Source of the DNA: Streptomyces sp. NBC_00464
GTDB lineage: Bacteria > Actinomycetota > Actinomycetes > Streptomycetales > Streptomycetaceae
DNA: 64,000 nucleotides
Assembly: GCF_036013915.1 (NCBI RefSeq)
Contig: NZ_CP107899.1
Location: 2,170,001-2,234,000 of the forward strand
Direction of reading: 5' to 3'
Position numbers and translations under genes: made by a program. This document shows, one piece after another, positions 1 to 64,000 of the stretch. The notes under the pieces were generated by a model. It was not told the origin of the DNA. It was given only the letters and a program-made list of their open reading frames with translations, and did not search any database. How positions within the stretch are numbered: the first letter of the stretch is position 1; each line of letters begins with the position of its first letter.

Positions 1-470
1 TGCAGCTTGCCCTGTGAGGGACTGTCCTTGATGACCGTGGAGACCACGACCCGTGACGACACCGGGATCCCCAGCTCGGTGAGGGCCGCGACCTTGGCGC
101 TCTCCTGGGACTGGCTGAACTCCTCGGCGTTCTCCTGCGTCGACTGCTCCTCGGTCTTGCCGTCCGGGTACAGCGTGTCGTGCGGCACGACCACACTGTC
201 GTGGCCCAGCCATCCGTAGACGGCCTCGACAAGGTTCATGTGGTAGTCGGCGCCGGTGACCCTGACCGTCGTCATGTTGAGGTTGCCGGAGGTCTCGTAC
301 GTCTTGTGCCCGGTGATCTGCAGGACGGGCGCGCCGTCGACCTTGCCGAGTGTGTTCACGGTCGGCCCGGGGGACATCTCCGAGTACGGCACTTTAATCA
401 GCACGCCTGCGCAGAGCAGCGCGATCAGGATCAGGGTGGAGGCGAGCATCGTCGCGGTGCGGCGTGGCAT
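1..470 (-). CDS. YlbL-type PDZ / S16 (Lon-like) membrane protease, 3' end beyond the window
   Basis: This is the N-terminal ~156 residues of a membrane-anchored PDZ protease of the YlbL/SdrC type; its C-terminal part lies left of the window. Residues ~5-27 form one hydrophobic segment (signal anchor), followed at once by the family signature VPYSEMSPGPTVNTLG and the start of the extracytoplasmic region with the text VTGADYHMNLVEAVYGWL. The PDZ domain and the Ser-Lys S16 peptidase domain expected for a family of roughly 350 residues are not visible. The ATG at 470 is chosen because it places the hydrophobic segment at the N-terminus; no clear ribosome site precedes it. The M. tuberculosis counterpart would be Rv3194c, which starts the conserved block seen in this window. 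Confidence 0.85.
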   Translation of the reverse strand, partial: MPRRTATMLASTLILIALLCAGVLIKVPYSEMSPGPTVNTLGKVDGAPVLQITGHKTYETSGNLNMTTVRVTGADYHMNLVEAVYGWLGHDSVVVPHDTLYPDGKTEEQSTQENAEEFSQSQESAKVAALTELGIPVSSRVVVSTVIKDSPSQGKL

Positions 471-614
471 GGAACGACAGTACGGGAAACGCCTGTCAGT
501 GCACCGCCGGGGCCGGTCCGTACGTGGGCCGCGACCGGGCGCGGCAAGGGCTCCGGGCGGCAGAGGCGAAGGCCACGGACGGCGGATTGGCGACTGCGTA
601 CGACCGGCGCGGCG

Positions 615-803
615 TCAGACGTTCGATGTCTGCTCGACCGGCTCGGAAGTGGAGTGTGAACGCTCCATCGCTTCACGGAACCTGGCGTAACCGGCGAGCT
701 CGGTGACGTCACCGGTCGTGCGATTACGGGCAGCCCAGCTCCCCCATATCGCAGCGCCGAACGCAGCGAAAAGCGGAATCAACAACCAGGCGAGTGCTGC
801 CAT
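615..803 (-). CDS. Small single-pass membrane protein, unknown function
   Basis: A 62-residue protein with one transmembrane helix (about residues 3-24) and a charged cytoplasmic tail. The ATG is preceded by a strong AGGGAGG ribosome site 5 nt upstream, so the gene is real although short. It lies between the PDZ protease gene and moaE, all read leftward. No domain is recognised. Confidence 0.7.
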   Translation of the reverse strand: MAALAWLLIPLFAAFGAAIWGSWAARNRTTGDVTELAGYARFREAMERSHSTSEPVEQTSNV

Positions 804-931
804 GACGACCTCCCTGCCTCATGAGCAACCGCAACCGAATGATCAGCAGATTAACCATCTGCACGACCAACGCTCATGGCAGGGGTGTGGTTACGCAAAT
901 CGGGGTGGATTTCCGCCTGCGCGGTTTGCGC

Positions 932-1426
932 TCAGCAGGCGCCGACCCACTCCTCCGTGCCGTCGGAGAAACGCTGATGCTTCCAGATCGGAACCTCGTG
1001 CTTGAGGTCGTCGATGAGCTTGCGGCAGGCCTCGAAGGCCTCGGCGCGATGCGGGCAGGAAACCGCCACCACCACCGCGAGATCGCCCACCTCCAGTTCA
1101 CCCACCCGGTGGATGGCGGCCAGTGCCCGGACCGGGAACCCGGCGACGACCTTCTCCGCCACCCGGCGCATCTCGTCCTGCGCCGAGGGGTGGCACGAGT
1201 AGCCCAGCGCCCCGACGTCCTGGCCGCTGTCATGGTTGCGCACGGTGCCGACGAAGAGGGCGGTGCCGCCCGCCGCTGCGTCGCCGACGGCACGGAAGAC
1301 CTCGTCCACGGACAGCGGTGTGTCGCGGATCTCCAGCAGCCGGATGGGGTCCTGTGCTGCCTGCTCGCCGGGGTGGTCATACGTGGGTGCCATGGCACCC
1401 ATCGTGCCGTACCGCTCCGGCATCAC
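932..1426 (-). CDS. moaE: Molybdopterin synthase catalytic (large) subunit MoaE
   Basis: MoaE, with MoaD, adds two sulfurs to precursor Z (cyclic pyranopterin monophosphate) to make molybdopterin in the cytoplasm. Visible family motifs are FVGTVRNHDSG, HRVGELEVGDLAV and the C-terminal PIWKHQRFSDGTEEWVG with the conserved lysine of the active site. Length (about 150-164 aa) fits. Three in-frame ATGs lie at 1426, 1402 and 1393; a GGAG 11 nt before the 1402 ATG makes that start attractive, and the outermost is given. moeZ in this window may supply sulfur to MoaD, but no moaD is present here. Confidence 0.9.
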   Translation of the reverse strand: MMPERYGTMGAMAPTYDHPGEQAAQDPIRLLEIRDTPLSVDEVFRAVGDAAAGGTALFVGTVRNHDSGQDVGALGYSCHPSAQDEMRRVAEKVVAGFPVRALAAIHRVGELEVGDLAVVVAVSCPHRAEAFEACRKLIDDLKHEVPIWKHQRFSDGTEEWVGAC

Positions 1427-1551
1427 GGAATACGGCTTTCACCCGGCGGGGCGCCGGGCGCCTTGGAGCCTCCTACAGCCGCCGGCCCCGGAGCCACCGC
1501 GTGGCGGGTGCCCGCCGGACGGACTCCGGGCCTCTCCGGGCGGTCAGTGCC

Positions 1552-1586
1552 TGTCAGCCCTGCCTGTACTTGTCAGCCCTGCCTGT
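1552..1586. repeat. Two tandem copies of a 16-bp sequence (period 19)
   Basis: The sequence TGTCAGCCCTGCCTGT occurs at 1552-1567 and again at 1571-1586. It lies in the ~200-bp gap between moaE and the SDR gene, just past the SDR stop. It may be a small slippage duplication; no function is evident. Confidence 0.7.
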
Positions 1587-1622
1587 GTCCCCCCAGCCTG
1601 CGCCTGCCCGCCCCGTCCGGGT

Positions 1623-2789
1623 CTAGAAGCGGCGGCGGGCCTTGCGTGCGCGGCGTACCAGGGCCGCGGTACCGAGCAGTGCCACGGTCGCACCGGCGGC
1701 CCCGGCCGCGGTCGCGTCCTTGCGGCCGAGCCGGCGGCCGGCGACGGTGTGACGCCCCTCGACCTCTTCGAGGAGTGCCGCGAGCACCTCCTCGTTGGTC
1801 CAGCTCGGACGCCACCCCACATCGTGCAACCGGCTCACGCTCACCACCCAGGGATGCATCGTGTACGCCAGGTCGCCCGCCGGCGACGGGGTCAGGCCGA
1901 TCCGGTGCAGCCGGGCCGCCGCGCCGAGCGCGACGGCCGAGGGCAGCTCCATCCGGCGGACGCCGCTGAGCTCCTCGACCTCCGCCTGCTCGAGCCAGCC
2001 GTCGCAGCCGACCGCGAACTCCCCGTCGATCTTCTCCAGCGCGGCGTACTCCAGCGCCGTGACCAGGTCGTCGACGTGGCAGAACTGCCACGTGGGGCGC
2101 GATCCGGCGACGACCAGGAGCCGCGGCGACTCGAAGTAGCGGGTCAGCGCCGTGTCCGTACCGCCGACGAGCACGGTCGGACGGACCACGGTGACGTGCA
2201 GTCCGGGGTGGGCGCGGGGCGCGCGGCGGCCGAGCCGTTCGATCTCCAGCAAATCGCCGACACCGGTCGCCTCGGCCGTGGCGCGCAGCTCGGCGTCCTC
2301 GGCGAGCGGGACGTCGTTGTCGGGCAGTGCGCCGTAGACCATCGCCGAGGTGCACAGCACGACGCGATGGACACCGGCGGCCGCGGCCGCGGTCAGCACC
2401 GTCTGAGTGCCGCGTACGTTGTACGCGGTACGGGCGGCGGGATCGGTCTCCAGGTCGAGATCGAGCGCCAGGTGCACCACCACGTCGGCGCCGCGCAGCT
2501 TCTCCGCGATGGCGGGGTCGCGCACGTCGAGGATGTGCCACGTCGCCTCGGAGACCTCGCCACGACGCTCGTCGATGGCGATGACCTGCTTGATCTCCTC
2601 GGAGGCCGCCAGGCCTGCGGTGAGCAGGTCACCGACACCCGTCGCGGCTCCGGTGACGGCCACGACGGGGCCGCGGCTTCTGGAGCGGCTGCGGACGGAC
2701 TTGTTCTCGGGCTTGTGCTCGGTCGTGTTCTCGGGCGAACGGTCGGCCAGGTTTCGCGCTGCGCGAACCTGTGGATCTGGGGAACTCAC
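1623..2789 (-). CDS. Atypical short-chain dehydrogenase/epimerase with C-terminal membrane anchor
   Basis: A 388-residue NAD(P)-binding protein of the extended-SDR/epimerase class. The Rossmann glycine motif TGAATGVG is at about residues 46-53, after a ~40-residue polar N-terminus. The usual catalytic Ser/Thr region is present (CTSAMVYG), but the YxxxK pair cannot be found where it is expected, so the protein may be a regulatory or catalytically altered SDR. The C-terminus is a short hydrophobic stretch followed by a basic tail ending RRARKARRRF, suggesting tail anchoring. The GTG at 2789 is chosen over upstream starts because GGAGA lies 6 nt before it. Substrate unknown. Confidence 0.8.
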   Translation of the reverse strand: MSSPDPQVRAARNLADRSPENTTEHKPENKSVRSRSRSRGPVVAVTGAATGVGDLLTAGLAASEEIKQVIAIDERRGEVSEATWHILDVRDPAIAEKLRGADVVVHLALDLDLETDPAARTAYNVRGTQTVLTAAAAAGVHRVVLCTSAMVYGALPDNDVPLAEDAELRATAEATGVGDLLEIERLGRRAPRAHPGLHVTVVRPTVLVGGTDTALTRYFESPRLLVVAGSRPTWQFCHVDDLVTALEYAALEKIDGEFAVGCDGWLEQAEVEELSGVRRMELPSAVALGAAARLHRIGLTPSPAGDLAYTMHPWVVSVSRLHDVGWRPSWTNEEVLAALLEEVEGRHTVAGRRLGRKDATAAGAAGATVALLGTAALVRRARKARRRF

Positions 2790-2979
2790 CGGGCGTCTCC
2801 AGCGGTTGTCTTCAGTACGTACCCGAATGACGCGTACGTACCAGGTGGCGTCCATCCTGCCGCAGGCCGGGAGCAGGCGTAGCACTGAGGCCCCGAGCGG
2901 ACTTGGTGTCTACGCTGGATGGTGATGTCGGGCAGTCGCCGTCGGTTCGAACCGGCGGCCCTACGAGCCGAGGAAACCC

Positions 2980-4425
2980 GTGAGTGACACCCCATTCGGA
3001 TTCGGCCTTCCGCCGGAGGAGCCGGACGACGGCGACAAGGGCAAGAAGAACGACCCCACCGGAGGTGGGCAGGGTTCGGGCGGTCCGGCGAACCCGTTCG
3101 GCTTCGGCCCCGGCGCGGGCGGTGACAACCCCTTCGCGGCCATGTTCGGTTCTATGAACCCGAACGACCTGGGCGCCGCCTTCCAGCAGCTCGGTCAGAT
3201 GCTGAGCTACGAGGGCGGTCCCGTGAACTGGGACATGGCCAAGCAGATCGCCCGCCAGACGGTCTCGCAGGGCACCCCGGATGGCACCAAGGACGCGAGC
3301 GTGGGCCCGTCCGAGCGTGCCTCGGTCGACGAGGCGCTGCGCCTGGCGGATCTGTGGCTGGACGGCGTGACGTCACTGCCCTCGGGTTCCGTCTCGACCG
3401 TGGCGTGGAGCCGTGCCGAGTGGGTCGAGGCTTCCCTCCCCGCCTGGCAGAAGCTGGTCGACCCGGTGGCCGAGCGTGTCGGCCTCGCCATGGGAGATGT
3501 GCTGCCCGAGGAGATGCAGGCGATGGCGGGCCCGCTGATCGGCATGATGCGGTCGATGGGCGGCGCGATGTTCGGCCAGCAGATCGGGCAGGCAGTCGGC
3601 GTCCTGGCCGGTGAGGTGGTCGGTTCCACCGATATCGGGCTGCCGCTCGGACCGGCCGGCAAGGCCGCTCTGCTTCCGCTGAACGTCGAGCGGTTCGGCA
3701 AGGACCTGAGCGTGCCGCAGGACGAGGTGCGGCTGTACCTGGCCCTGCGCGAGTCCGCTCACCAGCGGCTCTTCGCCCATGTGCCGTGGCTGCGCTCGCA
3801 TCTGTTCGGCGCGGTCGAGGGCTATGCGCGCGGCATCAAGGTCGACACCAGCAAGCTTGAGGACGTGGTCGGCCAGTTCGACCCGTCAAACCCGGAACAG
3901 CTGCAGGACGCCCTTCAGCAGGGCATGTTCCAGCCGGAGGACACACCGGAGCAGAAGGCCGCCCTGGCCCGTCTGGAGACGGCGCTCGCGCTCGTCGAGG
4001 GCTGGGTGGACGCCGTCGTGCACGAGGCCGCGAAGTCCCGGCTGACCTCCGCCGACGCACTGCGCGAGACGATGCGCAGGCGCCGCGCCTCCGGCGGTCC
4101 CGCCGAGCAGACCTTCGCCACGCTGATCGGACTCCAGCTGCGTCCGCGGCGGCTGCGCGACGCCTCGCGGCTGTGGGCGTCGCTCACGGACGCGCGGGGT
4201 CTCGACGGGCGCGACGCACTGTGGGAGCACCCCGACATGCTGCCCACCGCCCATGACCTGGACGATCCGGACGGTTTCGTCCACCACGAGCAGCTGGACT
4301 TCTCCGAGCTGGACAAGATGCTCGGCGAGGCGGCCAACGGGCCGCAGAAGCCCGCCCCCGGCACGGACGACGACACCGAGGGCGGACCCGCGGACAGCGA
4401 CGGCAAGGACGACACCGACAAGTGA
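2980..4425 (+). CDS. Zinc-dependent metalloprotease-like protein (zincin_2 / DUF2342 family)
   Basis: A 481-residue member of the actinobacterial zincin_2 family, often annotated as coenzyme F420 biosynthesis-associated or putative hydrolase; function not established. The first ~60 residues are Gly/Pro/Asp-rich and look disordered. The core contains the family motif LRESAHQRLFAHVPWL, with E258 and H261 in the position of a degenerate metal-binding helix. The acidic C-terminus is low complexity. The GTG at 2980 starts the conserved MSDTPFGFG sequence. The downstream Nudix gene overlaps by GTGA, indicating translational coupling. Counterpart of Rv3195. Confidence 0.85.
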   Translation: MSDTPFGFGLPPEEPDDGDKGKKNDPTGGGQGSGGPANPFGFGPGAGGDNPFAAMFGSMNPNDLGAAFQQLGQMLSYEGGPVNWDMAKQIARQTVSQGTPDGTKDASVGPSERASVDEALRLADLWLDGVTSLPSGSVSTVAWSRAEWVEASLPAWQKLVDPVAERVGLAMGDVLPEEMQAMAGPLIGMMRSMGGAMFGQQIGQAVGVLAGEVVGSTDIGLPLGPAGKAALLPLNVERFGKDLSVPQDEVRLYLALRESAHQRLFAHVPWLRSHLFGAVEGYARGIKVDTSKLEDVVGQFDPSNPEQLQDALQQGMFQPEDTPEQKAALARLETALALVEGWVDAVVHEAAKSRLTSADALRETMRRRRASGGPAEQTFATLIGLQLRPRRLRDASRLWASLTDARGLDGRDALWEHPDMLPTAHDLDDPDGFVHHEQLDFSELDKMLGEAANGPQKPAPGTDDDTEGGPADSDGKDDTDK

Positions 4426-4982
4426 GCCTGCACGACGACGCCGTTCTCGTCCTGAAGAACTACCCGGCCGGCGAGGACGGGGCGGACGCCGCCCAGGAAG
4501 AACTGCGGCGTGCCTATCTGGACCACCTGGCGCTGCACGCCGACGGCATGTGGAAGGCCTGCGGGGCCGGGCATCTGACGGCCAGCGCCCTGGTCATCGA
4601 CCCGGAGCGCGGAAAGGTGCTGCTCACGCTGCACCGGAAGCTGCGGATGTGGTTGCAGATGGGTGGCCACTGCGAGCCCGGGGACGCCACCCTGGCCGCC
4701 GCCGCGCTGCGTGAGGCGACGGAGGAGTCAGGCATCGCGGGCCTGGTCCTGCTGCCGGGCGGACCGGTGGTCCTGGACCGCCATCCGATCCCCGCACCGT
4801 GCCACTGGCACCTGGACGTCCAGTACGCGGCGCTGGCGCCGTCGGGCGCGGCGGAGCGGATCAGCGACGAGTCGCTCGACTTGCGCTGGTTCGCGTACGA
4901 CGAGGTCGCCGGGGTCGCCGACTCCTCGGTGGTCCGTCTGCTGGAACGTACGCGCGCGGCCCTGGACGGCGGCCGGCCGTAG
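4422..4982 (+). CDS. Nudix hydrolase
   Basis: A 186-residue Nudix-fold pyrophosphohydrolase. The Nudix box spans about residues 82-105 (GGHCEPGD ... LREATEESGI); the spacing between the acidic residue of the first part and REATEE is one residue longer than the textbook motif. The exact nucleotide substrate cannot be read from sequence. The GTG start overlaps the TGA of the zincin_2 gene, so the two are very likely co-translated. A strong terminator follows directly. Confidence 0.88.
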   Translation: MSLHDDAVLVLKNYPAGEDGADAAQEELRRAYLDHLALHADGMWKACGAGHLTASALVIDPERGKVLLTLHRKLRMWLQMGGHCEPGDATLAAAALREATEESGIAGLVLLPGGPVVLDRHPIPAPCHWHLDVQYAALAPSGAAERISDESLDLRWFAYDEVAGVADSSVVRLLERTRAALDGGRP

Positions 4983-4995
4983 GAAGCGCGAAAGC

Positions 4996-5037
4996 ACGGG
5001 TGAGGGGCGGCCTCCTGGGAGACCGCCCCTCACCCGT
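4996..5037. terminator. Strong inverted repeat between convergent genes
   Basis: Two perfectly complementary 15-bp arms (4996-5010 and 5023-5037) with a 12-nt loop lie just past the Nudix stop and ahead of the convergent AIM24 gene end. There is no pronounced T-tract. It probably ends transcription from the plus-strand operon and perhaps from both sides. Confidence 0.75.
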
Positions 5038-5128
5038 CACTTCGTCGCGGCGCTCTCACCCCTCGTACACAGAGGTGGTGGCACACTGCCCGGTTGCGGG
5101 CGCAGCCCGGTTGCGGGCGTTGCCCAGT

Positions 5129-5179
5129 TCCCGGCGTTGTTCAGTTCCCGGCGTTGTTCAGTTCCAGGCGTTGTTCTGG
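5129..5179. repeat. Three tandem 17-bp units spanning the AIM24 stop codon
   Basis: On the minus strand the unit AACAACGCCTGGAACTG, which holds the last codons of the adjacent AIM24 gene, is followed by two more copies differing only at the T/G position (5129-5145, 5146-5162, 5163-5179 approximately). Because the unit is 17 bp, each copy shifts the frame. The duplicated tail lies after the TGA at 5158-5160. Confidence 0.75.
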
Positions 5180-5913
5180 TTCTGGGCGTGGGACCCCTGC
5201 TGGCCCATGCCGAACTGGGCTCCCAGCCCCTGGCCGATCTGGGCGTTCTGCGGCGGCAGCACCTCGCTCGGCTGCACCAGGGCGAAGCCCTGGCCGAGGA
5301 AGCTGAGCTCCCAGCCCTCGCCCGTGTTGCCACGTCGGCGGAAGACGCCCGAGGAGTGCGTCTGGGCCTGCATCTGCACCCGCAGGGAGCTGGACCAGGC
5401 GACGATCGCGTCGGCGTCGGCGTTGACGTACTTGTCGGGCGTGACCTGCATCATCAGCGGCTGGCCGGAGGTCATCAGCGCGACCTTGCCGGTGCCGGAG
5501 ATGTTGAGCTGGTACTTGCCGGTGCCCGAGATGCCGTACTGGCTGTCCACCGCGATGACCTCGGTGTGGAGGGACGAGTCGAGCGCCAGGACATAGGCGC
5601 TGTCCACCGTCAGACCGTCGCGGTCGACATCCACCACGTGGACGTACTGGGCGAGGTTGGCGAGGTAGACCGTGCCCTGACCGGAGCAGCGCATCAGGTC
5701 GAGGCCCTCACCGGTGCTGGCGCGGGCGCGGCGCTGTCCCTGCGACTGGTACTCGCCGTCGAACTCCATCAGTCCCTGGTACGCGACCATGGCCCCCTTG
5801 CGGGCGAGGACATCGTCGTGGCCGGTCAGCGAGACCCGCAGGAGCTGCGGGTTCTGGACCGTGTAGCGCTCCTGGGACTGCTGTTCCGTGTAACTGAAAA
5901 GCGGACTCTGCAT
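5158..5913 (-). CDS. AIM24-family protein (third gene of the cluster)
   Basis: A 251-residue AIM24-family beta-rich protein. In fungi AIM24 affects mitochondrial biogenesis; the bacterial role is unknown. Repeated GTG-type beta turns (SGTGKYQLNISGTGKVALM) and the C-terminal FLGQGFALVQPSE are family features shared with the two genes upstream. The Gln/Asn-rich tail ends NQNNAWN. The ATG at 5913 has GGGAGGGA 8 nt upstream. It is the last gene of a three-gene leftward operon with the next AIM24 gene and the TerD-AIM24 fusion, separated by only 19 nt. Confidence 0.85.
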   Translation of the reverse strand: MQSPLFSYTEQQSQERYTVQNPQLLRVSLTGHDDVLARKGAMVAYQGLMEFDGEYQSQGQRRARASTGEGLDLMRCSGQGTVYLANLAQYVHVVDVDRDGLTVDSAYVLALDSSLHTEVIAVDSQYGISGTGKYQLNISGTGKVALMTSGQPLMMQVTPDKYVNADADAIVAWSSSLRVQMQAQTHSSGVFRRRGNTGEGWELSFLGQGFALVQPSEVLPPQNAQIGQGLGAQFGMGQQGSHAQNQNNAWN

Positions 5914-5932
5914 GGTGTGTTCTCCCTCCCCG

Positions 5933-6613
5933 TCAGGCCCGGACGCGCAGGCGGTCGGTACTGTCCTCGCTCGGCTGGACGACGACGATCCCCTGGCCGG
6001 AGAAGGCCATCTGGAACGCCTCGCCACTGCCCCGCCCGATGAGCGAGGAGGCCTTGAAGCTGCGCTTGCCCTTCACCTTGAGGTTCGGGGACCACGCCAC
6101 GAGGGCGTCCGGGTCGACGTACGTCTCGTCCTCGCCGCGTCCGCAGTCGACGACGATCGGCGTGCCGCGCGAGGTGATCGCGACCCAGCCGGTGCCGGAG
6201 ATGCAGACGTTCCACAGGCCCTGGCCGGCGAACTTGGCCAGTCCCTTGACCCTTTCGACGCCCCAGGTGAGGTGGCCGTCGAAGGCGAGGACGTTGGTGC
6301 CGTTGACCGAGAGGGAGTCGTTGTTGAGATTGATGACGACCACATCGGCGCCGTAGTCGGCGAGGTAGAGCAGCCCGTCACCGGCGCACTTCATGAGCGG
6401 CGCGCCCTCGCCGGTGATCCACTGCGAGGCGATCTGGCGGACCGCCGGCGGGTTGGGCTCGTACTGGATGAAACCCTCGTACGCCACCATCGAGCCGGTG
6501 CGCGCGTACAGGTCCTGGCCGGTCGCCATGGCGACCTTCAGCATCGAATGGCCGTGGTTCTCCATCCGGGCCGTGACGGGGGTCGGGGCGTAGCCCGCGA
6601 GTTGCTGATTCAT
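5933..6613 (-). CDS. AIM24-family protein (second gene of the cluster)
   Basis: A 226-residue AIM24-family paralogue. Recognisable blocks are GSMVAYEGFIQY, LMKCAGDGLLYLADYGADVVV, ISGTGWVAITSRG and FSGQGIVVVQPSE, each matching blocks in the neighbouring paralogues. The ATG at 6613 is preceded by GAGGGAG that overlaps the stop of the upstream TerD-AIM24 gene (12 nt apart), indicating coupled translation. Function in bacteria is not established. Confidence 0.85.
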   Translation of the reverse strand: MNQQLAGYAPTPVTARMENHGHSMLKVAMATGQDLYARTGSMVAYEGFIQYEPNPPAVRQIASQWITGEGAPLMKCAGDGLLYLADYGADVVVINLNNDSLSVNGTNVLAFDGHLTWGVERVKGLAKFAGQGLWNVCISGTGWVAITSRGTPIVVDCGRGEDETYVDPDALVAWSPNLKVKGKRSFKASSLIGRGSGEAFQMAFSGQGIVVVQPSEDSTDRLRVRA

Positions 6614-6624
6614 GACGGGCTCCC

Positions 6625-8274
6625 TCAGACCTCGTAGGGCTGGACGACGATGAAGTTGCCGGGGGCGCCCCGGAACTGCAGGTTCACGGTCTCTCCGCTG
6701 TGTCCGGGGTAGGCGTTGCGGCGCAGCCGGACCTGGCTGGAGATGATCACCTGGGACGCGGCCGACCACGCCACGACGGCGTTGCAGTCGGCGAAGGTGG
6801 TCGGGGTGACCGGCAGGACCACGGGGACACCATGGGTCTTGACGACGACGGTGCCGGTGCCCTGGAACTGCATGGTGAACAGGGCGCCGCCGGGAATGCC
6901 GTGGCCCTCGATCCTGCGGACCTCGTACTGGAGCGACTCGTCGAAGGCGAGGACGCTCTCGGCCGAGACGCAGATGCCGTCGCCCTGGAGCTCGATGGCG
7001 TGCAGATGGGAGCCCTCCTCGGCGAGGAAGACCTGCCCCCGGCCGGTACAGCGCATCAGCTGCATTTCCTGACCGGTGGCGTTGCCGACCATCCGGCCCG
7101 CGAAGCCTGCGCCCTTGTAGCCGAAGTCGACCTTGCCCTGATACATCACCATGCTGCCCTGCCGGGCCAGCACTCCGGATCCGCCCATGGTGAGGTCGAC
7201 GCGCATGAGCTGCTGGTTCTGCGGGGTCCAGCGCTGCCCGGTGGCCGTCTCCTTGTACGGCTGGAGCGCGGCCAGCAGACCGGCCCCTGCCTGCGGCACG
7301 CCCTGCGGCACGCCTTGAGGCATTCCGGGCGGCTGCTGCCCGAACGGACTCGGGGCCTGCTGCCCGTACGGCGCGGGGGCCTGCTGTCCGAAGGGAGCGG
7401 GCGCCTGTGCCGGGACCTGTCCGAACTGCGGCTGCTGGGGCGGCTGCCCCGGCTGCCCGTACGGAGCGGGCGCGGGTGCGGGTGCGGGTGCGGGTGCGGG
7501 TGCGGGTGCGGGTGCGGGTGGCGGCACGATGCCCTGCGGGGCCAGCGGCGCCGCTATCGTCGGCGCGGCGTGCATCTGCTGCTGCGGCGTGGGCGCCGGG
7601 GCCTGCGCGGCCGGTGCGCCGAAGGACGGCGCGGGCTGCGGGGCCTGCGGTGCGGCGGGCGCGCCGAACGAGGGCGGCGCCGAAGCCTGCGCGGGCGGTG
7701 CGAACGACGGGGCCGCGGCCTGGGGCTGGGGTGCGGCGGGGGCCTCCTCGGCGACCTCGCCGCCGAAGTTCTTCAGCAGCGCGTCGAGCCCGCCGTCGAA
7801 GCCCTGGCCGACGGCGGCGAACCGCCATACGTCCTTGAGGTAGAAGTCACCCAGCATCACCGCGCGCTCGGTGGTGAACTCCGAACCCGTGAAGGCGTAC
7901 CTGACGACTTCTTCGCCGCCCGCGACGATCCGGATGTACCCGGGACCGACCTGCGACATCTGCCCGGCGCCGTCCAGCGTCGCGGTGAAGGACAGTTTGT
8001 GGATGTTCGCCGGAATGCGGTCCAGAGTGACGCGGAACGACTCCGTGTCACCTGCCTGCGCGCCGAGGAGCTGAATGGACTCCTCGGGCGATTTCGGCTG
8101 ATTGAAGAAGATGAAATAACGGTCGTCGGAGAGCTGCTCATTGACATCGAGGCCGAAGCAGCTGATGTCAAAGGTCAGCCCCGGGCCGGCGATCTGCACA
8201 CCTACGTACAGGTCCGTCCCCGGCGTGAGATCGCTGATCTTGGCCTTGTGGCCTCGTTGGAATTCCCTGGCCAT
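6625..8274 (-). CDS. TerD-AIM24 fusion protein with long Pro/Ala/Gln linker
   Basis: A 549-residue two-domain protein. Residues 1-~175 are a TerD/tellurium-resistance-type domain (LTPGTDLYVGVQIAG, TFDISCFGLDVNEQLSDDRYFIFFNQ, FRVTLDRIP), a Ca2+-binding stress fold. Residues ~180-320 are a Pro/Ala/Gln-rich linker. The C-terminal ~220 residues are an AIM24 domain (GSMVMYQGKVDFGYKGAGF, LMRCTGRGQVFLAEEGSHL). The ATG at 8274 gives a clean TerD N-terminus. It leads the AIM24 operon and physically links the TerD stress family to AIM24. The cluster's role is unknown; an envelope or stress complex is a guess. Confidence 0.88.
   Translation of the reverse strand: MAREFQRGHKAKISDLTPGTDLYVGVQIAGPGLTFDISCFGLDVNEQLSDDRYFIFFNQPKSPEESIQLLGAQAGDTESFRVTLDRIPANIHKLSFTATLDGAGQMSQVGPGYIRIVAGGEEVVRYAFTGSEFTTERAVMLGDFYLKDVWRFAAVGQGFDGGLDALLKNFGGEVAEEAPAAPQPQAAAPSFAPPAQASAPPSFGAPAAPQAPQPAPSFGAPAAQAPAPTPQQQMHAAPTIAAPLAPQGIVPPPAPAPAPAPAPAPAPAPAPYGQPGQPPQQPQFGQVPAQAPAPFGQQAPAPYGQQAPSPFGQQPPGMPQGVPQGVPQAGAGLLAALQPYKETATGQRWTPQNQQLMRVDLTMGGSGVLARQGSMVMYQGKVDFGYKGAGFAGRMVGNATGQEMQLMRCTGRGQVFLAEEGSHLHAIELQGDGICVSAESVLAFDESLQYEVRRIEGHGIPGGALFTMQFQGTGTVVVKTHGVPVVLPVTPTTFADCNAVVAWSAASQVIISSQVRLRRNAYPGHSGETVNLQFRGAPGNFIVVQPYEV
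7462..7520. repeat. Hexanucleotide microsatellite (GCGGGT)n coding for Ala-Pro
   Basis: About eight consecutive copies of the 6-mer GCGGGT/GCGGGC lie in the linker of the TerD-AIM24 gene and encode an (Ala-Pro)n rod on the minus strand. Slippage in whole 6-bp units would lengthen or shorten the linker without breaking frame. Confidence 0.85.
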
Positions 8275-8380
8275 GCGTAACGACCGTCCCCCATCCGGAA
8301 GGTGAATGCGTCGCGTCAGGCTAACCGCAAACTCCGGCATTGGGCCAAGCCGGTACAGACCCGGTACAAAATCGCGAACG

Positions 8381-9004
8381 TCACTCGCCGCGCGCGGCGG
8401 GCAGGTGGGGCAGCCGGTCGGCGGCCACCACCCCTTCGAGATAGCCGCGAGCCCGCTCGGTACGGGGGTAGGCATCGAGGAGCCGCCAGAACCGCGGCCC
8501 GTGGCCGGGCACCAGGAGGTGGGCCAGTTCGTGGACGAGCACGTAGTCGACAACGTATTCCGGCATGCCCTGCAGCCGGTGCGAGAGCCGGATGCTGCCC
8601 TCGGCCGGGGTGCACGACCCCCAACGGGTGTTCTGGTTGGTCACCCACCGCACCGAGACGGGCCGGGCCCGGCCGTCGAAATACTGGGCGGACAGACGCT
8701 CCGCCCGCTCGGCGAGCTCACTGTCGCCGAGGGTCCGCTTGTTCTCCTGAGCGGCGAGCTTGTCGAGCATCACGCTCACCCAGCGCTGCTCCTCGGCCTC
8801 GGACATCCGGGCCGGAATCAGGACGATCGTGCGGTCGCCCTCCCGGTATGCGGAGACCGTTCTGCTGCGGCGGGCGCTCCTGCGGACCTCGACCGCGCTC
8901 GTCGCCGAGGCACGGGTCGGATGATCGGCCGCACTGCGCCGGTGGGTTCCGGCGCCGCGCGCGGAGGTCTCCCCGGCGAAGCCGGGTGACGGGTCGGCGG
9001 GCAC
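8381..9004 (-). CDS. YgjP-like (DUF45/M48-type) metallopeptidase-fold protein
   Basis: A 207-residue protein with the zinc motif HELAHLLVPGHGPRFW at about residues 157-172 and the preceding family text RWGSCTPAEGSIRLSHRL, which place it in the YgjP/DUF45 group. The first ~45 residues are polar and variable. The GTG at 9004 has only a weak ribosome site, so a slightly downstream start is possible. It stands alone, divergent from the TOMM-like gene. Confidence 0.85.
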   Translation of the reverse strand: MPADPSPGFAGETSARGAGTHRRSAADHPTRASATSAVEVRRSARRSRTVSAYREGDRTIVLIPARMSEAEEQRWVSVMLDKLAAQENKRTLGDSELAERAERLSAQYFDGRARPVSVRWVTNQNTRWGSCTPAEGSIRLSHRLQGMPEYVVDYVLVHELAHLLVPGHGPRFWRLLDAYPRTERARGYLEGVVAADRLPHLPAARGE

Positions 9005-9206
9005 GCCACGACGTTACCCGCTGGCAGTGGGGGAAGTCCCGTCTCCGGCACGGTTCACACATGATCCACCCCATGGCTTGCACCATTTGAACGACTAATA
9101 CCCCCGCCTGTGGATAACTTTTCGCACGGTTCGGCGCCTCGCCTCATTCTGGCAATGGATCTCACACAGCCACTCAGCCACAGAGCCACACAGACCGGGG
9201 GAAGCC

Positions 9207-10352
9207 GTGCATCCGATGTTGAAGCCCGCACTGCGCCGCGCATGGCGCGGCAGCGGCACCGTGCAATTCGGCGTGACACCCGCGCATGCCGTCAAGGTCG
9301 GCCCGATGGATATCGCGACGGGCTGTTTCCTGGAACTCCTCGACGGAACGCGCGGGATGTCCCTGCTGCGTGAAGAAGCCAGGACCCTGGATCTGAATGA
9401 TCATCAAGTGGACACGCTCGTGGTGCGGTTGATGGATGCCGGACTCATCGACGACGTGCGGGCGGGCGGCCCGGAAGCCGATGCGTTACGGAACCGGGTG
9501 GACGCGCTGGAGCGCCACCGGCCCGACCTGGCGTCACTCTCCGTCGTGCATCCCGAACCTGGAGGAGGGATGCGCCGACTGGCAGCCCGTCGCTCCATGC
9601 GTGTCCAGGTGCGGGGAGCGGGGCGGGTCGGTGCGGCGATCGCGGCGGTGCTCTCCGGGGCCGGGGTGGGCCGGGTCGAGGTCCTGGACGGCGGATTCGC
9701 CGAACCGTTCGACGTATCGCCCGGGGGCCTGCCGGCCTCGGCGGTCGGCGAGCGTCGGGACTCGGCGGCTCGCCAGCTGGTCCGCCGCTCCTCCCCCGGT
9801 CCTGCGCCTCGAACCGTGCAATCCCCGCCGGGATGTGCGAGCGGCGAGCCCGGCCTGTCCCTGATCGTCGTCGCCCCTCGCGACGGCCTGACCGGCTACG
9901 TGCCCGATCCGCGCACCGCCGAGCCATGGATCGCTTCGGGCACACCCCACCTCTATGCCGGGGTCATCGAGGCCACCGGCTTCGTCGGACCGCTGGTGCT
10001 GCCGGGAGGCACGGCCTGTGCGGGCTGCCTCGATCTGAACCGGCGGGACCGGGACCCGCAGTGGCCGCGGATGCTCGCTCAGTGGCAGTCCGGGCGGCGC
10101 ACCGCCGTGCAGGCGTGCGACCTGGGACTCGCGACAGCGGTGGCAGGACTCGGGGCATCCCATGCGCTGGCCTTCCTCGACGGCGAACTGCCGGCCAGCA
10201 CCGGGGCCCGCTGGGAAGCCGCACTGCCGCTGTTGGACTGGCGGTCCCAGCAGATCGGGGCGCACATCGACTGTTCCTGTGGAGCGGGTGGGCACACTGA
10301 GGGGGTGCGCACCTCCGGGGCCGGCACGGCGCACGACACAATGGCCGGGTAA
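9207..10352 (+). CDS. TOMM-type E1-like / ThiF-family protein (orphan)
   Basis: A 381-residue protein resembling the E1-like leader-peptide-binding partner of azole-forming cyclodehydratases. The N-terminal ~100 residues look like a winged-helix recognition domain (VGPMDIATGCFLELLDGT), followed by a degenerate Rossmann segment (RVQVRGAGRVGAAIAAVL). C271xxC274 and C356xC358 could form the structural zinc site of the E1 superfamily. The adenylation residues are not evident. The GTG at 9207 has GGGGGAA 3 nt upstream. No YcaO, dehydrogenase or precursor peptide gene is nearby. It may correspond to Rv3196, but I am unsure of that. Confidence 0.75.
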   Translation: MHPMLKPALRRAWRGSGTVQFGVTPAHAVKVGPMDIATGCFLELLDGTRGMSLLREEARTLDLNDHQVDTLVVRLMDAGLIDDVRAGGPEADALRNRVDALERHRPDLASLSVVHPEPGGGMRRLAARRSMRVQVRGAGRVGAAIAAVLSGAGVGRVEVLDGGFAEPFDVSPGGLPASAVGERRDSAARQLVRRSSPGPAPRTVQSPPGCASGEPGLSLIVVAPRDGLTGYVPDPRTAEPWIASGTPHLYAGVIEATGFVGPLVLPGGTACAGCLDLNRRDRDPQWPRMLAQWQSGRRTAVQACDLGLATAVAGLGASHALAFLDGELPASTGARWEAALPLLDWRSQQIGAHIDCSCGAGGHTEGVRTSGAGTAHDTMAG

Positions 10353-10393
10353 CCGCCGCACGCAGCGCGGCAGTCTGGGATTTGGAGGGGCAT

Positions 10394-11887
10394 ATGTCTG
10401 ATCTTCCCCGGAAGGCGGTCACCCGAACCGCCAAGCTGGCCGCGCTGCCTTTGGGGTTCGCCGGCCGTGCCACGTGGGGGCTGGGAAAGCGCATCGGCGG
10501 GAAGTCCGCGGAACTGGTCGCCCGCGAAGTCCAGCAGCGCACCGCCGATCAGCTCTTCAAGGTGCTGGGCGAGCTGAAGGGCGGGGCCATGAAACTGGGG
10601 CAGGCCCTGTCGGTCTTCGAGTCCGCTCTGCCGGAAGAGGTCGCAGGTCCCTATCGCGCCGCCCTGACGAAACTCCAGGAGGCCGCCCCTCCCCTGCCGA
10701 GCGCCACGGTCCACGCGGTGCTGGCGGAGCGGCTCGGCGAGGACTGGCGGGAGCTGTTCCTGGAATTCGAGGACAATCCGTCGGCCGCCGCGTCGATCGG
10801 GCAGGTGCACCGGGCGGTGTGGCACGACGGCCGGGACGTCGCCGTGAAGGTGCAGTACCCGGGCGCCGGTGAGGCGCTGCTCTCGGATCTCACCCAGCTC
10901 AGCCGGTTCGCCCGGCTGCTCGGCCCGCTGATCCCCGGCATGGACATCAAGCCGCTCATCACGGAGCTGCGCGACCGGGTGTCGGAGGAGCTGGACTACG
11001 AGCAGGAGGCGCAGTCGCAGCGGGCGCACGCCGAGGAGTTCGCGGACGATCCCGATGTCGTGGTCCCCGGGGTGGTCCACCAGTCCGACCAGGTGCTGGT
11101 CACCGAATGGATCGACGGCGTGCCACTGGCCGATGTGATCACCGACGGAACCCCCGAGCAGCGGGACCGGGCCGGGCAGCTGTTGGCCCGATTCCTGTTC
11201 TCCGGGCCCGCGCGCACCGGGCTGCTGCACGCGGACCCGCACCCGGGCAATTTCCGGCTGCTGCCCGCGGCCCCGTCCGTCGCGACGGACGGCGAGGCGG
11301 ATCCGGACGACGCCGTGGACTCCGGTGCGGCTCAGTGGCGCCTGGGGGTACTGGACTTCGGCACGGTGGACCGGCTGCCTGGAGGGCTGCCGCAGACCAT
11401 CGGGGACTCCCTGCGGCTGACGCTTCAGGGAGATGCGGACTCCGTGTACGAGCTGCTGCGTGAGGAAGGGTTCGTCAAGGATTCGATCGACCTCGAACCG
11501 GACGCGGTCCTCGACTATCTCCTCCCGATCATCGAACCGGCCGAGGTGGACGAGTTCACCTTCAGCCGGACCTGGATGCGCCAGCAAGCCACCCGCATAG
11601 CGGACCCGCGTTCCCCCGCTCATCAGCTGGGCAAGCAGCTGAATCTGCCGCCCGCCTACCTGCTGATACACCGGGTGACACTGAGCACGATCGGGGTGCT
11701 GTGCCAGCTGGGCGCCACGGTCCGGCTGCGCGAGGAACTGGAGTCCTGGCTCCCGGGGTTCCTGGCTCAGGACGAGGAGGAACGGGCCGAGGCTGCGGCT
11801 GAGGAGGGCTGGGCCGAGGAGGCTCCGGCCGAGTTCGAGGCGGCGGAGCCCACAGCGGGGGCAGCGGCCGGCGCGGAGGTCAAATAG
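10394..11887 (+). CDS. ABC1/AarF (UbiB-type) atypical kinase
   Basis: A 497-residue member of the ABC1/ADCK family of atypical protein kinase-fold ATPases linked to lipid/quinone homeostasis. Diagnostic motifs are present in order: KLGQALSVFES (KxGQ), AAASIGQVHRAVW (A-rich loop), AVKVQYPG (lysine), LLHADPHPGNF (catalytic loop) and LDFGTVD (metal-binding DFG). The acidic C-terminal ~50 residues are low complexity. The ATG at 10394 is preceded by GGAGGGG at 4 nt, better than the TTG 12 nt upstream. Counterpart of Rv3197 beside whiB7. In Streptomyces a link to antibiotic resistance is only by context. Confidence 0.9.
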   Translation: MSDLPRKAVTRTAKLAALPLGFAGRATWGLGKRIGGKSAELVAREVQQRTADQLFKVLGELKGGAMKLGQALSVFESALPEEVAGPYRAALTKLQEAAPPLPSATVHAVLAERLGEDWRELFLEFEDNPSAAASIGQVHRAVWHDGRDVAVKVQYPGAGEALLSDLTQLSRFARLLGPLIPGMDIKPLITELRDRVSEELDYEQEAQSQRAHAEEFADDPDVVVPGVVHQSDQVLVTEWIDGVPLADVITDGTPEQRDRAGQLLARFLFSGPARTGLLHADPHPGNFRLLPAAPSVATDGEADPDDAVDSGAAQWRLGVLDFGTVDRLPGGLPQTIGDSLRLTLQGDADSVYELLREEGFVKDSIDLEPDAVLDYLLPIIEPAEVDEFTFSRTWMRQQATRIADPRSPAHQLGKQLNLPPAYLLIHRVTLSTIGVLCQLGATVRLREELESWLPGFLAQDEEERAEAAAEEGWAEEAPAEFEAAEPTAGAAAGAEVK

Positions 11888-11931
11888 CGGGCCCCCGCCG
11901 GGTACGACGACGAGGCTCCGGCCCGGCCTAG

Positions 11932-12135
11932 TCACCACCAGGCGGAGTCGAGTCGGCTCTCGATAGCCCTGATATGAGTGCGCGCGCAGTCGTCGCAGTA
12001 GTAGCGGCGGCTTCCGTTCTCCACGGAACAGAGCCAGGTCGGCGGTGCGGTCTCGCTCCCGGAGCGGGTGCCGCACAGGGCGCATACGACGTCCTCGGTG
12101 CCATCCGGTCCGGGGCGATGGGTCTGCTCGTCCAC
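11932..12135 (-). CDS. Small zinc-ribbon protein, unknown function
   Basis: A 67-residue protein with two CxxC pairs and a further Cys (VVCALCGT, WLCSVENG, YYCDDCARTH), likely binding one zinc. The GTG at 12135 is chosen because it gives a compact protein starting MDEQTHRPG; longer upstream forms are low-complexity arginine-rich. It sits between the ABC1 kinase (convergent) and the wblC operon terminator. No function can be assigned. Confidence 0.6.
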   Translation of the reverse strand: MDEQTHRPGPDGTEDVVCALCGTRSGSETAPPTWLCSVENGSRRYYCDDCARTHIRAIESRLDSAWW

Positions 12136-12277
12136 CTCGTGACGATATCTCCGCCGTCGCGTTCCGGCGCGGCGCAGCACCACAGCACCGGCCCGTCGCA
12201 CGGTCCGCCCACCGCACGACCGAGCAGACGACCGCGGACACGGCAGAGCACACGGCCGCGGACACCTCACAGCAACG

Positions 12278-12313
12278 ACCGCGGGGCCGGTCCGAGTGGA
12301 CCGGCCCCGCGGT
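12278..12313 (-). terminator. Terminator-like hairpin after the wblC operon
   Basis: Perfect 16-bp arms (12278-12293 and 12298-12313) with a 4-nt loop GAGT lie about 90 bp past the end of the 87-aa gene downstream of wblC. There is no clear T-tract. It probably closes the wblC transcript. Confidence 0.7.
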
Positions 12314-12402
12314 AGGGGTCCTGGCGGTGTGGGTACTGCTTGCCGAGGAGCAGAGAGCGGCTGCCCCTCGGCCGACAGTGCCGGCGTGCGGTCCTGCTCG
12401 GT

Positions 12403-12666
12403 TCAGTGCATGACCGCCATGGCCAGAGCACGGCGGGCACGCATCGAGGCGCGCTCGGCCCTGCGCTGCATCCGCCGCGCGTTGATCAGGCGCACGGCCT
12501 GACGTTGCGAGTCGGCTTCCCGCAGGCGGTCGTGCATATGCGCACGAGCCAGGGCTTCTGGGATGAGTTGCATTTCGCGGGTCCTGTTCTGACGCGAGTC
12601 GTTCGCGCCGATGATGGTGACGTCCGGTGTCGCGGAGCCGACGGGCTCCCTCGTGGGGATGGTCAT
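12403..12666 (-). CDS. Basic 87-aa protein downstream of wblC, unknown function
   Basis: An 87-residue, strongly basic, probably helical protein (NARRMQRRAERASMRARRALAMAV at its end is Arg/Ala-patterned). No domain is recognised. The ATG at 12666 is used; an in-frame ATG at 12726 would add 20 residues, and neither has a strong ribosome site. It follows wblC by 92 nt on the same strand and is probably co-transcribed, then a hairpin follows. Confidence 0.6.
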   Translation of the reverse strand: MTIPTREPVGSATPDVTIIGANDSRQNRTREMQLIPEALARAHMHDRLREADSQRQAVRLINARRMQRRAERASMRARRALAMAVMH

Positions 12667-12758
12667 TGGTGCCTGGTTTCGGGGGTCGTGGGTCAGGGGA
12701 CGGTCGATGGTTCCGATGCGATTCATGGGCTTGGGGGCCGTGACCCCCAGGTCGGCGG

Positions 12759-13127
12759 TCACGCCGCGACCGGGTTCTTGCGCGGACGGCCACGCGGACG
12801 CTTGCGAGCGACGACGACGCCCTGGATGAAGAGCTCGCCACCCCAGACACCCCACGGCTCGCGGCGCTCCTTGGCACCGGCGAGGCAGGCCTCGACGAGC
12901 GGACAGGTGCGGCAGAGGGACTTGGCGTACTCGACGTCCGCCGGCGACTCGGCGAAGAAGACCTCGGGGTCGTAGGAACGGCAGGGGACGGGCACGCCGA
13001 GGTTCTCGATGGCGTCGTCGAGCGCGGTGAGCGCAGTGAGGGGGATCAAGGTGGAGTCCTCCGTGAGGCCGGGCGGGGAGATCGTTTCGGAAGGCGGTAC
13101 GGACGGGGCGTGCGCTTCGAGTTGCAC
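12759..13127 (-). CDS. wblC: WhiB-family regulator WblC (WhiB7 orthologue)
   Basis: A 122-residue [4Fe-4S] transcription factor that works with the principal sigma factor to activate multidrug-resistance genes. The cluster ligands are C49, C72, C75 and C81, the turn is GVWGGE (93-98) and the C-terminal AT-hook is RGRPRK (112-117), which separates WhiB7/WblC from other Wbl proteins. The GTG at 13127 has GAGGA 10 nt upstream. A TTG at 13241 would extend the ORF back into the T-tract of the leader terminator and is rejected. Expression is probably set by the long leader described separately (uORF and terminator). Confidence 0.95.
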   Translation of the reverse strand: MQLEAHAPSVPPSETISPPGLTEDSTLIPLTALTALDDAIENLGVPVPCRSYDPEVFFAESPADVEYAKSLCRTCPLVEACLAGAKERREPWGVWGGELFIQGVVVARKRPRGRPRKNPVAA

Positions 13128-13243
13128 GGTGGTGGTGTCCTCGTCTGGTCGTTTCCGGCCTGTTGGCCGGGGGGCGGCTGGTACCAGGTCTTGCTTGTCC
13201 CGAGGCGCCTTCGCGCTGTCTCGTCCGTTCGGACAAAACAAAA

Positions 13244-13276
13244 GGGCCGCGGATCCCGAGTGGGGTTCCGCGGCCC
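13244..13276 (-). terminator. Intrinsic terminator inside the wblC leader (attenuator)
   Basis: Read leftward, the arms at 13276-13262 and 13257-13244 form a stem with a perfect outer 10 bp (AGGGCCGCGGA region) and an inner 3-bp part around a short loop, followed directly by TTTGTTTTG. It lies 24 nt after the uORF stop and about 117 nt before the wblC GTG, so it can only act on wblC transcription itself. Confidence 0.9.
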
Positions 13277-13288
13277 TGAAGGCGCCGG

Positions 13289-13305
13289 CCTGATCGTCGA
13301 TCAGG
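13289..13305 (-). promoter_or_regulatory. Hairpin covering the uORF stop codon in the wblC leader
   Basis: CCTGATC and GATCAGG pair perfectly around a 3-nt loop; the uORF TGA (13301-13303) is inside the stem. A ribosome finishing the uORF would melt it, a stalled one would not. A further segment in the uORF (13322-13330) can pair 8 of 9 positions with the 5' arm of the terminator (13272-13280), giving a candidate anti-terminator. Confidence 0.6.
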
Positions 13306-13636
13306 CTGGATCACTCCAGGGTTCAGGCCCACGGAAGGCCCACATCGTGTGGTGGTGCGTCGTCTGCTTCTTGGCTCCGGCTTCCGCTCCCGCACCGACG
13401 GCCGCAAAGGCATAGGCCTGGGCCTGTCCCTTCGCTACTGCTGCTGCCGGTGCCTGGGTCGGTCGCTCATTACGCTCCCGCTCGAGAAGGCTTGCCAGGG
13501 ACAGCGGGCTGACGGCGGAAATGCCGGGCATACCGGTGCCACGCAGCGAGGAAGCCGAAGAGCGGGCGAGGCCGAGCGAGCAGGCGGAGACGACCGAGAG
13601 ATCGGTCATTTTGTTGGTCTCGATGATGCTGATCAC
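13301..13636 (-). CDS. wblC upstream ORF (leader protein, 111 aa)
   Basis: A 111-codon ORF starting with GTG at 13636, with an excellent ribosome site GAGAGGAGG 8 nt upstream. The product is Ser/Ala-rich with an Ala/Gly stretch and ends in KKQTTHHHTMW and FRGPEPWSDPA. It has no recognised domain, and its stop lies 24 nt before the wblC terminator. Its likely role is in cis: translation speed decides whether the terminator forms. wblC/whiB7 genes are known to have uORF-type leaders; the length here is greater than I would expect for a simple leader peptide, so a trans-acting role is not excluded. Confidence 0.7.
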   Translation of the reverse strand: MISIIETNKMTDLSVVSACSLGLARSSASSLRGTGMPGISAVSPLSLASLLERERNERPTQAPAAAVAKGQAQAYAFAAVGAGAEAGAKKQTTHHHTMWAFRGPEPWSDPA

Positions 13637-13749
13637 TTCAATCGCCTCCTCTCGGCGTCTCGGGGGGACCGGCTGGGCCGGTCCTGCGTATTCGGATAAG
13701 TACAGCACAGGGTCAGGGCTTCAGAGAAGTCGCTGTTCCCGTGGTTAAG

Positions 13750-13789
13750 AACCTATGGTGATGACTGGGGCAGGCGCAAACTATTTTTT
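13750..13789 (-). promoter_or_regulatory. wblC promoter with A/T block next to the -35 (WblC-type site)
   Basis: Read leftward: AAAAAATAGT (13789-13780), then TTGCGC (13779-13774), an 18-nt spacer and TAGGTT (13755-13750). An A/T-rich block immediately upstream of the -35 is the known recognition feature of WhiB7/WblC, so positive autoregulation is likely. The start site would be near 13743, giving a leader of about 615 nt. Confidence 0.7.
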
Positions 13790-13802
13790 CGACGAGTTTT
13801 TC

Positions 13803-15992
13803 TCACACCTCCTCGTCGGCGTCTGCGGACCCCTCTGCCCCGTCCCCACCTGCGCAGATGTCCAGCACGGCGGCGCCGAACCGGCCCAGCTTCCGCGCGC
13901 CGACCCCGGAGATCCCGGCCAACTCGCCCTCACTGCCGGGCACCGCCTCGGCGATGGCCATCAGTGTCTTGTCGGTGAACACGCAGTACGCGGGCTGGCC
14001 GATGTCCTGCGCCCGCGCCGCGCGCCAGTCGCGCAGGCGCTCGTACAGTGCCTCGTCCATGTCGGACGGGCAGTCGTCGCAGCGCATCAGCTTCATCTCG
14101 CCGGCGTCGGTCAGGGTCTTGCCGCAGACCCGGCAGAGCGCGGGCCCGCGCCGCTTGCGCCGGGCCGCGGCCGGACGCTCGATCCCACCGCTGCCGCCTG
14201 CGGTCGCCCGGCCGCCGAGTGCCGCCGAACCAGGACGCATCCCGTTCAGGAACCGGCTCGGGCGGCGGCCCGCCCGGCCACCGGGTGAGCGCGCCAGCGA
14301 CCACGACAGGGAGAGGTGGAAGCGGGCCCGGGTGACGCCGACGTAGAGCAGCCGGCGCTCCTCCTCGATCTGCTCGTCCGTCTTGGCGTAGGTGATCGGC
14401 ATCATGCCCTCGGTCAGCCCGACCAGGAACACGGCGTCCCATTCCAGACCCTTCGCCGAGTGCAGCGAGGCCAGCGTGACGCCCTGGACCGTGGGGGCGT
14501 GCTGGGCGGCCGCCCGCTCGTCCAGCTCGGCGACCAGGTCGGAGAGGGTCGCGCCCGGCCTGGCCTGTTCGAAGTCCTCGGCCAGCCTGACGAGGGCGGC
14601 GAGGGACTCCCAGCGGTCACGCACCACTCCTGATCCGGCGGGCGGCTCGCTGGTCCAGCCCTTGGTGGAGAGCACTGCCCGCACCTCGGAGGGCAGCCCC
14701 TCCGCATCGTCCAGCAGGGAGTCGTTGCCCCCTGCTCGCGCAGCGCCGCGCAGCGCGACGCCCGCTTCCCGTACCTCCGGACGCTCGAAGAACCGCTCCG
14801 CACCCCGGAGCTGGTACGGCACACCGGCATCCGCGAGGGCCTGCTCGTAGACCTCGGACTGGGAGTTGACCCGGTAGAGGACGGCGATCTCGCCGGCCGG
14901 GACACCGGCGGCGATCAGGTCCCGGATACGACGGGCGGTGCCCTCGGCCTCGGCGGGCTCGTCCGCGTACTCCAGGTAGGCGGGTTCGGGACCGGACTCG
15001 CGCTGTGAGACCAGTTCGAGCCGGTGCTCGGCGGCCCGGCCCCGGGCCTGGGAGAGCAGCCCGTTGGCCAGATGGACGACCTGGGGCGTGGAGCGGTAGT
15101 CCCGGACGAGTTTGACCACGGTGGCCCCGGGGTGGCGCGTGCGGAAGTTGAGCAGATGGTCGGGGGTGGCTCCGGTGAAGGAGTAGATCGTCTGGCTGGC
15201 GTCGCCGACGACACAGAGGTTGTCCCGGTCGCCGAGCCAGAGGTCGAGCAGCCGCTGCTGGAGCGGGCTGACGTCCTGGTACTCGTCGACGACGAAGTGC
15301 TGGTACTGACGGCGCACGTGGTCGGCGATGTCGTGGCGGTCCTGCAGGATGCCGACGGTGAGGAGCAGCACGTCCTCGAAGTCGATCACTGTGCGGTCGC
15401 GCTTCAGCTGCTCGTACATCGCGTAGACCTGGGAGATCTCGGCGGGATCGCGCGGGGCGTCCCGCTGGGACTTGGCGACCACGGCCGGATAGTCGGCGGG
15501 CACGGTCTGGGTGACCTTGGCCCATTCGATCTCGCTCGTGACATCGCGCAGTTCGTTGCGGTCGAGCCGGATACGGCAGCGGGCCGCCGCCTCGGCGACC
15601 AGCTGGACCTTGCGCTCCAGGAGCCGTGGCAGATCGCCACCGACTGCTTTCGGCCAGAAGTACTGGAGCTGACGCAGCGCCGCGGAGTGAAAGGTCCGCG
15701 CCTGCACCCCTCCCGCGCCGAGCTGGCGCAGGCGCCCGCGCATCTCGCCGGCGGCACGGTTGGTGAACGTGACAGCGAGCACACTCGACGGCTGGAGTAT
15801 TCCCGCGCGCACCCCGTAGGCGATGCGGTGCGTGATGGCCCGCGTCTTGCCCGTACCGGCTCCGGCCAGCACGCAGACCGGGCCCTGCAGGGCCACCGCG
15901 ACCTCGCGCTGCTCGGGGTCGAGCCCGTCGAGGACGGCGTCGGGGGAGTCGGGGACCTGGGGGAAGAGGCTGGAATGCGTTGCTGATGTCAC
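13803..15992 (-). CDS. uvrD2: UvrD2-type superfamily 1 DNA helicase with HRDC domain
   Basis: A 729-residue SF1A 3'-5' helicase. Motifs are intact: GAGTGKT (Walker A), VVDEYQDVSP (II), GDASQTIYSFTGA (III), LHSAKGLEWDAVFLVG (V) and LLYVGVTRAR (VI). Near the C-terminus a tetracysteine motif (CRVCGKTL ... RCDDCPSD) joins the motor to an HRDC domain, the hallmark of mycobacterial UvrD2. The GTG at 15992 has a weak ribosome site. It is divergent from mycoredoxin, as Rv3198c is from Rv3198A. Confidence 0.93.
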   Translation of the reverse strand: MTSATHSSLFPQVPDSPDAVLDGLDPEQREVAVALQGPVCVLAGAGTGKTRAITHRIAYGVRAGILQPSSVLAVTFTNRAAGEMRGRLRQLGAGGVQARTFHSAALRQLQYFWPKAVGGDLPRLLERKVQLVAEAAARCRIRLDRNELRDVTSEIEWAKVTQTVPADYPAVVAKSQRDAPRDPAEISQVYAMYEQLKRDRTVIDFEDVLLLTVGILQDRHDIADHVRRQYQHFVVDEYQDVSPLQQRLLDLWLGDRDNLCVVGDASQTIYSFTGATPDHLLNFRTRHPGATVVKLVRDYRSTPQVVHLANGLLSQARGRAAEHRLELVSQRESGPEPAYLEYADEPAEAEGTARRIRDLIAAGVPAGEIAVLYRVNSQSEVYEQALADAGVPYQLRGAERFFERPEVREAGVALRGAARAGGNDSLLDDAEGLPSEVRAVLSTKGWTSEPPAGSGVVRDRWESLAALVRLAEDFEQARPGATLSDLVAELDERAAAQHAPTVQGVTLASLHSAKGLEWDAVFLVGLTEGMMPITYAKTDEQIEEERRLLYVGVTRARFHLSLSWSLARSPGGRAGRRPSRFLNGMRPGSAALGGRATAGGSGGIERPAAARRKRRGPALCRVCGKTLTDAGEMKLMRCDDCPSDMDEALYERLRDWRAARAQDIGQPAYCVFTDKTLMAIAEAVPGSEGELAGISGVGARKLGRFGAAVLDICAGGDGAEGSADADEEV

Positions 15993-16078
15993 CCCGCCAT
16001 GCTGCCAGGTCGGAAGGGGCGGAAGAGGAAGTTGTCCACAGGGCCGACCCGTCCGTCGTACTAATCAGGGGCGGGTTC

Positions 16079-16105
16079 GGGAATGGTGACCAGGTCACGT
16101 GCGTT
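16079..16105 (+). promoter_or_regulatory. SigR-type promoter of mycoredoxin, with palindrome in the spacer
   Basis: GGGAAT (16079-16084), 18-nt spacer, GTTC (16103-16106) matches the SigR/SigH consensus GGAAT-N18-GTT. The spacer holds the perfect palindrome GTGACC-A-GGTCAC (16086-16098). The expected start is near 16112, about 100 nt before the mycoredoxin ATG. SigR control fits a thiol-redox gene. Confidence 0.75.
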
Positions 16106-16213
16106 CTTCTTCCGTGCGGCAACTCATGTCCCCGCCTCGCCGTGTGACGGACGAGACGAAGAACGGGATGTGGCGGGATTGCCGGGACCGATGAGGCAGA
16201 GGAGCGCGAAGAC

Positions 16214-16471
16214 ATGCCGGGCACTGTGACGATGTACAGCACCACGTGGTGCGGCTACTGCCGTCGGCTCAAGGGCCAGATGGACCGCGAGGGCATCGCG
16301 TACACCGAGATCAACATCGAGCAGGACCCGGAGTCGGCAGCCTTCGTCGAGAAGGCGAACGGCGGAAACCAGGTGGTTCCGACGGTTCTGGTGACGCCGT
16401 CCACCGGTGGCGAGAACGTCGTCATGACGAACCCGAGCCTGGCCCAGGTGAAGCAGGCACTCACCGCCTGA
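16214..16471 (+). CDS. mrx1: Mycoredoxin (glutaredoxin-like, mycothiol-dependent)
   Basis: An 85-residue thioredoxin-fold protein with the active site C13GYC16 (TTWCGYCRRLK), the cis-Pro text NQVVPTVLV and the GG-like C-terminal region. It reduces mixed disulfides between proteins and mycothiol. The ATG has GAGGAG 9 nt upstream. It is preceded by a SigR-type promoter and followed by a very long hairpin, so it is probably monocistronic. Counterpart of Rv3198A next to uvrD2. Confidence 0.93.
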   Translation: MPGTVTMYSTTWCGYCRRLKGQMDREGIAYTEINIEQDPESAAFVEKANGGNQVVPTVLVTPSTGGENVVMTNPSLAQVKQALTA

Positions 16472-16538
16472 CCCCGCCGCACAGCACCGCCCCCTCCGGA
16501 CAAGAGCGCATCGGAGGGGGCGGTGCTGTGCGGCGGGG
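16472..16538. terminator. 27-bp perfect hairpin terminator after mycoredoxin
   Basis: Arms 16472-16498 and 16512-16538 are fully complementary over 27 bp with a 13-nt loop. It starts one base after the mycoredoxin stop. No T-tract follows; such long GC stems are common Streptomyces terminators and can act in both directions. Confidence 0.85.
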
Positions 16539-16637
16539 GCGGCGGCCGCCGGCCCCGACCCCGGCCCTGGGCGGACTGCGGCCGCCCCCCGGCCCCGGGC
16601 GGACGGCGCCCCCGCCCCCGCCCTCGGCCGGACGCGG

Positions 16638-17801
16638 TCAGCCCGCCGGGAGGAACGCGTCGAGGATGTCGGCCAGCGGGCCGGACTGTTCGAGGCTCTG
16701 CATGTGCGGTGCGCGCGGAAGCTCCCGGTAGACGGAGCCGGGGATGCGCTCGGCGACCCCGGACATGAACGTGGGCGGCGCGGCTGCGTCGAGTTCTCCG
16801 GCGACGACCAGGGTCGGTGCCGGAAAGTCCCGGAGCCGGTCCCGCACGTCGAGGGTCTTGTAAGCCCGCCAGGTGGCGGCCCAGTCGGCCGGATCGAAAC
16901 AGCGGATACGCTCGCGGGCGTACCGCACGCCCCAGGCGTTGTCGGCAAGGGCCTCGGGAGTGAACCAGCGGGTGAGGGTCGGCGCGATCTGGGCGTTCAT
17001 GCCCTCGGTCTCGCCCGCGCGGGCCCGGGATTCGAAGGCCTCGGGGATCGGGTGGTCAGGAGCTCCCAGGAGTGCGAGGGATGCGACCCGCTCGGGGTGC
17101 AGGACAGCGGCGGTCTGGCCGATCGCGCCGCCGATGGACAATCCGACGATGTGCGCCCGCTCCAGTTCCAGGGTGTCGAGCACGCCCACCAGGTCGGTGC
17201 CGAGACCGGACATGTCGGTGGCGGCGGGCGCGCCGGCAGCCGCCCCGTGGCCACGGACGTCGTAGGCGAAAACCCTCCGCCCCGCAGCCAGCCGCTCCAT
17301 GACCGGCTCCCACATCCGCCAGTCGACGCCCAGCGAGTGGATCAGGACCACGGGCGGTCCGTCGTCGCCCCGCTGTGCCACCACGGTGTCGTGGTCGCCC
17401 AGCCCGACCGGGCGCAGCGGCGCCGGCCTGGGCAGTCCTGCTGCGGTCAGCACCTCGTCGACGACTGCCAGCGCGTTCAGCGCGCGCGGCAGACCGGCAT
17501 AGAGCGCCACGTGCTCGCACAGGGCGAGCAGTTCCGAGGCAGCGTGGCCCTGGTGCAGTGCCGCACGGGTGTGGGTGGCGAGCTGGCCCTCGGCACCGCC
17601 GAGCGCGGCCAGGACCGCCACCGTCACGAGCTCCCGCTCGGCCCGTCCCAGTTCGGGACGGGCGACCACTCCCGCGGCCGCGTAGTCGACGAGGGTGGCG
17701 TACATCTGCGGCGACTGCTCCCGGATCTGCGCCAGGGCGTCCTCGGCCGGCACCCCGGTCAAGCCCTCGTAGGCGCGTCGCCCACGTGCATGGTGATCCA
17801 T
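16638..17801 (-). CDS. Fusion of carboxymuconolactone decarboxylase domain (N) and alpha/beta hydrolase (C)
   Basis: A 387-residue bifunctional protein. Residues 1-~125 are a CMD-fold domain (LGRAERELVTVAVLAALGG, then LATHTRAALHQGH), and ~150-387 an alpha/beta hydrolase of the 3-oxoadipate enol-lactonase type (HSLGVDWRMW oxyanion loop, nucleophile elbow GLSIGG, acid GELDAAAP, His in APHMQSLE). The order is the reverse of PcaL, where the lactonase precedes the decarboxylase. ATG at 17801 with GGGAG 6 nt upstream. A LysR gene lies directly upstream on the same strand. A beta-ketoadipate-like reaction is inferred; no other pca genes are present. Confidence 0.85.
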   Translation of the reverse strand: MDHHARGRRAYEGLTGVPAEDALAQIREQSPQMYATLVDYAAAGVVARPELGRAERELVTVAVLAALGGAEGQLATHTRAALHQGHAASELLALCEHVALYAGLPRALNALAVVDEVLTAAGLPRPAPLRPVGLGDHDTVVAQRGDDGPPVVLIHSLGVDWRMWEPVMERLAAGRRVFAYDVRGHGAAAGAPAATDMSGLGTDLVGVLDTLELERAHIVGLSIGGAIGQTAAVLHPERVASLALLGAPDHPIPEAFESRARAGETEGMNAQIAPTLTRWFTPEALADNAWGVRYARERIRCFDPADWAATWRAYKTLDVRDRLRDFPAPTLVVAGELDAAAPPTFMSGVAERIPGSVYRELPRAPHMQSLEQSGPLADILDAFLPAG

Positions 17802-17884
17802 CGCGTGCTCCCGTTCCTCGGACTCCTTACGACGATCATCGAGGGGCACCGGGCCGTACGTCCAAGATTCTTTCGGACTGGCCG

Positions 17885-18835
17885 TCAGTCGTCGCAGGTA
17901 TCACCAGACCGGCTCCGTGTCCCGCTGCCGCCCCTGCCGTCATGGGCCTGCTTGAGTTCGGGGTGACCGGTTACGAAGGCGATGAACGCGGACAGTGCCG
18001 GGCCCGGCCGGCGCAGCGCCGACCATGCCAGCGCGGGTGTCCAGGTGGGTTCGGGATCGAGGTCCATCACGTGCACCGGCTGCCCGGGCTCCAGGGCGAC
18101 GGATCGCGGGATGACGGCCACGGCCACCCCGAGGCCGGCCAGGGCGCGGGCCGTCGCGGTGTCCCGTGTCTCGAAGCGGAACCGCGGCCGGGCCCCCGCC
18201 GCGTCCAGCGCCGCCAGGACGATGTCCCGCACGACCGACCCGGGTGGATAGGCGACCAGGTCGACGCCGTCGAGGGCGGCGACGGGCACGCGGTCCTGGC
18301 GGGACCAGGGCCCGGAGGCCGCGGCGATCAGCACCAGCGGTTCCTCGCCCAGCGGCCGGAAAACCAGGCGGGGATCGTCCAGCCGCTCCGACACGGCGGC
18401 GGTCGCCGCGTCGAGGCGTCCCGCGTGCAGGCCGGCCACCATCTCCTCGCTGGTCATCTCCCGCAGCTCCACCTCCACGCCGGGGTGGACGCCGCTGAAC
18501 TCGGTCAGCACCCGGGCCAGGCGCACGGTGAGACCACGGGCACTGCCGAGCCGGATGCGGCCGCGCGTGCCGTCCGCCCAGCCGCGCATCTCCTCCTCGA
18601 CCGCAGCCAGGTCGGAGAGGATGCGCTCGGCGCTCTCCAGCAGCATCGCACCGGCCGCTGTGAGCTCGACCCGGTGCTTGTCGCGCTCGAACAGGGTCAC
18701 GCCCAGCTGCCGTTCCATCTTGCGGATCTGCTGCGACAGGGCGGGCTGCGCGATCCGGAGCACCGCGGCGGCCCGGGTGAAGTTCAGCTCCAGGGCCACG
18801 GCCCGGACATACTCCAGTTGACGCGAACTGATCAT
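17885..18835 (-). CDS. LysR-family transcriptional regulator
   Basis: A 316-residue LysR protein: N-terminal winged HTH (residues ~1-60, QLEYVRAVALELNFTRAA, AQPALSQQIRKMERQLG) and a two-lobed effector domain. The tail after ~295 is polar and disordered. It lies 83 nt upstream of the CMD-hydrolase gene on the same strand and probably controls it. The ATG overlaps a small palindrome, GACAG-TG-CTGTC, centred just before the start, a possible autoregulatory site. The ribosome site is poor. Confidence 0.9.
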   Translation of the reverse strand: MISSRQLEYVRAVALELNFTRAAAVLRIAQPALSQQIRKMERQLGVTLFERDKHRVELTAAGAMLLESAERILSDLAAVEEEMRGWADGTRGRIRLGSARGLTVRLARVLTEFSGVHPGVEVELREMTSEEMVAGLHAGRLDAATAAVSERLDDPRLVFRPLGEEPLVLIAAASGPWSRQDRVPVAALDGVDLVAYPPGSVVRDIVLAALDAAGARPRFRFETRDTATARALAGLGVAVAVIPRSVALEPGQPVHVMDLDPEPTWTPALAWSALRRPGPALSAFIAFVTGHPELKQAHDGRGGSGTRSRSGDTCDD

Positions 18836-18884
18836 GACAGCACTGTCTCACCGCACCGTTCCGCCGGCCGCCACGCGGTCCGGA

Positions 18885-19010
18885 GGGGGCCGAAGAGGGG
18901 CCGGGGAGGGCCGGGGAGGGGCCGGGGAGGGGCCGGGGAGGGCCAGGGAGGGGGCCGGGGAGGGGCCGGGGAGGGCCAGGGAGGGGGCCGGGGAGGGGCC
19001 GGGCGGTCGG
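18885..19010. repeat. G-rich tandem repeat tract (33-bp period)
   Basis: About 125 bp built from GGGGCCGGGGA-like units; a longer unit containing GGCCAGGGAGGGGGCC recurs with a 33-bp period (CCA at 18943 and 18976). The plus strand has many G3-G5 runs, which could form G-quadruplexes. It lies between the LysR start and the nudC end. Confidence 0.85.
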
Positions 19011-19043
19011 AACAGTCCGATCCCCTGCCCTCGGCGGACGGGG

Positions 19044-19988
19044 TCAGCTCGCGCGGACCGGCTTCGGGAGCGGCTTGCCGTACCAGATCTCGATCAGACG
19101 GGCGGCGATCGAGATGCCGAACGGCGGCAGGATCTCGCCCGACTCGAAGGCGGCCGTCAGCTCCTCGCGGGAGAACCAGCGCGCCTCCTCGATCTCCTCT
19201 CCGTCGACGTTGATGTCGAACGTCGTGGCCCGTGCCATGAAGCCGAGCATCAGGCTGGAGGGGAACGGCCACGGCTGGCTGGCGATGTACTCGACCTCGC
19301 CGACCGTGATGCCCGCTTCCTCGAACACCTCGCGGGCCACGGACTGCTCGATCGACTCGCCCGGCTCGACGAAACCGGCCAGCGTGGAGAACCGGCCCTC
19401 GGGCCAGTGCACCTGGCGGCCCAGCAGGGCGCGGTCCTGGTCGTCGGTGACGAGCATGATGACCGCGGGGTCGGTGCGCGGGTAGTGCTCGGCGCCGCAG
19501 GCCTGGCAGCGGCGGATGTGGCCGGCCGCGGCGATGACCGTGCGTTCGCCGCAGCGCGAGCAGAAGCGGTGCAGCCGCTGCCAGTTCTCCAGCGCCACCG
19601 CGTGCACCATCAGACCGGCGTCGCGGGCGCCGAGGAGCAGGCCCGCCTCGCGCAGGCCCGCGGGGCGCGCCGACTGGTCCATGCGGCCCGGCAGCGTGTC
19701 CTTCTGGAGGGCGAAGTAGCTGACCCCGTCGTCATCGGTGCCGAGGAAGTAGCGGTGGGTCTCGGTGACCGGTGCCTCGAAGGCGGGAGTCATCACGAGT
19801 TCGGTGCCGTCGGCGGTGTCGTCGATCAGCACCTGCCCGCCGGAGACGACGAAGACCCGGGTCGTCGGGTGGCTCCACGCGGCGGACAGCCAGGCCTCGT
19901 CGAGGCGGTGGTGCGCGGCGCGGTCGATACCGCTCGGCGCGGTCAGACCGATGGGACGGTCCGTGGTGGCGTTGTCGAAGGTGCTCAC
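19044..19988 (-). CDS. nudC: NAD(P)H pyrophosphatase / RNA decapping hydrolase NudC
   Basis: A 314-residue NudC. The central zinc ribbon is CSRCGE ... CQACGAEHYP, followed by the Nudix box GFVEPGESIEQSVAREVFEEAGI (in two parts) and the NADH-specific signature SQPWPFPSSLMLGF. It hydrolyses NADH to NMNH and AMP and in other bacteria removes NAD caps from RNA. The GTG at 19988 has AGGAA 6 nt upstream. It is the last gene of the adnB-dipeptidase-nudC run. Counterpart of Rv3199c. Confidence 0.95.
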   Translation of the reverse strand: MSTFDNATTDRPIGLTAPSGIDRAAHHRLDEAWLSAAWSHPTTRVFVVSGGQVLIDDTADGTELVMTPAFEAPVTETHRYFLGTDDDGVSYFALQKDTLPGRMDQSARPAGLREAGLLLGARDAGLMVHAVALENWQRLHRFCSRCGERTVIAAAGHIRRCQACGAEHYPRTDPAVIMLVTDDQDRALLGRQVHWPEGRFSTLAGFVEPGESIEQSVAREVFEEAGITVGEVEYIASQPWPFPSSLMLGFMARATTFDINVDGEEIEEARWFSREELTAAFESGEILPPFGISIAARLIEIWYGKPLPKPVRAS

Positions 19989-20032
19989 AGGTGCTTCCTA
20001 CTCCCCCGGGATGGATCGGGTGTTCAGAGGAT

Positions 20033-21427
20033 TCAGCGGAGTGCGGCTGCCAGTTCGCCCCAGAGGTGGGCGGTGGTCTCCACACCCTTGAACAGCAGGT
20101 CGAGTTCGACCTTCTCGTTGGGGGCGTGCCAGCCGTCGGACGGTACGGAGATGCCCAGGAAGAGGACGGGGGCGCCGAGTACGTCCTGCAGATCGGCGGC
20201 GGGTCCCGAGCCTCCTTCGCGGGTGAAGAGGATCTTCTGGCCGAAGGCCCGTCCCATGGCACGGGCAACGGCCTGCAGCGCGGGATGGTCCAGGGGCGTC
20301 AGGCAGGGGCGGGTGGCCGGGAGGAAGGTGATCCGGTGGCGGATTCCGGCCGGGATGCGGTCCTCGGCCCAGGCCTGGACGGCCTGCTGGACGTGGTCCG
20401 GGTCCTGGCCGGCGACCAGGCGGAAGCTGATCTTGACCCGGGCGGAGGACGGGATGATCGTCTTGCTTCCCGCGCCCTGGTAGCCGCCGCCGATGCCGTT
20501 GACCTCGGCGGTGGGCCGGGCCCAGATCCGCTCCAGCGTGGAGTGGCCGGCCTCGCCGGAGGCCGCCTGCGACTTGGCGGTACGCAGCCAGGTGGCCTCG
20601 TCGAAGGGCAGCTCGGCGAAGAGGGCGCGTTCGGTATCGGTGAGCTCGGCCACGCCGTCGTAGAAGCCGGGTACGGCGACCCGGCCGTCGGGGTCGTGGA
20701 GCGCCGCGACAAGGCGGGCGATCTCCGTCGCGGGGTTGGGGACGGCGCCGCCGAACGATCCGGAGTGGATGTCCTGCTCCGGCCCGTGCAGCTCGATCTC
20801 GCACTCGGCGAGGCCCCGCATGCCGGTGCAGACGGTCGGGGTCGTCTCGTCCCACATGCCGGTGTCGGAGACGATCACGGCGTCGGCGGTGAGACGGTCG
20901 GCCCGCTGCTCCACCAGGGCGCGGAAGTGCGGGGAGCCGGACTCCTCCTCGCCCTCGACGAGAAGCTTGAGGTGGACGGCGGGGGCGGTGCGGCCGGTGG
21001 TGGCGAGGTGGGCCCGGAGGCCGAGGGTGTGGAAGAACACCTGTCCCTTGTCGTCGGCCGCGCCGCGCCCGTACATCCTGCCGTCGCGGATCACCGGTTC
21101 GAACGGGTCGGTGTCCCAGCCGTCCTCACGGGCGGCGGGCTGCACGTCGTGGTGTCCGTACACGAGGACCGTGGGGGCGTCCGGGTCGTCGGAAGGCCAC
21201 TCGGCGAAGACGGCGGGTGCGCCGTCCGTCTCCCAGACCTCGGCGACCGGGAAGCCGGTCTCCTTCAGCTTGGCGGACAGCCATGCGGCACTGCGCCGTA
21301 CGTCCCCGTCGTGCTCCGGCTGCGCGGATACGGAGGGGATGCGCAGCCACTCGGCGAGGTCGTCGAGAAAGGCTTCGCGGTGCTGCTCGGTGTACGTACG
21401 GACGGCGCTGTCCGGGGTGTCGCTCAT
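20033..21427 (-). CDS. M20-family metallodipeptidase
   Basis: A 464-residue M20 dipeptidase of the carnosinase/CNDP-like group. Zinc ligands and catalytic acids are visible: VYGHHDVQPA (His, Asp), GRGAADDKG (bridging Asp), EGEEESGSP (catalytic Glu, metal Glu) and SDTGMW. ATG at 21427, 10 nt after the adnB stop codon, so translation is probably coupled. Cytoplasmic; dipeptide specificity unknown. Confidence 0.92.
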   Translation of the reverse strand: MSDTPDSAVRTYTEQHREAFLDDLAEWLRIPSVSAQPEHDGDVRRSAAWLSAKLKETGFPVAEVWETDGAPAVFAEWPSDDPDAPTVLVYGHHDVQPAAREDGWDTDPFEPVIRDGRMYGRGAADDKGQVFFHTLGLRAHLATTGRTAPAVHLKLLVEGEEESGSPHFRALVEQRADRLTADAVIVSDTGMWDETTPTVCTGMRGLAECEIELHGPEQDIHSGSFGGAVPNPATEIARLVAALHDPDGRVAVPGFYDGVAELTDTERALFAELPFDEATWLRTAKSQAASGEAGHSTLERIWARPTAEVNGIGGGYQGAGSKTIIPSSARVKISFRLVAGQDPDHVQQAVQAWAEDRIPAGIRHRITFLPATRPCLTPLDHPALQAVARAMGRAFGQKILFTREGGSGPAADLQDVLGAPVLFLGISVPSDGWHAPNEKVELDLLFKGVETTAHLWGELAAALR

Positions 21428-21437
21428 GACCTTCAGC

Positions 21438-24400
21438 TTATCCGCCCGCGGGAGGTGGCTCGTCCAGGAGGATGCGCTCCAGTTCCGGGCGGCCGGGAAG
21501 GCGGGCGGGGCGGACGCTCTCGCCGCTGCGCACGAAGAGGAAGGTGGCCGTGACGTCGGTGAGCGGCAGCCCGTGCAGTTCGGCCCAGGCGAGGCGGTAG
21601 ACGGCGAGCTGGAGGGGGTCGGCGGTGTTGGTGCGGCTGGTCTTCCAGTCGACGATCTCGTACGTGTCCCCCGTGCGGTACACCGCGTCGATGCGGCCCC
21701 GGATGATCCGTCCGGCCAGCGTGATCTGGAAGGGTGTCTCGACGCGGTACGGGGTCCGGCGGGCGTACGGGGTGCGCTCGAAGGCCTCCTTGAGCTCGGC
21801 GAGATCGCGCTCGTCGGCGATGTCGGCGTCGCTCTCGTCGCCGCCGGGCAGCTCGTCGGGGCCGAGCATGGGCAGCGGCAGCTCCTCGAAGCGGGACTCG
21901 ACCCAGGCGTGGAAGCGGGTGCCGCGGCGGGCGGCGGGCTGCGGGGGGCGGGGCATGGGGCGGGCCAGCTCCTGGGCGAAGCCGTCGGGGTCGTCGGCGA
22001 GGCGCAGCAGCTGGGTGGCCGAGAGCGAGGCGGGCACGAGGACGTCGCGCACGGTGGCGCGGGCACGGCGCAGCTCCCCGGCGAGGGCGTCGAGGTCGCG
22101 GTCCCAGGAGGCGAGGGTGCGGGACTCCTCGGGGGTGAGGCGCGCGGGCACCCGCTCGGGGGCGCGGGCCGCCGGGACGTGCGGGGTGACGGGGGGCCGG
22201 GGCATGTCGTCGTCATCGGGGAAGGGCGCGTCGTCCAGGAAGGGGTCGTCCTCGGGGAACGGCTCGTCGTCCGGGAACGGCTCGTCGTCCGGGAAGCCCT
22301 CTTCGAAGGCGGGCTCGTCCGGCGGGGGCGGCTCCGTCGCCGCGTACGCCTCGGGCACCGGGCCCGCCGTGGCCAGCGCCTCCAGATGGGCCATCACCGT
22401 GTCCGCGGCGGCCCGGCGGCGGGCCAGCGCGGCGGTGTCCAGCGGCAGCGGCCAGGCGTGGTCGGCCGTGGCCTCGCCGAGGGCCGGGTTCTCCTCGTCC
22501 TCGGCCGGTTCGTCCGCCCACGCCTCGATCTCGCCGTACCCGGCCGCGCAGTGCTCGTACAGCGCGTCCAGAAAGGCCGAGGGGCCGCGCGGCTTCTTCT
22601 GGCTCGGGCCCCACCAGTGGCCGGAGCCGAGCAGCAGGGTGCGGGGCCGGGTGAAGGTGACATAGCCGAGGCGGAGCTCCTCGGTGTGCTGGTGCTCCTT
22701 CATCTCCGCCTTGAAGTCCTTGAGCCCCTTGGCGTCGAGGGAGTGGACGACAGGCAGCGTGGCCGTGTCGCCGCGCAGCGCGTGCGGGAGGACGTGGGAC
22801 TGGGAGGTCCAGGCGTCCCGGGACTGGCCACTGGGGAACTGGCCGGTGACCAGGCCGGGGACGGCGACGACGTCCCATTCCAGGCCCTTGGACTTGTGGG
22901 CCGTGAGGACCTTGACGGTGTTCTCGCCGCCGGGCAGCGCGTTGTCCAGGCCCTTCTCGTACTGCACGGCGGTACGCAGGAAGCCGAGGAAGGCGAGCAG
23001 TGTCGCCTCCCCGTCGACGGCGGCGAACCGGGCGGCGACGTCGAGGAAGTTGGCGAGGGTCTCGCGGCGGCGGGCGGCCAGGGCCTGCGGCGAGGCGGAG
23101 AGCTCGACCTCCAGACCGGTGGTGGCGAGGACCCGGTGCAGGACGTCCATCAGCGGGTCGGCGAGCGAGCGGCGCAGGTCGCGCAGCTCGGTGGCCAGGC
23201 GGGCGAAGCGGATGCGGGCCTCGGCGGAGAACGGCAGGCGGTCGTCCTGTTCGCCGCCGGAGTCGAGGAAGGTGTCCAGGGCGTCCGCGAGGGAGATCAC
23301 CTCGGCCGGGTCGATGCCCTCGACGGCCTCGGCCAGCCGGCGGTCGGGGTCGAAGTCGTCGTCGGTGTGGGAGGCGCGGTGGACGAGGAGGCGGGCGCGG
23401 CGGCCGAGCAGGGCCAGGTCGCGGGGGCCGATCCGCCAGCGGGGGCCGGTGAGCAGCCGGACCAGGGAGGCGTTGGCCCCCGGATCCTGGAGGACCTCGC
23501 AGACGGCCACGAGGTCGGCGACCTCGGGGAGGTGGAGCAGCCCGGAGAGGCCGACGACCTCGACCGGGATGTCCCGGGCGACGAGCGCGGCCTGGATCTC
23601 GGGGAAGTCACCGGCGGTGCGGCACAGGACGGCGATCTCGCCGGGGGCCTTGCCGGTGCGCACGAGGTGGGCGAGGGAGTCGGCGAGCCAGTCGATCTCC
23701 TCGGCGTGGGTGCGCAGCAGCGCGCAGCGGACGAGGCCGTCGTGCTCGGCGCCCGGGGCGGGGCGCAGGGCCTCGACGCCCTCGTGCATGGCGCGCAGGG
23801 GTGCGGCGAGTCCGTTGGCGAGGTGCAGGAGGCGGCCGCCGCTGCGGCGGTTCTCGCTGAGGGAGTAGCGGGCGGCCGGGGTGCCGTCGGCGTGCGGGAA
23901 GTGGCTCGGGAAGTCGTCGAGGTTGGCGACGGAGGCGCCGCGCCAGCCGTAGATGGCCTGGCAGGGGTCGCCGACCGCGGTGACGGCGTGCCCGGACGCG
24001 GTGCCGTCGGGGCCGCTGCCGAAGAGGGCGGAGAGCAGGAGGCGCTGGGCGACGGAGGTGTCCTGGTACTCGTCGAGCAGGACGACCCGGTACTCCTCGC
24101 GCAGGATCGCGCCGACCTCGGGGCGGGTGAGGGCGAGCTGCGCGGAGAGGGCGATCTGGTCGCCGAAGTCGAGGAGGTCGCGGCTGCGCTTCGCCTCCCG
24201 GTAGCGGCTGGTCAGTGAGAGCAGCTCGCGGCGGGCCTCGGCGGTCTCGGGGATCTTGCGCAGTTCCGCGTTGCTGAGCCTGGCGGTCTCCAGGGCGCGG
24301 AGCAGCTCGGTGTCGTACTCCGTGAGCTGTTCGGGACGTACGAGATGTTCGGCGAGCTCGGCGTCCAGGGCCAGCAGATCGCTGACCAGGGTGGGGAACG

Positions 24401-24884
24401 ACCTGGTCAGGGCCGGGTAGGGGCCGGGCGCCGCGCGCAGCACGCGGGCGGCGAGCTGGTAGCGGGTGGCGTCGGCGAGGAGGCGGGTGGTGGGTTCGAG
24501 TCCTATCCGCAGCCCGTGCTCGGTGAGGAGCCGGCCGGCGAAGGCGTGGTACGTGGAGATGCCGGGTTCGCCCGGGGGGTTGTCCGGGTCGATGGTGTCC
24601 GGGTCGGTGACCCCGGCGGCGATCAGGGCCTTGCGGACGCGCTCGGCGAGCTCGCCGGCCGCCTTGTTGGTGAAGGTGAGCCCGAGAACCTGCTCGGGGG
24701 CGACCTGACCGGTCCCGACCAGCCACACCACGCGGGCCGCCATCACCGTGGTCTTCCCCGACCCGGCTCCGGCGACGATCACCTGCGGGGCGGGCGGCGC
24801 GATGATGCACGCCGTCTGCTCCGGGGTGAAGGGGATCCCGAGAAGCTCCTTGAGCTGTTCGGGATCAGTGATACGCGAGGTCAC
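21438..24884 (-). CDS. adnB: AdnB-like UvrD/REP helicase with RecB-type nuclease domain
   Basis: A 1148-residue helicase-nuclease. Motor motifs: AGAGSGKT (Walker A), LLDEYQDTSV (II), VGDPCQAIYGWRGA (III), LTAHKSKGLEWDVVAVPG (V). The C-terminal PD-(D/E)XK nuclease is intact: RGRIDAVYRT, YEIVDWKTS and QLAVYRLAW. A Pro/Asp/Glu-rich acidic linker separates motor and nuclease. In mycobacteria AdnA and AdnB form a heterodimeric end-resection motor. The GTG at 24884 is the first start before the conserved N-terminus. Here it is separated from the adnA-like gene by a plus-strand methyltransferase gene. Counterpart of Rv3201c by position. Confidence 0.85.
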   Translation of the reverse strand: MTSRITDPEQLKELLGIPFTPEQTACIIAPPAPQVIVAGAGSGKTTVMAARVVWLVGTGQVAPEQVLGLTFTNKAAGELAERVRKALIAAGVTDPDTIDPDNPPGEPGISTYHAFAGRLLTEHGLRIGLEPTTRLLADATRYQLAARVLRAAPGPYPALTRSFPTLVSDLLALDAELAEHLVRPEQLTEYDTELLRALETARLSNAELRKIPETAEARRELLSLTSRYREAKRSRDLLDFGDQIALSAQLALTRPEVGAILREEYRVVLLDEYQDTSVAQRLLLSALFGSGPDGTASGHAVTAVGDPCQAIYGWRGASVANLDDFPSHFPHADGTPAARYSLSENRRSGGRLLHLANGLAAPLRAMHEGVEALRPAPGAEHDGLVRCALLRTHAEEIDWLADSLAHLVRTGKAPGEIAVLCRTAGDFPEIQAALVARDIPVEVVGLSGLLHLPEVADLVAVCEVLQDPGANASLVRLLTGPRWRIGPRDLALLGRRARLLVHRASHTDDDFDPDRRLAEAVEGIDPAEVISLADALDTFLDSGGEQDDRLPFSAEARIRFARLATELRDLRRSLADPLMDVLHRVLATTGLEVELSASPQALAARRRETLANFLDVAARFAAVDGEATLLAFLGFLRTAVQYEKGLDNALPGGENTVKVLTAHKSKGLEWDVVAVPGLVTGQFPSGQSRDAWTSQSHVLPHALRGDTATLPVVHSLDAKGLKDFKAEMKEHQHTEELRLGYVTFTRPRTLLLGSGHWWGPSQKKPRGPSAFLDALYEHCAAGYGEIEAWADEPAEDEENPALGEATADHAWPLPLDTAALARRRAAADTVMAHLEALATAGPVPEAYAATEPPPPDEPAFEEGFPDDEPFPDDEPFPEDDPFLDDAPFPDDDDMPRPPVTPHVPAARAPERVPARLTPEESRTLASWDRDLDALAGELRRARATVRDVLVPASLSATQLLRLADDPDGFAQELARPMPRPPQPAARRGTRFHAWVESRFEELPLPMLGPDELPGGDESDADIADERDLAELKEAFERTPYARRTPYRVETPFQITLAGRIIRGRIDAVYRTGDTYEIVDWKTSRTNTADPLQLAVYRLAWAELHGLPLTDVTATFLFVRSGESVRPARLPGRPELERILLDEPPPAGG

Positions 24885-25056
24885 TCCACAGAGGCTAACC
24901 GGCGGGTCCGACAACCCACGAAGTCGCGAGGGGCGGCGTGCGGGACCCGGCGGAGTCCGGGAAGTGCCTCGCCCCGGACCCCATGACCGGTCTAGGTTGC
25001 ATCTGATCACCACCGATCACCACTGAACGCATCAACAGCCTTACGAGGACGGTCAT

Positions 25057-25962
25057 ATGAGCGCCGACGCACCCGCCACTGACGCCGCAGAGCTCAGGAA
25101 GCGGATCGATACGACGAAGGCGCACCCCGCACGGGTCTATGACGTATTTCTCGGCGGCAAGGACAACTACCCGGCCGACCGTGAGGCCGCGGCCATGGCC
25201 CTGTCCGCCAATCCGCGCGGGTATCTCACCGTGCGGCACAACCGGGACTTCATGCGGCGGGCGGTCACGCTCGCCGCGAAGGACGGCATCCGGCAGTTCC
25301 TGGATGTCGGGACCGGGCTGCCGACCCAGCAGAACGTGCACCAGATCGCCCAGTCGATCGCCCCCGATTCGCGGGTGCTGTACGTCGACAACGACCCGGT
25401 CGTCCTCGTGCACGCGCAGGCCCTGCTCACCAGCGGGCCCGAGGGCCGCACCGAGTACATCGAGGCGGACCTGCGCGACCCCGCCAGGATCCTCGAAGCC
25501 GCCCGCCGCACCCTCGACCTCGACCGCCCCGTCGCCCTCGTCCTCGCCGCCGTCCTCCACTTCATCGAGGACGAGGCCGCCTACCCGATCGTCGAGCAGC
25601 TCCTGGACGCACTGGCGCCCGGCAGCTTTCTCGTACTGAGCAATGTCAGCTCGGACCTCAATCCCGAGCAGGTCGGACAGGTGACGAAGGCGTTCAAGGA
25701 GCGCGGTTTCGCCATGGTCCGCCGCTCGCACGCGCAGGTCGAGCGTTTCGTGACGGACAACGGTCTGGAGATGCTCGACCCCGGAGTCGTCCCGGTGCAC
25801 CGCTGGCGTCCCGAGCAGGTCGTCGATCTGCCCGAGTCCGCGGACCCGGATCCGGAGTTCGTGGCGGGACTGGACGAGCTGGACCGGACGCGTTACCAGG
25901 GGATCAACGACGTCACGGACGCGGACGTCAGTGTGTACGGAGTGATGGCCCGCAAGCCCTGA
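25057..25962 (+). CDS. SAM-dependent methyltransferase, DUF574 (Methyltransf_19) family
   Basis: A 301-residue class I-like methyltransferase. Family text: AHPARVYDVFLGGKDNYPADR, a SAM-binding FLDVGTGLPTQQNVHQIAQ, YVDNDPVVL and VLAAVLHFIEDE. This group is greatly expanded in Streptomyces and its substrates are unknown. ATG at 25057 with GAGGA 7 nt upstream. It is inserted on the opposite strand between the adnA- and adnB-like genes, which are adjacent in mycobacteria. Confidence 0.9.
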   Translation: MSADAPATDAAELRKRIDTTKAHPARVYDVFLGGKDNYPADREAAAMALSANPRGYLTVRHNRDFMRRAVTLAAKDGIRQFLDVGTGLPTQQNVHQIAQSIAPDSRVLYVDNDPVVLVHAQALLTSGPEGRTEYIEADLRDPARILEAARRTLDLDRPVALVLAAVLHFIEDEAAYPIVEQLLDALAPGSFLVLSNVSSDLNPEQVGQVTKAFKERGFAMVRRSHAQVERFVTDNGLEMLDPGVVPVHRWRPEQVVDLPESADPDPEFVAGLDELDRTRYQGINDVTDADVSVYGVMARKP

Positions 25963-26027
25963 GGCCCCGGGCGGGGCGGGCGCGGCTCTCTCCAGGACGT
26001 GCCGTGCCCGCCCTGGCCGGGCGCGGC

Positions 26028-29000
26028 TCACTCCAGAACGTGCCGGCCCTCCGGCTGCGCGCTGCATGAGGCCCTGAAGGTGCAGTGGGTGCAGTGCTGG
26101 CCGGTCGCTGGGGTGAACCGTTCGTCCAGGACCCGGCCGGCGGCGGTCGCCAGGAGATCGGAGACCCACTCGGTGTCGGGCGGCTCCTGGGCCTGCACCT
26201 TGGGGACGGCGTCGCCGCCCTCCTTCTTGGGGGCGGGCTGGCGCAGCTGTACGAGTTCGGCGCCCCCGGATTCGGGGCGCATGCCGTCGAAGACCTCGTC
26301 GACCGCGCCTTCCCGGACCGCCAGCTGGTACACGGCGAGCTGGGGGTGGCGGGCGACCTCGTCCTTCGTCGGGGACTGCTTGCCGGTCTTGAAGTCGACG
26401 ACGTAGGCGCGGCCCTCGGCATCGCGCTCGACGCGGTCCATGGAGCCGCGGATGCGCACCTCGTACTCCCCCGCCTCCAGCGTCACGTCGAAATCGTGCT
26501 CGCTGGCGGCCGGGGTGCGGCCGGTGCGGTCCATGACGTGCCAGTGCAGGAAGCGTTCGAGGGCGATGCGGGCCTGCTGCTTCTCCTGCTGCGACTTCCA
26601 GGGCGCGTCGAAGACCAGCCCGTCCCAGACCGAGTCGAGCCGCTCCATGAGGACCGTCAGATCGGCGGGCGTACGGCCGGAGGCCACCTCGTCGGCCAGT
26701 ACGTGGACGACGTTGCCGAAGCCCTGGGCCGCGGTCGCCGGGGCGTCGGCCTTCACCTCGCGGCCCAGGAACCACTGGAGGGCGCAGGTGTTGGCCAGCT
26801 GGTCGAGCGCGCTGCCGGACAGGGCGACGGGCTGGTCCCGGTCGCGCAGCGGGACGGCCGAGCGCGTCGGTTCGTACAGGCCCCACCAGCGGTAGGGGTG
26901 GGCCGACGGTACGAGCGGCTGCCCCTCGTCGTCACTGAGCGCCGCGAGCCGGGCGAGGCGGTGGGCGGCCTCCTCGCGCAGCGCGTCGGAGGCGCCGGGG
27001 TCCACGGTGGTGGCGCGCAGCTCGGCGACGAGGGCGGCGACGGCGAGGGGGCGACGCGGGCGGCCGGTGACGTCGCGGGGCTCGACTCCGAGCTCGGCGA
27101 GGAAGCGGGACGGCTGGTCGCCGTCGTCGGCGGGGGCCTTGACCGCGGTGACGATCAGGCGCTCACGGGCACGGGTCGCCGCGACGTAGAAGAGCCGGCG
27201 CTCCTCGGCGAGGAGTGCGCCGGGCGTGAGGGGTTCGGCGATGCCGTCGCGGCCGATCCGGTCCGCTTCGAGCAGCGAGCCGCGGCGGCGCAGGTCGGGC
27301 CAGAGGCCCTCCTGCACTCCGGCGACGACGACCATGCGCCACTCCAGGCCCTTGGAGCGGTGCGCGGTCATCAGCCGTACGGCGTCGGGCCGCACGGAAC
27401 GCCGGGACAGGGTGTCGGCGGCGATGTCCTGGGCGTCGACCTCCTCCAGGAAGTTGAGCGCGCCACGGCCGCCGGTGCGTTCCTCCGCGCGGGCCGCGGT
27501 GTCGAAGAGGGCGCAGACGGCGTCGAGATCGCGGTCGGCGTTGCGCCCGCCCGCGCCCCCGCGCAGCGCGGCGCGCTCCAGCCTGGCCGGCCACGGGGTG
27601 CCGGACCACAGCGCCCACAGCGCTTCCTCGGCGGTGCTGCCGGCTTCGAGGAGCTCGCGCGCCGTGCGCAGCAGTGCACCGAGGCGCTGGGCGCCGCGGG
27701 CGTACGCCGGGTCGTGCGCCACGAGCCGCTCCGGTTCGGCGAGCGCCCGGGCGAGCAGTTCGCCGGAGGGCGCGGGCACCCGGTTGCCGGCGGCGCGCTC
27801 CTCGTCGCGCAGGGCCCGGCCGAGCCGGCGCAGGTCGGCCGCGTCCATGGAGCCGAGGGGTGAGGCGAGGAGGGTGAGCGCCGTCTCGGTGTCGAGCCAG
27901 GGTCCGGGGGCCGGGGCCGAGGCCGGGGTCTCGGGTCCCGCCTCGTCCTCGGCCGCCGTGTCCGCACCCGTGTCCGCGCCCGTGTCCGCGTCCGCGCCCG
28001 TGTCCGCGCCCGTGTCCGTGTCCGCGCCTGTGTCCGCAGCAGCGTCCGCGCCCCGGCGCAGCGCCGCCGCGGCCACCGTGCGCAGGGCCGTCAGCAGCGG
28101 GGCCACCGCCGGTTCGTGGCGCAGGGGCAGGTCGTCGCCGTCGACCTCCAGCGGGACGCCCGCCGAGGTCAGGGCCCGGCGCACCGCGGGGATGGTGCGG
28201 CCGCCGGCCCGGACCAGGACCGCCATCTCGCGCCACGGCACCCCGTCCTCCAGATGCGCCCGGCGCAGCAGGTCGGCGATGTTGTCGAGCTCCGTGGACG
28301 CGGTCGGGTAGGTGTACGTCTCGACGCTGCCGCCCTCGCGGACCGCGCCGAGCTCCCGGTGGGCGCGGACCTTCGCCGACGGCAGCCGGGTGAGCGGCAT
28401 CCGGCGGGTGAGGAGGCGGGTCGCGGCGAGCAGCCGGTCCCCGGAACGCCGCGAGGTGGTGAGGACGCCGACCGGGGCCGGGTCGCCGTCCGCACGCCGG
28501 AACATGTCGGGGAAGTCGAGGATGCCGTTCACATCGGCGCCCCGGAAGGCGTAGATCGACTGGTCCGGGTCGCCGAACGCGATCAGGTTCCGGCCACCGC
28601 CGCCGCCCGGGGTGCTCCCCCGGTTGCCGGCCAGCGCGTGCAGCAGCCGCACCTGCGCCGGGTCGGTGTCCTGGTACTCGTCGACGAAGACGGTGTCGTA
28701 ACTGCCGGCCAGCAGCCCCGCCACCTCGGGGCGCTCGGCGAGCAGCACCGCGCGGTGGACCAGCTCCGCGTAGTCCAGCACCCCCTGGGCGTCCAGGACG
28801 TCGAGGTACTCGGCGAGGAACGCGGCGGCCGCGCCCCAGTCGGGCCGGCCGGTGCGCCGGGCGAAGTCGGCCAGGGCTTCCGGGCCGAGGCCCAGCTCAC
28901 GGCTGCGGGCGAGTACGGCGCGCACCTCGTCGGCGAAGCCGCGCGTGGTCAGGCAGGCCCGAAGTTCGTCGGGCCAGCGGATGTGGTCGTGGCCCTCCTT

Positions 29001-29480
29001 CTCCAGGTCGAGCTGGCCGGCCAGCAGATCGCGGACGGTGACGTCCTGTTCCGGTCCGGAGAGCAGCCGCAGCGGGTCCGCGAAGAGGTCGGCGTCCTGA
29101 TGGGCGCGCACCAGGGCGTAACAGAAGGAGTGGAACGTGGTGGCCTGCGGTCCGCGGACGGCGCCGAGCCGGGCGGCCATCCGGTCCCGCAGCTCGACGG
29201 CGGCCTTGCGGCTGAACGTGAGGACCAGGATGCGGGCCGGGTCGCCGCCCCGGGCGATACGGGCGGCGACCGCTTCGACGAGCGTCGTGGTCTTGCCGGT
29301 GCCGGGCCCGGCGAGCACCAGCAGCGGGCCGCCGGTGTGGTCAACCACCGCGCGTTGCGAGGCGTCAAGGAGAGGGGGCTCCACGGAGCCCGGCAGGGTA
29401 CGCACCAGTCGGTACGCGCCCGTGGTCCGACGCCGTGCCTGACGGTGCGGACTGTTCCGGGTGGTGGAGGAGGAGCTCAC
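26028..29480 (-). CDS. adnA: AdnA-like UvrD/REP helicase with iron-sulfur RecB-type nuclease domain
   Basis: A 1150-residue helicase-nuclease. Motor: AGPGTGKTTT (Walker A), FVDEYQDTDP (II), FGDPDQSIYAFRGA (III), TAHRSKGLEWRMVVVAG (V), FYVAATRARERL (VI). Nuclease: SMDRVERD, YVVDFKTGKQ and PQLAVYQLA. Four cysteines (one in NTCALQWFL, three in CTHCTFRASC) frame the nuclease as in AddB-type Fe-S nucleases. A low-complexity Ala/Asp/Thr/Gly insert (~27958-28046) interrupts the middle. GTG at 29480 chosen; ribosome site weak. Partner of the adnB-like gene. Counterpart of Rv3202c. Confidence 0.85.
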   Translation of the reverse strand: MSSSSTTRNSPHRQARRRTTGAYRLVRTLPGSVEPPLLDASQRAVVDHTGGPLLVLAGPGTGKTTTLVEAVAARIARGGDPARILVLTFSRKAAVELRDRMAARLGAVRGPQATTFHSFCYALVRAHQDADLFADPLRLLSGPEQDVTVRDLLAGQLDLEKEGHDHIRWPDELRACLTTRGFADEVRAVLARSRELGLGPEALADFARRTGRPDWGAAAAFLAEYLDVLDAQGVLDYAELVHRAVLLAERPEVAGLLAGSYDTVFVDEYQDTDPAQVRLLHALAGNRGSTPGGGGGRNLIAFGDPDQSIYAFRGADVNGILDFPDMFRRADGDPAPVGVLTTSRRSGDRLLAATRLLTRRMPLTRLPSAKVRAHRELGAVREGGSVETYTYPTASTELDNIADLLRRAHLEDGVPWREMAVLVRAGGRTIPAVRRALTSAGVPLEVDGDDLPLRHEPAVAPLLTALRTVAAAALRRGADAAADTGADTDTGADTGADADTGADTGADTAAEDEAGPETPASAPAPGPWLDTETALTLLASPLGSMDAADLRRLGRALRDEERAAGNRVPAPSGELLARALAEPERLVAHDPAYARGAQRLGALLRTARELLEAGSTAEEALWALWSGTPWPARLERAALRGGAGGRNADRDLDAVCALFDTAARAEERTGGRGALNFLEEVDAQDIAADTLSRRSVRPDAVRLMTAHRSKGLEWRMVVVAGVQEGLWPDLRRRGSLLEADRIGRDGIAEPLTPGALLAEERRLFYVAATRARERLIVTAVKAPADDGDQPSRFLAELGVEPRDVTGRPRRPLAVAALVAELRATTVDPGASDALREEAAHRLARLAALSDDEGQPLVPSAHPYRWWGLYEPTRSAVPLRDRDQPVALSGSALDQLANTCALQWFLGREVKADAPATAAQGFGNVVHVLADEVASGRTPADLTVLMERLDSVWDGLVFDAPWKSQQEKQQARIALERFLHWHVMDRTGRTPAASEHDFDVTLEAGEYEVRIRGSMDRVERDAEGRAYVVDFKTGKQSPTKDEVARHPQLAVYQLAVREGAVDEVFDGMRPESGGAELVQLRQPAPKKEGGDAVPKVQAQEPPDTEWVSDLLATAAGRVLDERFTPATGQHCTHCTFRASCSAQPEGRHVLE
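27958..28046. repeat. Minisatellite in the adnA-like gene coding an Ala-Asp-Thr-Gly linker
   Basis: Degenerate units of GTGTCCGCGCCC and GTGTCCGCG are repeated about ten times, all in multiples of 3 bp. They encode an (A-D-T-G)n acidic insert not expected in the helicase fold. It may vary in length between strains. Confidence 0.8.
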
Positions 29481-29709
29481 GTGGGGATCGCCGGTCCTGG
29501 TGGGTGTGCTGGGGGTGCTGGAGATGAGGGTGCGGCGCGTGCCGCGAACTGACGACGCTACTCCGGCGAGGCCGCCGATTGGTGCGGGACGGATGCGTGG
29601 ATCGTCACGTTCCGCCGGGCGGAAGGACCGGGCACTGTCTCCGCTGCACGCTTCCTGTGCGTCGCACGGGCCCGGCTCCGCCCGATGTGCCGCCGGATGG
29701 CCGAAGCTG

Positions 29710-30114
29710 TCAGGTGTGAGATCCCCCGCCGCCGTCGCCCTCCGTGCCCGGCCCGCCCGGTGCGCCGCCCGTCGCCCCGCCGTCCCACCGTGCGCGCCGC
29801 ATGTCGAGACGCGGCACGTGGCCGTCCGCGGAGCGCGAGGCCTCGCGCAGCGGGGTGTTCTCCTCGCGGTAGTGATCCAGCGCCCGCAGCTCGTGGCCGG
29901 GCAGCAGCGCACCGTCGGCGCGCACCACGCGCCACCACGGCACCGCTCCCCCGTACAGCGCCATGACCCGGCCGACCTGGCGCGGCCCGCCGTCCCCCAG
30001 CCACTCCGCGATGTCGCCGTAGGTCATGACGCGGCCGGGCGGGATCAGTTCGGCGACGTCGAGCACGCGCTCCGCGTACTCCGGCAACGCGTCGCTCGTC
30101 GGGTGTTCGCTCAT
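29710..30114 (-). CDS. Alkyltransferase-like protein (MGMT fold, no catalytic Cys)
   Basis: A 134-residue MGMT C-terminal-domain protein. The HTH text is present (RVMTYGDIAEWLG, PRQVGRVMALYGG), but the alkyl-acceptor motif PCHR is replaced by PWWR (P59-R62), so the Cys is a Trp. Such ATL proteins bind O6-alkylguanine and hand the lesion to nucleotide-excision repair instead of repairing it. The Gly-rich C-terminus is disordered. ATG at 30114 with AGGA upstream. Counterpart of Rv3204. Confidence 0.88.
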   Translation of the reverse strand: MSEHPTSDALPEYAERVLDVAELIPPGRVMTYGDIAEWLGDGGPRQVGRVMALYGGAVPWWRVVRADGALLPGHELRALDHYREENTPLREASRSADGHVPRLDMRRARWDGGATGGAPGGPGTEGDGGGGSHT

Positions 30115-30335
30115 CCGGCCCATCCTGCCGTACGCCGCCGACACTCCGGCCTGTTCCGTGTCCGGCCGGACACGGAGTGTGCGCGGGGGCGGAATGGAGC
30201 GTATCTTGCGCATCGCGCGCCCCCGCATCGCACCCTGATGCCCCCCTCCGCCCGCCGGCCGTGCCACCATCATGCGGGCGGTGACCGGTGATACGAGAAG
30301 ACGAAGACCAATCAGAGGCGACGAAGGAGCAGGGC

Positions 30336-33167
30336 GTGCAGCCACCGAAGGCGGCCGACGCCTCTGATGCCGAGCCGCACCCCGAGGAGAACGGGCAGCA
30401 GCCCGGCGCCCGCCCGCAGGCCTCCTCGGCCCGGTCCGGATCCGCCCCTGAGGTCCCCTCGGACCGGTCCGGATCCGCCCCTGAGACCCCCTCGGACCGG
30501 CCCGGCGCCGACGACCCGCAGACCTACCCGGATCATCTGGACGGCTCGACGCTCTCGACCGCCGAGGCGGCCCTGTCCGACCGTGTCTCGGGCGACGAAC
30601 CCCTGCTCCCCGCCCGGGTGCACCGCCCCTCCGATCTGCTGCGGCTCCTCATCGGGGTCCTCGCGATCGTCGTGCTGTTCGCCGTCGCCGCATTCGCCCA
30701 CGGCACGACGGCGGGCCTCGAACAGGACATCAACAAGGGCACCGGACAGGCGCCCGATCTGCTCATCAAGATCGCCGGCCTCGTCTCCAGCATCGCCGTG
30801 CTGCTCGTCCCGGTGGCCTTCGCCATCGAGCGGCTGATCAAACGCGACGGGCTGCGGATCGCGGACGGTGTCCTGGCCGCCGTGCTCGCGCACGGGGTGA
30901 CGCTCGCCACGGATCTGTGGGTGTCCAATTCCGCGTCCGGCACCATTCAGGACGCCCTGACCCAGCCCCAGCCCGGTGACGCGCTCACCGACCCCGTACA
31001 CGGCTATCTCGCCCCGGTGATCGCCTATATGACCGCGGTCGGCATGGCGAGACGGCCACGGTGGCGGGTCGTGCTGTGGGTGGTGCTGCTGCTCGACGCC
31101 TTCACCATGCTGGTCGGCGGGTACACCACCCCGCTCTCGATCATCCTCACGGTGCTCATCGGCTGGACGGTCGCGTACGGCACGCTGTACACGGTCGGCT
31201 CGCCGAACGTCCGGCCGACCGGCCAGCACCTGATGGCCGGTCTGCGCCACGTCGGCTTCCGCCCGGTCACCGCGATGCGGGCCGACGACGCGCCCGACTC
31301 GGGTGACCAGAGCGACCGCGGGCGCCGCTACGTGGTCTCGCTGGAGGACGGCCCACCGCTCGACGTGACGGTCGTGGACCGCGAACAACAGGCGCAGGGC
31401 TTCTTCTACCGTGTGTGGCGCAGGCTCACCCTGCGCGGCATCACCCAGCGGCGTTCCATCCAGTCGCTGCGCCAGGCACTGGAGCAGGAGGCGCTGCTCG
31501 CGTACGCGGCGATCGCCGCCGGCGCCAACGCCCCCAAGCTGATCGCCACCTCCGAGCTCGGTCCGGACGCCGTGATGCTGGTGTACGAGCACATCGGCGG
31601 GCGTTCGCTGGACGCCCTGGAGGATTCCGAGATCACCGACGACCTGGTGCGCGGCGCCTGGCGTCAGGTGCAGGCGCTCCAGTCGCGGCGGATCGCGCAC
31701 CGCAGGCTCACCGGTGACGCCATCCTGGTGGATCGTTCCGGCAAGGTGTTCGTCACGGATCTGCGCGGCGGCGAGATCGCGGCCGGTGATCTGGTCCTGC
31801 GGATGGACGTCGCCCAACTGCTCACCACCACGGGTCTCCGGGTGGGCGCCGAGCGCGCGGTCGCGTCCGCGCTCGCGGTACTCGGCCCGGACGCCGTCGC
31901 CGACTGTCTGCCGCTGCTCCAGCCGATCGCGCTCAGCCGCTCCACCCGCGCCCACCTGCGCAGGCTCGCCCGGGAGCGGTCGCAGCGCGAACGCGAGGCG
32001 GTACTGGACGCCTCGGACGCGGCGAAGCGGGCCCGGTCGCAGGAAGCGGAGCACACCGACGACGCCGGCCACAGGACCGGCCGCAAGTCGCAGCGCACCG
32101 AGAAGCAGGCCGAGAAGCGGGCCATGGACGACGCGCTGGACGGGGCCCGTGAGGAGGATCTGCTCTCCCAGATCCGCCAGGAAGTGCTGCTGATCCGGCC
32201 GCAGGCCCCGGTCGAGCCGGTCCGTCTGGAGCGCATCAAGCCGCGCACCCTGTTCAGCTTCATCGCCGGTGCCATCGCCGCGTACTTCCTGATCTCGCAG
32301 GTCACCGAGGCCGACTTCGGTGCGGTGGTCGAGCAGGCGGAGTGGGGCTGGGTGGCGGCCGCGCTCGGTTTCTCGGCGCTCAGCTACATCGCGGCGGCGA
32401 TGAGCCTGCTGGGCTTCGTGCCCGAGCGGGTGCCGTTCGGCAAGACGGTGCTGGCGCAGGTCGCCGGCTCGTTCGTGAAGATCGTGGCCCCGGCCGCAGT
32501 GGGCGGTGTCGCGCTGAACACCCGGTTCCTCCAGCGTTCCGGCGTGCGTCCGGGGCTCGCGGTCGCGAGTGTCGGCGCCTCTCAGCTGTTCGGGCTCGGC
32601 TGCCACATCGTGCTGCTGGCCGCGTTCGGCTATCTGACCGGTACGGAGAAGACGCCGTCCTCGCTCACCCCGTCCAGGACGGTGATCGCGGGGCTGCTGA
32701 CGGTCGCCGTGCTAGTGCTGGTGGTCACCGCGATCCCGTTCCTGCGGAAGTTCGTGGTGACCCGGGTGCGGTCGCTGTTCGCCGGAGTCGTACCGCGCAT
32801 GCTCGATGTCGTACAGCGGCCGCAGAAGCTGCTCACCGGCATCGGCGGGATGCTGCTGCTGACCGGCCTGTTCGTGATGTGCCTGGACGCGTCGGTCCGG
32901 GCGTTCAGCGGCCCGGACACCCCGCACCTCAGCTACGCGAGCATCGCGGTGGTCTTCCTCGCCGGCAACGCGTTGGGCTCGGCGGCCCCGACCCCGGGCG
33001 GTATGGGTGCGGTCGAGGGCGCGCTGACCCTCGGTCTGATCGCGGTCGGCCTGCCGAAGGAGGTCGCGGCGCCCGCGGTGCTGCTGTACCGCCTGATGAC
33101 GCTGTGGCTGCCGGTGCTTCCCGGCTGGCTCTGCTTCAACCATCTGACGCGCAAGGGCGAGCTCTAG
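30336..33167 (+). CDS. Large flippase-like (UPF0104/LPG-synthase TM) membrane protein with kinase-like middle domain
   Basis: A 943-residue integral membrane protein. Order: disordered acidic N-terminus (~1-95), about six TM helices (~105-290), a soluble domain (~340-600) with kinase-like text (LVYEHIGGRSLDAL, IAHRRLTGDAILVDRSG, VTDLRGGEIA) lacking a proper HRD/DFG set, a charged helical linker, and a C-terminal lysylphosphatidylglycerol-synthase-TM/flippase domain with ~8 TMs ending in SAAPTPGGMGAVEGAL. Lipid or polyprenyl-linked substrate transfer is inferred. The GTG at 30336 is preferred over the GTG at 30288 because AAGGAG lies 6 nt upstream. Confidence 0.85.
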   Translation: MQPPKAADASDAEPHPEENGQQPGARPQASSARSGSAPEVPSDRSGSAPETPSDRPGADDPQTYPDHLDGSTLSTAEAALSDRVSGDEPLLPARVHRPSDLLRLLIGVLAIVVLFAVAAFAHGTTAGLEQDINKGTGQAPDLLIKIAGLVSSIAVLLVPVAFAIERLIKRDGLRIADGVLAAVLAHGVTLATDLWVSNSASGTIQDALTQPQPGDALTDPVHGYLAPVIAYMTAVGMARRPRWRVVLWVVLLLDAFTMLVGGYTTPLSIILTVLIGWTVAYGTLYTVGSPNVRPTGQHLMAGLRHVGFRPVTAMRADDAPDSGDQSDRGRRYVVSLEDGPPLDVTVVDREQQAQGFFYRVWRRLTLRGITQRRSIQSLRQALEQEALLAYAAIAAGANAPKLIATSELGPDAVMLVYEHIGGRSLDALEDSEITDDLVRGAWRQVQALQSRRIAHRRLTGDAILVDRSGKVFVTDLRGGEIAAGDLVLRMDVAQLLTTTGLRVGAERAVASALAVLGPDAVADCLPLLQPIALSRSTRAHLRRLARERSQREREAVLDASDAAKRARSQEAEHTDDAGHRTGRKSQRTEKQAEKRAMDDALDGAREEDLLSQIRQEVLLIRPQAPVEPVRLERIKPRTLFSFIAGAIAAYFLISQVTEADFGAVVEQAEWGWVAAALGFSALSYIAAAMSLLGFVPERVPFGKTVLAQVAGSFVKIVAPAAVGGVALNTRFLQRSGVRPGLAVASVGASQLFGLGCHIVLLAAFGYLTGTEKTPSSLTPSRTVIAGLLTVAVLVLVVTAIPFLRKFVVTRVRSLFAGVVPRMLDVVQRPQKLLTGIGGMLLLTGLFVMCLDASVRAFSGPDTPHLSYASIAVVFLAGNALGSAAPTPGGMGAVEGALTLGLIAVGLPKEVAAPAVLLYRLMTLWLPVLPGWLCFNHLTRKGEL

Positions 33168-33193
33168 GGCCCCGCGGGCCCAGCATGATCCAG

Positions 33194-33220
33194 ACGAGAG
33201 GCTCTGGGGGCCTCTCGTTT
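33194..33220 (+). terminator. Terminator after the flippase-like gene
   Basis: ACGAGAGG (33194-33201) and CCTCTCGT (33211-33218) pair perfectly with a 9-nt loop, followed by TT. It separates the large membrane-protein gene from the first esterase. Confidence 0.75.
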
Positions 33221-33268
33221 GGACCGGCGCCCCGTGCGCACCCCGGGGCGCCGCCGCACGATGGAGCG

Positions 33269-34855
33269 ATGAGGACCTCCCCTGCCCTGCGCGCCGCGGC
33301 CCTCGCCGGCGCCGTCACCGTGCTGCTTCCCCTCGCCGGCTGTTCGGACGGGGGTGGCGGGGAGAGCTCGCCCCACGCCGCCGGGACTGCCGCGACCACC
33401 ACCCCCGCCGGCCTCGCATCCCAGCAGCTGAAGTGGACGCCGTGCCCGGCACCTTCCCAGGCACAGGGCGGCGGAGCCTCGCCCTCCCCGCTGCCCGGCG
33501 GGGCCGTCTGGGAGTGCTCGTTCATGAACGTCCCGCTCGACTACGCGGAGCCGGAAGGCGACACCATCGAGCTGGCGCTCGTCCGCGCGAAGGCGATGGA
33601 CGCGAAGAAGCGGATCGGTTCGCTCATCTTCAACTTCGGCGGCCCCGGCGCCTCCGGTGTCGCCACCCTGCCCGCCTTCGGTACGGAGTACGACAAGCTC
33701 CGCACCCGCTACGACCTGGTGAGCTTCGATCCGCGCGGAGTCGGCCGCAGCGCGGGCGTGGAGTGCGAGGACGACGCGCAGCTGGACGCGCGGTACGAGG
33801 GCGACGGCACGCCCGACGACGCGGCGGAGGAGAAGGCGTTCACCGAGGACACGAAGACGTATGCGGACGCCTGCGAGAAGAACTCGGGCAAGGAGCTCCC
33901 CTTCGTGGGGACGACGAACGCCGCCCGCGACATGGACCTGATGCGTCAGGTGCTCGGCGACGACAAGCTGTACTACTTCGGCATCTCGTACGGAACCGAA
34001 CTGGGCGGCGTCTACGCGCACTTGTTCCCCGGACACGTCGGCAGATCGGTCCTGGACGCGGTGGTCGACCCGACCGAGGACGCGGAGCAGTCCTCCCTCG
34101 GCCAGGCCAAGGGCTTCCAGCTCGCCCTGGACAACTTCGCCGCGGACTGCGTGGACCGGGGCGACGCCTGCAAGCTGCCCGGTGCCACCGCCGAGGAGGT
34201 CGAACAAGGAGTGTCCGGCCTCCTCGACCGGCTGGAGAAGAAGCCCGTACCGGGCATCGGTTCCCGGAAGCTGACGCAGACGCAGGCCACCACCGGCATC
34301 GCGGCGGCGCTCTACTCCAAGGAGACCTGGCCCCTGCTGGAGCAGGGTGTGGACGAGGCGGACGGCGGCAACGGCGCGCTGCTCCTCGCTCTCGCGGACT
34401 CCCTCAACGGGCGCTCCGAGGACGGCCACTACGACAATTCCGCCGCGGCCAACACCGCCATCAACTGCGCGGACTCCAAGGAGCGTTTCACCCTCGACCA
34501 GACCAAGGCGAAGCTTCCCGCGCTCCACGACGCCTCACCGGTCTTCGGCGACTACCTCGGCTGGGGCCTGATGGCGTGCACCGGCTGGCCGGTGGCGGGC
34601 GCCTGGGACACCCCGGACGTCAGCGCCGGGGGCGCGGCGCCCGTCCTGGTCATCGGCAACACCGGTGACCCGGCGACTCCGTACGCGGGCGCGAAGGCGA
34701 TGGCCGAGGAACTGGGCGAGGGCGTCGGCGTGGAGATGACGTACAAGGGCGAGGGCCATGGCGCGTACAACAGCGGCAGCGCCTGTGTGCAGAAGGCGGT
34801 GGGCGGCTACCTCCTGGACGGAAAGGTGCCGGCCGACGGGACGGTCTGCGGATAG
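33269..34855 (+). CDS. Secreted S33-family hydrolase lipoprotein (tripeptidyl aminopeptidase-like), copy 1
   Basis: A 528-residue alpha/beta hydrolase exported as a lipoprotein: hydrophobic signal ending in lipobox LAGC (C~26), then a Gly/Ser linker. Catalytic machinery: oxyanion loop NFGGPGASG, nucleophile GISYGTELGG, acid in IGNTGDPATPY and His in GEGHGAY, with the typical S33 C-terminal VPADGTVCG. Resembles Streptomyces SlpD/SlpE and Tap aminopeptidases. ATG at 33269. Followed 73 nt later by a paralogue, so the pair arose by tandem duplication. Confidence 0.9.
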   Translation: MRTSPALRAAALAGAVTVLLPLAGCSDGGGGESSPHAAGTAATTTPAGLASQQLKWTPCPAPSQAQGGGASPSPLPGGAVWECSFMNVPLDYAEPEGDTIELALVRAKAMDAKKRIGSLIFNFGGPGASGVATLPAFGTEYDKLRTRYDLVSFDPRGVGRSAGVECEDDAQLDARYEGDGTPDDAAEEKAFTEDTKTYADACEKNSGKELPFVGTTNAARDMDLMRQVLGDDKLYYFGISYGTELGGVYAHLFPGHVGRSVLDAVVDPTEDAEQSSLGQAKGFQLALDNFAADCVDRGDACKLPGATAEEVEQGVSGLLDRLEKKPVPGIGSRKLTQTQATTGIAAALYSKETWPLLEQGVDEADGGNGALLLALADSLNGRSEDGHYDNSAAANTAINCADSKERFTLDQTKAKLPALHDASPVFGDYLGWGLMACTGWPVAGAWDTPDVSAGGAAPVLVIGNTGDPATPYAGAKAMAEELGEGVGVEMTYKGEGHGAYNSGSACVQKAVGGYLLDGKVPADGTVCG

Positions 34856-34928
34856 GCGTGCCGGCCCGCGCGCCTACCATGGGCGCGAACTGCCGGACGG
34901 GCAGGCACGATCGGGGAGGGACGTACAC

Positions 34929-36503
34929 GTGGTCGCATACGGACGGGCCGGGGCGCTGGCCGCCGCCGCACTGCTGCTGACGGGGGTGCTCGCGGGCTGC
35001 GAGGACGGCACGGACGACAAGCCGGGCAAGCGGGCGGACGGCGCCACGGCATCGGCGGCCTCGCCGTCCGCCGCCCCGTCGCCCGAGGAGAGCGCGAAGC
35101 CCCTGCCCACCTCCCTCACCTCGCAGCGCCTGGACTGGAACAGCTGCAAGGCCCCCGAGGGCGGCAGCGCCCCGGGCTCGGCCTGGCGCTGTACGACGGT
35201 CAAGGTCCCGCTCGACTACACGAAGCCGGACGGCGACACGATCGGGATCGCGCTCATCCGCAAGGAGGCCCGGAGCAAGGGCCGGCGGCTCGGCTCGATG
35301 CTGTTCAACTTCGGCGGTCCCGGCGGCTCGGGCGTCTCCATCCTGCCGCGCGCCGCCGGTTCGTACGGGGCCCTCAACACCCGCTACGACCTGGTGGGTT
35401 TCGATCCGCGCGGGGTGGCCGGGAGCGCCGGGGTGCGGTGCCGCACGGACCAGGAGCAGGAGATCTCCTACCGGAAGGTCGACATGACGCCGGACACCGC
35501 GGCCGAGGAGTCGGCGTTCATGAAGGACGGCGCCGGCTTCGGCGCGGGCTGCGAGCGCCGCTCCGGCAAGGTCCTGCCGTTCGTCGGCACGACGAACGCC
35601 GCCCGGGACATGGATCTGATCCGCGAGGTCCTCGGCGACAAGAAGCTGACGTACTTCGGCATGTCGTACGGCACCGAGCTGGGCGGCACCTACGCGCACC
35701 TCTTCCCGGCGAAGGTCGGTCGCACCGTCTTCGACGCCGTCGTCGACCCGACCGCGGACTCCACCGGTCACGCCCGGAACCAGGCCACCGGCTTCCAGCG
35801 GGCACTGGAGAACTACCTCAAGGACCGCGGCCAGGACCCCGCGAAGGGGACGCAGCGCATCGCCGCGCTGCTGAAGCGGATCGACGCCAAGCCACTGCCG
35901 ACCGGTACGGGCCGCGAGCTCAACGAGTCGCTGGCGATCACCGGCATCGTGATGCCGCTCTACTCCAAGGACGGCTGGCCGACGCTCACGCAGGCCCTGG
36001 ACGAGGCGGAGAGCGGCACCGGCTCCATGCTGCTGCAGCTCGCCGACTCGTACAACGGCCGTGACGAGAACGGCCGTTACGACACCCAGAACCACTCGCA
36101 GCGCGCCATCTCCTGTGCGGACAGCAAGGCCAGGCCGACGGCGGCCGAGGCGAAGGCGCTGCTGCCCGAGTTCAAGAAGCTGTCCCCGGTCTTCGGCCCG
36201 TTCCTGGCCTGGGACACCGCGGGCTGGTGCTCCGACTGGCCGGTGGCGGGCGAGCACGACACTCCGGAGGCGAGCGCTCCGGGCGCCGGTCCGATCCTGG
36301 TCGTGGGGACCACGGGCGACCCGGCGACGCCGTACGAGGGTGCGCGCAAGATGGCGGACGAGCTCGGCAAGGGTGTCGGCGTCCTGCTCACCAACAAGGG
36401 CGAGGGACACGGCGCCTACGGCGTGAGCAGCTGTGTGACGTCGACGGTGGACAACTACTTCCTGGACGGGAAGGTGCCGGCGGACGGCAAGACCTGCTCG
36501 TAG
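34929..36503 (+). CDS. Secreted S33-family hydrolase lipoprotein (tripeptidyl aminopeptidase-like), copy 2
   Basis: A 524-residue paralogue of the preceding gene. Lipoprotein signal VAYGRAGALAAAALLLTG with lipobox LAGC, then a charged linker. Motifs: NFGGPGGSG, nucleophile GMSYGTELGG, acid VGTTGDPATPY, His GEGHGAY, C-terminal VPADGKTCS. The GTG at 34929 is preceded by GGGGAGGGA 8 nt upstream; the longer in-frame ORF starts inside the neighbour's end and is not used. A bidirectional terminator follows. Confidence 0.9.
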   Translation: MVAYGRAGALAAAALLLTGVLAGCEDGTDDKPGKRADGATASAASPSAAPSPEESAKPLPTSLTSQRLDWNSCKAPEGGSAPGSAWRCTTVKVPLDYTKPDGDTIGIALIRKEARSKGRRLGSMLFNFGGPGGSGVSILPRAAGSYGALNTRYDLVGFDPRGVAGSAGVRCRTDQEQEISYRKVDMTPDTAAEESAFMKDGAGFGAGCERRSGKVLPFVGTTNAARDMDLIREVLGDKKLTYFGMSYGTELGGTYAHLFPAKVGRTVFDAVVDPTADSTGHARNQATGFQRALENYLKDRGQDPAKGTQRIAALLKRIDAKPLPTGTGRELNESLAITGIVMPLYSKDGWPTLTQALDEAESGTGSMLLQLADSYNGRDENGRYDTQNHSQRAISCADSKARPTAAEAKALLPEFKKLSPVFGPFLAWDTAGWCSDWPVAGEHDTPEASAPGAGPILVVGTTGDPATPYEGARKMADELGKGVGVLLTNKGEGHGAYGVSSCVTSTVDNYFLDGKVPADGKTCS

Positions 36504-36520
36504 CGGGACGGTGCACACGC

Positions 36521-36559
36521 CGAAGGGGCCGGTCCGCGTGATGCGGTCCGGCCCCTTCG
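36521..36559. terminator. Bidirectional terminator between esterase 2 and moeZ
   Basis: Arms 36521-36536 and 36544-36559 pair over 16 bp with one T-T mismatch and a 7-nt loop, between two convergent genes. Confidence 0.8.
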
Positions 36560-36572
36560 AAGCGTTCAGCCT

Positions 36573-37751
36573 CTAGTACACCGGCTTCTCGGGCTCGATC
36601 GTGTTGACCCAGCCGATCACGCCGCCGCCGACGTGCACCGCGTCGGCGAAGCCCGCCGACTTGAGGACCGCGAGGACCTCGGCGCTGCGGACACCGGTCT
36701 TGCAGTTCAGGACGATGCGCCTGTCCTGAGGGAGGTCCTGGAGGGCGTTGCCCATCAGGAACTCGTTCTTCGGGATCAGCTTGGCGCCGGGGATCGAGAC
36801 GATCTCGAACTCGTTCGGCTCACGGACGTCGATCAGCTCGATCTTCTCGTCCGCGTCGATCCACTCCTTGAGCTGCTTGGGAGTGATCGTGGAGCCGAGC
36901 GCCGCCTCCTGGGCCTCCTCGGACACGACGCCGCAGAAGGCCTCGTAGTCGATGAGCTCGGTGACGGTCGGGTTCTCACCGCAGACCGCGCAGTCGGGGT
37001 CCTTGCGGACCTTGACCTGGCGGTACTGCATCTCCAGCGCGTCGTAGATCATCAGCCGGCCGACGAGCGGGTCGCCGATGCCGGCGAGCAGCTTGATGGC
37101 CTCGTTGACCTGGATGGAGCCGATGGACGCGCAGAGCACGCCCAGGACACCGCCCTCGGCGCAGGACGGAACCATGCCGGGGGGCGGCGGCTCCGGGTAG
37201 AGGCAGCGGTAGCAGGGACCGTGCTCGGACCAGAAGACGGACGCCTGGCCGTCGAAACGGTAGATGGAACCCCAGACGTACGGCTTGTTCAGGAGCACCG
37301 CGGCGTCGTTGACGAGATAGCGGGTGGCGAAGTTGTCCGTGCCGTCCACGATCAGGTCGTACTGGGCGAAGATCTCCATCACGTTCTCGGCTTCGAGCCG
37401 TTCCTCGTGAAGGATCACGTTCACCAGCGGGTTGATGCCCAGCACCGAGTCCTTGGCGGACTGGGCCTTGGACCGGCCGATGTCGGCCTGGCTGTGGATG
37501 ATCTGGCGCTGCAGGTTCGACTCGTCGACCTCGTCGAACTCCACGATGCCGAGCGTTCCGACACCGGCGGCGGCCAGGTACATCAGCGCCGGCGAGCCGA
37601 GACCGCCGGCGCCCACACAGAGCACCTTCGCGTTCTTCAGCCGCTTCTGCCCGTCCATCCCGACATCCGGGATGATCAGGTGGCGGGAGTACCTGCGGAC
37701 CTCGTCGACGGTGAGCTCAGCAGCTGGCTCGACCAGGGGTGGCAGCGACAC
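36573..37751 (-). CDS. moeZ: Adenylyltransferase/sulfurtransferase MoeZ (MoeB + rhodanese)
   Basis: A 392-residue two-domain sulfur carrier activator. N-terminal MoeB/ThiF domain: ATP site GAGGLGSPAL, R-finger region and catalytic segment, with zinc-binding CYRC and CAVC pairs. C-terminal rhodanese domain with active-site loop CKTGVRS, carrying the persulfide. It adenylates and thiocarboxylates MoaD/ThiS/CysO-type carriers for molybdopterin, thiamine or cysteine synthesis. GTG at 37751. A SigR-type promoter overlaps the end of the upstream spherulin gene, so it can be transcribed alone. Counterpart of Rv3206c. Confidence 0.95.
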   Translation of the reverse strand: MSLPPLVEPAAELTVDEVRRYSRHLIIPDVGMDGQKRLKNAKVLCVGAGGLGSPALMYLAAAGVGTLGIVEFDEVDESNLQRQIIHSQADIGRSKAQSAKDSVLGINPLVNVILHEERLEAENVMEIFAQYDLIVDGTDNFATRYLVNDAAVLLNKPYVWGSIYRFDGQASVFWSEHGPCYRCLYPEPPPPGMVPSCAEGGVLGVLCASIGSIQVNEAIKLLAGIGDPLVGRLMIYDALEMQYRQVKVRKDPDCAVCGENPTVTELIDYEAFCGVVSEEAQEAALGSTITPKQLKEWIDADEKIELIDVREPNEFEIVSIPGAKLIPKNEFLMGNALQDLPQDRRIVLNCKTGVRSAEVLAVLKSAGFADAVHVGGGVIGWVNTIEPEKPVY

Positions 37752-37817
37752 AGGAACCTCAACAATGCAGGTGGTCGGTTTCTACGTACTTCGACTACGT
37801 ACGGTTGTTCTTGCGGT

Positions 37818-37843
37818 AACACTGCCACGCCCCCTCTCATTCC
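37818..37843 (-). promoter_or_regulatory. SigR-type promoter of moeZ
   Basis: Read leftward: GGAAT (37843-37839), 18-nt spacer, GTT (37820-37818), matching GGAAT-N18-GTT. The GGAAT overlaps the stop codon of the spherulin-4 gene. The start would be near 37811, giving a ~60-nt leader before the moeZ GTG. Confidence 0.65.
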
Positions 37844-38679
37844 GAGATACCAGGTCCGATCCGCGAGACGATTTCGTCCCAGTACCTGGGCAGAGTCGCG
37901 AATGGATCGCTTTGTCCCCGCCCGTTTCCGGGATCCGCCTCTCCGCTGCGGTCCGTGAAGAAGATCGTCCCGGCACCCTGCCAGCGGGCGATGCGCATCG
38001 CCTCCTCCAGATGGGTACGCGGGACACCGTGGACGAAGTGGGCGAAACGGCCGGGCGGATAGGCGGCGGTCCACTCCGCCACCTGCGACCAGCGGTAGTC
38101 GGTCCACGCGCCGCGGAAGGTGACGAGCTGGTCGGCGGCCTCCGCGTAACCCGGATACGGATGGGTGTCGTGCCCGAGCACGAGACGCCCGCCGTACTGC
38201 GCACTGTCGCTGTCCGCCAGGAGGGCGGAGAGGGTGCTGGTGAGACGGCGTACGGCCGGGAGGTCGGGGCGCCCGGCCGGACAGCGGTTCAGATAGAAGC
38301 CGTCGACGCGGTACCAGTCCAGGTAGGACCGCGCGTCGGCGACCAGATCGCCGAAGGGGCGGCTGCCGTGGGCCAGGTCGAGCCGGCCGAGCAGCCGTCC
38401 GGCCGAGGCCCGCACGGAGTCGAACGGTTCCTCGCCGTGCACGGCCCGTTCGCGGGCGTTGCGGAGCCGGCCCGCGGCTTCCAGGCAGTGCGGGTCGGGG
38501 CGGCTGCCGGGGCCGTTGTCGATGTCGAGGACGGCCCAGTGCAGCGGTGTGCCGGGGCGGGCGAGTTCGGCCCATTCGACCGGTGCGAGCAGCGGGTGCG
38601 CGTACCCGGGGACGCCGAAGCCGAGCTGTTCGGCGCCGCTGGTGCGACGGGCGGTGCCGGTACTGGTCAGATACGGCAC
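37837..38679 (-). CDS. Spherulin-4 (Sph3-like, GH135-type) glycoside hydrolase
   Basis: A 280-residue TIM-barrel protein of the spherulin-4 family (GVPGYAHPLL, WAVLDIDNGPG, SYLDWYRVDGFYLNRCP, TDYRWSQV, FAHFVHGV). Fungal Sph3, a GH135 enzyme, cleaves galactosaminogalactan and is required for its synthesis. There is no signal peptide, so action may be cytoplasmic or by another route. The GTG at 38679 overlaps the epimerase gene end by 13 nt and has GGAGG 4 nt upstream: clear translational coupling in a four-gene leftward operon. Confidence 0.85.
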   Translation of the reverse strand: MPYLTSTGTARRTSGAEQLGFGVPGYAHPLLAPVEWAELARPGTPLHWAVLDIDNGPGSRPDPHCLEAAGRLRNARERAVHGEEPFDSVRASAGRLLGRLDLAHGSRPFGDLVADARSYLDWYRVDGFYLNRCPAGRPDLPAVRRLTSTLSALLADSDSAQYGGRLVLGHDTHPYPGYAEAADQLVTFRGAWTDYRWSQVAEWTAAYPPGRFAHFVHGVPRTHLEEAMRIARWQGAGTIFFTDRSGEADPGNGRGQSDPFATLPRYWDEIVSRIGPGISE

Positions 38680-39632
38680 GCCGCCTCCATCCAGATGTCG
38701 GCGAGGGACTCCTCCAGATTGATCCGGGGCCGCCAGCCGAGCCGGTCCCTGGCGGTGCGCACGTCGGCCTGCTGCCAGGCACCGCAGCCGTCCGGGTAGG
38801 GGGACGGGGTGACCGCGAGGTGTTCCATGACCGATTCGGCGGAGGTGCGCGGGGCGCCGATGGGCAGGCGCGCGGGAGGCGTGTCCAGCTCATGGAGAGC
38901 ACCCGCGTATCCGGCGACCTTGGCGAGGACGGCCGCGGCGTCGCGCAGGCGCACGGCCCGGCCGGTGCCGATGTTGACGACTCCCTGTGCGGCGGAGAGC
39001 GAGGCCGCGTGCACGGCGCGTGCGACATCGCGCACGTCGACGAAGTCACGCTGTACACCGAGGCCGCTGAGCTTCAGCTCACCGTCGCCCGACTGCATGG
39101 CGCGTCGCATGGCCTCGGCGAGCCGGCCGAGCGGGGAGCCGGCCGGAGTGCCGGGGCCGACCGGCGAGAACACCCGGAGCACGATCGCGTCGAGGCCGGA
39201 GCCGAGGACGAGTTCGGTGGCGGCGAGCTTGCTGACACCGTACGGGCCGCCGGGGCGCGGGATGGCGTCCTCGGCCGTGGACGAGCCGGGCTGCGAAGGT
39301 CCGTACTCCGAGGAGCAGCCGACCTGGACCAGCCGGGCGGTGCAGCCGCTGCGCCGCATCGCCTCGCAGACGGTGGCGACGGCGACGGTGTTGTGACGGG
39401 TCAGGTCGCGGGCCCCGCCCCGGGTGGCACCGGCGCAGTTGACGACGACTCCGGGGTGGACGGCGTCCAGGAAGCGGGTGAGCGCTCCGGGGCTGCCGCC
39501 GGCGAGGTCGAACCGTACGTCGGCGTCGTCGCCGCGGCCGAGCGCCGTGAGGTGGACGGCGGGGTCGGCGAGCAGCCGGTCGGCCACGAACCGGCCGAGG
39601 AATCCGTTGGCTCCGAGCAGCAGCACCCTCAT
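38667..39632 (-). CDS. NAD-dependent sugar epimerase/dehydratase (extended SDR)
   Basis: A 321-residue extended SDR. Glycine motif GANGFLGRFVAD at the N-terminus, catalytic Ser region QVGCSSEYG and intact YGVSK (YxxxK), NAD-sugar epimerase text VFSPVGPG and DFVDVRDVARAV. It probably makes an activated hexose or hexosamine for the adjacent glycosyltransferase. ATG at 39632 with GAGGGG 7 nt upstream. Third gene of the polysaccharide-like operon. Confidence 0.9.
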   Translation of the reverse strand: MRVLLLGANGFLGRFVADRLLADPAVHLTALGRGDDADVRFDLAGGSPGALTRFLDAVHPGVVVNCAGATRGGARDLTRHNTVAVATVCEAMRRSGCTARLVQVGCSSEYGPSQPGSSTAEDAIPRPGGPYGVSKLAATELVLGSGLDAIVLRVFSPVGPGTPAGSPLGRLAEAMRRAMQSGDGELKLSGLGVQRDFVDVRDVARAVHAASLSAAQGVVNIGTGRAVRLRDAAAVLAKVAGYAGALHELDTPPARLPIGAPRTSAESVMEHLAVTPSPYPDGCGAWQQADVRTARDRLGWRPRINLEESLADIWMEAACRI

Positions 39633-39771
39633 CGCGCGTCCCCTCGGTGCCGACGGCGGGCTGCCGGTGCGGGGTATTGGGGGGTCATGTCCGGTGTCTC
39701 CTTGGGGCAGTTGTGTGCGGTACGGGAAGAGGCCCGCGGCGTCGGCTCCACGGGGGTTCTGGTGTGCGGGA

Positions 39772-41577
39772 TCAGGCGGCGGTGTGGGCGGATGCCCGGG
39801 AGAGGGCGACGGTGGCGGTGGTCAGCAGGCCGAGGGCGGCCGCGCCGCAGGCGACAGCGGGCACGGCCCCGGTGCCCGCCGCCGCGACGAGCGCGTCGAC
39901 GGGGCGGGCGAGGGCGTCGAGGCCGGGCAGCCGCCCGGCCAGGACGAGGGCGGGGGCGGCGGCCTCGACGGCACAGGCTGCGGCGAGGCCGGTGGCGGCC
40001 GGTTCGGGGAAGCCGTGGACGGTGAGGAGGCGGGCGAGCAGAAGCAGCACGCCCAGTGCCGCGGCCCCGACGGGGGATCCGCCTGAGCCGATCCCGAGCC
40101 CGGCCAGGTACAGCAGCCCGCCGAGGACGCAGAGGAAGAAGGCGACAGCGGCGAACAGCAGGGGGCGCACACCTGCGGCGAACTCCTCCAGCGCACGGCT
40201 GCCGTTGAGTTTGCGGTGCGCGTGTACGGAGAAGAGGTGGGCGCACCAGGCTGCGGGAGCGACCGCCACGGCGAGGCCGAGCAGCGGCGCCGGGGTGATG
40301 TCCCAGGGGCCTTCGGGGCCGCCGCTGAGGACCTGGTGGAGCAGCGCGTCGCCGTACAGGACGTAGCCGAGCAGCCAGCAGCCGAACAGGCCGGCGGCGC
40401 CCGACGAGCGGCCGTCGGCGCAGAGGGGGCCGGTACGCAGGGCGAGTGCGAGCCCGATGAGCGCGAGGAGACCGCCGCCGGTGCCGATGGCGAGCCGCGC
40501 CCCGCCGTCGAGCACCCCCTCAGTGAGCCGCAGCGCGACGAAGGTCGCGAGACAGGCGGCGCCCGGCAGCAGGGCCCGGAGCGACCACGCGGCGCGCGTC
40601 TCGATGTCGCGCGCCGGGGTGCAGGACGCGTCCACGGGCTCCCCCGCGACAGCCGGGACCCGTGCGAACAGCTCCTCGGCCAGCGAGAACACGTCGCGGT
40701 GCCGGTAGCGGGCTGCGGTGCGGTCGGTGACTCCGTGGGCCTCGAGCCCGGCGGCGATCTCCAGCGGGTCGACGGCACGTTCGCAGAGCTCACGGTGCCG
40801 GTGCATCAGGGATTTCACGGGATCGGCGGGCCCGCGCCGCCCGGTGGCGAGTTTGCGCGCAGGAGCCGCGTGGGCGACCTCGGGAGCGCGGGGGGTGGGG
40901 CGCTGTGCGGGGGTGTCGGGGGGCGTCGGGTCTGCCGGGCCTGCCTCGCCTGCCGGGCCTGCCGGGCCTGCCGGGCCTGCCGAGTTTGTCGAGTCCAAGG
41001 GGGGCGCCGAGCCCGGCGATCGGTGCTCGGGGGCGGGGGGCATGGCAGGCGCCTCGTCCTCGGGGTCGGGGTCGAGGGATGCGTCGTCGACGTCCTCGCG
41101 GTCGGGGGATGCGTCGTCGACGGCTTCGGGGGGTGCGGGGGGCGCGGGGGGCGCGGGGGGCGCGGGGGGCGCGGGGCTGGAGGTCGGCTCGGGCGCGGCG
41201 GACGGGGCGTGCGCGGGCGCGGCGCCGTCTGGGCGTGGCCCGCTCCCGGCGTCGTCCAGCGGCACGCTCTCCGCCCCGTGCGGCGGCGCGCTCCCGGCAA
41301 CGTCCGGTGATGCGCTCTCCGCCCCGTCCAGCGGGGCGGCGGACAGCCCCCACGCCGGTTCGGAGACGTCCGCGAGCAGGGTGCCGGAGGCCGACGCCCA
41401 TGAGCGGTGGTCCCCGTTGCTGCTGGTCATCGGCGTTCCGAGCGCCTCGGGCACTTCGGTCGGGCGGCCCATCCTCGTTCCTCCGTGCTCGTCACCCAGG
41501 GCAGCGATCGCGCCGGGTGCACCGGTCGGTCCCGGTCGGTTCGTGCGGCCCGGCGCGGCCGGCTCCTGGTCACGCAT
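39772..41577 (-). CDS. Polytopic membrane protein with long Pro/Ala-rich cytoplasmic N-terminus
   Basis: A 601-residue protein. About 230 disordered residues rich in Pro, Ala, Asp and Gly are followed by a short folded segment (RHRELCERAVDPLEIAAGL ... YRHRDVFSLAEELFARV) and roughly eight TM helices. No family is recognised; by position it could be the export or scaffold partner of the PelF-like glycosyltransferase (PelG analogue), but it is shorter than PelG and this is inference. The ATG at 41577 overlaps the glycosyltransferase stop by 8 nt (ATGCGTGA) with GGGGGA 5 nt upstream. Confidence 0.75.
   Translation of the reverse strand: MRDQEPAAPGRTNRPGPTGAPGAIAALGDEHGGTRMGRPTEVPEALGTPMTSSNGDHRSWASASGTLLADVSEPAWGLSAAPLDGAESASPDVAGSAPPHGAESVPLDDAGSGPRPDGAAPAHAPSAAPEPTSSPAPPAPPAPPAPPAPPEAVDDASPDREDVDDASLDPDPEDEAPAMPPAPEHRSPGSAPPLDSTNSAGPAGPAGPAGEAGPADPTPPDTPAQRPTPRAPEVAHAAPARKLATGRRGPADPVKSLMHRHRELCERAVDPLEIAAGLEAHGVTDRTAARYRHRDVFSLAEELFARVPAVAGEPVDASCTPARDIETRAAWSLRALLPGAACLATFVALRLTEGVLDGGARLAIGTGGGLLALIGLALALRTGPLCADGRSSGAAGLFGCWLLGYVLYGDALLHQVLSGGPEGPWDITPAPLLGLAVAVAPAAWCAHLFSVHAHRKLNGSRALEEFAAGVRPLLFAAVAFFLCVLGGLLYLAGLGIGSGGSPVGAAALGVLLLLARLLTVHGFPEPAATGLAAACAVEAAAPALVLAGRLPGLDALARPVDALVAAAGTGAVPAVACGAAALGLLTTATVALSRASAHTAA
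40935..41175. repeat. Two short tandem-repeat tracts in the membrane-protein gene
   Basis: Near 40940-40985 a 9-bp unit GGGCCTGCC encodes an (A-G-P)n stretch, and near 41130-41172 a 9-bp unit GGCGCGGGG encodes a (P-A-P)n stretch. Both keep the frame and sit in the disordered N-terminal region. Confidence 0.8.
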
Positions 41578-43453
41578 CGCCGTCCCCCGCGCCGCACGCT
41601 CCCGCGCCGACGCCCTGCACGGCCCAGCTGGGCGTCCGCCCGGCCGGACCCGGGTCGGATTCGGAGTCGTCTCCCGGCGCCGGCCACAGACCGAGGACGT
41701 GAGCCTCCGGCGGGGTGGCGAAGGGGCGCGGCCCGCCGTCGGCGGCCCGCGCCGCCTCCCTGCGCACCGGCGCCTGCGAGATCAGCTCCAGGTAAATGCC
41801 GCGAAATGCCGCGAGGTTCTGTTCGACAGTGAAAAGTTCGAGTGCACGGGCGCGCGCCGCCGCTCCCAGGCGCGCACGGCGCTCCGGGTCGCGCAGCAGA
41901 GCCAGGCAGGCGTCCGCGAGCGCCCGCGGATTGCGCGGGGGCACCACCAGTCCCGTACCGCCGATGACCTCGACGACCGCGCCGACGTCCGTGGACACCG
42001 TCGCCCGGCCGCAGAACATCGCCTCGACCAGACTGATCGGGAAGCCCTCGACCACGCTGGAGAGCACCACCACCCCGCCCGCCGCGTACGCCTGGACGAG
42101 ATCGGGGACCTCGGCCCCGCCGATGTCCTCGAAGGACACCGGGCTGTCGCCGACGGCGTGCGCGTCCACGGCCTCGTCGGGGAACAACTGGTCAGCGAGC
42201 GCCCGGCAGTGGGCGAGATAACCGGCGCCTTCCGCCCCCTGGGCCGCCGCACCGATGATGCGCAGCCGGGCGTCGGGCTCGGCCCTGCGCACCTCGGCGA
42301 AGGCGTGCAGCAGAGCGATCAGGTCCTTGGCCGGCTCGATCCGGCCGACCCAGACCAACGTGTCCGGGCCACCGTCGTCCTCGCTCTCGCCGAGCGCCGC
42401 GAAGCGGCCGGACTCCATGCCGGGATAGACCGTGCGCACCTTGGCGGGTTCGGCGCCGCAGCGCTCCTGCCAGCGGCGGGCGTGGGTGTTGCCGGGGGTG
42501 ATCAGCGCGGCCTGCCGGTACACCTCGGCGGCGAGCCGCCCGTGGAAGTTCGCGAGCAGCGTGCGTACCGGCGCACTCACCGGCGCACCGGTGTCCGCGA
42601 GGTAGTGGGCGCGCAACTGCACGGCGTGCTCGGTGACGAGCAGCGGCACCCCGAAGAAGCGCTTGGCCAGCAGCCCCGGCAGTGCGGCGGCGCCGCCCGA
42701 CGCGGCATGGCAGAGATCGACGGCGCCGAGGCTCTCCTCGTCGTACCAGTCGAGGGAGAGCGGGCGCAGCACCCGGTCGAGCTCCGCGGCGAAGGCGAGG
42801 AGATCGGGGACGGTGGCGGACTGGACGGTGCGTCCGGTGCCATGGGCGCGGCAGGCGGCCTCGAGGATCCGCACCGCGGTCTCGGAGCGGAGGGCGGCGG
42901 GAAGTCCACCGTGCTCGCAGGCCAGTTCGGCGAGCCCGTAGAGGCCTTCGGTGAACTGCTCGTCCGCGATCCGCAGGTCCACTCCGGCCGGTGCCACACG
43001 GGCCGGGTCCACTCCGGCCGGTGCCACACGGGCCGGGTCCACGCCGGCGGCCCCGCCGCGACCGGCACCCTCGCCCGCGCCTTCCTGCTCGCCGCCCGTC
43101 GCACCCGCCACGCACACCGAGGCCGCGAGCGCCGTGAAGTGGGTGATGAAGCGCCGCCGTTCGCGCCGCCCGTACGTCCGTGCGCCCCCGCCGGTCAGCA
43201 ACCGCGAGAGCAGTCCTCTGGGGGCGTGGAGGCCGAGGGTGTCCTCGTCGGCGGTCCACAGGGGCGCCGTCCGCACCCGGCTGACCTGGACCGGGAGCTG
43301 CACCCAGCCCTGCGCCTCCTGCTCGGCGCTGCGGCTGAGCGCGAAGAGATCGAACTCGTGCTGCGCGAGCCCGCGCACCAGACGGTCGCACCAGAGTCTG
43401 GACTCACCGGACGCATACGGATAGCCACCGTCGGTGAGCAGTCCGATCCGCAC
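41570..43453 (-). CDS. GT4 glycosyltransferase with DUF3492 N-terminus (PelF-like)
   Basis: A 627-residue retaining GT-B enzyme. The N-terminal DUF3492 part (RIGLLTDGGYPYASGESRLW) is the signature of PelF, the transferase that polymerises Pel exopolysaccharide. The C-terminal GT4 domain has VWVGRIEPAKDLIALLHAF and the nucleotide-binding SSVVEGFPISLVEAMFCG with the EX7E pair. The middle holds a species-type insert with a 30-bp repeat. The GTG at 43453 starts the conserved N-terminus. First gene of the operon with membrane protein, epimerase and spherulin-4. Confidence 0.9.
   Translation of the reverse strand: MRIGLLTDGGYPYASGESRLWCDRLVRGLAQHEFDLFALSRSAEQEAQGWVQLPVQVSRVRTAPLWTADEDTLGLHAPRGLLSRLLTGGGARTYGRRERRRFITHFTALAASVCVAGATGGEQEGAGEGAGRGGAAGVDPARVAPAGVDPARVAPAGVDLRIADEQFTEGLYGLAELACEHGGLPAALRSETAVRILEAACRAHGTGRTVQSATVPDLLAFAAELDRVLRPLSLDWYDEESLGAVDLCHAASGGAAALPGLLAKRFFGVPLLVTEHAVQLRAHYLADTGAPVSAPVRTLLANFHGRLAAEVYRQAALITPGNTHARRWQERCGAEPAKVRTVYPGMESGRFAALGESEDDGGPDTLVWVGRIEPAKDLIALLHAFAEVRRAEPDARLRIIGAAAQGAEGAGYLAHCRALADQLFPDEAVDAHAVGDSPVSFEDIGGAEVPDLVQAYAAGGVVVLSSVVEGFPISLVEAMFCGRATVSTDVGAVVEVIGGTGLVVPPRNPRALADACLALLRDPERRARLGAAARARALELFTVEQNLAAFRGIYLELISQAPVRREAARAADGGPRPFATPPEAHVLGLWPAPGDDSESDPGPAGRTPSWAVQGVGAGACGAGDGDA
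42976..43035. repeat. 30-bp tandem duplication in the PelF-like gene
   Basis: Two perfect 30-bp copies (42976-43005, 43006-43035) and a third partial one encode repeated VDPARVAPAG in an insert of the glycosyltransferase. The unit is a multiple of 3, so the frame is kept. Confidence 0.85.
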
Positions 43454-43533
43454 GAGCGCACCCCCGATCTCCCTTGTGAGCGGCCGCCGTTGGATCGGCG
43501 ACTCGCAGCGGGACGACCGTAAGCGGATACGCC

Positions 43534-43569
43534 GGTGGTGCGACGGACGGTTGTCCGTCGCACCACCGA
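43534..43569. terminator. Terminator hairpin after the ABC importer operon
   Basis: Perfect 16-bp arms (43534-43549 and 43554-43569) around GGTT lie about 75 bp past the ABC ATPase stop and upstream of the glycosyltransferase gene. It should isolate the two leftward operons. Confidence 0.8.
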
Positions 43570-43643
43570 AAGGGGTGAACCGGCGTAACTTTCCCACCCC
43601 GGTAGCGTTCTGTCGCGCTATAGAAGCGGTGGGTCACCTGCTG

Positions 43644-45233
43644 TCAGGCTGCGGCCAGCTCCCTGCGGGCCGCGCGGCGCACCGCCGCGAGGGCCGGATC
43701 GAGGGCCGGCACGGCTGCCAGCAGCTGCCGGGTGTACGGGTCGCGGGGATCCGCGTACACCTGCTCCACCGGGCCCTCCTCGACGATCCGGCCCCGCCGC
43801 ATGACGGCGACCCGGTCACTGACCTGCCGTACGACAGCGAGGTCGTGCGCGATGAAGACCAGGGCGAGTCCGAGCTCCTGCTGGAGCTCCGCCAGCAGGG
43901 CGGTCACCTGGGCCTGGGTCGTCACGTCGAGCGCGGAGACCGCCTCGTCACAGACGATGAGCTCGGGTTCGGCGGCCAGGGCCCGCGCGATGCCGACGCG
44001 TTGGCGCTGGCCGCCGCTGAACTCGTGCGGGTAGCGGTCGTACTGCTCCGGGTCGAGTCCGACGCGCTCCAGCAGATCCCGTACGCGCGCCCTGATCGCT
44101 CCCTCGTCGCGCTGCCCGCGCGCCCGCAGCGGGTCGGCGACCGACTCCCCGACGGAACGGCGCGGGTTGAGCGAGGAGACCGGGTCCTGGAAGACCATCT
44201 GCACCCGGTCCACCCGGGTGAGCCGCCCGGAGGTGGGCTCCAGCAGACCGACGAGCATCCGCCCGAGGGTGGTCTTGCCGCTGCCGCTCTCACCGACGAT
44301 GCCGAGCGTCTCGCCGCGGCGGACGGTGAGGGAGACCCCGTCGACGGCGGCCAGGGCGGACTTCCCCCGGCCGAACACCTGCCGCACGTCCTCGGCCCGG
44401 ACCAGCACTTCTCCCTCGGGGGTCGCCTGCCGGCCCTCGCCGGTGGCGCCCCGCACCTCCGGGGCGATGCGCGGCACGGCTGACAACAGCGCCTTCGTGT
44501 ACGGCTCGCGGGGCGCGCCGAGCACCTCGGCCACCGGCCCGCGTTCCACGGCGCGGCCCGACCGCATGACGAGCACCTCGTCCACCGACTCGGCCGCCAC
44601 GCCCACGTCATGGGTGACCAGCAGCAGCCCCATGCCCGTCTCGCGGCGCAGGTCGTGCAGCAGGTCCAGGATCTGGGCCTGGACGGTGACGTCCAGCGCG
44701 GTCGTCGGCTCGTCGGCGATCAGCAGCTGGGGCTCGCAGGCCAGCGCCATCGCGATCAGGGCCCGCTGCCGCATACCGCCGGAGAACTCGTGCGGCCGGG
44801 ACCGGGAGCGGCGTACCGCGTCGGGGATCCCGACCCGGTCCAGCACCTCGACGGCCCTGGCCCGCCCGGCCCGCCGGGAGACACGGTGGTGGACCCGGTA
44901 CACCTGGGCGATCTGGTCGCCGACCGCGTAGTACGGGTCCAGCGAGGAGAGGGGGTCCTGGAAGACCATCGCGGCCTTCGCCCCCCGCATCCCGCGCAGT
45001 TCGGCGCCCCCGGCGGCCTGGACGTCCACGCCGGCGACCCGGATCGAGCCGCCGACCTTCGCACCGGTCCCCCGGTGCAGTCCGAGCAGGGCGTACGCCG
45101 AGGCGCTCTTGCCGGAGCCGGACTCGCCGACGACGCCGAGCGCGCCACCCGCCTCCAGCGAGAACGACAGTCCGCGCACCGCGTGCACGTCGCCGAACGA
45201 GATGGAGAGATCGGTGACCTCGACCAGACTCAT
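43644..45233 (-). CDS. Peptide-type ABC transporter, fused double ATPase (DppD-DppF-like)
   Basis: A 529-residue protein with two complete nucleotide-binding domains. NBD1: [14 protein letters not shown], signature EFSGGMRQR, Walker [16 protein letters not shown]2: [38 protein letters not shown]. Both belong to the oligopeptide/nickel importer class. It energises the two permeases encoded upstream; ATG at 45233 overlaps the permease stop as ATGA. Last gene of a five-cistron unit that begins with a Cys-rich leader peptide. Confidence 0.93.
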
Positions 45234-46219
45234 GAGAGCACCACCCGTCGGTCGGCCATCGCCTGGAGGATGTCGGCGACGGCATTGGCAAGGACGACGA
45301 AGAATCCGGTGACGAGCACCAGACCGACGACGACCGGGAGGTCCACCTGCTTGACGGCCTCCACGAGTTCGCGGCCGACGCCGGGAATCCCGAAGAGGGA
45401 CTCGGTGAGCACGGCGCCGCCGAACATCGAGCCGACATCGAGTGCGCCGAGTGCGATCACCGGGGCCAGCGCGCCGCGCAGGGCGTGCCGTCCGACGATC
45501 GTCCGCTCGCCGACGCCGTACGCCCTGAAGGTGCGCACATGGTCCTCGGCGAGCGTCTCCAGCATCGAGGCCCGGGTCATCCGGGCGTACGGGGCTGCGG
45601 AGATGAGCGCGAGCGAGATCCAGGGCAGCAGCAGGTTCCAGGCCCACTGCTCCGGGTTCTCGGTGAGGGGGACGTAGTCGGGGAACGGCAGGATCTGAAG
45701 CGCCGTGACGCAGATGATGATCAGCAGCAGCCCGATCACGAAGACGGGCGTGGCCATGCCGGCCAGGGTGATCCCGGTGAGGATGCGCTCGGTGACACGG
45801 CCGCGCCGCCACACCGAGAGCACCCCGGTGCCGACCCCGAGGACCATCCACAGCACGAACGCGCCGACGGCCAGCGAGGCGGTGGCGGGCAGCTTGGCGA
45901 CGATCAGCTGGGTGACCTGCTGACCGCTCTGGTACGAGAGTCCCAGGCACGGGGCCTGGCAGTGCACCACACCGGTTCCGGTGGAGTAGTCGCGGCCGGC
46001 GACCAGGGCCTGGAGGAAGTGCGCGTACTGCACGTACACCGGGTCGCCGAGACGCAATTGCTCGCTGACCTGGGCGACCTGCGCGGGCGAGCAGCGCGGT
46101 CCGCAGGCGATCTGCGCCACGTTGCCGGGGGCGACGTAGAAGGCGGCGTAGACGACGACGCTCAGGGCGAGAAGGACGAACAGCGCCCCGCCCAGGCGTC
46201 GCAGCAGGAACCCGCTCAT
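45230..46219 (-). CDS. ABC peptide transporter permease (DppB-like)
   Basis: A 329-residue permease with an N-terminal TM, a periplasmic loop with two Cys-containing segments (QIACGPRCSP, VHCQAPCLG) and five further TMs; the EAA-type loop is ALRGALAPVIALGAL. Forms the channel with the DppC-like subunit. ATGA overlaps on both sides tie it to its neighbours. Confidence 0.92.
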   Translation of the reverse strand: MSGFLLRRLGGALFVLLALSVVVYAAFYVAPGNVAQIACGPRCSPAQVAQVSEQLRLGDPVYVQYAHFLQALVAGRDYSTGTGVVHCQAPCLGLSYQSGQQVTQLIVAKLPATASLAVGAFVLWMVLGVGTGVLSVWRRGRVTERILTGITLAGMATPVFVIGLLLIIICVTALQILPFPDYVPLTENPEQWAWNLLLPWISLALISAAPYARMTRASMLETLAEDHVRTFRAYGVGERTIVGRHALRGALAPVIALGALDVGSMFGGAVLTESLFGIPGVGRELVEAVKQVDLPVVVGLVLVTGFFVVLANAVADILQAMADRRVVLS

Positions 46220-47199
46220 GCTCCGGCCTCCTTCTTGGCGCCGGTGCCGATCCGCAGCCGGGATGCGGCGCGCGGGTCGAGTGCGGTGCGCACGCCCTCG
46301 CCGAGGACGGTGAGCGCCAGCACGGTGACGAAGAGCAGCAGGGCCGGGATGAGCAGATAGGTGGGCGCCGCCTGGTACCAGGTGTCGGCGTCGCTGAGCA
46401 TCTGTCCCCAGGACGGCGTGGGCGGCTTGATGCCGACGCCGAGGAAGGACAGGGCCGCCTCGACGACGATGTTGCCGGGGAAGAGCAGGACGGCGTATGT
46501 GATGACGGGCGCGGCCAGGGCGGGCAGCAGTTCGCGCCGGGCGATCTGCCAGGAGCCCCAGCCGCTGAGCCGGGCGGCCGCGACGTGGTCGCGCGACTTG
46601 AGGGACAGGGTCTGCGCGCGCACGATCTTCGAGATGCCGGACCAGCCGACCAGGCCGACGATGACGGAGATCAGCACCGGGCGGGGGAAGCCTGCCGGGA
46701 CGACGGCGAGCGCGCCGAGCGCGGTCACCATCACCGGCAGGGCAACCACGACGTCGGTGATCCGGCTCAGCGCCTGGTCGACGAAGCGGTTGCCGAGGCC
46801 GGCCGAGAGGCCGATGACGACACCGATGGCCACCTGGAGCAGGGTCGCTCCGAGCGCGACGCCGAGCGAGACGCGGGCGCCGTAGGCGACGCGGGCGAAC
46901 AGGTCGCGGCCGGTGAGCGGTTCGACGCCGAGCCAGTGCTCGGCGCTGATCCCGCCGAAGGAGCCGAGCGGCACCCCGCCGGTGGCCGAGTCGACGAGGT
47001 CGGGGTGGTACGTGGTGGGGTTCTGGCCCTCGATGCCCGTGAGCAGGGGTGCGGCGAGCGCGAGGAGGACCAGCAGGGCGACGACGGCCGCCGCCACGAG
47101 GGCGGCGCGGCGGGCGCGCAGCCGCCGCCAGAACGGATGGGCCCCGGGGGCGGGGGCCCGGACGGCCCCCGCCTCCTGGACCAGCAGTGCTTCGGCCAT
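46216..47199 (-). CDS. ABC peptide transporter permease (DppC-like)
   Basis: A 327-residue permease. Cytoplasmic N-terminus, TM near residues 32-52, then a periplasmic segment and five TMs; EAA loop RRELLPALAAPVITYAVLL followed by EAALSFLGVGIKPPTPSWG, typical of DppC/OppC. Starts 2 nt after the binding-protein stop and overlaps the next permease as ATGA. Confidence 0.93.
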   Translation of the reverse strand: MAEALLVQEAGAVRAPAPGAHPFWRRLRARRAALVAAAVVALLVLLALAAPLLTGIEGQNPTTYHPDLVDSATGGVPLGSFGGISAEHWLGVEPLTGRDLFARVAYGARVSLGVALGATLLQVAIGVVIGLSAGLGNRFVDQALSRITDVVVALPVMVTALGALAVVPAGFPRPVLISVIVGLVGWSGISKIVRAQTLSLKSRDHVAAARLSGWGSWQIARRELLPALAAPVITYAVLLFPGNIVVEAALSFLGVGIKPPTPSWGQMLSDADTWYQAAPTYLLIPALLLFVTVLALTVLGEGVRTALDPRAASRLRIGTGAKKEAGA

Positions 47200-47201
47200 G
47201 G

Positions 47202-48929
47202 CTACTTGACCGCGACCTGCGAGATGTCGAGCACGCCGGTCCAGTCGCTGATCACGACGTTCTTCACGGACTCGCCGTACAGGCGCTTGTAGACCGGGTG
47301 GAACAGCGGCACGGTCAGCGCCTGCTCACCGACCTTCTTGTCGAGCGCACCCCAGCGCTTGGCGGCGGCGCCCAGGTCGGTCAGCTTGTTGATCTCGTCG
47401 ATCTCCTTGTTGACCGCGGGGTCGTCGAACTGGGCGGAGTTGAAGTTGTACCCGGCCTTGACGATCTGGCGTCCGTCGAAGATCGGGGCGAAGAACGGAC
47501 CGCCGGAGGGCCAGTCGGCACCCCAGCCGCCGAGGAAGAAGCCGGGCTCGGTCTTCACGTTGTAGACGGTGTCCGAGTAGGCGTTGTTCTCCAGGCCCTG
47601 GAGCTTGACCGTGATGCCGGCCTTCTTCAGCGCCTCCTGGAGCGCGGTGGCGATCTCCGGGCTCGTCTCGAAGTTCTTGTCGTTGTTGTGCGTGAGGGTG
47701 ACGGTCAGCCCCTTGGGATAACCGGCCTCCTTCAGCAGCTCCTTGGCCTTGGCCGCGTTGCCGTTCTTGCCTGCCGGGAAGGAGTCGTACGGCGTGTAGC
47801 CGAAGGATGCCTGGTCGGGCAGGAAGGTGGTGGCGGGCTCGGCGAGCGAGGAACCGCCGGCGGCGTTGACCACGGAGGTGCGGTCGACGGCGTACGAGAT
47901 GGCCTGACGCACCTTCGGGTTGTCGAACGGCTTCACCTTCGGGTTGAAGGCGATGTAGTTCGTGTAGCCGAAGTGGCCGGTGCCGACGCGGGCTGCGAGC
48001 TTCTTGTCGCCGCTGACCTTGGCGAGCTCGGCCGGGCCGAGGTTGGTGTCGGTGGTGACGGCCGCGGCGTCGGCGCCCTGCGAGGCGGACAGCCGCTGGT
48101 TGATGACGGCGGAGTCGAGCCCGGAGCGGACGTCGATCCGGTCCGGGTAGGCCTTGCGCTCCTCGTCGGTGGCGGCCGACCAGTGCGTGTTGCGCTCCAG
48201 GATGAGCCGTTCGCCGTCGCCCTCGTTCTTGACGACCTTGTACGGCCCCGAGGAGAGCGGGTGCTCCTCGTACTTCGTGCCGGTGTCCTTGGCCTTCGGC
48301 ACCGGGGTGGTCTGGGTCTGGGTGGCCAGGAAGGGGAACTCGCCCTCGGGCTTGTTGAGGTGGAAGACGATCGTCTTCGCGTCGGGCGTCTCGATCGAGT
48401 CGAGGCCCTTCTTGTCCTTGTACGGGCCCTGGTAGTCGGCCCCGCCGATCAGCCAGTCACGCAGGTAGGGCGCACCGCCGGAGAGCTCTGCGGCGAAGGA
48501 GCGCTCGATGCCGTACTTGATGTCGGCACTCGTGATCGCGGTGCCGTCCTCGTACTTGATGCCGTCCTTGAGGGTGTACGTCCAGACGGTGGCGTTCTTG
48601 CTGGGCGTGCCCAGGTCGGTCGCCAGGTCGGGGACGACCTTCGAGCCCGCGGCGCCGTCCTCCCGGTTGCGGGTGGTGAGCGTACGGAAGACGAGGGAGG
48701 GGACGTTGCCGCCGCCGGAGGTGTAGAGCCGTGCGGGGTCGAAGTCGTCCTGCGGGGCGCTGTTGAGGACGGTGAGCGTGCCGCCCTTCTTGGGCGCGCC
48801 CGTTGCGCCGGAGGCGCCGTCGCTGCCCTTGCTGCTGCCCTCGGGTCCGCAGGCCGCGGCGCCCGCTGCCACAAGGAGTACTGCGGCGGCCGCTGCTGTG
48901 CGGCGCGATATGACGGACGGATGACGCAT
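47202..48929 (-). CDS. Family 5 extracellular peptide-binding lipoprotein
   Basis: A 575-residue solute-binding lipoprotein: signal TAAAAAVLLVAAGAAACG with lipobox AAAC (C~27), Ser/Gly linker and an SBP_5 domain (GGTLTVLNSAPQDDFDP, VFRTLTTRNREDG, FNPKVKPFDNPKVRQAISYAVDR). It captures the substrate for the importer encoded downstream. ATG at 48929 with AGAGG 9 nt upstream. The Cys-rich leader ORF 225 nt upstream suggests a sulfur-containing ligand such as a cysteine peptide or glutathione; this is inference. Confidence 0.93.
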   Translation of the reverse strand: MRHPSVISRRTAAAAAVLLVAAGAAACGPEGSSKGSDGASGATGAPKKGGTLTVLNSAPQDDFDPARLYTSGGGNVPSLVFRTLTTRNREDGAAGSKVVPDLATDLGTPSKNATVWTYTLKDGIKYEDGTAITSADIKYGIERSFAAELSGGAPYLRDWLIGGADYQGPYKDKKGLDSIETPDAKTIVFHLNKPEGEFPFLATQTQTTPVPKAKDTGTKYEEHPLSSGPYKVVKNEGDGERLILERNTHWSAATDEERKAYPDRIDVRSGLDSAVINQRLSASQGADAAAVTTDTNLGPAELAKVSGDKKLAARVGTGHFGYTNYIAFNPKVKPFDNPKVRQAISYAVDRTSVVNAAGGSSLAEPATTFLPDQASFGYTPYDSFPAGKNGNAAKAKELLKEAGYPKGLTVTLTHNNDKNFETSPEIATALQEALKKAGITVKLQGLENNAYSDTVYNVKTEPGFFLGGWGADWPSGGPFFAPIFDGRQIVKAGYNFNSAQFDDPAVNKEIDEINKLTDLGAAAKRWGALDKKVGEQALTVPLFHPVYKRLYGESVKNVVISDWTGVLDISQVAVK

Positions 48930-49052
48930 CGGAAGATGACCTCTCGGAGTACTGCCTGAATGAGGGAAACGGAAGGTGATTCCGCGCAGGCGGCGACGAG
49001 AGGCATGTGCACACGACCGGTCGGAACGAGTAAGGGTGACCGGAACACTGGA

Positions 49053-49093
49053 ACTGCCGCGCCTGCGGACGGAGTACGCCCGGGCGCGGCAGT
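49053..49093 (-). terminator. 11-bp hairpin between the Cys leader ORF and the binding-protein gene
   Basis: ACTGCCGCGCC (minus strand, 49093-49083) pairs perfectly with GGCGCGGCAGT (49063-49053) across a 19-nt loop. No T-tract follows, so it may be a pause/attenuation element or work with Rho. It lies 60 nt after the leader stop. Confidence 0.6.
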
Positions 49094-49153
49094 CGGGGAA
49101 GGGCGGTCCGGGCCATCAGGGCTCGGAGGGGCCGACGCGCACGCGGGCAGGCG

Positions 49154-49249
49154 TCAGCAACAGTCGATGTCGGCGACGCTGTGCCCGGTCACGCCGATGA
49201 GCGCCAGCTCAATGGCGGCGCGATCGGAGGTGACGAGGCTGCGTGACAT
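49154..49249 (-). CDS. Cys-rich leader peptide (31 aa, ends in Cys-Cys)
   Basis: A 31-codon ORF, MSRSLVTSDRAAIELALIG through GHSVADIDCC, ending with two adjacent TGT/TGC codons before TGA. It resembles the Ms4533A-type Cys-rich leader peptides that control sulfur-metabolism operons in mycobacteria by cysteine-dependent attenuation. A TTGACA/GATATT promoter places the transcription start on the A of its ATG, so it is probably leaderless, as those mycobacterial ORFs are. It should regulate the peptide importer genes downstream. Confidence 0.8.
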   Translation of the reverse strand: MSRSLVTSDRAAIELALIGVTGHSVADIDCC

Positions 49250-49256
49250 GCCGAGA

Positions 49257-49285
49257 AATATCGGCCACGGCCGATCCGATGTCAA
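49257..49285 (-). promoter_or_regulatory. Promoter of the Cys leader/ABC operon with palindromic operator
   Basis: Read leftward: TTGACA (49285-49280), 17-nt spacer, GATATT (49262-49257), then 7 nt to the ATG of the leader ORF. The spacer and -10 edge contain the inverted repeat ATCGGCC-2nt-GGCCGAT (49260-49275), a candidate repressor site. Near-consensus spacing makes this one of the clearest promoters in the window. Confidence 0.8.
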
Positions 49286-49406
49286 CACAATATGAGACGA
49301 CCATCTCACCATGCGGACAGTCGTCGGGAGAAGATGCTCCACGAGCCGCTCCCGCGAGCCCGCCCGGGGTGATCCGGCCGACCGGCCCGGCAGACCCCGC
49401 CTGGAC

Positions 49407-50786
49407 TCAACCCTTCGGGTACACCCAAGGGTTGGGGCGGCACTTGATGCCGTCGATGTCGAGCGACTTGGTCTGCTGCTGCATCACCGGAGCGAGGGCA
49501 CCCTTCGTGCCGCAGCTCACATGGTTGTGGCCCAGCCGGTGGCCGACTTCGTGATTGATCAGCATCTGGCGATAGGCGAAAAGCTTGTCCGGCCCGAAGG
49601 TGGAGGAGCCCTGGGCCCAGCGGTAGGCGTTGATCATCACGCGCTCAGTCGCTGCGGAGTCACAGGAGACGTTGTCCTCCGTCGTGTCCAGACCCGACTT
49701 CTCGCACCACTCGCCCGTGGTCCCCGGACTGGCCAGCGTGATCACGAAATCCGGCTCCCCGACGGAAATCCGTTCGAAGGTCATGTCGCCGTCGTGCGCC
49801 CAACTCCGGTCATCATTAAGGGTTTTCTGTACCGCCTCGGCAAAAAGCGCGGGGTCGAGTCCGAGCCCCTTCTCGACATCGATCCGATAGCGGTACCTGT
49901 GCCCCTTGCCCGGAGCCTTCGCCGTACCGGCGATCGCCTCGAATTTCCCCGAAGCGGTCAGCTTCGGCGCGAGCGGATAGGCCCTGGCCATTTTCTGCTC
50001 GTACGAAAGGGGCTTGACCGCCGCCGCCTTGGGGGCGGGGGTCGTCCGGGCGTCGGAGCGTGAGGCGTCACCCTCGGCGTCCCGGTCCACGCCCGCGGCC
50101 TGCGCGGTGCCGGACCGGCTGCCGCTGTCGTGGGCGACCTGACCCGCCACGACCACCGCGAGCACGGTTGTCACCGCGGCCGCGGCGATGCCGGTGAAAG
50201 TGCGGCCCTTGTTGCCCTTGGCTTCTTTGGCGCCCTTGGCTTCTTTGGCTTCTTTGGCGTCTTTGCCAGGAGCCTCCGCGGCCTCGTCCGTATCCGGCGG
50301 GCGCTCGTCCCACTCGGTGACCGAGCGGTACGGATCCGCCGGACCGGAGGGGTTCGCGGCCGGGCGGCGGGGTGCGGCCGCGGCGGGCGGGCCGTCGAAG
50401 GCGTCGACGAACTCGCGCCGCGGCCCCGGCACCAGAGGCCTGGTAGCGGCCCCCTGCGCATCCCGGGGCGCCTGCGAAGCCTGCGGACTCCGCGACCCCT
50501 GCGGCAGCCGTCCCGGCGGCTGGGCCGGCCGTTCGCCGTACCGCCCGACGGGTCCGGTCCCCCAGCCGCCGCCGGGTTCACGCTGTTCGGGATGGCCGCC
50601 GCGCACCTGGGGAGTGCCCTGGAACGGGGTGTGGCCATCGGTGCCGGGAGCCCCGTCACCGGGCCGTCTGCGCCGGCCGCTGCCGGCGGCGGGGCGGGCG
50701 CCCTCGCGCACCGCTTCCGCGTTCGCCCCGTCCGGCCCGGACTCGGGCGCCGTGGGCGCAGGGCCCTTTCGGCTGTGTCGTCCCAC
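49407..50786 (-). CDS. DUF3152 membrane-anchored zinc metalloprotease-like protein
   Basis: A 459-residue protein. Residues 1-~200 are disordered (Pro, Gly, Arg, Gln, then a Lys/Glu/Ala run), one TM follows (TFTGIAAAAVTTVLAVVV), and the extracytoplasmic DUF3152 domain carries INHEVGHRLGHNHVSC, a zincin HExxHxxGxxH site. The GTG at 50786 gives the usual MGRHSRKGP start with GGGAG 12 nt upstream; an ATG at 50810 would overlap the upstream hydrolase gene. Counterpart of Rv3207c. Substrate unknown. Confidence 0.85.
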   Translation of the reverse strand: MGRHSRKGPAPTAPESGPDGANAEAVREGARPAAGSGRRRRPGDGAPGTDGHTPFQGTPQVRGGHPEQREPGGGWGTGPVGRYGERPAQPPGRLPQGSRSPQASQAPRDAQGAATRPLVPGPRREFVDAFDGPPAAAAPRRPAANPSGPADPYRSVTEWDERPPDTDEAAEAPGKDAKEAKEAKGAKEAKGNKGRTFTGIAAAAVTTVLAVVVAGQVAHDSGSRSGTAQAAGVDRDAEGDASRSDARTTPAPKAAAVKPLSYEQKMARAYPLAPKLTASGKFEAIAGTAKAPGKGHRYRYRIDVEKGLGLDPALFAEAVQKTLNDDRSWAHDGDMTFERISVGEPDFVITLASPGTTGEWCEKSGLDTTEDNVSCDSAATERVMINAYRWAQGSSTFGPDKLFAYRQMLINHEVGHRLGHNHVSCGTKGALAPVMQQQTKSLDIDGIKCRPNPWVYPKG

Positions 50787-50794
50787 GCCCCGGA

Positions 50795-51760
50795 TCAGCT
50801 CCCGCCGCATTCGTCGAGCAGTTCCCGGAACGCCTGGGCGACCGTCTCCGGGTACTCCATCATTGCCACGTGCCCGGCATCGGGCAGTGTCAGCAGTCTC
50901 GCATCGCGAAAGGCCGCGGACGCCCTGCGTGCCATCCGGGGCGAGACGAGCCTGTCCCGTCCGCCGTACACGAGCTGGGTCGGTGCGAGCACCCGCTCGG
51001 CCTGGCGCCACAGCCCGTGCTGACCGCCCAGCGTGTACGCGTCGACGATGCCACGTGCCGAGCGCGCCATCGCGTCCCAGAAGTACGGCAGCGCCAGCCG
51101 CCGCTCCATTTCGGCCACCGCGTGACGGAAGGCGTCCGCGGAGACACGTGCCGGATCGCCGTAACAGAGTGCCATGACTCCGCGGGTGCGTTCTTCCGCG
51201 CTCCAGTCCCGGCTCATCCGGGCGAACAGGGACACGATGCCCGGAACGGCGAGCAGTGCGGTCGGCGCGGCCGACCACTGCACCCGGATCTCGGGGAGCG
51301 CGGGCGAGATCAGGGTGAGGGTGCGCACCAGGTCGGGACGGACCGCGGCGACCCGCGTCGCCACCGCCCCGCCCAGCGAGTTGCCGATCAGGTGAACGGG
51401 GCCGCGCTCCCCGGCGTCAAGGAAGCGGATCACCGCGCGGGCGTGGCCGGTGACCGAGTAGTTGCCGTCGTCCGGCGGCGGGGAGTCCCCGAAACCGGGC
51501 AGGTCGAGCGCCTCGCTGTCCACCACGTCCTGGAGCAGCGGCATCAGCGCGGTCCAGTTCTGCGAGGAGCCGCCCAGCCCGTGCACGAAGAGCGCGGGCG
51601 GCAGTCCGGTCCGCTCCGGCGGCCGCGAACGGACGGTCAGCGTCAGCCCGGGCAGCGTGACGGAGCGAAGCCTCTCCCCCTCCGCGACTCTGACGGCGCT
51701 CACCGTGGGGGCCACCGCTGCGGCGGCGGCACGGACTCCCGGCAGCTCGGTCGAAGACAT
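50795..51760 (-). CDS. Alpha/beta hydrolase
   Basis: A 321-residue alpha/beta-hydrolase-fold protein: oxyanion FVHGLGGSSQNW, nucleophile elbow IGNSLGGAVA, acid YGGRDRLVSP, His DAGHVAMMEYP. No ribosome site is visible before the ATG at 51760, but TAACAT lies 6 nt upstream, so the message may be leaderless. It is 8 nt from the DUF3152 gene and probably shares its transcript. Confidence 0.9.
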   Translation of the reverse strand: MSSTELPGVRAAAAAVAPTVSAVRVAEGERLRSVTLPGLTLTVRSRPPERTGLPPALFVHGLGGSSQNWTALMPLLQDVVDSEALDLPGFGDSPPPDDGNYSVTGHARAVIRFLDAGERGPVHLIGNSLGGAVATRVAAVRPDLVRTLTLISPALPEIRVQWSAAPTALLAVPGIVSLFARMSRDWSAEERTRGVMALCYGDPARVSADAFRHAVAEMERRLALPYFWDAMARSARGIVDAYTLGGQHGLWRQAERVLAPTQLVYGGRDRLVSPRMARRASAAFRDARLLTLPDAGHVAMMEYPETVAQAFRELLDECGGS

Positions 51761-51869
51761 GCGGCAATGTTACGAGACGATCACACCCTGGTTCATGTGT
51801 TCGCCGTCACAGACCGCATGGCGGCTTCGGGGGGCAGCTCCTAGGCTCGGAGCAAGGAAGGGAGTCACC

Positions 51870-52085
51870 ATGACGGTCGACCCCAGTGACCCGGAGACCT
51901 TCGAGGGCGTCCAGCCGGACGAACCCGACCAGGAGACACCCGACGCGGACGCCGCCGAGCAGCGGAAGGACCTTCGTCCGCAGGACGACGAACCGCCGGC
52001 GGACGTCGACCGGGACCGCGCGAACGAGGCGGATGCGGTGGAGCAGGCCCGGGTCGTCCCACAAGATGAGGACGATTACCGCTGA
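51870..52085 (+). CDS. Small acidic, probably disordered protein
   Basis: A 71-residue protein dominated by Asp, Glu, Pro and Gln (MTVDPSDPETFEGVQPDEPD), with no hydrophobic core. The ATG is preceded by GGAAGGGAG 5 nt upstream, supporting a real gene. Codon use matches the neighbours. Role unknown. Confidence 0.7.
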   Translation: MTVDPSDPETFEGVQPDEPDQETPDADAAEQRKDLRPQDDEPPADVDRDRANEADAVEQARVVPQDEDDYR

Positions 52086-52253
52086 TACGCCCCGCTATGC
52101 GGCTCAGGGCGTGGAACCTGTGGCTACCGCACTCGTCCGGTCCGTGAAATTCTGCGTCCGCGCCGCGCATACCGGGGTTACCCAAAAGTACGATGTCAGT
52201 AGGGCGCAGCGTGCACGGAATTGCTGGGTCGGATCACAATTTTGGGAGGCGGC

Positions 52254-52895
52254 GTGACAGCCATCGAGCAGACCGAGGCGGCGCGCCCGCGGGGCACTCG
52301 TTTGCCCCGCCGCGCCCGACGCAATCAGCTCCTGGGGGCTGCGCAGGAGGTCTTCGTCGCGCAGGGGTACCACTCCGCGGCGATGGACGACATCGCGGAG
52401 CGGGCCGGGGTCAGCAAGCCGGTGCTCTACCAGCACTTCCCGGGCAAGCTGGAGCTCTATCTGGCCCTCCTCGACCAGCACTGCGAGGCACTGCTCCTGT
52501 CGGTGCGCACGGCGCTGGCGTCGACGACCGACAACAAGCTGCGCGTGGCCGCGACGATGGACGCCTACTTCGCGTACGTCCAGGACGAGGGCGGCGCCTT
52601 CCGGCTGGTCTTCGAGTCGGACCTGACCAACGAGCCCTCCGTCCGCGAACGGGTCGACCGGGTCTCGCTCCAGTGTGCCGAGGCGATCTCCGACGTGATC
52701 GCGGGTGACACGGGGCTGTCCAAGGACGAGTCGATGCTGCTCGCGGTCGGGCTGGGAGGCGTGTCCCAGGTGGTCGCCCGCTACTGGCTCTCCAGCGGGT
52801 CCACGATTCCGCGCGACACGGCGGTGCAGCTCCTCACCTCGCTGGCCTGGCGGGGCATCGCGGGCTTCCCGCTGCACGGCATCGATCAGCACTGA
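52254..52895 (+). CDS. TetR-family transcriptional regulator
   Basis: A 213-residue TetR protein. The HTH is at residues ~20-65 (RNQLLGAAQEVFVAQGYHS, MDDIAERAGVSKPVLYQHF), followed by a helical ligand domain. The GTG at 52254 has GGGAGG 4 nt upstream and is preferred to the longer frame. Followed 132 nt later by the DUF3107 gene on the same strand, the same arrangement as Rv3208-Rv3208A. Confidence 0.92.
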   Translation: MTAIEQTEAARPRGTRLPRRARRNQLLGAAQEVFVAQGYHSAAMDDIAERAGVSKPVLYQHFPGKLELYLALLDQHCEALLLSVRTALASTTDNKLRVAATMDAYFAYVQDEGGAFRLVFESDLTNEPSVRERVDRVSLQCAEAISDVIAGDTGLSKDESMLLAVGLGGVSQVVARYWLSSGSTIPRDTAVQLLTSLAWRGIAGFPLHGIDQH

Positions 52896-53027
52896 GCGGG
52901 GCGGCCGGCACCGGTGTTCGCTGCGGGCGTTGCCCGCGGAACCCTGCCCGGTCCCCTCAGCGGGCTAATGTGTGCTGCGTACGGCGCGGTTCACCGCGCA
53001 GGGACTGACCGTCGGAGGGACATAGCC

Positions 53028-53255
53028 GTGGAGGTCAAGATCGGGGTGCAGCACACGCCCCGGGAGATCGTTCTGGAGAGCGGGCTTTCCGCCGAAGAGG
53101 TCGAGAGCGCGGTTTCCGAGGCTCTCGCCGGCAAGGCGCAGCTGCTCAGCCTCACGGACGAGAAGGGCCGCAAGGTCCTGGTGCCGGCCGACCGGATCGC
53201 CTACGTGGAGATCGGCGAGCCCAGCACACGACGGGTGGGGTTCGGCGCGCTGTAG
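53028..53255 (+). CDS. DUF3107 protein (TB9.4 family)
   Basis: A 75-residue conserved actinobacterial protein of the TB9.4/Rv3208A family (EVKIGVQHTPREIVLES, VPADRIAYVEIGEP, GFGAL end). Its function is unknown. The GTG at 53028 has GGAGGGA 7 nt upstream. A strong terminator follows. Confidence 0.92.
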   Translation: MEVKIGVQHTPREIVLESGLSAEEVESAVSEALAGKAQLLSLTDEKGRKVLVPADRIAYVEIGEPSTRRVGFGAL

Positions 53256-53280
53256 CGGCACGCACGGACGCAGAGACCGT

Positions 53281-53321
53281 GGAAGCGGCCCGGTGGGGAA
53301 TTCCCCGCCGGGCCGCTTTCC
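53281..53321 (+). terminator. Terminator after the DUF3107 gene
   Basis: AAGCGGCCCGG (53283-53293) pairs with CCGGGCCGCTT (53308-53318), and the enclosed GGGAATTCCC is itself palindromic; TT follows. Confidence 0.8.
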
Positions 53322-53366
53322 GTCGTGCCCCCCGTGCGGCAGGTCCGCCCCGCCGGTGGGCCGTCC

Positions 53367-53435
53367 CCTGTGCGGCGGCTGAGCGAAGCCTGTCCGCGGA
53401 TTCCTGTGCGGCGGCTGAGCGAAGCCTGTCCGCGG
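53367..53435. repeat. Perfect 33-bp direct repeat (36-bp period)
   Basis: The same 33-bp sequence occurs at 53367-53399 and 53403-53435, separated by 3 bp, in the gap between the DUF3107 terminator and the 89-aa gene. No element ends or target duplications were found around it. Confidence 0.85.
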
Positions 53436-53514
53436 GAGGGTTGTCCACCGTTGCCCGGGGGTAGTACCGCCTACGACCGATTTGCCCGCCCCCGCACCTG
53501 CGAGGTGATCACCT

Positions 53515-53784
53515 GTGATCTTGGAAACCCTGGGCTCCGTCGTACTCGGACTCGCCCTCTCCTGGGCGGCCCTGCGCGCCCTGTCGCCACGGCTCCCGTC
53601 CCGCCGCGCCGTGCTCGGCACCGGTGCGCTGGGGGCCCTGTTCGGTGCCTGGCTCACGCACTCGGTGCTGGGGTCGGGCCACGCCGCGGCCACCCTGGTG
53701 GGCTCGGTGCTGATCTCCGCGGTGACGCTGTCCCTGTTGCTGAGGCCCCGTCGCCGCCGGCTCGGCCGGTCGGCGGCGGCCTGA
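53515..53784 (+). CDS. Small integral membrane protein, unknown function
   Basis: An 89-residue protein with about three hydrophobic segments (LGSVVLGLALSWAALRAL, LGTGALGALFGAWLTHS, AATLVGSVLISAVTLSLLL) and an Arg-rich C-terminus. The GTG at 53515 has the excellent ribosome site GAGGTGAT 5 nt upstream. May correspond by position to Rv3209-like small membrane proteins; not certain. Confidence 0.75.
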   Translation: MILETLGSVVLGLALSWAALRALSPRLPSRRAVLGTGALGALFGAWLTHSVLGSGHAAATLVGSVLISAVTLSLLLRPRRRRLGRSAAA

Positions 53785-53816
53785 CGCCGCCGCCGTCGCC
53801 GCCGGGAGAGAGGGCC

Positions 53817-54551
53817 CTAGGCCGCCAGCCCCAGGGCGGCCATCCGCTTGGTGTGCGCCTCGGTGATCCGGGAGAACATCCGGCCGACCTCGGCCAGGTC
53901 GAATCCGTCGGCCACCCCGCCCACCAGCATGGTCGACAGCGCGTCACGGTCTGCCACCACGCGCTGCGCCTGCGAGAGCGCCTCGCCCATCAGCCGCCGC
54001 GCCCACAGCGCGAGCCGGCCTCCGAGCCTCGGGTCCGCCTCGATCGCGGCGCGGACCTTCTCGACGGCGAAGTTCCCGTGCCCCGTGTCGTCGAGGACGG
54101 CGAGGACGAGGGAGCGGGTGTCCGAGTCGAGCCGGGCCGCGACCTCGCGGTAGAAGTCGCTGGCGATCGAGTCGCCGACGTAGGCCTTCACCAGGCCCTC
54201 CAGCCAGTCCGATGGCGCGGTCATGCGGTGGAAGTCGTCGAGGGCCTTGGCGAACGGCTCCATGGCGCCGGTCGGCTCCACCTCGATCGCGGTCAGCCGG
54301 TCGGTCAACCGCTCGAAGTGATGGAATTCCGCGGAGGCCATCTTCGCCAGCTCCGCCTTGTCGGCCAGGGTCGGCGCGAGTTTCGCGTCCTCGGCGAGCC
54401 GCTCGAAGGCTGCCAGTTCCCCGTAGGCGAGTGCTCCCAGAAGGTCGACGACGGCGGCCCGGTACTGCGGCTCCGCGGACGCGGTGGCCCAGTCCTGGTC
54501 GGCGATTTTGGTGGATGCGGGGGTTTCCGTGGCGTTGTCAGGCGTCTCCAT
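53817..54551 (-). CDS. Ferritin-like (MiaE-type) diiron-fold protein
   Basis: A 244-residue helical protein of the actinobacterial ferritin-like/MiaE_2 family. Metal-ligand-type helices are visible: GELAAFERLAEDA, ASAEFHHFERL, and DDTGHGNFAVEKV. Its reaction is not established. ATG at 54551; no ribosome site, but TATTCT lies 7 nt upstream, compatible with a leaderless message. Divergent from the DEAD-box helicase gene, as Rv3210c is from rhlE. Confidence 0.85.
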   Translation of the reverse strand: METPDNATETPASTKIADQDWATASAEPQYRAAVVDLLGALAYGELAAFERLAEDAKLAPTLADKAELAKMASAEFHHFERLTDRLTAIEVEPTGAMEPFAKALDDFHRMTAPSDWLEGLVKAYVGDSIASDFYREVAARLDSDTRSLVLAVLDDTGHGNFAVEKVRAAIEADPRLGGRLALWARRLMGEALSQAQRVVADRDALSTMLVGGVADGFDLAEVGRMFSRITEAHTKRMAALGLAA

Positions 54552-54936
54552 GGAGCGCAGAATAGCCCGCCCGCCGGGGGGTGCAGCGGCCCGGCCACCG
54601 GCTGACGTCACACCGTTCCGATGAATTCGCCCAACACAGATGCGCGAATCCGGGGTACAGTGGTATTGCGCTTACTGAGCATTTTGCAACTGCTCGTTGC
54701 GCGAAATTGAATGAGGATGCCCGGTCGGTGGCCCGATCGGCTCCGACCCGACAGCCCTCCACGCGGTGCGTACGACACGTACGACCGCAGATGAGGGGCC
54801 CCCTCAGCGGCACGAGCGCTCGAGCGACGGCAGTGGTCCCGCGCCACCCGGCCCATCCACGGCCGGATGACCAACCCCGGCACGGTACGACCCCCTTCGT
54901 TCGCCTCGGACTGCGTTTCACAGAAGAGGCAGCACC
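54552..54936. other. 385-bp divergent regulatory region between ferritin-like and DEAD-box genes
   Basis: No ORF is convincing here. On the plus strand TTGCAA (54684-54689), a 17-nt spacer and TTGAAT (54707-54712) form a plausible promoter, giving a ~215-nt leader for the DEAD-box gene. The leader contains short inverted repeats around 54765-54795 (GCGTACGACACGTACGAC region). Long leaders are common for cold-inducible DEAD-box genes. Confidence 0.5.
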
Positions 54937-56976
54937 CTGACTACGTTCCGAGACCTCGGGATCCTTTCCGAGACGGCCGAAGCCCTTGAGGCTGTCGGCA
55001 TCACGTCCCCCTTCCCCATCCAGGAGATGACGCTCCCTGTAGCGCTCTCCGGCTCCGATGTCATCGGGCAGGCCAAGACCGGCACCGGCAAGACGCTCGG
55101 TTTCGGCCTGCCGCTGCTGGAGCGCGTCACCGTCCTCGCGGACGTCGAGGCAGGCCGGGCCCAGCCCGAGAAGCTGACCGACGCCCCGCAGGCGCTGATC
55201 GTCGTCCCCACCCGCGAGCTCTGTCAGCAGGTCACCAACGACCTGCTGACCGCCGGCAAGGTGCGTAACGTCCGCGTTCTCGCCATCTACGGCGGCCGGG
55301 CGTACGAGCCCCAGGTCGAGGCCCTCAAGAAGGGCGTCGACGTGATCGTCGGCACCCCGGGCCGTCTGCTCGACCTGGCCGGCCAGCGCAAGCTCGACCT
55401 GTCGAAGGTCCGCGCCCTCGTCCTCGACGAGGCCGACGAGATGCTCGACCTGGGCTTCCTGCCCGACGTCGAGCGCATCATCACGATGCTGCCGGCGAAG
55501 CGCCAGACGATGCTGTTCTCGGCGACCATGCCGGGCGCGGTCATCAGCCTCGCGCGCCGCTACATGTCGCAGCCGACGCACATCAACGCCACGTCGCCCG
55601 ACGACGAGGGCACGACCGTCAAGAACACCGCGCAGTACGTCTACCGCGCGCACAACATGGACAAGCCCGAGATGGTCTCGCGGATCCTCCAGGCCAACGG
55701 CCGCGGACTCGCGATGATCTTCTGCCGCACCAAGCGCACCGCGGCCGACATCGCCGAGCAGCTGGAGAAGCGCGGTTTCGCCTCCGGCGCGGTCCACGGC
55801 GACCTCGGCCAGGGCGCCCGCGAGCAGGCGCTCCGCGCCTTCCGCAACGGCAAGGTCGACGTGCTCGTCTGCACCGACGTCGCGGCCCGCGGTATCGATG
55901 TCGAGGGTGTCACCCACGTCATCAACTACCAGTCGCCCGAGGACGAGAAGACCTATCTGCACCGGATCGGCCGGACCGGCCGCGCGGGTGCCAAGGGCAT
56001 CGCGATCACGCTGGTCGACTGGGACGACATCCCGCGCTGGCAGCTGATCAACAAGGCCCTGGACCTGAAGTTCCCGGACCCGCCCGAGACGTACTCCACG
56101 TCGCCCCACCTGTACGAGGAGCTCGACATCCCGGCCGGCACCAAGGGTGTCCTGCCGCGTACCGAGCGGACCCGTGCCGGTCTGCGGGCCGAAGAGGTCG
56201 AGGACCTCGGCGAGACGGGCGGCCGCGGCCGCAAGTCCGCCGCCGCGTCGGCCCCCGCGGTCCGCGAGGAGCGTGCTCCGCGTACGCCGCGTCAGCGTCG
56301 TCGCACCCGGGGCGGCTCCAGTGCCGAGGAGGGCGCCGTGACGGTGCCCGCACCTGCCACGGAGGCCGTCGAGGCTCCCGAGGCCACTGACGGCCCGTCC
56401 GAGCCGCGCACCCCGCGCCGTCGCCGGCGCGGCCGTGTCGGTGCCGCGGACATCGCAGCCGAGGCCGCGGTGGCCGTGGCCGAGGCTCCGGCCGTGGTCG
56501 TCGACATCGAGCCCGCACCCGAGGCCGAGCCGAAGAAGCGGACGAGGACCAGGGCGGCCAAGGCGAAGGCCGAGGTCGTGGTCGACGCCGAAGTCGTGAT
56601 CGACGCCCGGACGGCGCCGGAGACCGAGACGGAGCCGGCGGCCGAGACGAAGCCGCGCCGCCGCCGTGCCCGGGTCGTCAAGCCGGTGACGGAGGAGGTC
56701 GACTTCCAGACCGCTCCCGTGGCCGAGCCCGCGCCCGCCGCCGCGACGGTGACCAAGCCGCGCCGCCGTGCCCGGGTGATCAAGCCCGCCGAGGACGAGG
56801 TCGACTTCCAGATCGCTCCGATCGCCGAGCCCGAGTCGGACAGGCCGCGCCGCCGCCCCCGTGCGGCCGCGAAGCCGAAGACGGAGGCCGTGGCCCAGGC
56901 ACCGGCCGCCGAGGGCGAGGCCAAGCCGCGCCGGCGCCGGGCGCCGCGGACGGCTGCCGCCAAGTCCGAGGGCTGA
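54937..56976 (+). CDS. DEAD-box ATP-dependent RNA helicase (RhlE-type), CTG start
   Basis: A 679-residue DEAD-box helicase. The Q motif is in the first 30 residues (FRDLGIL, GITSPFPIQE), then AKTGTGKT, PTRELC, LDEADEMLDLGF, FSATM, and HRIGRTGRAG. The C-terminal ~270 residues are a low-complexity basic/acidic tail with repeated PRRRRARVVKP-like units. The Q motif lies upstream of the first ATG (55027). The only usable start is CTG at 54937, with AGAGG 7 nt upstream; the in-frame stop at 54868 and absence of ATG, GTG or TTG between exclude others. Positional counterpart of Rv3211. Confidence 0.88.
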   Translation: MTTFRDLGILSETAEALEAVGITSPFPIQEMTLPVALSGSDVIGQAKTGTGKTLGFGLPLLERVTVLADVEAGRAQPEKLTDAPQALIVVPTRELCQQVTNDLLTAGKVRNVRVLAIYGGRAYEPQVEALKKGVDVIVGTPGRLLDLAGQRKLDLSKVRALVLDEADEMLDLGFLPDVERIITMLPAKRQTMLFSATMPGAVISLARRYMSQPTHINATSPDDEGTTVKNTAQYVYRAHNMDKPEMVSRILQANGRGLAMIFCRTKRTAADIAEQLEKRGFASGAVHGDLGQGAREQALRAFRNGKVDVLVCTDVAARGIDVEGVTHVINYQSPEDEKTYLHRIGRTGRAGAKGIAITLVDWDDIPRWQLINKALDLKFPDPPETYSTSPHLYEELDIPAGTKGVLPRTERTRAGLRAEEVEDLGETGGRGRKSAAASAPAVREERAPRTPRQRRRTRGGSSAEEGAVTVPAPATEAVEAPEATDGPSEPRTPRRRRRGRVGAADIAAEAAVAVAEAPAVVVDIEPAPEAEPKKRTRTRAAKAKAEVVVDAEVVIDARTAPETETEPAAETKPRRRRARVVKPVTEEVDFQTAPVAEPAPAAATVTKPRRRARVIKPAEDEVDFQIAPIAEPESDRPRRRPRAAAKPKTEAVAQAPAAEGEAKPRRRRAPRTAAAKSEG

Positions 56977-56998
56977 GCGCGCACCACGCGTCAAGGAT

Positions 56999-57040
56999 CG
57001 CCGGACGGGCCCGAGTCATCGACTCGGGCCCGTCCGGCGT
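56999..57040 (+). terminator. Terminator after the DEAD-box gene
   Basis: Perfect 18-bp arms (56999-57016, 57022-57039) with a 5-nt loop CATCG, followed by TT. Confidence 0.88.
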
Positions 57041-57048
57041 TCCACGGC

Positions 57049-57077
57049 ATGACGGACCTCCCCCGCGGTCGTAACCT
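57049..57077 (+). promoter_or_regulatory. Probable leaderless promoter of the 57084 hydrolase
   Basis: ATGACG (57049-57054), 17-nt spacer, TAACCT (57072-57077), then 6 nt to the ATG; no ribosome site precedes that ATG. The transcript would begin at or next to the start codon. Confidence 0.55.
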
Positions 57078-57083
57078 CGTGCC

Positions 57084-57929
57084 ATGAGCAGGCCACCCAC
57101 CTTCACCCCGCCCCCCTGCGCCCGTCCCCGCGCGCTGCACACCGAGCGCGGGGACTTCGCCGTGCTGGACGCGGCGCCTCCTACGCGATCACGGGGCACC
57201 GTCCTCCTGCTGCCCGGGTACACCGGCAGCAAGGAGGACTTCATCGCGCTGCTGCAACCGCTCGCCCACGCCGGCTACCGCGCCGTCACGGTCGACGGGC
57301 GCGGACAGTACGAGAGCGACGGAACGGACCGTCAGGAGTCCTACACCCAGGGCGAGTTGGCCCGGGACGTGCTCGCACAGACAGCGGCACTCGGCCTCGG
57401 GGACGGTGCGGTCGACCTGCTCGGCCACTCGCTCGGCGGACAGATCGCACGCGCCGCAGTACTCCTGGACTCCGCACCGTTCCGTTCGCTCACCCTGATG
57501 TCCTCCGGGCCCGCCGAGGTCGTCGAGGCCCAGCAGATCAAGCTGAAGATCCTCGGTGACGCGCTCGCCACGATGAGCATGGACGACGTCTGGGCCGCCA
57601 TGCGGGCCTTCGATCCGCCGGCCGAGGCCGAGACGGGCGGCGAGGAGCTGCGGCGGCGCTGGCTGCGCCACCGCCCCGCGCAGCTGATCGCCACCGGCCG
57701 CCAGCTCGCCACCGAACCGGACCGGGTGGCCGAGCTCGCCGCCACGGGGCTGCCGGTCCATGTCATCTCCGGCGAACGCGACGACGTCTGGCCGGTCCCG
57801 CAGCTCGACGAGACCGCGGTACGCCTCGGCGCGCACCGGACCCGGATCGAGGGCGCCGAGCACTCCCCCAACACGGACCGGCCGGGACCGACGGCGGCTG
57901 CCCTCGTTGCCTTCTGGGACGGCCTGTAG
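57084..57929 (+). CDS. Alpha/beta hydrolase (lysophospholipase-like)
   Basis: A 281-residue alpha/beta hydrolase: LLLPGYTGSKEDF oxyanion loop, nucleophile LGHSLGGQIA, acid SGERDDVWP, His in GAEHSPN. Monoacylglycerol-lipase-like proteins have this layout; substrate unknown. The start lacks a ribosome site and is probably read from a leaderless message. Confidence 0.88.
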   Translation: MSRPPTFTPPPCARPRALHTERGDFAVLDAAPPTRSRGTVLLLPGYTGSKEDFIALLQPLAHAGYRAVTVDGRGQYESDGTDRQESYTQGELARDVLAQTAALGLGDGAVDLLGHSLGGQIARAAVLLDSAPFRSLTLMSSGPAEVVEAQQIKLKILGDALATMSMDDVWAAMRAFDPPAEAETGGEELRRRWLRHRPAQLIATGRQLATEPDRVAELAATGLPVHVISGERDDVWPVPQLDETAVRLGAHRTRIEGAEHSPNTDRPGPTAAALVAFWDGL

Positions 57930-57972
57930 GCGGCTGCGAGGACACGGACGGCCCCCGCGGGGGCGGCCGATG

Positions 57973-58860
57973 TCAGTACTGCGCCTGAAGGTGCTGCCAG
58001 AAGCCGTCACGCAGTGCCCGGCGCAGATGGGCGTGGCCGCGCAGCGAGTGCTGGAGCAGCCGCTCGGCCTCGACCAGCAGGTCCTGGTCGACGGAGCCCG
58101 GCAGATACGGATGCCCCGGCAGCAGGTCGGCAAGGGACTCGCGGCCGCGGGCGGAGAGCCAGGTGGCCGCGATCTGCGCACCGACGAAGCGGACGTCCTC
58201 GCGCGAGGGCGCGGGGGCGTCCTCCTCATAGGTGGTGACGGGACGTCTGGTCACGTACGGGCGGCAGAAGTCGAGGTCGAAGGTGCGCTGGCTGTCGACC
58301 TCCCAGAGCAGCGGTTCGGCCTGGTTGCGCCCCTCCCCGGCCTCGATGCCCCACAGGTGGACCCGGGCCCCGTACCCCTGCGCGGCCTCGACGGCCGACA
58401 CCAGGTCCTCGTCGCCGCCGACCAGCGCGGCATCGCTGATGGCGCGGTGGCGGGCCAGGGATTCGAGGTCGGTGCGGATGAGTGAGTCGACGCCCTTCTG
58501 CTGGTTGTTGGCGTTGAGGTTGCCCAGCCTGACCTTGACGTCGGGGAGTTCGGCGATGGACTGCTGCTCGACGGTGTGGATCCGGCGCCTGGCCCCGTCG
58601 TACCAGTACACGCGCAGCAGTCTGCTGTCCGCGAAGATGGTGCGGGCCTTGTCGATGAAGGCCTCGATCAGCCCTTCGGAGTCGAGGTCGAAGGAGCGCC
58701 GGTCCTCGGTACCGGTGACGAGCAGCCCGGCCGCGGCGTACACATAGCCCGCGTCCACGAAGATCGCGTGGGTGGACGGGGTCTTCGACACCTCGGCGAG
58801 CACGCGCTGGAGCAGTTCGTTGGTGCGGTCCAGGCGGTCGCCGATCTCTGCCTCGTTCAT
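57973..58860 (-). CDS. NYN-domain (PIN-like) ribonuclease
   Basis: A 295-residue protein with an N-terminal coiled-like segment and an NYN/LabA-type nuclease domain; acidic metal ligands are in IFVDAGYVYAA, KGVDSLIRTDL and LVGGDEDLVSA. The C-terminal ~90 residues form a helical (OST-HTH-like?) module. Probably cleaves RNA. ATG at 58860 with GAGG 5 nt upstream. Confidence 0.88.
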   Translation of the reverse strand: MNEAEIGDRLDRTNELLQRVLAEVSKTPSTHAIFVDAGYVYAAAGLLVTGTEDRRSFDLDSEGLIEAFIDKARTIFADSRLLRVYWYDGARRRIHTVEQQSIAELPDVKVRLGNLNANNQQKGVDSLIRTDLESLARHRAISDAALVGGDEDLVSAVEAAQGYGARVHLWGIEAGEGRNQAEPLLWEVDSQRTFDLDFCRPYVTRRPVTTYEEDAPAPSREDVRFVGAQIAATWLSARGRESLADLLPGHPYLPGSVDQDLLVEAERLLQHSLRGHAHLRRALRDGFWQHLQAQY

Positions 58861-58943
58861 GCGGGCCTCGTCGCGGAAACCGTTGTCCGCGCATGCTCAG
58901 TTACCTGCTGGTACTTAGACATCCAAAAAATTTCCTTAGCGTA

Positions 58944-58971
58944 GGGAATGATTGCAGGGGGCAAGCCGTTG
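58944..58971 (+). promoter_or_regulatory. SigR-type promoter ahead of the 50-aa gene
   Basis: GGGAAT (58944-58949), 18-nt spacer, GTTG (58968-58971) is an exact match to the SigR consensus. The start would be near 58979, about 105 nt before the ATG at 59084. Confidence 0.75.
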
Positions 58972-59083
58972 TACACACCGTGGGGCGCGGGACAGGGATG
59001 CCTGTGCGCTCCACATCCTTGCGGACGGGTCCCCCGTCCTCCCAGTAGTTCTCCAGCAGGAGGATCAGACGAAGGGAAGCCAT

Positions 59084-59236
59084 ATGCGCTTCGAGATCAT
59101 GCGACTCGACGATGTCGACGGTACCGCCGTGGACAGCACCGTCGTGGACGCCGCCTCCGTCAACCGGATCGTGCAGCAGGCCGCAGCAATCGGCCAGCGC
59201 ATCTATATCCGCCCGGCCGAAAGCTCGGCTTCGTAA
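59084..59236 (+). CDS. Conserved-looking 50-aa protein, unknown function
   Basis: A 50-residue protein, MRFEIMRLDDVDGTAVDST through IYIRPAESSAS, with a beta-alpha-beta-like pattern. The ATG has AAGGGAA 5 nt upstream. It stands alone between a SigR-type promoter and a strong hairpin, so it is a single-gene transcript probably induced by thiol stress. No domain is recognised. Confidence 0.75.
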   Translation: MRFEIMRLDDVDGTAVDSTVVDAASVNRIVQQAAAIGQRIYIRPAESSAS

Positions 59237-59279
59237 CGCATTGCCGACGTAAAAAAGACGCCGACGTATAAAGACGCGA

Positions 59280-59314
59280 AGCGCCCCCGTACGGAAGATC
59301 CGTACGGGGGCGCT
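59280..59314. terminator. Bidirectional terminator between the 50-aa gene and marC
   Basis: Perfect 16-bp arms (59280-59295, 59299-59314) with a 3-nt loop AGA, flanked on the left by A-rich sequence that gives a T-rich tract for the leftward marC transcript. Confidence 0.85.
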
Positions 59315-59332
59315 GTGGTGTCCGGGGCCGGG

Positions 59333-59938
59333 TCAGGCGTTCTGGATGACCTGGGTGACGCCGTTGATGATCTGCTGGACGGCGATGGCGGACAGCATCA
59401 TGCCGGCGAGCCTGGTGACCAGCACGACGCCGCCGTCCTTGATCACCCGGATGATCAGCAGCGAGTAGCGCATCGTCAGCCAGAGCACGACGTGCATGGT
59501 GATGATCGCCGTCCAGACCGAGATCTGGCTGCCGACGGTGTCGGCGTGCTGCACCGCGAGGATCACCGAGACGATCGCTCCGGGACCCGCGAGCAGCGGC
59601 ATGCCGAGGGGGACGAGTGCGACGTTGACGTCCTTGGTCTGCGTCGGCTCGTCGGTCTTGCCGGTCAGCAGATCGAGCGCGATCAGCAGCAGGAGCAGTC
59701 CGCCCGCGATCATCAGTGCGGGGACGGAGACATGCAGATAGTCCAGGATCTGCTGGCCGAGCAGCCCGAAGACGGCGATCACACCGAAGGCGACGGCGAC
59801 CGCCTGCAACGCCATTTTGCGCTGCATCCGGGCGGGACGGCCTGCGGTGAGGGCGAGGAAGATCGGGGTGATCCCGGGCGGATCCATAATCACAAAAAGG
59901 GTGAGAAAAAGGGATCCGAAGACAGCGACGTCGAACAC
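59333..59938 (-). CDS. MarC-family integral membrane protein
   Basis: A 201-residue MarC/UPF0056 protein with about six TM helices; family text FVIMDPPGITPIFLALT near the N-terminus and VPLGMPLLAGPGAIVSVIL in the middle. Its transport or signalling role is unsettled. The GTG at 59938 has AAGG 6 nt upstream. Confidence 0.92.
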   Translation of the reverse strand: MFDVAVFGSLFLTLFVIMDPPGITPIFLALTAGRPARMQRKMALQAVAVAFGVIAVFGLLGQQILDYLHVSVPALMIAGGLLLLLIALDLLTGKTDEPTQTKDVNVALVPLGMPLLAGPGAIVSVILAVQHADTVGSQISVWTAIITMHVVLWLTMRYSLLIIRVIKDGGVVLVTRLAGMMLSAIAVQQIINGVTQVIQNA

Positions 59939-60093
59939 AGTGAGCCTTGCGAGGAGAGAGCGGAAATGCGGTGGGGGCAGGCGCCCCCGCGGGCCTGCCG
60001 GACCGGCGGCCGTGACGTGGGGCGGGGACGAGCGCGCGTCACGCGGGCGCGCTGCGGCGCGGGCGCGTACGTGTAGGGGTGGCGCGTGGGCTG

Positions 60094-60960
60094 TTACGGG
60101 GCGGCGGGTCCGCCGGCCCCCGGCACTGGGAAGGCTCCCGTGGCGCGCCGGGTGATCTCGCCGTAGATCTCCGGGTCGGTGGTGTACTCGCCGAGCGCCA
60201 CGGTCTTGCGGCTGCCGTGGTAGTCGCTGGACCCGGTGGTGAGCAGACCGAGCTCGCGGGCGAGTCCGCGCAGCCGGGCCCGGGTCGGCCCGTCGTGGTC
60301 CATGTGGTCGACCTCGATGCCGTCGAGCCCCGCGGCGGCAAGCGCCGCTATCGACGACTCGGGGACCACCTCGCCGCGTTTGACGGCGGCGGGGTGGGCG
60401 AAGACGGTGACGCCGCCGGCGGCCTTGACCAGCCGGATCGCATCGAAGGGGTCGAGTTCGTGCTTCTCCGCGTACGCGCGTCCGCCGTCGGCGAGCCACT
60501 CGGGCGTGAAGGCGTCGGAGACGGTCTCGACGACGCCGAGCTCGACGAGGGCGGTGGCGATGTGCGGCCGCCCGACCGAGCCGTCCCCGGCGATCCGTGC
60601 GACCTGTTCCCACTCGACCGGGACGCCCAGCTCCCGGAGCTTGCGCACCATGGTCTGCGCGCGCGGCACCCGGTCGTCGCGCACCAGCTCGCGCTCGCGC
60701 GCCAGCTCGGGCTCGTCGGGGTCGAAGAGGTACGCCAGCATGTGGAGCCCCACGCCGTCGATGCGGCAGGAGAGCTCGGCGCCGGTGACCAGGGTGAGGC
60801 CCCCGGGCAGCGCGGCCCTCGCCGCCGCGTGACCGCGGACGGTGTCGTGGTCGGTGAGGGCGACGACGTCGAGGCCCGCGGCGGCTGCGTTGCGCACCAG
60901 CTCGGCGGGGGTGTCCGTACCGTCCGACGCGGTGGAGTGGGTGTGCAGGTCGATGCGCAC
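60094..60960 (-). CDS. PHP-domain phosphoesterase (RNase AM/YciV-like)
   Basis: A 288-residue PHP protein with all metal motifs: DLHTHSTASDGT, ALTDHDTVRGH, GAELSC, VFAHPAAV and GSSDYHG. Related enzymes are 5'-3' exoribonuclease/nucleotide phosphatases. GTG at 60960 with GGAG 8 nt upstream. Confidence 0.92.
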   Translation of the reverse strand: MRIDLHTHSTASDGTDTPAELVRNAAAAGLDVVALTDHDTVRGHAAARAALPGGLTLVTGAELSCRIDGVGLHMLAYLFDPDEPELARERELVRDDRVPRAQTMVRKLRELGVPVEWEQVARIAGDGSVGRPHIATALVELGVVETVSDAFTPEWLADGGRAYAEKHELDPFDAIRLVKAAGGVTVFAHPAAVKRGEVVPESSIAALAAAGLDGIEVDHMDHDGPTRARLRGLARELGLLTTGSSDYHGSRKTVALGEYTTDPEIYGEITRRATGAFPVPGAGGPAAP

Positions 60961-61036
60961 GACACGTACTCCAGTGCTCGCAGCCGGGTGGGGGGACGCT
61001 CAAGGATAACCGGCGGGTGGGCCCGTTCCGGCCCGC

Positions 61037-61681
61037 TCAGGGTCCCGTCAGCAGCCGGGGCGTGAGCGCGCCGCAGGGCACCAGGTCGACCTCTCCCCCG
61101 GCGTCGCGCAGATCGGTCAGCACCAGCTCGTCGTACATCAGCAGTCCCGACTGCTCGGGCCAGACGATCGCCCACAGCCAGAGCCCGCGCGCCTCACCGG
61201 CGAAGACCGCCCGGTCGGCGGGGGCGTCCTTCACGTGCCAGAGCGGGGTCGGACGGCCGGCGGCGAGCACCTTGACGTCCGGCGGCCCGTCGACCCGCAG
61301 CAGCGGGCCCGGGTCCGGGCCGTCGATCCCGGCGTACCGCGCCCCGAGTCCGACGCCGAGCTCCTCGGCGACGAGCAGCAGCTCACCGATTCCGCCGAGC
61401 GGCCCCGGTCCGGAACAGGCGACGGCGGTGGCCCGGCCACCGCTGCGGTCGTCCCCCGCGGCCGCGACACCGGTGAACAGCCAGCCGACGGGCAGCGGCC
61501 AGGGCATCCACACGGGCACCTGGGCGCGGTGCACCACCACCCCGAGTCCTTCGACGCTGGGCGGGATGACCGGCTGCATCGGGTGCACGCTGCCGTGCAC
61601 GTCGCACTGCCAGGTGTCGTCGAAGAAACCGGGCGCCTTGACCCGGCCTCCACACTTCGGGCAACTGGGTTCGCCCCTCAT
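61037..61681 (-). CDS. Zinc-ribbon protein of the DUF6758 type, unknown function
   Basis: A 214-residue protein with an N-terminal zinc ribbon (CPKCGGRV ... WQCDVHG) and a larger domain rich in Trp and Gly (VWMPWPLPVGWLFTG, GLWLWAIVWPEQSGLL). Common in Streptomyces; function unknown. The ATG at 61681 is 12 nt after GGAGGA; a TTG 9 bases upstream would be too close to that site. Confidence 0.8.
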   Translation of the reverse strand: MRGEPSCPKCGGRVKAPGFFDDTWQCDVHGSVHPMQPVIPPSVEGLGVVVHRAQVPVWMPWPLPVGWLFTGVAAAGDDRSGGRATAVACSGPGPLGGIGELLLVAEELGVGLGARYAGIDGPDPGPLLRVDGPPDVKVLAAGRPTPLWHVKDAPADRAVFAGEARGLWLWAIVWPEQSGLLMYDELVLTDLRDAGGEVDLVPCGALTPRLLTGP

Positions 61682-61769
61682 AGCGACCAACGGTCCTCCC
61701 CGGCCGTCGCCGCGTCAAGGACGATCACCCTTCCGCAGCGTGGCTCCCACCTGCATATTTAGATGTAGT

Positions 61770-61798
61770 TTGCATTTATTAGACGGTCTAACTTATTC
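61770..61798 (+). promoter_or_regulatory. MFS gene promoter with palindromic operator
   Basis: TTGCAT (61770-61775), 17-nt spacer, TTATTC (61793-61798). The spacer contains the perfect 13-bp palindrome TTAGAC-G-GTCTAA (61779-61791), where a TetR- or MarR-type repressor could block the promoter. The A/T-rich stretch TATTTAGATGTAG lies directly upstream, an island in GC-rich DNA. Confidence 0.75.
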
Positions 61799-61838
61799 TG
61801 TGCACAACACACCGATCTAGTGGAGAGCGAGTAGTCCC

Positions 61839-63071
61839 ATGCAGGGAGAGGATCCGTTCGAACAGGGAACGGCGAGCATCCTGCGCCAGCCGAAGGCCGT
61901 CTGGGCCACAGCGGGCGCTTCTGTCGTCGCGTTCATGGGAATCGGCCTGGTGGACCCGATTCTCCCGTCCATCGCGAAGGGACTGGAGGCGACGCCGAGT
62001 CAGGTGTCCCTGCTGTTCACCTCGTACTTCCTGATCACGGCTGTCGCGATGCTCGTCACCGGCTTCGTCTCCAGCCGCATCGGGGGACGCAAGACGCTGC
62101 TGGCCGGTCTCGCGCTCGTCGTGGTCTTCGCCGCACTCTCCGGCACCTCTTCCTCCGTCGCGGAGCTCGTCGGATTCCGGGCCGGCTGGGGACTGGGCAA
62201 CGCGCTCTTCGTATCGACCGCACTCGCCGTGATCGTCGGTGCGGCCGCGGGCGGCAGCTCGGCGGCGATCCTGTTGTACGAGTCCGCGCTCGGCCTCGGC
62301 ATGGCCTGCGGGCCGCTGCTCGGGGCGCTGCTCGGTGACGCCAGCTGGCGCTACCCGTTCTTCGGCACCGCCGCACTGATGGCGATCGGCTTCGTCTGCA
62401 TCACGGCGTTCCTGAAGGAGCAGCCCAGGCCGGCCCGCAAGACCTCCCTGCTCGACCCGCTCAAGGCGCTCGGCCACGGCGGGCTCGCCTCGGTCGCGAC
62501 CTCCGCGTTCTTCTACAACTACGCGTTCTTCACGATCCTGGCGTTCACGCCGTTCGTGCTGAACATGACCCCGTACAAGTCCGGCGCCGTCTTCTTCGCC
62601 TGGGGTCTGCTGCTGGCGGTCTTCTCGGTGCTCGTCGCACCGCGGCTGCAGAAGCGCTTCGGTTCGCTCAAGGTGGTCGGCGGCTCGCTGGTGCTGCTCG
62701 CCGCGGACCTGGTGATTCTCGGATACGGCAACCACACGACGGCGGTCGTCTGCACCATCGCCTCCGGCGCCTTCATCGGCATGAACAACACCGTCTACAC
62801 GGAACTGGCGCTCGGGGTCTCGGACGCGCCGCGCCCGGTGGCCAGCGCGGGCTACAACTTCGTCCGGTGGTTCGCGGCCGCCGCCGCGCCCTACCTGGCC
62901 CCGAAGATCGAGGAGTGGAGCAACATCCACATCCCGTTCGTGGTGGCCGCCGCCGCCGCGGTCGTCGGTGCGCTCGTCATCTGGGTCCGGCGCTCGGCCC
63001 TGTCGCACGAGGCGGCGGAGCTGGAGCCGAAGCACGCCACCGAGGACGGCGTCACGGTCTTCGCCAACTGA
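61839..63071 (+). CDS. MFS transporter (drug:H+ antiporter type)
   Basis: A 410-residue major facilitator with about twelve TMs. Motif A-like GFVSSRIGGRKTLL follows TM2, and FMGIGLVDPILPSIAKGLEA is the DHA1-type N-terminus. Probably exports drugs or metabolites. ATG at 61839; a GGAG 14 nt upstream is rather far. Expressed from an operator-bearing promoter just upstream and divergent from the zinc-ribbon gene. Confidence 0.9.
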   Translation: MQGEDPFEQGTASILRQPKAVWATAGASVVAFMGIGLVDPILPSIAKGLEATPSQVSLLFTSYFLITAVAMLVTGFVSSRIGGRKTLLAGLALVVVFAALSGTSSSVAELVGFRAGWGLGNALFVSTALAVIVGAAAGGSSAAILLYESALGLGMACGPLLGALLGDASWRYPFFGTAALMAIGFVCITAFLKEQPRPARKTSLLDPLKALGHGGLASVATSAFFYNYAFFTILAFTPFVLNMTPYKSGAVFFAWGLLLAVFSVLVAPRLQKRFGSLKVVGGSLVLLAADLVILGYGNHTTAVVCTIASGAFIGMNNTVYTELALGVSDAPRPVASAGYNFVRWFAAAAAPYLAPKIEEWSNIHIPFVVAAAAAVVGALVIWVRRSALSHEAAELEPKHATEDGVTVFAN

Positions 63072-63146
63072 CGCCTGCCGCCCCCGCCCCGCCCACGGCT
63101 CCCGGCCGCGCGGCGGGGCTTCCGCATGACCGCAAGCCGGCCCCCA

Positions 63147-63731
63147 TCAGTCCAGCGCCACCGAAGCCCGCAGCGGATCACGCAGGTCCGTCCCCTGCGA
63201 AAGCCACCGCTCCTGCAGCTCCTGCGCGCCCCGGACCCGCTTCCAGGCCGCCTCGTTGTGTGTCATCGGCAGCAACGGCAGGAACCGCACGGGCTCCATC
63301 GGCTCCTCCAGCTCCAGATCCTCCACAAGCCCCCCGGACTCGGCGACCAGCACCGAGCTGAACGGCGCCCCGGGCCACAGCGGTTCACCCACGTCCAGGG
63401 AGGCGCCGGGGGCCACGATCACCCCCTCCACCTGGGGCGAGGCCGCCAGCACCGCGAGCTTGCGCAGCACCTGGTCGGTGTCGGCCAGGCCGACCCGTAC
63501 CGAGAGGACCAGTTCGGCGCGCGGACCCTTGACCGGGTCGGCGAGCGTGGCGGTCGGATCGGCCATCGGCTGGGCGGACATGCCGAGGGTGGCGTACCTC
63601 ACCACGTCGCCGTCGATGAATCGGAGTACCTCGATCCGGTCCGTCCCGAGAAACGTCACTGCTGCGCGTGCGTCCGGTTCGCCCAGGGCCGTCCGCAGAC
63701 GTGCCTCGACCGGAGCAAGAATTTCTGCCAT
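63147..63731 (-). CDS. Suppressor-of-fused (SUFU) domain protein
   Basis: A 194-residue single SUFU domain (EVLRFIDGDVVRYATLGMS, ELVLSVRVGLADTDQVLRKL, EPMEPVRFLPLLPMTHNEAAW). Bacterial SUFU proteins are often linked to immunity or toxin systems, but this one is in a housekeeping context. No ribosome site precedes the ATG at 63731; TATGCT 6 nt upstream suggests a leaderless transcript. Confidence 0.85.
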   Translation of the reverse strand: MAEILAPVEARLRTALGEPDARAAVTFLGTDRIEVLRFIDGDVVRYATLGMSAQPMADPTATLADPVKGPRAELVLSVRVGLADTDQVLRKLAVLAASPQVEGVIVAPGASLDVGEPLWPGAPFSSVLVAESGGLVEDLELEEPMEPVRFLPLLPMTHNEAAWKRVRGAQELQERWLSQGTDLRDPLRASVALD

Positions 63732-63800
63732 GTCGCGAGCATAGGACGCGTATGGAACGGGCAAAGTAAGGGATTGGCCCTGTACCGGCTGCTAGCCTGG

Positions 63801-63880
63801 GGTGCCGGTCGGGACAGCACGCAGAAGCGTCGCTCTCAAGTCCCGACGAAACGTCATCCCCTACGGGGGACCGACCGGAG
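63801..63880 (+). ncRNA. Structured 5' leader at the right edge of the window
   Basis: CCGGTCGG near 63805 pairs with CCGACCGG near 63873 (8 bp). Inside, TCGGGAC pairs with GTCCCGA, and a small CCCC-TAC-GGGG hairpin follows, then a GGAGGAGG ribosome site. The fold suggests a cis-regulatory leader of a gene mostly outside the window. I could not assign it to a known riboswitch class. Confidence 0.4.
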
Positions 63881-63894
63881 GAGGTGGGGCTGCG

Positions 63895-63960
63895 GTGGAT
63901 CCAAGTCGACCGTGCAGTACCAACCGCTCTTCCGCTCGACACCTTTCTTCTGTGATCTGA
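63895..63960 (+). CDS. Possible 21-aa leader peptide at the right edge
   Basis: A short ORF starting with GTG at 63895, about 9 nt after GGAGGAGG, encoding VDPSRPCSTNRSSARHLSSV and one more residue before TGA. It is Ser/Arg-rich. It may be a leader peptide for the next gene or just a chance ORF. Confidence 0.35.
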   Translation: MDPSRPCSTNRSSARHLSSVI

Positions 63961-64000
63961 CGCCTTCTCGGTCAAGGCCCCTGGCATTTCGCACGACGGA

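Follow-up and report, generated by a model that had tools for sequence, protein, structure and literature searches.

A likely reduced Agd3-type operon beside moeZ in Streptomyces as a candidate non-secreting glycosylation complex

Four genes directly upstream of a gene that we take to be moeZ probably encode a repurposed, non-secreting glycosylation complex derived from a reduced Agd3-type (galactosaminogalactan/Pel-like) operon, a reading that we put at a probability of about 60%. They lie in the window, the whole stretch of 64,000 nucleotides analysed here. Gene order, homology, gene and active-site losses, branching and dN/dS below 1 in the tested pairs are the observations behind this reading. 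Secretion of a galactosamine polymer by the four genes alone is unlikely. The locus is no minimal synthase because its spherulin is a predicted pseudoenzyme, its exporter is short of about four helices, it no longer has the deacetylase or two of the sugar-nucleotide genes, and its SDR is ketoreductase-like. That the genes are kept together in related species suggests a new role.

Layout of the locus and its glycosyltransferase

The initial annotation had described four leftward genes with overlapping or tightly spaced ends, and the ORF coordinates bear this out: glycosyltransferase (GT), membrane protein, SDR and spherulin are collinear on the minus strand (Table 1). The first 8 nt of the membrane protein gene, from its ATG, overlap the end of the GT gene, the SDR and spherulin genes overlap by 13 nt and 85 nt separate spherulin from moeZ; the four are probably co-transcribed. 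The flanking genes of the locus are moeZ and an ABC transporter. Our gene calls came from a simple codon-position scorer and their starts are uncertain; the GT is called from a GTG in a frame that stays open to 43597, and an alternative gene-caller start at 40998 gives a 408-aa membrane protein model (P0121). No description of the moeZ-side locus was found in the open-licence literature.

Table 1 Features of the locus, in positions of the window.
Feature	Position	Strand	Basis
moeZ (ThiF + rhodanese; presumed name), syntenic anchor directly downstream	36573..37751	-	domain matches
Predicted spherulin-4 (PF12138/GH135-like) pseudoenzyme without signal peptide	37837..38679	-	ORF, relatives' profile match
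Arg189 codon at the Sph3 acid/base Glu position	38113..38115	-	alignment; codon counted by hand
Asn131 codon at the Sph3 nucleophile Asp position	38287..38289	-	alignment; codon counted by hand
NAD(P)-dependent SDR	38667..39632	-	ORF, domain profiles
Membrane protein, 601-aa ORF	39772..41577	-	ORF
Helical N-domain (60 aa) of the membrane protein, conserved and common to full-length relatives	40654..40833	-	best PDB sequence match E 0.15
Tandem repeats rich in Pro and Ala that encode the membrane protein's variable N-terminus	40927..41338	.	
PelF-like GT4 glycosyltransferase (DUF3492 + GT4)	41570..43453	-	ORF, domain and NCBIfam profiles
30-bp tandem repeat within the GT gene (length-variable linker)	42976..43048	.	

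The GT is a DUF3492, PelF-like GT4 enzyme, as had been proposed. It matches DUF3492 at 86.7 bits and reaches 106.4 bits against the NCBIfam PelF model NF038011, above the cut-off of 100 for a Pel-operon PelF; the GT of one relative (L016) scores 63.6 bits, under that cut-off. The R, K and both E positions, which we take to be GT4 catalytic or binding residues, are present in the window GT, and the second Gly of its N-terminal GG loop is replaced by Glu. The window's branch keeps the GT4 site, whereas the branch that includes Kitasatospora has lost it in all 12 of 12 cases. We refer to the reduced moeZ-side form as type A, divided into A1 and the site-less A2, and to agd3-containing operons as types B and C. 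In the site alignment 15 of 42 A1 rows were gapped at the N-terminal loop through late called starts, and one GT fragment (L136) was left out.

Full operons and the reduced form

The gene order recurs in 13 of the 17 sampled Streptomycetaceae genera. Co-conservation of the four genes, on which the earlier proposal depended, holds in the loci examined; spherulin is retained less stably than the other three and is often missing. The full operon runs in the order Agd3-like deacetylase, GT, 12-TM MOP-fold protein, LegB-like dehydratase, nucleotidyltransferase, SDR, spherulin and GH114. Forty-six of 80 named loci are complete and the others are subsets with the order unchanged. GT, SDR, membrane protein and spherulin of the window share descent with the genes of this Agd3-type cluster, whose closest full operons hold clear Sph3 and Ega3 counterparts, a remote Agd3 counterpart, a PelF-like GT and a MOP-fold membrane protein. 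By sequence comparison the Agd3 label is a remote one. Five of eight deacetylases match the Agd3 family PF25115 (best 1.9e-6), that of L015 scores 23.8 bits, under the cut-off of 27.6, and a PDB search with the deacetylase profile gave no Agd3 chain, the top chains being heparan N-deacetylase at E 0.22.

The reduced form lacks the deacetylase, GH114, dehydratase and nucleotidyltransferase genes. In the window locus we found no Agd3-like deacetylase and no Ega3-like GH114 beside the GT, a lone GH114 gene lying 3.6 Mb away. PelA/PelADA deacetylase, PelD and PelE are all missing from the locus, the first as previously noted. PF25115 gave no match in the window's own genome, nor did it in the control genomes. 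In one genome (G015, locus L018) the operon next to moeZ is still full, and the GT, SDR and spherulin encoded there cluster phylogenetically with the reduced form, which makes reduction in place likely; a locus search with this GT as the sole query found no relative. The window locus is thus likely, judged from sequence, to descend from a larger operon that shrank at its present site. The suggested link to Pel and galactosaminogalactan survives as ancestry, since full operons hold Sph3-, Ega3- and Agd3-type counterparts, but not as a minimal synthase of both.

Component proteins and possible roles of the complex

The window spherulin itself has no Pfam match and no related PDB match. A protein 92% identical to it (P0001) matches PF12138 at 53.7 bits (cut-off 30.2) and so belongs to the spherulin-4 family, and the full-operon spherulin profile matches 5c5g at 1.6e-25. 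Full-operon spherulins have the catalytic Asp and Glu throughout, in 75/75 and 76/76 rows. Both are retained in 0 of 123 near relatives, a sample in which P0001-P0120 are the closest of 1285, and in 1 of 40 spherulins of a wider type-A set that shares three rows with it and includes one fragment (L130) gapped at the Asp. In the window they are replaced by Asn131 and Arg189; an active GH135 hydrolase, earlier suggested to act inside the cell, was rejected on this ground, and the protein is, by its sequence, a predicted pseudoenzyme. The reported lack of a signal peptide was confirmed, the most hydrophobic 14-residue stretch within the first 70 residues scoring 0.94 against a threshold of 1.9. 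The window was scored separately from the type-A export-signal set of 37 spherulins, which includes one type-B member (L147). Full-operon spherulins also mostly lack an export signal, at odds with the fungal picture.

The SDR has an intact catalytic Y..SK and GxxGxxG. Its assignment as an NAD-sugar epimerase stands at superfamily level, but its nearest solved relatives are GDP-4-keto-6-deoxyhexose reductases, the best being the 4-ketoreductase 2pk3. It scores 33.5 bits against the GalE equivalog TIGR01179, for which the cut-off is 262.3. We therefore rejected GalE, and the sequence looks more like a 4-keto-6-deoxysugar reductase. In type B its partners, the LegB-like dehydratase and the nucleotidyltransferase, would suggest a 6-deoxy-amino sugar over GalNAc, a suggestion that does not transfer to the window. 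The dehydratase absent from the locus could come from elsewhere in the genome; TIGR04180 has 18 matches there, the best at 151.7 bits where the cut-off is 475, and matches at that level are superfamily noise, all 14 control genomes giving them too.

The reading as a compact Pel/galactosaminogalactan operon, whose spherulin would be an active hydrolase inside the cell and whose GalE-type epimerase would make UDP-GalNAc, is consistent with the PelF family score above cut-off and with ancestry from a galactosaminogalactan-like operon. We consider it highly improbable, given the loss of both spherulin acids, an SDR nearer to 4-ketoreductases than to GalE, and the lack of any PelG match in the genome or in 118 class genomes.

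PelG is of the MOP type. PelG PF16933 had 0 matches in the window's own genome and in 0/118 class genomes, with the Thermotoga maritima control positive both times, and we rejected PelG as the identity of the membrane protein. The window protein had no Pfam match, and Foldseek with its model gave no match at E <= 0.001. It comprises a low-complexity N-terminus, the conserved helical domain, which we infer to be cytosolic and which has no clear solved relative by PDB sequence search, and then about 8 long helices that are a MOP fold minus most of TM2-TM6. This gives structural substance to the claim that it is too short for PelG. The window protein retains TM1 and the C-terminal six helices; about four of the twelve helices are gone and the two six-helix lobes of a MOP flippase are not formed. 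Of the informative type-A rows 43/43 lack TM2, TM3, TM4 and TM6; TM5 is ambiguous, its columns being occupied in 24/44, and TM8-TM12 are present in 44/44. One of the 44 rows (L024) was uninformative, its apparent N-lobe being an artefact of masking by a run of N. The alignment left out type-A proteins under 281 aa (L017, L118, L132, L143), the A2 proteins of L152-L157 and, as short, 4 of 79 full-operon proteins.

These features bear on the idea of a minimal but functional exporter for an amino-sugar polymer that remains acetylated, in which a putative homodimer rebuilds a two-lobed MOP-like transporter and the GT polymerises. The window's branch has the GT4 site, nearly every type-A row retains both the N-domain and the C-terminal MOP half, and GT and membrane protein genes occur together in 37/39 A1 loci. 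We nevertheless judge such an exporter unlikely: the locus has no trimming or deacetylating enzyme, the operon partners of the SDR are lost, and A2, with its GT site lost, has the membrane protein in at least 10/12 loci, so that this protein is retained where the synthase no longer works.

A decaying, functionless relic, retained only through its operon with moeZ, would accord with the stepwise gene and active-site losses across the family, with the loss of both GT and membrane protein in one genome (G010, L144) and with inner stops or split GT matches in some relatives; in L140 the GT is absent since the contig starts there. The membrane protein also evolves fast, with dN/dS up to 0.73. Yet that is the highest value, dN/dS being below 1 for all genes in the 19 pairs tested. 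The SDR, the only member to remain intact and tightly constrained, is about as constrained as moeZ, and loci of 13 genera still have their reading frames despite the lost sites. A relic is in our view rather improbable.

The repurposed glycosylation complex would have arisen from an ancestral full Agd3-type operon of Streptomycetaceae, reduced beside moeZ. The PelF-like GT would sit on the cytosolic face, held at the membrane by the shortened MOP-fold protein, which would not perform alternating-access export; the SDR would supply or alter a nucleotide sugar, and the GH135 protein, cytosolic and without catalysis, may serve to bind what is made or to steady the assembly. A membrane-bound acceptor may still receive one or a few sugars from the GT in the window's branch; for the Kitasatospora-containing branch, the SDR is the only component that could be catalytic. 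More tentatively, and as less likely than not, a whole exopolysaccharide synthase and exporter may have become, within this one family, a membrane complex largely devoid of catalysis, with a dead hydrolase, a shortened flippase and, in one branch, a dead GT; selection would retain it together with a single intact sugar-nucleotide reductase in a new role, perhaps sensory or scaffolding.

Automatic annotation would call this locus a PelF/epimerase/spherulin polysaccharide operon, and a gene-content search would lead one to expect a galactosamine biofilm; the evidence from active sites and fold speaks against that prediction. If repurposing is true, one family presents a series from full operon through loss of the Glu, shortening of the exporter and loss of the hydrolase to a dead GT, showing a synthase complex becoming a pseudo-enzyme complex.

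Comparison with known systems

MOP flippases (MATE, WzxE, MurJ) have the same fold as the full-length relative of the membrane protein, and the window protein differs in lacking most of TM2-TM6. The Gram-positive Pel operon is given as pelDEADAFG by Whitfield et al. 2020 (PMC7112168). Compared with it, the window locus lacks PelD, PelE and PelADA and has no PelG by Pfam, and its membrane protein is missing about four TM helices; the likeness lies in the PelF-family GT and, in the ancestor, a MOP-fold membrane protein.

The Aspergillus fumigatus galactosaminogalactan cluster is described as uge3-sph3-gtb3-ega3-agd3 (PMC4817252, PMC7229062), and fungal Sph3 is reported to be membrane-bound and needed for the polymer (PMC12054363). 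The window spherulin, in contrast, is predicted to be cytosolic and has lost both catalytic acids, and the locus lacks the deacetylase and Ega3. The two share an epimerase-superfamily enzyme, a glycosyltransferase and a spherulin-4 protein.

Types B and C are the agd3-containing bacterial operons reported in outline by Bamford et al. 2020 (PMC7229062). That outline does not describe the window locus. Most of these operons retain an Agd3-like deacetylase, GH114, a 12-TM protein and an intact Asp/Glu spherulin, and type B also a LegB-like dehydratase and a nucleotidyltransferase, all of which the window locus lacks. What they have in common with it is paralogous GT4, membrane protein and spherulin genes in the same order, together with an SDR in type B.

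Gene layout and distribution of the locus

The locus consists of four minus-strand genes flanked by an ABC transporter operon and by a ThiF-rhodanese gene, here called moeZ. The ATG of the membrane protein gene and the stop of the glycosyltransferase (GT) gene overlap by 8 nt, a gap of 139 nt separates the membrane protein and SDR genes, and the SDR and spherulin genes overlap by 13 nt.

Genes of the four-gene locus (window positions)
Gene	Coordinates	Strand
GT4 glycosyltransferase	41570-43453	minus
Membrane protein	39772-41577	minus
SDR	38667-39632	minus
Spherulin-4 protein	37837-38679	minus

Tandem repeats form low-complexity segments in the membrane-protein gene (40927-41338) and the GT gene (42976-43048). 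The upstream ABC transporter operon (43644-48959) includes an oligo_HPY domain; members of its gene clusters also sit next to the related loci L010, L016 and L028, but not next to L009, L017 or L025. Past moeZ, on the opposite strand, two tandem related genes (33524-36503; 55% identical) look alpha/beta-hydrolase-like by eye and have relatives in L009 and L010.

The GT is PelF-like, as initially annotated (PelF, 106.4 bits against a cut-off of 100; DUF3492, 86.7 bits). The window's own genome (8.96 Mb) contains, among the 12 of 51 candidates that were scored, a single such GT at E ≤ 1e-40, and it has one match to the spherulin query; a profile search of this genome returned no PelG match. Among 101 Streptomycetaceae genomes, the spherulin query matched 81 and the GT query 89 at E ≤ 1e-40, paralogues being mixed into both counts. 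Matches at this threshold occurred in only 10 genomes of a class-wide draw (n = 118): eight of the window's genus, its own genome included, and two from other families.

Loci were then fetched in batches of 20, 40 and 12 stretches; these are not a random sample because all were picked from query matches. The window's kind of locus, termed type A, has GT, membrane protein and SDR genes in that order, in many cases a spherulin gene next, and moeZ at the end. Thirteen of the 17 genus labels in the Streptomycetaceae draw include it. The four genes are co-conserved in the 39 type-A loci of the second set: moeZ and the SDR are present in 39/39, the membrane protein in 38/39, and the GT and the spherulin in 37/39 each, the spherulin share being overstated since most of this set was selected by spherulin match. 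The one remaining locus of that set, L147, carries a full operon.

Full operons and probable origin of the type-A locus

Types B and C are paralogous operons of the Agd3 type, located elsewhere in the genome; types A, B and C all occur in genome G033. The complete order (Agd3-like, GT, membrane protein, LegB-like dehydratase, nucleotidyltransferase, SDR, spherulin, GH114) was found in 46 of 80 named loci. The other 34 are same-order subsets, one with two Agd3-like pieces; 11 reach the end of the stretch examined, and the three sugar-nucleotide genes are absent from some of them (type C). Pfam/NCBIfam scores were 108.3 bits for the spherulin, 284.2 for GH114, 169.5 for PelF and 448.5 for LegB (cut-off 475). 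The Agd3 label is remote, with matches in 5/8 members (best 1.9e-6), and a profile of the Agd3-like proteins found no Agd3 chain. Far from the locus, the window's genome has an isolated GH114 gene (289 bits; G000:C1:5794626-5795483; L166:6627-7484) whose product, judged by eye, begins like a lipoprotein.

In genome G015, a complete eight-gene operon (L018) lies beside moeZ with one opposite-strand gene between them, and this moeZ is 86% identical to that of the window over 371 aa. L018 groups with type A in the spherulin tree (98/97), and in the GT (98/96) and SDR (98/93) trees a single branch separates L018 and all type-A rows from the rest. The latter two trees include rows from two genomes outside Streptomycetaceae (L149-L151); in the GT tree, L026 and L158 are both long and may be joined falsely, and the sole outgroup row of the SDR tree is a very long branch. 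The simplest reading is that the type-A locus arose by reduction in place beside moeZ.

Active sites and export signals

We take R329, K334, E411 and E419 (L018 numbering), the GG loop and the TEH motif to be GT4 binding or catalytic positions. The four charged residues are retained in 81/81 full-operon GTs. In the window's branch (A1, 42 rows), R329, K334 and E411 are each present in 41 and E419 in 42; in the branch including Kitasatospora (A2, 12 rows), no row has the R, the K or the first E, and 4/12 have the second E. The N-terminal loop is GG in 78/81 full forms (the other three are gapped), and Asp or Glu takes the place of its second Gly in 26 of the 27 A1 rows that could be scored. At the TEH histidine, 38/42 A1 rows have Tyr; the window GT has His.

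The gene product annotated as an NAD-sugar epimerase is indeed an SDR with the YxxxK lysine retained (A1, 45/45; A2, 12/12), but its nearest solved relative is a reductase, GDP-6-deoxy-lyxo-4-hexulose reductase (2pk3; 1.6e-20), as is that of the type-B SDR. Between the membrane protein and the spherulin, L018 (9632-12524) and type-B loci encode a LegB-like 4,6-dehydratase, a nucleotidyltransferase and a 4-ketoreductase-like SDR, which suggests that the polymer is built from a 6-deoxy-amino sugar and not from GalNAc.

The window spherulin has no Pfam hit of its own; a 92% identical relative (P0001) matches PF12138 at 53.7 bits. A profile from nine full-operon spherulins matches Aspergillus Sph3 (5c5g; 1.6e-25) with the catalytic Asp and Glu aligned. 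The roles of this pair are described in PMC12054363, where it is printed as Asp196/Glu222; when Glu222 is used to set the offset, the aligned Asp falls at 166. Both residues occur in 75/75 full-operon rows and L018 versus 0/123 near relatives of the window spherulin and, in a wider set, in 76/76 full operons versus 1/40 type-A loci (L145). Among these type-A spherulins Glu is gone in 39/40 and Asp still there in 32/40, and Glu therefore seems to have been lost before Asp. Asn131 and Arg189 occupy the two positions in the window protein, which does not bear out its assignment as a glycoside hydrolase. Scaffold positions such as Gly151 and His175 (numbering of the full-operon locus L015) are kept in 40/40 type-A rows.

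By a crude hydrophobicity score (threshold 1.9), no export signal was found in the window spherulin (0.94), in agreement with the initial annotation. The threshold was exceeded by 0/37 spherulins of the second set, 5/67 B/C spherulins, 50/75 Agd3-like proteins and 42/61 GH114 proteins. The spherulin gene overlaps the SDR stop by 4 nt in 45 B/C loci. In the full operons (L029-L108, e.g. L085:15786-16463) the spherulin keeps both catalytic residues, in most cases lacks an export signal and often starts on the SDR stop codon; signal-like starts are seen in most of their deacetylases and GH114 proteins. This places a seemingly cytosolic GH135 in an export operon.

Selection and comparison with known operons

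Pairwise dN/dS values are simple counts without a statistical test. Across 12 A1 pairs the ranges were SDR 0-0.14, moeZ 0-0.18, GT 0.14-0.32, spherulin 0.18-0.48 and membrane protein 0.25-0.65; across seven A2 pairs they were SDR 0.06-0.27, moeZ 0.14-0.27, site-less GT 0.32-0.53 and membrane protein 0.46-0.73. We read the type-A locus as what is left of a secreted-polymer operon after reduction, apparently still under selection; the homology, gene order, losses and dN/dS below 1 are observed. The locus no longer encodes trimming, deacetylation or dedicated export. Its intact SDR, together with the GT site kept in the window's branch, points to some residual sugar transfer at the membrane. The dead spherulin may serve to bind glycan or to brace the complex. 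Its role is inferred, as are the tethering, the sugar and the acceptor.

Type A was not found in the available portion of PMC7229062 or elsewhere in the open-licence literature searched. That portion (Bamford et al. 2020) describes bacterial agd3-containing operons that also encode a GT, a membrane protein and GH114, joined in some Actinobacteria by spherulin-4. Types B and C were therefore already known in outline.
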